A stretch of DNA of 14,590 bases from the NCBI GenBank assembly GCA_026785785.1, contig JAJAZI010000122.1, positions 1 through 14,590 on the forward strand, written 5' to 3'. The number at the start of each line of letters is the position of its first letter. The stretch's first letter is position 1. The notes under the pieces are model-generated. The model ran no database searches. It was not told where the DNA came from and saw nothing but the letters and a program-made list of their open reading frames with translations. The stretch comes from Microbacteriaceae bacterium (GTDB taxonomy: Bacteria > Actinomycetota > Actinomycetes > Actinomycetales > Microbacteriaceae). Both the position numbers and the translations under genes were made by a program. Shown here in pieces: positions 1-14,590 of this stretch.

Positions 1-968
1 ACCGCCCGGTAGGCGCCGGATGGCTCGCCGGAGAGGGCGGAGATGTTGCTGGTGAGGTCCCATGGTTCCTTTCCGCTCATCGGAGAGAAATCGGCGGTGC
101 CGCCGAGGTAGACCTCGAAGCGATCGGGCTGCCCCGGTGCGCTGTACCGGTCGATGCGAACCTGCGCGCTGCCGCTTGGTACGCGGGCGGCCCGGTCGGC
201 GAAGCCGTCGGCACGGGTCGACGGAGCACTGGAAACCGGGCCGGTCCTGACGGGAGTCTCCCGGAGGGCGCCGAAGACCGACGCTCCGGCCGCCACCGCA
301 CCCACAGTGGTGTCGAGGCCAAGAATTCCGAACCTGTCGTCGCCGAGGATCCGGACGACGGGGAGGGGAAGCCCCGCGGCTCCGGCGGCGAGGTCGTCCA
401 CACTCACGATCGAGACCCGGGCGAGCTGCACGAACCGCGGATCGCTCAGAATCGACCGATGCCCCGCGAGCCATCGCTCGGCGGCGTCGGCACCACGCCG
501 GGTCGCGTGCGGGGCGACGGTGCTCGCCACGGAATGGGCGAGGGCAGCCCTCGAGCCGGCCACGAGCAGCCCCGGCGCCAGCAGGAGGCCCAATCGCGCC
601 GCGAGAAACCCCAGGCCAGCGGCGAAGTCTCCCGCGAGCCGTTCGCCGAGTGCCGCCAGCGCCGACTCCCCGGCGCCGTAGACATTGGCGCTCAGCTGCA
701 GCCCGGCCGCGAGGTGACCGCTCCGCACGGCAGCCAGACCGAGAAGCGCGCAGGCGTCATCGATGCCACGCTCAGCCTGCTCGAGCGCGGGCCGACAAAC
801 CGCGGTTCCCAGCAGCCGGGACGTGGCCCCGGCATCCATCGCCCCAAGGCTGCGCACGCACTCATCGAGGTTCCTCTCGAGCCGCTTCAGCCGCTGCGCC
901 TGGTCGAACAGCGTGACCGTCGCAACCGCGATCGATCCGCCGCCACCGACCACCAGATCATCCGACAT
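1..968 (-). CDS. Uncharacterised protein with ESX-like helical N-terminus (3' part outside window)
   Basis: The frame is open from the ATG at 968 down to base 1, giving the first 322 residues; the gene continues past the left edge. Residues about 20-110 are Ala/Leu-rich and look helical. They end in Y97-G-A-G-E101, which fits the YxxxD/E signal used by type VII secretion substrates. Residues 115-138 are strongly hydrophobic. Residues 283-303 are rich in Gly/Phe/Trp and read like the strand region leading into an alpha/beta-hydrolase fold. From memory, Microbacteriaceae homologues of this type continue into a hydrolase with a GxSxG serine, but that part is not visible here, so enzyme activity is inference. 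The start overlaps the stop of the upstream 95-residue gene by 11 bp, so the two are probably co-translated. An alternative ATG at 961 is in another frame and was not chosen because the 968 frame stays open for 968 bases. Confidence 0.75.
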   Translation of the reverse strand, partial: MSDDLVVGGGGSIAVATVTLFDQAQRLKRLERNLDECVRSLGAMDAGATSRLLGTAVCRPALEQAERGIDDACALLGLAAVRSGHLAAGLQLSANVYGAGESALAALGERLAGDFAAGLGFLAARLGLLLAPGLLVAGSRAALAHSVASTVAPHATRRGADAAERWLAGHRSILSDPRFVQLARVSIVSVDDLAAGAAGLPLPVVRILGDDRFGILGLDTTVGAVAAGASVFGALRETPVRTGPVSSAPSTRADGFADRAARVPSGSAQVRIDRYSAPGQPDRFEVYLGGTADFSPMSGKEPWDLTSNISALSGEPSGAYRA

Positions 969-1245
969 AGCTCGCGAGGGTCCCGATCGCCCGGCGCGTG
1001 TCGGCGAGCGCCGCGTCAATGGATGCCTCCGCCGACGAGATCGCGCGGTGCAGCTCGTCCAGGCCCGCGTCGTAGAGGCGGCGGGCCGGACCGGCCCACG
1101 CCGTCTCGGCGCCCGACGGCGCGAGCGCTCGTGCCCGGTCTATTCGAGAACGCATGACCGCGAGAGCCGCAGCCTGCTCCTCGAGCATGCGGCGGGCGAT
1201 GGCCACCGTGAGCTCCCACGGATCAGAATCGGACCCCTGCGGCAT
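958..1245 (-). CDS. Small WXG100-like helical protein (95 aa)
   Basis: The product is 95 residues, Ala/Arg/Glu-rich and predicted by eye to be two helices. A W50-A-G52 turn lies almost exactly in the middle, which is the architecture and length of WXG100 (EsxA/EsxB-like) proteins. I chose the ATG at 1245 because GAGGAG lies a few bases upstream; an in-frame ATG at 1287 would add 14 residues but has no such site. The gene ends inside the start of the next gene, which carries a YxxxE motif, so the pair may form a heterodimer as ESX partners do. That is inference. No secretion ATPase (EccC/EssC) is in the window. It could instead be an unrelated helical hairpin protein. Confidence 0.7.
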   Translation of the reverse strand: MPQGSDSDPWELTVAIARRMLEEQAAALAVMRSRIDRARALAPSGAETAWAGPARRLYDAGLDELHRAISSAEASIDAALADTRRAIGTLASYVG

Positions 1246-1357
1246 TTTCTCCTCAGCTCTCGTTGACAACGCCGGCTCACGAGACACCCTGCCGCACGAA
1301 GTCAGGCTCGCTGCCGCGCGGCACGAGATCCGGTGACACCTTGGGCCGGGGCCCGGC

Positions 1358-1380
1358 AGGGGAGGAGGAATCCCTCCCCT
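1358..1380. repeat. Inverted repeat (8-bp arms) upstream of the phosphatase gene
   Basis: AGGGGAGG (1358-1365) and CCTCCCCT (1373-1380) are perfect complements separated by 7 bases. No T-run follows on either strand, so it is not a typical intrinsic terminator. It covers the place where a -35 element for the 1395-1400 hexamer would lie, so an operator is possible, but purine/pyrimidine-rich chance symmetry cannot be excluded. Confidence 0.5.
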
Positions 1381-1394
1381 CCGGTGAAGTGGGC

Positions 1395-1400
1395 CACAAT
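1395..1400 (+). promoter_or_regulatory. Candidate -10 element for a leaderless phosphatase-purB transcript
   Basis: CACAAT matches the TANAAT-type -10 at five of six positions and ends 6 bases before the ATG at 1407. This is the spacing expected when transcription starts at the A of the start codon, as in many actinobacterial leaderless genes. No recognisable -35 is present. The only SD-like bases (GGAG) sit 2 bases from the ATG, too close to work well. Confidence 0.45.
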
Positions 1401-1406
1401 GGAGTC

Positions 1407-1931
1407 ATGAGCTTCGACCGGACCCTCCGCGAGTCCGCGCTCTTCAGAATCTGCTTCGTCTGCACTGGAAACACCTGCCGCTCGCCCATGGCGGAGGTCG
1501 TCTTTCGCGATCTTGTCGCCCGTCAGGGCTACGACGGCGCCATCTCGGTGATGTCTGCGGGAACCGGCGACTGGCATGTCGGCGAGAACGCCGACGACCG
1601 CACGGTCACGGCGCTGAACGCTCGGGGCTATGCCACCGGAGACCACCGCGCGCGACAGTTCGACCCCGACTGGTTCGACCAACTCGACCTCGTCGTCGTC
1701 TTCGATCGCAGTCAGGACCGCATCCTCAAGGCCTGGGCCGGCACCGAATCCGACCGGGGCAAGGTGCAGATACTCCTCGGCTTCGACAAAGACCAGGCCC
1801 CGCGCGTCGACGTACCGGACCCCTATTACGCCGATGCCGCCATGTTTGACACTGTACTGAACATGATCGAGCGCGCGAGCTCGGCACTCCTCGACCAGAT
1901 CAAGCCGGGAATCCGATTGGAAACGCCATGA
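1407..1931 (+). CDS. Low-molecular-weight protein tyrosine phosphatase
   Basis: The product has 174 residues and hydrolyses phosphotyrosine, or another small phosphoester, through a cysteinyl-phosphate intermediate. The P-loop C19-T-G-N-T-C-R25-S is the C(X)5R signature, with C19 as nucleophile and R25 binding phosphate. D138 in V-P-D-P-Y-Y is the general acid of the DPY loop. The segment A-G-T-G-D-W around 51-56 is the variable substrate loop. All catalytic residues are present and the length is normal. The start at 1407 is preferred because the P-loop then lies near the N-terminus, as in the family; the open frame extends further upstream without a better start. The stop overlaps the purB start by 4 bp. 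The physiological substrate is unknown; in actinobacteria such enzymes often act on envelope or polysaccharide kinases. Confidence 0.93.
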   Translation: MSFDRTLRESALFRICFVCTGNTCRSPMAEVVFRDLVARQGYDGAISVMSAGTGDWHVGENADDRTVTALNARGYATGDHRARQFDPDWFDQLDLVVVFDRSQDRILKAWAGTESDRGKVQILLGFDKDQAPRVDVPDPYYADAAMFDTVLNMIERASSALLDQIKPGIRLETP

Positions 1932-3310
1932 CCTTGCCAGAACAGCCCCTCAGCCCGCTCGACGGACGCTACCGAACCTCCGTGACCGGGCTCGGCGAGC
2001 ACCTCTCCGAGGCAGGGCTGAACCGCGCGCGTGTGCTCGTCGAGGTCGAATGGCTGATCTTCCTCACCGACCGCGAGCTGTTCGGATCGCGCCGCCTCAG
2101 CGCCGAGCAGGCCGCCTCCCTGCGCGGCCTCGTCGACAACTTCGGCCAGGCCGACATCGACGAGCTGGCCGGCCTCGAGGCCACGACCCGGCACGACGTC
2201 AAGGCCGTGGAGTACTACGTGCGCGCCCGCCTCGAGAAGCTCGGGCTGACGGATGTCGCCGAGCTCACCCACTTCGCCTGCACCAGTGAGGACATCAACA
2301 ACCTCGCCTACGCGCTCACGATCCGTTCGGCCGTGCGCGAGGTGTGGATGCCTGCGCTCGACGCCGTGATCGCGGGGCTGACCGACCGGGCCGTCGCGCA
2401 CCGCGCCGTTCCGATGCTCGCCCACACCCACGGCCAGCCGGCCACTCCGACGACCGTCGGCAAGGAGTTCGCCGTCTTCGTGCACCGCCTGCGCCGCATT
2501 GTGGTGCGGATCGACCAGGCCGAGTACCTCGGCAAGTTCAGTGGCGCGACCGGGACGTTCGCCGCGCACGTGGCCGCTGACTCGAGCCAGGACTGGCCGG
2601 ACCTGTCACGCCAGTTCGTCGAGTCGCTCGGGCTCGTCTGGAACCCTCTCACGACCCAGATCGAGTCACACGACTGGCAGGCGGTGCTCTACTCGGCGAT
2701 CAGCCACGCCAATCGGGTGCTGCACAACCTCGCGACCGACATCTGGACCTACATCTCGCTCGGCTACTTCACCCAGATCCCGCAGGCCGGGACGACGGGC
2801 TCGTCGACCATGCCGCACAAGATCAACCCGATCCGGTTCGAGAATGCCGAGGCGAACCTCGAGCTGTCGAGCGCGCTGCTCGACTCCCTCTCGGCCACGC
2901 TCGTCACCTCCCGGCTCCAGCGCGACCTCACCGACTCGACGACGCAGCGCAACATCGGCGTCGCCCTCGGGCATTCGCTCCTCGCTCTCGACAACCTCCG
3001 TCGTGGCCTCGGCGAGATCGCAGTGAATCAGGTTCGCCTCGCCGAGGACCTCGACGGCAACTGGGAGATTCTGGGCGAGGCCATCCAGACCGTCATCCGG
3101 GCCGAGATCACGGCGGGAAACAGCTCGATCACCGATCCCTACGCCCTGCTCAAGGACCTCACCCGCGGACGCCGGGTCGGCCGGGCCGAGCTGGTCGAAT
3201 TCGTGCGCGCCCTCGATATCAGCGACGCAGCCAAGGGCCGGCTGGCTGCCCTCACCCCGGCGGGATATGCGGGACTCGCGAGCGACCTGGTCGACTTCCT
3301 CGACCGCTGA
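1928..3310 (+). CDS. purB: Adenylosuccinate lyase
   Basis: The product has 460 residues, the size of the E. coli-type enzyme. It catalyses two beta-eliminations in purine synthesis, SAICAR to AICAR plus fumarate and adenylosuccinate to AMP plus fumarate, as a cytoplasmic homotetramer. The N-terminal P-L-D-G-R-Y-R is typical of this subgroup. T-S-E-D-I-N-N (about 118-124) and H-T-H-G-Q-P-A-T-P (about 166-174) form active-site regions. The fumarase/aspartase-superfamily signature G-S-S-T-M-P-H-K-I-N-P (about 291-301) contains the catalytic mobile-loop serine. Translation starts at an ATGA overlap with the phosphatase stop, so the two genes are translationally coupled. No other pur genes are nearby. 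Confidence 0.97.
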   Translation: MTLPEQPLSPLDGRYRTSVTGLGEHLSEAGLNRARVLVEVEWLIFLTDRELFGSRRLSAEQAASLRGLVDNFGQADIDELAGLEATTRHDVKAVEYYVRARLEKLGLTDVAELTHFACTSEDINNLAYALTIRSAVREVWMPALDAVIAGLTDRAVAHRAVPMLAHTHGQPATPTTVGKEFAVFVHRLRRIVVRIDQAEYLGKFSGATGTFAAHVAADSSQDWPDLSRQFVESLGLVWNPLTTQIESHDWQAVLYSAISHANRVLHNLATDIWTYISLGYFTQIPQAGTTGSSTMPHKINPIRFENAEANLELSSALLDSLSATLVTSRLQRDLTDSTTQRNIGVALGHSLLALDNLRRGLGEIAVNQVRLAEDLDGNWEILGEAIQTVIRAEITAGNSSITDPYALLKDLTRGRRVGRAELVEFVRALDISDAAKGRLAALTPAGYAGLASDLVDFLDR

Positions 3311-3340
3311 GGGGTTCCCGGGCAGCCTGCCAGCGCGCGC

Positions 3341-3358
3341 GTCGGCCTCGGTGCCGAC
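3341..3358. other. Weak hairpin in the purB / small-gene convergent gap
   Basis: GTCGGC (3341-3346) and GCCGAC (3353-3358) can form a 6-bp stem with a 6-base loop, 30 bases after the purB stop. No T-run follows in either direction. It is the best terminator-like structure in the 124-bp gap between the convergent genes, but it could be chance in DNA this GC-rich. Confidence 0.3.
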
Positions 3359-3434
3359 CGAACAGCCAGACCAGGCGCGGCCCACGATCGAGAGGTGCGG
3401 TCAGCCGCAGCACATCATCATCCGTCGCGGTGAC

Positions 3435-3725
3435 TCAGTGTCCGCGGTCCTGTCCGCGGTCCTGCTCACGGTCCTGTTCGCGTTCCTGCTCACGGTCCTG
3501 CTGGCTCATGTCGAGGCGCTCCTCGCCCGTCGGCTTCGACGTCAGCGACAGCATCGCGAGGGTCATGAGCGTGACGATGAAGCTGATTCCGCCGAAGATG
3601 AACGTCAGGCTGGCCTGCCTTGTCGACATCAGCACGATGAGGCCGATGAAGATCGCGACCACACCGGAGAAGCCCAGCAGCTCCAGTGGTCGGAAGCGAT
3701 CGCGGCGGGACGGTGTGGTGCTCAC
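3435..3725 (-). CDS. Small two-helix membrane protein with charged repeat tail
   Basis: The product has 96 residues from a GTG start that overlaps the stop of the upstream HdeD-like gene (GTGA). Coupling to that gene decides the start; an upstream in-frame extension would run deep into the neighbour. Residues 1-14 are basic. Two hydrophobic segments, about 15-33 and 41-60, look membrane-spanning. The C-terminus is very hydrophilic and ends in five tandem tetrapeptides of the form Q-D/E-R-E/G. I do not recognise a characterised family. It is the last gene of the putative terC operon. Confidence 0.72.
   Translation of the reverse strand: MSTTPSRRDRFRPLELLGFSGVVAIFIGLIVLMSTRQASLTFIFGGISFIVTLMTLAMLSLTSKPTGEERLDMSQQDREQEREQDREQDRGQDRGH
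3441..3500 (-). repeat. Five tandem 12-bp units encoding a QDRE/QDRG tail
   Basis: Five consecutive 12-bp units (3441-3452, 3453-3464, 3465-3476, 3477-3488, 3489-3500) share the core CGGTCCTG on the plus strand with a few substitutions. Read on the minus strand they encode QDRE, QERE, QDRE, QDRG, QDRG. The two units nearest the stop codon are identical, suggesting recent duplication. Because 12 is a multiple of 3, copy-number change would keep the frame. Confidence 0.9.
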
Positions 3726-4366
3726 GTGGACTTGCCTTTCACAGCATCGGATGCGGCCGGGCCGGCCTTCTGGGTTCCCCACTTGGCAGACAGCCCGGCG
3801 ATAACGAGGAACACCGCAATGATCGCAGCGTAGGCTCCGAGCAGCCCGACAGCGACGACCGCCGAGTCCAGCATCCGCTCGACGCCGTCCGGACCGGTGA
3901 ACTGCTGGGCGAACTCGGGCGGGATGAGCACGAACACGATCGCGGCGGCGGCGGTGACCGCCCCCACCGTGAGGAGATCACCGGATGCGACGTGGCGCCG
4001 CCGCGCACGCAGCCCGCTGTAGAGCTCGAGGGCGCCCGTGAGGGCGGCCCACACGGTCACCACGAGGAAGAGCGACGGCACCCCGCGCGGCAGGACGAGG
4101 GCGAGGGCACCGAGCGCGATCGACACGATGCCCTGCGCCACGAGATACGGCCGCACCGCCGTGCCGACGAGGCGCCGCCAGGCCAGGACCGCGACGAGCG
4201 CCCCGGTCACGAGGGCGAACCCGCCGAAGGAGAGCTGGCCCAGAGTAGCGGAGTGGTCCGCGGAGAACGTGATGATGCCGGCCACGGCGGCGGCGGGGAT
4301 CGCGCGAGCGATCGGGAGCGGCCAATAGGCAGCGCGCTGCACGGGGTCATCCAGGAGAACGGACAC
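3722..4366 (-). CDS. Six-helix membrane protein, HdeD/DUF308-like
   Basis: The product has 214 residues. Six hydrophobic segments can be read at about 16-34, 44-63, 73-94, 97-116, 126-148 and 165-193, with short polar links and a basic stretch near residue 120. The size and evenly spaced helices resemble HdeD/DUF308 integral membrane proteins, some of which are linked to acid or stress resistance. This is a fold-level resemblance, not a functional assignment. The start is GTG at 4366 with an AAAGGGG stretch upstream as a likely ribosome site. The gene lies 33 bp after terC and overlaps the next gene by 4 bp, so all three are probably one transcript. Confidence 0.78.
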   Translation of the reverse strand: MSVLLDDPVQRAAYWPLPIARAIPAAAVAGIITFSADHSATLGQLSFGGFALVTGALVAVLAWRRLVGTAVRPYLVAQGIVSIALGALALVLPRGVPSLFLVVTVWAALTGALELYSGLRARRRHVASGDLLTVGAVTAAAAIVFVLIPPEFAQQFTGPDGVERMLDSAVVAVGLLGAYAAIIAVFLVIAGLSAKWGTQKAGPAASDAVKGKST

Positions 4367-4399
4367 GAGGACGACCCCTTTCTCGAGTGACGAACCCCA

Positions 4400-5428
4400 C
4401 TAGTTTACGCGCTCCCGGCTGACCGCTCGCCGTCGCCAGCTCGGCTCGAGTGCCGCGATCTCCTCGTCCGTCGCGACTCGATAGGCGCCCACCGCCGCGG
4501 CATCGACAGGACGTCGCGCCTGGCCGCGGGTCGCCCTCAGGCTCGCCACGATCGAGACTGTCAGGATCAACGCGATGACCCCCAGCGAGACGCCGGTTGG
4601 GATCTTGATGACGTCGAGCAGGAGCATCTTCACGCCGACCCAGATGAGCAGGAAAGAGAGACCGATCTTGAGGTAGATGAAGCGGTGCATGAGGTCGGCG
4701 AGCAGGAAGTACATGGCCCTGAGGCCGAGGATCGCAAACGCGTTCGCTGTGAAGACCAGGAACGGCTCACTCGTCACCGCGAAAATCGCCGGGATCGAGT
4801 CGACGGCAAAGACGATGTCGGTGACCTCGATGAGCACGAGCACCGCAAGAAGCGGTGTCGCGAGCCTCAGGCCGTTCTGCCGCACACTGAAGCGCTGCCC
4901 GTAGTAGGCGTCGGTCATCGGCACCAGACGGCGGAACCAGCGGAGGACGATCGACTTCTGAGGCTCGTAGTGCGAGTCGCGGTGCCGCGCCATCTGCACG
5001 CCGGTGAAGATCAGGAAAGCGGCGAACACGTAGAGGATCCAGCTGAAGTTCTCGATCAGCACCACACCTCCGGCGATGAACAGGCCGCGGAACACGAGCG
5101 CGCCGATGACGCCGAAGAAAAGTACGCGGTGCTGGAACTGCGGCGGCACGGCGAAGGCGGCGAAGATGACCGCCCAGACGAAGACGTTGTCGACCGCGAG
5201 CGACTTCTCGATCACGAAGCCGGCGAAGTACTGCTGCCCGAACTCGGCACCGAACAGCGTCCATACGATCATTCCGAAGGTGATGCCGGAGAGCACCCAG
5301 AAGATCGACCAGCCCGCGGCCTCGCGCACTCCGATGACGTGCGCATGCCGGTGGGCGAAGAGGTCGATGGCGAGCATGACGAGGATCACGCCGAGAACGG
5401 CGAGCCAGGCCCAGAACGGAACATCCAT
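4400..5428 (-). CDS. TerC-family integral membrane protein (Alx/TerC, probable manganese exporter)
   Basis: The product has 342 residues and many transmembrane helices. It carries the two hallmark acidic motifs of the family: F-V-I-E-K-S-L-A-V-D-N-V-F (71-83) and E-V-T-D-I-V-F-A-V-D-S-I-P (201-213), whose buried Asp/Glu residues are thought to form the ion path. The last 45 residues are a charged cytoplasmic tail. TerC/Alx relatives are linked to manganese export and tellurite resistance, and some to metallation of exported proteins. The start ATG at 5428 has GGAAGG 7 bases upstream. That site lies inside a switchable hairpin below a yybP-ykoY-type riboswitch, which supports the manganese role. 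No other ter genes are present. Confidence 0.93.
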   Translation of the reverse strand: MDVPFWAWLAVLGVILVMLAIDLFAHRHAHVIGVREAAGWSIFWVLSGITFGMIVWTLFGAEFGQQYFAGFVIEKSLAVDNVFVWAVIFAAFAVPPQFQHRVLFFGVIGALVFRGLFIAGGVVLIENFSWILYVFAAFLIFTGVQMARHRDSHYEPQKSIVLRWFRRLVPMTDAYYGQRFSVRQNGLRLATPLLAVLVLIEVTDIVFAVDSIPAIFAVTSEPFLVFTANAFAILGLRAMYFLLADLMHRFIYLKIGLSFLLIWVGVKMLLLDVIKIPTGVSLGVIALILTVSIVASLRATRGQARRPVDAAAVGAYRVATDEEIAALEPSWRRRAVSRERVN

Positions 5429-5435
5429 GGAAATA

Positions 5436-5462
5436 CCTTCCAGTCAGAGTTGCAACTGGAGG
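5436..5462 (-). promoter_or_regulatory. SD-sequestering hairpin, expression platform of the terC riboswitch
   Basis: In the mRNA sense, CCTCCAGT (complement of 5455-5462) pairs with ACTGGAAGG (complement of 5436-5444), with one bulged A and a 10-base loop. The 3' arm contains the whole terC Shine-Dalgarno GGAAGG. The 5' arm contains CCTCC, which is also the 3' strand of the riboswitch P1 helix. The two structures are therefore mutually exclusive: closing P1 frees the SD. This predicts translation ON with ligand. Confidence 0.65.
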
Positions 5463-5553
5463 TCTCTTCCGGCCCTGGGCGGGCCCGCTCCGCCGGGCTC
5501 CGATGGCGGAGCCGAAGTGACGACGAAACGACGGGGGATTACTCCCCTCCTTT
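5458..5553 (-). promoter_or_regulatory. yybP-ykoY (Mn2+) riboswitch aptamer candidate upstream of terC
   Basis: On the minus strand the leader begins AAAGGAGGGGAGTA (5553 to 5540), containing the conserved GGGGAGTA of loop 1. It ends GGAAGAGACCTCC (5470 to 5458), which resembles the conserved AAGACC 3' element. GGAGG and CCTCC at the two ends form P1. Between them is a perfect 7-bp hairpin, GGCTCCG/CGGAGCC, and a further GC-rich arm. The class is known for sensing Mn2+ and for controlling TerC/Alx/MntP-type genes, exactly the gene downstream. The assignment rests on these motifs and context; a covariance search was not possible. Confidence 0.75.
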
Positions 5554-5555
5554 CG

Positions 5556-5586
5556 ATAGTAAATCAGGCTGCCCGACCGTCGTCAA
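5556..5586 (-). promoter_or_regulatory. Candidate promoter of the terC operon
   Basis: On the minus strand TTGACG (complement of 5581-5586) is followed after 19 bases by TACTAT (complement of 5556-5561). A start about 7 bases further on would fall at the first bases of the riboswitch P1 strand, consistent with the aptamer lying at the transcript 5' end. The 19-base spacing is slightly long for a standard sigma-A promoter. Confidence 0.5.
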
Positions 5587-5612
5587 TTGCGCCCGGCGGA
5601 CCCTCAGGATGG

Positions 5613-6995
5613 CTAGGCCGGCGCCATGTCGGTGAAGCGCGAGAAGTGGCCCTGGAACGCCACAGTGACGGTGCGGGTGGGCCCGTTCCGGTGCTTGGCG
5701 ACGATCAGGTCGGCCTCGCCCGCTCGCGGGTTCTCCTTCTCGTAGGCGCTCTCGCGGTGCAGCAGGATCACCATGTCGGCATCCTGCTCGAGCGAGCCGG
5801 ACTCTCGCAGGTCGGAGAGGGCGGGCATCTTGTCGGTGCGCTGTTCCGGTCCACGGTTCAGCTGGGAGAGCGCGATGACCGGCACCTGCAGTTCCTTCGC
5901 GAGGAGCTTGAGAGCCCGCGAGAACTCGCTGACCTCCTGCTGGCGGGATTCGACCTTCTTGCCCGAGGTCATCAGCTGCAGATAGTCGATGATGACCAGC
6001 TTGAGGCCGACCTTCTGCTTGAGCCTGCGGCATTTGGCGCGGATCTCGACGAGCGTCATGTTGGGGCTGTCGTCGATGTAGAGCGGCGCGTCGTTGATCC
6101 GACCGCGGGTTGCCGCGATCGTGGTCCAGTCGCGCGAGTCGACGGTGCCCTTGCGCATGTTCTGCAGGGGAACGGATGCCTCGGCCGAGAGCAGGCGCAT
6201 CGCGATCTCGCTGCGCCCCATCTCGAGCGAGAAGAAGATCGAGGGCATGTCGTGCTTGATGGAGGCGGCGCGGGCGAAGTCGAGCGCGAGGGTCGACTTT
6301 CCGAGCGCTGGCCTCGCCGCGATGATGATGAGCTGCCCACCGTGCAGGCCGTTCGTGAGGTCGTCGAGTTCGGCGAAGCCCGTGGGCACACCCGTCATCG
6401 AGCCGTCGCGCCCATTGGCCGCCTCGATCTCTCCGATCGCGGTCTCGACGGCGACCGTGAGGGGGATGAAGTCCTCCGCCTCGACACCGCCGGTGACGCC
6501 GTAGATCTCAGCCTGCGCGTTGTTGACGAGGTCGACGACCTCGCCCTCGCTCGCGTAGCCCATCTGCACGATGCGGGTGCCCGCCTCGACGAGCCGGCGC
6601 AGCACGGCCTTCTCGGCGACGATGGTCGAGTAGAAGCCGGCATTCGCTGCGGTCGGCACGAGGCCGGTGAGCGTGTGCAGGTAGTCGGCGCCGCCCGCGC
6701 GGGTGAGCTCGCCCGCCTTCAGAAGCTCGTCGGTGACCGCGATGACGTCGGTCGGCTCACCGTGGGAGTAAAGCGACAGGATCGCGTCGAAGATAATCTC
6801 ATGCTTGGGTATGTAGAAGTCCACGGCACGCACCGCCTCGATGACGTCGGCCACGGCATCCTTGCTCAGCAGCATCCCGCCGATGGCGCTCTGCTCCGCG
6901 AGCAGGTCATGCGGAGGCGTGCGCTCGGACTGCTGCCGCTGCTGCGCGGATCGGCCTTCGCCTGGTCCCGCGAGTCCCAAATGGGCTATCGACAT
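5613..6995 (-). CDS. dnaB: Replicative DNA helicase DnaB
   Basis: The product has 460 residues and forms the hexameric helicase that unwinds the replication fork using ATP. The N-terminal domain (about 28-130) precedes a RecA-like core. Walker A is A-R-P-A-L-G-K-S-T (227-235; an Ala where Gly is common), the catalytic Glu is in S-L-E-M (E258), Walker B is L-V-I-I-D-Y-L-Q-L (333-341, D337), and K-H-R-N-G-P-T (434-440) contains the arginine finger. No intein interrupts it, although inteins are frequent in actinobacterial dnaB. The start at 6995 is fixed by a perfect AAGGAGGT 5 bases upstream (7001-7008). It lies downstream of the rpsF-rplI operon but beyond a terminator and has its own promoter candidate, so it is probably transcribed separately. 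Confidence 0.97.
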   Translation of the reverse strand: MSIAHLGLAGPGEGRSAQQRQQSERTPPHDLLAEQSAIGGMLLSKDAVADVIEAVRAVDFYIPKHEIIFDAILSLYSHGEPTDVIAVTDELLKAGELTRAGGADYLHTLTGLVPTAANAGFYSTIVAEKAVLRRLVEAGTRIVQMGYASEGEVVDLVNNAQAEIYGVTGGVEAEDFIPLTVAVETAIGEIEAANGRDGSMTGVPTGFAELDDLTNGLHGGQLIIIAARPALGKSTLALDFARAASIKHDMPSIFFSLEMGRSEIAMRLLSAEASVPLQNMRKGTVDSRDWTTIAATRGRINDAPLYIDDSPNMTLVEIRAKCRRLKQKVGLKLVIIDYLQLMTSGKKVESRQQEVSEFSRALKLLAKELQVPVIALSQLNRGPEQRTDKMPALSDLRESGSLEQDADMVILLHRESAYEKENPRAGEADLIVAKHRNGPTRTVTVAFQGHFSRFTDMAPA

Positions 6996-7097
6996 GATGG
7001 ACCTCCTTCATTGACTTGTGTAGCGGATGCCGGCGACATCGCCGACGGCGGCGGACCGCACGGCATCATCCCCCCCTTGGGTAGGACGCGCTGTCAC

Positions 7098-7127
7098 ACA
7101 CTAGAAGCACGGAACCCGCACGCCCAA
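7098..7127 (-). promoter_or_regulatory. Candidate dnaB promoter
   Basis: On the minus strand TTGGGC (complement of 7122-7127) is followed after 18 bases by TAGTGT (complement of 7098-7103). Transcription would start near 7091, leaving a leader of about 95 bases that contains a run of seven G (7070-7076). The first DnaA-box-like site begins about 18 bp upstream of the -35. Confidence 0.45.
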
Positions 7128-7144
7128 CCGGCACTAATCCCACC

Positions 7145-7208
7145 TGTGGACAGAGCTGTGGAAAGCTTGGGCGAAACGCCGGGCGGCGTGTGCACAACCT
7201 GTGGACTG
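7145..7208. promoter_or_regulatory. Cluster of four DnaA-box-like 9-mers upstream of dnaB
   Basis: Compared with TGTGGACAA, the reverse complement of the actinobacterial consensus TTGTCCACA, the sites are TGTGGACAG at 7145 (8/9), TGTGGAAAG at 7157 (7/9), TGTGCACAA at 7189 (8/9) and TGTGGACTG at 7200 (7/9). All four have the same orientation, with pairwise start spacings of 12, 32 and 11 bp, like oriC-type arrays. They lie just upstream of the dnaB promoter candidate, so DnaA could regulate dnaB or be titrated here. The matches are seen directly; binding is inference. Confidence 0.6.
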
Positions 7209-7310
7209 GACTGTTAGTAACCCAGTACCCTGACATTTTATTGGCCTCTTGACCGGGAATTTAGGATTCCGCAGGGTGTGTGTAGAAAGTTGTCTAGAGT
7301 TTAACTTGAG
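7209..7310. other. AT-rich patch within the 421-bp dnaB-rplI gap
   Basis: By hand count 45 of 102 bases are G or C (about 44%), against much higher values in every flanking gene. It sits next to the DnaA-box cluster, an arrangement reminiscent of a DNA-unwinding element. It contains the small inverted repeat GGAAT-TTAGG-ATTCC. I see no convincing coding frame in it. The rest of the 6996-7416 gap holds the dnaB leader and promoter, five DnaA-box-like sites and the rplI terminator. Confidence 0.6.
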
Positions 7311-7333
7311 GGTTGCGCGGTGACACGCCCAAC

Positions 7334-7342
7334 TGTGCACAA
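7334..7342. promoter_or_regulatory. Fifth DnaA-box-like site
   Basis: TGTGCACAA matches TGTGGACAA at 8 of 9 positions and is identical to the site at 7189, in the same orientation. It lies on the far side of the AT-rich patch, between it and the rplI terminator. Confidence 0.45.
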
Positions 7343-7359
7343 AGGGGTTGACGGGGTAC

Positions 7360-7399
7360 AAAAAAGCGGTGGCCCGGAACCGTAGTTCCGAGCCACCGC
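7360..7399 (-). terminator. Intrinsic terminator of the rpsF-ssb-rpsR-rplI operon
   Basis: On the minus strand a 15-bp stem (arms 7385-7399 and 7366-7380) with one G-U pair closes a TACG tetraloop and is followed immediately by six T (7365-7360). It begins 17 bases after the rplI stop codon. This textbook rho-independent terminator separates rplI from dnaB. Confidence 0.93.
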
Positions 7400-7416
7400 C
7401 ACCCGTTGCGGGGGTA

Positions 7417-7869
7417 CTATTTCGCGGCAACCACCCGCAGGGTGATGGTTGCGGTGAGGTCATCGCGCAGGCGAATGGATGCCTCGTGGTCACCGGTGGC
7501 CTTGATGGCCGAGGTGATCTCGATCTTGCGCTTGTCGACGGTGCCGAGGCCCTGTGTGGCCACTGCATCAGCAACATCCGACGCCTTGACCGACCCGAAC
7601 AGGCGTCCGCCGGCTCCGGCCTTGACCTTCAGCGTGACGGTGGTCGCCTCGAGGCGGGCCTTGAGGTCCTTGGCTTCTTCGATCGTGGCGTGCTCGCGAG
7701 CTGCTCGGGCAGCCTTGATCTGCTCGATCTGCTTTTCGCCGCCCCGGCTCCACATGACCGCGAAGCCCTGGGGTACAAGGAAGTTACGGGCATAGCCGTT
7801 TTTGACGTCAATGACGTCGCCGGGGGCACCGAGACCGGTGACCTCGTGCGTGAGGATCAGCTTTGACAT
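7417..7869 (-). CDS. rplI: 50S ribosomal protein L9
   Basis: The product has 150 residues, the usual size. L9 binds 23S rRNA near the base of the L1 stalk and extends away from the ribosome through a long helix. The N-domain signature [17 protein letters not shown] (17-33) is intact. A charged helix (about 42-75) links it to the C-domain, which includes G-R-L-F-G-S-V-K. It is the last gene of the rpsF operon, 11 bp after rpsR, and is followed by a strong terminator. Confidence 0.97.
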
Positions 7870-7880
7870 GTCAGGGCTCC

Positions 7881-8144
7881 TTAACGGCCTGAGCCGGCGT
7901 AGGGCAGCAGTGCCATCTCACGTGCGTTCTTGACGGCACGGGCGATGAGACGCTGCTCCTGAACGGAGACACCGGTGATACGGCGAGCACGGATCTTTCC
8001 ACGCTCGGAAATGAACTTGCGAAGCGTTGCGACATCCTTGTAATCGATGACGCCGACGCGAATGGACTTCGCCGGGGCGACTGGCTTGCCGCCCTTGGCA
8101 GTCCGGAGGGGCTTACGGCGATCGCCGCTGCTCTTTCCAGCCAT
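7881..8144 (-). CDS. rpsR: 30S ribosomal protein S18 (zinc-free form)
   Basis: The product has 87 residues. S18 pairs with S6 on the platform of the small subunit. The conserved block [19 protein letters not shown] (33-51) and R-R-I-T-G (54-58) identify it. The N-terminus has no Cys pairs, so this is the C-minus, zinc-independent type; actinobacteria often also carry a zinc-binding paralogue elsewhere. It lies 48 bp after ssb, with a GAAAG-type ribosome site upstream. Confidence 0.96.
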
Positions 8145-8192
8145 GATTTATCTGCTTTCAGTAGAAGTAATGATGTGGGACGAGGCCGCGGG

Positions 8193-8723
8193 TTAGAACG
8201 GGGTCTCGTCGTTGAAGCTGCCTGGAGTGTTCCAGACGTCGCCGCCGGCACCCGAAGCTGCCGCAGGAGCGGTCGGGGCCCACGGCTCGCCAGCTACCTG
8301 GCCGCGTGATTGCTGCGGATTACCGCCACCGCCACCGCCGCTGTCGCCTTCACGGGAGCTCGACGTACGCGTGACCTGAGCCGTCGCGTAGCGAAGCGAA
8401 GGACCGATCTCGTCGACCTCGAGCTCGATGCTGGTGCGCTTCTCGCCTTCTTTGGTCTCGTACGACCGCTGCTTCAGACGACCGGTCGCGACAACGCGCG
8501 AACCCTTCGTCAGCGAACCGGCGACATGCTCAGCGAACTCGCGCCATACGCTCGCGCGCAGGAACAGCGCTTCGCCGTCCTTCCAGTCGTTCGACGCACG
8601 GTCGAAGCTCCGGGGAGTGGAGGCGATGGTGAAGTTCGCAACCGCCAGACCGTTCTGCGTGTACCGCAGCTCCGGGTCGCTGGTGAGGTTACCCACCACA
8701 GTGATTACTGTTTCGCCGGCCAT
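8193..8723 (-). CDS. ssb: Single-stranded DNA-binding protein
   Basis: The product has 176 residues. It coats single-stranded DNA as a tetramer during replication, repair and recombination. Residues 1 to about 112 form the OB fold ([12 protein letters not shown] near the N-terminus, then aromatic residues F-L-R-A-S-V-W-R). A Gly/Pro/Ala-rich linker with a run of six Gly follows. It ends in D-E-T-P-F, a variant of the acidic D-D-x-P-F tip that recruits partner proteins. It starts 3 bp after the rpsF stop, so the two are probably coupled. Confidence 0.96.
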
Positions 8724-8726
8724 GAG

Positions 8727-9182
8727 CTACTCGGCGACCGGTGCTTCGGGCGCGGCAGGAGCTGCCGGAGTCTTGGGAGCGGCGGCAACCTTCGCGGCGG
8801 AGTCGTCAGACACCGGAGCGACCTTCGCGGGGGCGGCTGCCTTGCGGGCTGCCTTCTCTGCGGAGAGCTTGGCGGCTTCGGCAACCTGGGCGATTGCTTC
8901 CTCGGCGCGGAGCACCTTGGTGCGCATAACCGCTTCGCTGAGCTTCAGCTGGCGGTCGAGCTCGACGGTCGCGGCGGAGTCGGAGGTCAACGCGACGACG
9001 GCGTAGATGCCCTCGGTCTTCTTGTTGATCTCGTACGCCAGGCGACGGCGTCCCCAGATGTCGACCTTGTCGATCGATCCACCCGCGTTGCGGATGACAT
9101 TGAGGAACTTGTCGAGGCTGGGAGCGACGGTGCGCTCATCGATCTCTGGATCGAGGATGACCATAAGTTCGTATTGCTGCAT
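8727..9182 (-). CDS. rpsF: 30S ribosomal protein S6 with extended tail
   Basis: The product has 151 residues. Residues 1 to about 95 are the normal S6 fold ([12 protein letters not shown] at the start, [12 protein letters not shown] near 43-54), which binds S18 and 16S rRNA. About 50 further residues form an Ala/Lys/Pro-rich tail, more basic near the core and acidic at the end. The start at 9182 has AAGGAGGTG upstream (9191-9199). It is the first gene of the operon and has a palindromic hairpin in its leader. Confidence 0.96.
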
Positions 9183-9210
9183 GACTAACCCACCTCCTTC
9201 GGACTAAACG

Positions 9211-9229
9211 GTCACAGACGGTCTGTGAC
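9211..9229 (-). promoter_or_regulatory. Perfect palindromic hairpin in the rpsF leader
   Basis: GTCACAGAC and GTCTGTGAC are perfect complements around one central base. As RNA in the rpsF sense this gives an 8-bp stem with the loop CCG, 11 bases upstream of the Shine-Dalgarno. A single-stranded CCG is the key element recognised by the S6:S18 complex in its known autoregulatory leader RNAs, so feedback control is plausible. The assignment is inference; a repressor operator in the DNA is the alternative. Confidence 0.5.
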
Positions 9230-9290
9230 AGGAGGGTTATATGTGCGCCCTGCTCAGTGAGCGTGTCAGCTGAGTCCGGGCAACCTGCCT

Positions 9291-9320
9291 AGTGTAGTCA
9301 GCGAACACTGTAACTATCAA
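9291..9320 (-). promoter_or_regulatory. Candidate promoter of the rpsF operon
   Basis: On the minus strand TTGATA (complement of 9315-9320) and TACACT (complement of 9291-9296) are separated by 18 bases, close to the sigma-A consensus. Transcription would start near 9284 and give a leader of about 100 bases containing the 9211-9229 hairpin. The region overlaps the likely promoter/leader of the divergent ino1, whose Shine-Dalgarno (9319-9324) overlaps the -35. Confidence 0.5.
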
Positions 9321-9333
9321 GGAGCTCGAACTC

Positions 9334-10404
9334 ATGTCTCTTCGCGTCGCCATCGTCGGAGTGGGAAACTGCGCCAACGCCCTCGTCCAAGGAGTCACGT
9401 TCTACCGTGACGCCGCCGCCGACGAGGTCATCCCTGGGCTCATGCACAACCGGTTCGGCCCCTATTCCGTCGGCGATGTCGACTTCGTGGCCGCATTCGA
9501 CGTCGACGCCGCCAAGGTCGGCGCCGACCTCGCCGACGCAATCTGGGCCGGCGAGAACAACACGCTCGCCTTCGCCGAGGTCGCACCGACCGGCGTGACC
9601 GTGCAGCGCGGACCGACCCTCGACGGGCTCGGCGAGTACTACCTCGACACGATCGAGGAATCGGATGCCGCGGTCGTCGACGTGGCGCAGGCGCTCCGCG
9701 ACGCCTCCGTCGACGTGCTTGTCTGCTACCTCCCGGTCGGCAGCGAGGAGGCGGCGAAGTTCTATGCGCAGGCGTCGATCGACGCGGGGGCGGCGTTCGT
9801 CAACGCCTTGCCGGTGTTCATTGCGAGCGACCCGGAGTGGGCGGCCAAGTTCACCGCCGCCGGCGTGCCCATCGTCGGTGACGATATCAAGAGCCAGCTC
9901 GGCGCGACCATCACCCACCGCGTGCTCGCCCGCCTGTTCGAAGAGCGCGGGCTCGTGCTTGACCGCACCTACCAGCTGAACGTCGGCGGCAACATGGACT
10001 TCAAGAACATGCTCGAGCGTCGCAGGCTGCAATCGAAGAAGATCTCGAAGACACAGGCCGTCACAAGCAACCTCGACAACGAGATCAACGCCCGCGACGT
10101 GCACATCGGCCCGAGCGACCACATCCCGTGGCTCGACGACCGCAAGCTCGCCTTCGTGCGCCTCGAGGGCCACGGCTTCGGCAATGCCCCGACGACGCTC
10201 GAGTACAAGCTCGAGGTGTGGGACTCGCCCAACTCCGCCGGTGTGGTCATCGACGCAATCCGCGCGGCGAAGGTCGCGCTCGACGCCGGCCACGGCGGTC
10301 CCGTCGAGTCGGCATCCGCCTACTTCATGAAGTCGCCGCCGACGCAGTACCCGGACCCGGTGGCGCGGGAGCTGCTTGAGCAGTTCATCCGTGACAACGC
10401 CTGA
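9334..10404 (+). CDS. ino1: Inositol-3-phosphate synthase (actinobacterial type)
   Basis: The product has 356 residues. It converts glucose-6-phosphate to 1L-myo-inositol-1-phosphate with NAD+, feeding phosphatidylinositol and mycothiol synthesis in actinobacteria. The N-terminal Rossmann motif is [10 protein letters not shown] (5-14). The catalytic region has [10 protein letters not shown] (181-190), [12 protein letters not shown] (216-227), the Lys-rich L-Q-S-K-K-I-S-K-T (232-240) and [11 protein letters not shown] (261-271). AAGGAG at 9319-9324 sets the start at 9334. Many relatives have a PadR-like regulator gene immediately upstream; here the neighbour is rpsF, divergent, with 151 bp between. 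Confidence 0.96.
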
Positions 10405-10405
10405 T

Positions 10406-10558
10406 CCCGCTGTCATTATTCAGGAGTGGTAGGCAGTATTCAGGAGTTGGCGGCGCCCGAGGGCCCGACCGGCCTGACCAATCCGGGCATTTGAGGCCAT
10501 CCGGCCGCTCCACACTCCTGAATTCCGCTGCCCACTCCTGAATAATGAGAGAAGCGGG
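10406..10558. repeat. 153-bp nested inverted repeat with four ATTCAGGAGT copies
   Basis: The outer arms TCATTATTCAGGAGTGG (10413-10429) and its exact complement (10532-10548) are 17 bp and perfect, flanked by CCCGCT/AGCGGG (10406-10411, 10553-10558). An inner pair shares GGCAG and ATTCAGGAGT (10432-10447 and 10514-10532), with a short length difference. The 10-mer thus occurs four times, at 10418 and 10438 direct and at 10514 and 10534 inverted, with 20-bp spacing on each side and one common centre at about 10480. It fills the gap between the convergent ino1 and CCA-transferase stop codons. It could be a REP/MITE-like element, a large bidirectional terminator without T-runs, or an array of protein-binding sites. 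Confidence 0.92.
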
Positions 10559-10566
10559 TGTGGCCG

Positions 10567-11994
10567 TCAGGGGCGCGCGGCCCACCAGGCGGTGAGACGC
10601 TCGGTGGTCTCCTCCGTGCCCAGCGCACCCTCATCGAGGCGCAGCTCGAGCAGGAAACGGTAGGCCTCGCCTACCTCTCGCCCCGGGCGGATGCCGAGGA
10701 TCCGCATGATCTGCTCGCCGTCCAGGTCGGGGCGGATGGCGGCGAGCTCCTCCTGCTCAGAGAGCGCCGCGATGCGGTCCTCGAGGTCGTCGTAGGCGAA
10801 GGAGAGCCGGTCGGCCTTGCGCCGGTTGCGGGTCGTGACGTCGGCGCGCACAAGGATGTGCAGCCGGTCCAGCAGCGGCCCGGCGTCGCGCGCGTACCGG
10901 CGCACGGCCGAATCAGTCCAGGCGCCCTCGGTGTAGCCGAAGAACCGCAGGTGCAGCTCGACGAGCCGCGCGACGTCGGCGATGAACTGCTTGTCGAAGC
11001 GCAAGGCCTTGAGGCGCCTGGCCACCATCTTCGCGCCGACCACGTCGTGGTGATGGAACGTGACCACGCCGCCCGGCTCGGTGCGCTTGGTCGATGGCTT
11101 CCCGATGTCGTGCAGCAGGGCGGCCATGCGCAGCACGAGGTCGGGGGACTCCGGGTGCGCCCGGGACGCCTCGAGCTCGATGACCTGGTCGAGCACGGTG
11201 AGGCTGTGCTCGTAGACGTCCTTGTGGTGGTGGTGTTCGTCGATCTCCAGCCGCAGGGCGGGGAACTCGGGCAGCACGAGGGCGGCGATGCCCGTCGCAT
11301 CGAGCAGTTCGAACCCGACCCGCGGGCGCGGCGTGCGCAGCAGCTTCGACAGTTCGTCGCTGATCCGCTCGACCGAGACGATGCTGATCTGCCCGGCGAG
11401 GGCGTCCATCGCCTGCCTCGTCGGCTCCGCGACCGTGAAACCGAGCTGCGAGGTGAAACGCGCGGCGCGCAGCATCCGCAGCGGGTCGTCGCCGAAGGAT
11501 GCCTCTGGGGCGCCTGGCGTCGTGATCCGCCCGGCGAGCAGGTCGTCGAGCCCGCCGGCGGGGTCGACGAGCACGAGCTCCGGCAGGCGCAGCGCCATCG
11601 CATTGATCGTGAAATCACGCCGAACGAGGTCGCCCTCGAGGCTGTCACCGAACTCCACGAGGGGCTTGCGGGTCTCCCCGTCATAGGCGTCGGTGCGGTA
11701 CGTCGTGATCTCAACGGTGTGCCCGTCGATGCGGGCACCGATCGTGCCGAACGCCCGGCCGATGTCCCAGTGCACGTCGGCGAGCGGCTTCACGACAGCG
11801 AGGATCTCGTCGGGGACCGCGCTCGTCGTGAAGTCGAGGTCGTTAAGCTGCCGACCAATGAACGCATCGCGGACCGGACCGCCGACGAGGGCGAGTTCGT
11901 GGCCGGCGGCGGCGAAGGCGGCGGAGAGACGGGAGATGTGCGGCAGCGCGGCGAGGTCGGCGAGCCTCTTGATTGCCGAAGCGACGCTCTCCAT
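10567..11994 (-). CDS. cca: CCA tRNA nucleotidyltransferase
   Basis: The product has 475 residues from the ATG at 11994. It adds or repairs the 3' CCA of tRNAs without a template. The nucleotidyltransferase head has L-V-G-G-P-V-R-D (37-43) and the metal-binding D-L-D (52-54). R-R-D-F-T-I-N-A-M-A (125-134) and D-D-P-L-R-M-L-R-A-A-R-F (169-180) are the class II base- and tRNA-handling motifs. An HD phosphohydrolase domain follows, with H-H-H-H-K-D-V-Y-E-H (254-263) and L-L-H-D-I-G-K-P (293-300). The frame continues 23 codons upstream, but the added residues are Gly/Arg-rich and unlike the family, so 11994 is preferred even though no strong ribosome site is visible. Actinobacterial copies are often labelled pcnA; poly(A) polymerase activity is less likely. 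Confidence 0.94.
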   Translation of the reverse strand: MESVASAIKRLADLAALPHISRLSAAFAAAGHELALVGGPVRDAFIGRQLNDLDFTTSAVPDEILAVVKPLADVHWDIGRAFGTIGARIDGHTVEITTYRTDAYDGETRKPLVEFGDSLEGDLVRRDFTINAMALRLPELVLVDPAGGLDDLLAGRITTPGAPEASFGDDPLRMLRAARFTSQLGFTVAEPTRQAMDALAGQISIVSVERISDELSKLLRTPRPRVGFELLDATGIAALVLPEFPALRLEIDEHHHHKDVYEHSLTVLDQVIELEASRAHPESPDLVLRMAALLHDIGKPSTKRTEPGGVVTFHHHDVVGAKMVARRLKALRFDKQFIADVARLVELHLRFFGYTEGAWTDSAVRRYARDAGPLLDRLHILVRADVTTRNRRKADRLSFAYDDLEDRIAALSEQEELAAIRPDLDGEQIMRILGIRPGREVGEAYRFLLELRLDEGALGTEETTERLTAWWAARP

Positions 11995-12078
11995 GGTCGT
12001 CAAGCTTGCCACACCCCCGCCACCGCACCGGCGCACGAGGATGCCCCTCGCGTCCGAGGCCAACCGGTGGCGACGGCC

Positions 12079-12084
12079 TAGAAT
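12079..12084 (+). promoter_or_regulatory. -10 element of a leaderless DUF6049-murJ transcript
   Basis: TAGAAT matches the TANNNT -10 pattern and ends 6 bases before the ATG at 12091, so transcription should begin at the start codon itself. There is no Shine-Dalgarno upstream of 12091. No good -35 is visible, which is common for actinobacterial promoters. Confidence 0.6.
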
Positions 12085-12090
12085 CGCTTC

Positions 12091-14412
12091 ATGTCGGCCG
12101 CGGCGTTGCCCGCGGATCGACCAACAGCCATGAGAATCGTCAGACCCCTCCTCGCGCTCGCCGTCGTCGTCGGCGCGTTCGTTGCGCCCGCGGCCATGGG
12201 GCCCGCCGCGATCGCCGCCGTGCCAACCGTCGAGTCCCCCGCGGCCACCGCCGAGATTTCGGTCGACGTCGTGCCTGCCGCATCCGGCCTCCTCCGTGCC
12301 GGCGAGGACCTCATCCTGTCGGTCGTCGTCGCCAACCGCTCGAGCGACACCCTCCCCGCTGGCACCGCGACGGTCTACCTCGACCGCGCCGTTGTCGACG
12401 GTCGGGACAGCCTCGCGACCTGGCTCGCGGAACCGGATGCCGCCCTCCCCCTCCAGGCGGACCGCGGCGACGCGATCGCGCAGGTGGGCTCTCCCGAGCT
12501 GTTCCCGGGAGAATCGACCGCACTGGCGACGATCGTCGTGCCTGCCGCAGCGGTCGGCTTCGACGAGGCGGTCCCGTTCGGCGCTCGACGCCTCTCGGTG
12601 CTGGTGGCCTCCGCCGACAACCGGCCCGGCGAGGGTCGATCGACGGTCACGGTCAACCCCGACGGCGGATTCACCCCGACGGGGTTGGCGATCGCCCTCC
12701 CGATCACCCTTCCCGCCTCGACCTCGGGGGTGGTGAGTGGCGAACTGCTCGAAACCTACACGTCGCAGGGTGGGCTACTCGCCCGCCAGCTCGACGCGAC
12801 GTTCGGCCGCCCGGTCGCGCTCGGCATCGACCCGCGCATCATCGCCTCTATCCGGCTGCTCGGCACCTCCGCACCCGAGTCGGCGACCGACTGGCTGGCC
12901 CGGCTCGAATCCGCCCCCAACCAGACCTTCCCGCTCAGCTACGCCGACACCGACATCGCCGCAACCAGCCAAGCCGGCGGCGGCGTGCTCGCGCCCACGA
13001 GCTTCGCGATCGACACCGACCTGTTCCCCGAGGGTACCGGGGCCGAAACCGCCCCGCCGAGCCCATCTCCCTCCGGCGAACCGGTCACGCCCTCGGCTCC
13101 CGACCTGCAATCCCTCCTCGACTGGAACTACAGTGCGACGGGAATCGCCTGGCCCCGCGCCGGAACGGTCGTCGGGGCGGACCTCGGCACGTTCGCCGCT
13201 GCCGGGCTCAACACCACGATCCTCTCCTCCGAGAACTCCACTCTCGGCGACGGAGCCACCACGGGAAACGCCGCCGGAACGATTGGCGAGGGGTCCGTGC
13301 TGACCTCAGACGCGATCATCTCTGACCTGCTGAGCGACGCCGTCGACGCCTCCACCTTTGCGAGCTGGGAGGCGGCGATGGTGCGGCTGACGGCCTCGCT
13401 CGCGGCTCTCGCCGCGGAGGACCCGGATGCCGGTGCCGGCCGTACCGTGTTCGCCACACTCGGCCGCAGCGACGCGCTCGGCGGGTTCCGGCTGTTCGAC
13501 ACGATCAGCGCGCTCGGCGCGATCGGCTGGTCGGCGCCGGCCACGCTCGCCGACGCGAGGGCCACGACCCCCGCCCTTGGCAAGATCGTTGACATGCCCG
13601 TCGCGACGGAGCAGGTCCAAGGGCTGCAATCGATGTTCGCCTCCGAGGCTGCCGTGGCGCAGTTCGCCACGATCGCGGCCGACCCCACCGTGCTCACCGG
13701 CGACCGGCGGCTGTCGCTGCTCGCCCTGGCCTCCCAGTCGTGGAACACCACCGAACCGGCCTGGGCGACCGAGGTCGGCGACTACCTCGCAACCTCCGGC
13801 GAGGTCCTCTCCGCGGTGCAGGTCGAGACCGCCACCATCACCCAGTGGTCCGACAGCGGACCGCTGCCGATCACCATCAGCAACAACCTTCCGGTGCCGG
13901 TCGCGGTGATCGTGACGGTCACCTCGCGAACCGCCATCCTCGATGTGACCGAGCCCCAGGTGCGGGTGGAGATCGCGGCGAACTCGCAGAACCGCGCCTC
14001 CATCCCGGTCCAATCCGTCGCGAACGGCACGGTCGTCATCACCATCTCGCTCACGAGCGAGACCGGCGTTCCCCTCTCGCAGCCGGCCCAGGCCGAGATC
14101 ACCGTGCAGGCCGGCTGGGAGACCGCCGTCACATCGGTTCTCGCGGGGCTCCTCCTTCTGGTCTTCCTGCTCGGCATCATCCGCACCGTCCGCCGGCGCC
14201 GGCGGCCAACCCCCCCCGGGGCGACCGAGGCGGCCGAGCAGACCGAGGCGGCCGCGGCAGCTGAGACCAGCCAACCAGCCGAGACCGACGGTCCTATCGA
14301 GATTGTTGCTCCGGCCGACACGGGCGCGCAGGAGCCGAACGACGTCCCATCACTCGACGCCCCCGCGAATGGTGCCCCGGAGTCGGATGCCGCAACGAAG
14401 GCACATGACTAG
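12091..14412 (+). CDS. DUF6049-family secreted/membrane-anchored protein
   Basis: The product has 773 residues and corresponds by position to mycobacterial Rv3909, upstream of mviN/murJ. A signal peptide is visible (basic start at about 15-18, hydrophobic core at about 19-34, Ala-rich cleavage region near 40-44). An Ig/CARDB-like beta domain follows from about 51 to 190. The large middle part is extracellular, with a Ser/Pro-rich stretch near 320-335. A single transmembrane helix lies at about 678-696, followed by five or more Arg and a Pro/Glu/Ala-rich cytoplasmic tail. The exact role is unknown; linkage to murJ suggests peptidoglycan precursor export or assembly. The start at 12091 rests on the leaderless -10; an alternative ATG at 12130 would give a tighter signal peptide but lacks a clear ribosome site. 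The stop overlaps murJ by 8 bp. Confidence 0.88.
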   Translation: MSAAALPADRPTAMRIVRPLLALAVVVGAFVAPAAMGPAAIAAVPTVESPAATAEISVDVVPAASGLLRAGEDLILSVVVANRSSDTLPAGTATVYLDRAVVDGRDSLATWLAEPDAALPLQADRGDAIAQVGSPELFPGESTALATIVVPAAAVGFDEAVPFGARRLSVLVASADNRPGEGRSTVTVNPDGGFTPTGLAIALPITLPASTSGVVSGELLETYTSQGGLLARQLDATFGRPVALGIDPRIIASIRLLGTSAPESATDWLARLESAPNQTFPLSYADTDIAATSQAGGGVLAPTSFAIDTDLFPEGTGAETAPPSPSPSGEPVTPSAPDLQSLLDWNYSATGIAWPRAGTVVGADLGTFAAAGLNTTILSSENSTLGDGATTGNAAGTIGEGSVLTSDAIISDLLSDAVDASTFASWEAAMVRLTASLAALAAEDPDAGAGRTVFATLGRSDALGGFRLFDTISALGAIGWSAPATLADARATTPALGKIVDMPVATEQVQGLQSMFASEAAVAQFATIAADPTVLTGDRRLSLLALASQSWNTTEPAWATEVGDYLATSGEVLSAVQVETATITQWSDSGPLPITISNNLPVPVAVIVTVTSRTAILDVTEPQVRVEIAANSQNRASIPVQSVANGTVVITISLTSETGVPLSQPAQAEITVQAGWETAVTSVLAGLLLLVFLLGIIRTVRRRRRPTPPGATEAAEQTEAAAAAETSQPAETDGPIEIVAPADTGAQEPNDVPSLDAPANGAPESDAATKAHD

Positions 14413-14590
14413 CCCGCCCGCCGATCCCGCGCCACGGCCGTCATCGGGTCTGGGCCGCGCGAGCGCCCTCCTCGCGTCCGGGACCCTCGTGTCGCGCCTG
14501 CTCGGCTTCGTCAAGGCCATCGTGCTCGCCGCCACCATCGGCCAGGTCGGCAGCGCCGCCGGCGACGCGTTCGCCCTCGGCAACCAGCTG
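14405..14590 (+). CDS. murJ: Lipid II flippase MurJ (MviN), N-terminal 62 codons
   Basis: The frame starts at the ATG at 14405, inside the end of the DUF6049 gene, with GAAGG a few bases upstream, and runs to the window edge without a stop. After a Pro-rich 15-residue lead, R-A-S-A-L-L-A-S-G-T-L-V-S-R-L-L-G-F-V-K (about 19-38) is the first transmembrane helix of MurJ, with its conserved Arg and Gly. It is followed by G-D-A-F-A-L-G-N-Q-L (53-62). MurJ moves lipid-linked peptidoglycan precursors across the membrane. In mycobacteria the protein carries an extra C-terminal pseudokinase region; that part is outside the window. Confidence 0.9.
   Translation, partial: MTSPPADPAPRPSSGLGRASALLASGTLVSRLLGFVKAIVLAATIGQVGSAAGDAFALGNQL

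Follow-up and report, generated by a model that had tools for sequence, protein, structure and literature searches.

DNA uptake sequences of Neisseria and Haemophilus combine a conserved core with a lineage-specific flank and often form inverted pairs at gene ends. MatP/matS is a chromosome-domain site system, and Sal-box/TTF-I represents the protein roadblock terminators of eukaryotes, in which tandem protein sites of about 18 bp lie just downstream of genes. The REP/BIME repeats of enterobacteria and pseudomonads, which are associated with RAYT transposases, are dispersed, extragenic, often located between convergent genes, arranged in arrays and targeted by IS110-family elements (PMC1525189, in excerpt), and the REP unit is itself imperfectly palindromic, its head being GT(A/G)G (PMC2817692, in excerpt). 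The repeat family described here shares the former traits; however, its unit is a non-palindromic 18-mer, its arms run direct then inverted instead of alternating, its distances are phased, and no RAYT was found in the genus. It has the conserved core, the lineage-specific flank and the inverse pairs at gene ends of DNA uptake sequences, whereas its sites are much sparser, regional, phased and stacked in tandem arms. Tandem sites of about 18 bp just 3' of genes are common to Sal-box/TTF-I and this family, which differs in its two facing arms at a phased distance, its bacterial host and its putative protein. As with MatP/matS, the sites are restricted to a part of the chromosome in some genomes, but they form non-palindromic paired arrays, enriched on the origin-proximal side in Marisediminicola antarctica and G085 and on the distal side in G237 (a single genome in each case). 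Neither a published description of the family nor the combination of Microbacteriaceae with palindromic and intergenic repeats was found among the open-licence papers listed, and among the matches listed for the 10-mer ATTCAGGAGT in open-licence text, none concerned a bacterial repeat, as judged from titles and the beginnings of abstracts.

The window, a stretch of 14,590 nucleotides from a Microbacteriaceae bacterium, carries one array of this family between the convergent genes ino1 and cca (Table 1). The cca product has the poly-A-polymerase head, RNA-binding and HD domains (Pfam PF01743, PF12627, PF01966). The first-pass annotation had described four copies of the 10-mer, two direct and two inverted around a single centre, spaced 20 bp apart within each arm and enclosed by perfect 17-bp outer arms, and direct reading with a scan reproduces this arrangement exactly, with the inner pair 76 bp apart. 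The element ends that it gave (10406..10558), about 2 bp from the ino1 stop and about 8 bp from the cca stop, agree with the stop codons as located. Allowing one mismatch, the window holds four core matches against a shuffle mean of 0.38, and none of 200 shuffles reaches four; the array is not a product of chance. M. antarctica keeps the element at the same junction with 20-bp arms, a centre distance of 75 bp compared with 76 bp and one of the four cores mutated, and a copy is absent from the ino1-cca junction in three other genomes of the genus (G002, G003 and G005).

Table 1. Sites of the array and the genes on either side of it (window coordinates)
Feature	Position	Strand	Description	Basis
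Outer left site	10410..10427	+	5' half CTGTCATT at 10410-10417 (1 base from CTTTCATT) and exact core ATTCAGGAGT at 10418-10427	Direct read, scan
Inner left core ATTCAGGAGT	10438..10447	+	20 bp from outer core; 5' half degenerate	Direct read, scan
Centre	10448..10513	.	Core start to core start 76 bp, ~7.2 turns of 10.5 bp	Direct read
Inner right core, inverted	10514..10523	-		Direct read, scan
Outer right site	10534..10551	-	Exact core at 10534-10543 and minus-strand 5' half CTCTCATT at 10544-10551	
Perfect 17-bp outer arms around the array	10413..10548		10413-10429 (TCATTATTCAGGAGTGG) and 10532-10548 (complement)	Direct read, scan
ino1, myo-inositol-1-phosphate synthase	9334..10404	+	Stop 10402-10404, 5 bp before the array (outer site 10410)	Pfam PF01658
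cca, tRNA nucleotidyltransferase, convergent	10567..12063	-	Stop 10567-10569, 15 bp beyond the array (outer site 10551)	

The array belongs to an abundant dispersed family, as the first-pass annotation had proposed among its candidates. The source genome (2.40 Mb, 82% complete) contains 115 exact copies of ATTCAGGAGT (58 + 57), against 0 + 0 for the reversed control, and the other genomes of the genus contain 120 (G001, M. antarctica), 21 (G002), 4 (G003), 76 (G004) and 0 (G005), with a control count of zero in all six. Such abundance outside genes is the pattern of REP/BIME. The earlier reading had named in advance what would reduce the element to a single chance or terminator hairpin, namely a 10-mer at chance frequency and no other symmetric pairs, combined with RNA 3' ends showing ordinary termination; on the genomic side of this, the search instead found the core both abundant and paired. 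Density is about one site per 20–40 kb in the three richest genomes of the genus, and the stretches fetched for inspection cover 103 of 115 exact cores in the source genome, 110 of 120 in M. antarctica and 48 of 76 in G004. The element sequences of G002 match Marisediminicola senii loci, and the source of the window is most likely a member of Marisediminicola. The four copies of G003 are lone cores on four contigs and G005 has none, so both genomes are without the element, which is thus not essential. With a 15-base word and up to three mismatches, G003 yields 30 and 40 matches against 9 and 6 in the reversed control, and G005 yields 40 and 20 against 4 and 5; every listed match carries two or three mismatches, no paired arrays occur among the matches listed, and the excess may reflect composition or weak relics. 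Across the family, at least one copy is present in 223 of 299 genomes scanned, most of which hold 0–6 copies (reversed control 0–4 per genome), and 10–31 copies are found in eleven genomes outside the genus, from eight genera. G026 has 23 copies, and G105, which is 85% complete, has none.

The unit extends beyond the core, with a 5' half of about 8 nt and the 10-nt core forming an 18-bp site, CTTTCATY-ATTCAGGAGT, whose consensus in the source genome and M. antarctica is GCTTTCATC-ATTCAGGAGT. It is non-palindromic and has no GT(A/G)G head; symmetry arises from pairs of units. An array consists of one to five direct units, a centre and then inverted units, and this orientation rule is strict for neighbouring exact copies at most 300 bp apart in stretches fetched from three Marisediminicola genomes (n = 164), where 53 are ++, 63 +-, 48 -- and none -+. 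The outward exact-core pair is also absent from the fetched stretches of other genera; one occurs among the exact cores listed for G243, and with one mismatch allowed, six of the nine arrays excluded from the distance analysis below hold one. Direct units mostly repeat at 33 bp, and also at 20, 31, 43, 54 and 64 bp, with spacers that vary by locus. A different arrangement is seen in genus g81, where +-+- arrays and 21-bp tandem copies occur (G243 C8:1079043-1079140; L177, L178 and L179 of G085). By eye, a second palindrome, GGATGCTG...CAGCATCC, recurs in many centres (e.g., L042:1217-1310 and L124:1530-1650).

The distances between facing arms form a comb at 72–76, 82–84, 94–95, 103–106, 115–116, 123–127 bp and beyond. 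Centre distances were taken between the innermost facing cores with at most one mismatch, the distance itself being unselected, from arrays in plain direct-then-inverted order, which leaves out nine. Collapsed to one distance per locus where both flanks matched, 60 distances from the genus give a Rayleigh z of 24.4 at 10.5 bp, with some dependence remaining (L034 and L057 are 97% identical within one genome), against a maximum of 12.2 in 1000 nulls jittered by up to 6 bp and scanned over periods of 4–30; five of the 60 (58, 64, 112, 145 and 149 bp) are off the comb. The value rises to 35.6 when M. senii and ACE_ACT MAGs are added (78 distances) and is 13.6 for exact cores only (63 distances). 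M. antarctica alone gives 2.6 with exact cores (24 distances) and 15.6 with one mismatch allowed (36 distances), the former being low because degenerate inner sites are skipped.

The comb recurs in other genera. Of 398 family genomes, 17 have exact inverted pairs 57–87 bp apart, including four from the genus itself, and the control has none. Outside the genus, 23 distances, collapsed by hand (G034 one per distance; G276 dropped as an orthologue of G237) and including two near copies from G237 and ACE_ACT distances also counted among the 78, fall only at 61–63, 72–75 and 80–84 bp (z = 13.1; largest of 20000 uniform draws, 8.6). Pairs at 88–118 bp are found in eight of the 398 genomes; those outside the genus measure 94, 96, 88 and 108 bp, of which the last two are off the comb, the 88 bp of G243 spanning other exact copies and the 108 bp of G192 apparently spanning a degenerate copy. 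Direct spacings within arms are phased as well (141 distinct, z = 97 at 10.75 bp), and after removal of those near 33 and 66 bp the remaining 63 still give z = 36 at 10.75 bp and z = 29 at 10.5 bp. Whole-turn distances, the pattern of a protein array, are thus found both across centres and within arms. Changed centre distances between orthologues only lean to whole turns (z = 2.6 in 13 overlapping comparisons, out of 27 that overlap within loci). A short tandem repeat in the centres was considered as the source of the comb; self-identity across 87 centres is 0.293 and 0.287 at lags 10 and 11 compared with 0.295 at lag 9, and the centres thus lack a self-similarity at 10–11 bp from which slippage could have produced the comb. 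The first-pass annotation had argued that equal 20-bp phasing exceeds what a hairpin terminator needs and would place all sites on one DNA face. That phasing matters is borne out by the 60 loci and by its recurrence outside the genus; as to the face, one can read from the phase that whole-turn steps are kept, not which face is used.

The bias to convergent gene ends, also anticipated by the earlier reading, is pronounced. Among 40 clusters in M. antarctica, 26 lie between convergent, 12 between co-directional and two between divergent genes, and the 31 clusters of the source genome comprise 15 convergent, 13 co-directional and two divergent cases and one without assigned context. By comparison, 400 kb of M. 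antarctica sequence analysed with the same settings contains 317 pairs of neighbouring genes, of which 54 are convergent, 56 divergent and 207 co-directional; gene calls came from our own codon-usage caller, and slightly different settings gave 54/321 convergent. Convergent contexts are enriched in M. antarctica (p = 7e-10) and in the source genome (p = 2e-4), and divergent ones are fewer (p = 0.04). The tally omits the lone cores L106, L133 and L140, which lack the 5' half, and counts the elements split by insertion sequences (L102 and L103) as separate clusters. Positions persist: 17 of the 31 source-genome elements correspond, by matches on both flanks, to a locus in M. antarctica that also bears an element, in a search limited to such loci, where empty sites are undetectable. 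In 12 orthologous elements from the two genomes, selected for few core mismatches, the cores are 97.5% identical and the centres 74.8%. The number of arms varies while the centre distance stays constant, as in a 4+4 and a 1+1 array that both measure 106 bp.

In other genera the core is accompanied by different 5' halves, GTTCGGAA in G034 (g30), GGTGTCGGAA in G026 (g22), ATCTCCACA in G237 (g75) and about CCTTTCC in G085 (g81, eight sites). The half is largely uniform within each genome and differs between lineages; TCGGAA is common to the g30 and g22 halves, and CTTTCATC is common to the ACE_ACT MAGs and the genus of the source genome. These dialects stand at shared positions. All three of g30, g75 and g22 have elements between the same two neighbouring genes and after glyS (glyS of G026 by coordinates). 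In addition, g30 and g75 share elements after leuA, within nadB and following one more gene, g75 and g22 share the position next to rpsT, and g30 and g22 share the one after uppS. Pfam identified glyS, uppS and the nadB-like FAD protein, and the genes that we take to be leuA and rpsT were named by position. In two genera the elements (L163:10366-10438 and L248:17966-18011) fall within the coding region of one and the same FAD-dependent gene of the nad operon, where they appear to be translated in frame as part of a variable linker. A constant core whose neighbouring half has changed genome-wide suggests a trans-acting partner with drifting specificity. A lone core in M. antarctica (L140:1470-1559, ~3 kb before glyS) has a GCCGGAA 5' half, resembling the g22/g30 dialect, and is possibly a relic of a terminus-side set.

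Taken together, the comb, the fixed orientation and the lineage dialects make an arm-bridging protein the best reading, and we hold with moderate confidence that the arrays would be DNA-level binding arrays for a putative sequence-specific protein that bridges the facing arms. Each 18-bp site (5' half and ATTCAGGAGT core) would bind one protomer, direct copies would be stacked at whole helical turns within an arm for cooperative binding, and the whole-turn distance between arms would let the protein on the left arm join that on the right across a loop of 60–200 bp. Because the arrays closely follow stop codons and often separate convergent genes, the loop so formed would most likely block read-through transcription from both directions, or mark a topological boundary at which supercoils from convergent transcription accumulate. 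The protein, the bridging and the barrier role are what we infer from these patterns; the arrays would belong to an old family of dispersed repeats and probably serve as barriers where genes end. The need for a barrier acting on two sides is less obvious at the co-directional clusters (12 of 40 in M. antarctica and 13 of 31 in the source genome), and the dispersal of whole elements, which also fits a mobile origin, and the elements within one coding gene in two genera argue against the binding-array reading.

Mobility is the basis of the main rival, in which the arrays are a non-autonomous MITE- or REP-like repeat, the arms being transposase-binding ends phased for the joining of the ends of a very short element and the gene ends being tolerated insertion sites. 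We consider this account rather unlikely. Some copies clearly seem, from their similarity, to have arisen by copying: six elements of about 225 bp in G004 have full-length identities of 68–75% in the listed pairs, and two G237 copies, separated by 8.5 kb, share 89% identity over 99 nt. Mobility is favoured by such scattered copies whose centres are related, by the ino1-cca junction of G004, which is free of the element and has its stops 1 bp apart, and by the region-limited spread in G034 and G237, as described for some REPs that cluster near their transposase gene (PMC2817692, in excerpt). However, the RAYT/REP route put forward in the first-pass annotation finds no support, as the unit is not itself palindromic and the Y1 transposase domain PF01797, searched as that of a candidate partner, is found in none of the six genus genomes, whereas five of 14 control rings were positive. 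No target-site duplication is evident by eye at the flanks inspected, and the same gene ends are occupied in several species and genera. Carriers were not recognised either: three exact patterns had no match in viral contigs, one M. antarctica array had none in phage records, and plasmid records gave only weak matches of 27–31 bases to the window element, none of them an array. In addition, MITE ends do not usually carry variable tandem arms, which are seen here. Two IS110-family copies, identical over about 1.5 kb, sit inside M. antarctica arrays (L102:1978-3252 and L103:1842-3116) and split the core after ATTCAG; the core word appears to be their insertion target, and IS110-family elements insert in REPs of other bacteria (PMC1525189, in excerpt).

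Action at the RNA level, in which transcription of the array would yield a long hairpin able to halt RNA polymerase arriving from either direction, seems improbable. As RNA, the window element has a strong fold on each strand (z -7.8 and -6.9), which is explained by the inverted cores, and it is located at convergent gene ends; by eye, ordinary inverted repeats occupy the ino1-cca junction in two other genera (L207, L208), and many centres contain a GGATGC...GCATCC palindrome. Nevertheless, inner arms outside the core pair no better within than between loci (permuted values at least as high as observed in 579 of 2000 permutations for G000, 982 for G001, 260 for G004 and 723 for G034), which argues against a hairpin as the explanation in the genus, and only the 11 ACE_ACT elements show a weak within-locus excess (77/2000). 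The cruciform that had been listed as a candidate, like an RNA hairpin, therefore finds no support there as a selected feature. The T-run noted as missing is indeed absent, with no GC-rich stem and T-run terminator in 10300-10700, and a search with Rfam covariance models returned for the window element only a match below threshold (19.1 bits against 90). A hairpin would also require no invariant 10-mer, lineage dialects or 10.5-bp comb. By analogy with Neisseria and Haemophilus, the sites could be DNA uptake words whose inverted pairs double as terminators, which would fit a conserved word that is dispersed, has lineage dialects and often occurs in pairs where genes end, but this is very improbable given about one site per 20–40 kb, the regional concentration seen on the chromosomes of three closed genomes and the helical phasing, which uptake would not predict.

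More tentatively, the arrays may form a family-wide chromosome-organising system, in which an orientation-dependent 18-bp site, with a 5' half drifting within each lineage together with the putative bridging protein, would build whole-turn loops where genes end, within defined parts of the chromosome, thereby insulating convergent units, somewhat like the convergent boundary sites of eukaryotes. A genome-wide 10.5-bp comb in natural site distances is a strong sign of protein bridging obtainable from sequence alone. The arm-bridging reading predicts that a protein binds ATTCAGGAGT with the lineage-specific neighbouring half and that half-turn spacing breaks function; the arrays would offer testable cases of convergent-gene separation without a T-run terminator in bacteria and of a dispersed site set and its binder possibly shifting specificity together.

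The regions concerned differ among genomes. Of 38 forward-site clusters in M. antarctica, 21 are no more than 420 kb from dnaA (KS p = 2e-4), and all 12 clusters of G085 lie within 684 kb of it (KS p = 1.6e-3). In G237, 18 of 23 copies are located 1.05–1.20 Mb from dnaA on a 2.59-Mb circle (KS p = 4e-7, 17 clusters); these tests take clusters as independent, an assumption that local copying would violate. All 31 copies of G034 fall in one 117-kb stretch of a region syntenic with that of G237, and the copies of G026 are more spread. The element region of G237 and G034 is marked by glyS, a gene that lies at a long distance from dnaA in each of four closed genomes inspected. Of 141 G034 ORFs in this neighbourhood, 58 have a match among 180 G237 ORFs; ten proteins from the two neighbourhoods, a minority of those present, were run through Pfam and are metabolic, transport or housekeeping proteins, and no partner gene was recognised in this sample. 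A long run of mostly minus-strand small ORFs in G034 (C12, ~217–254 kb; L242-L243) has no G237 counterpart and is possibly a prophage; it holds no exact core, and both of its flanks do.
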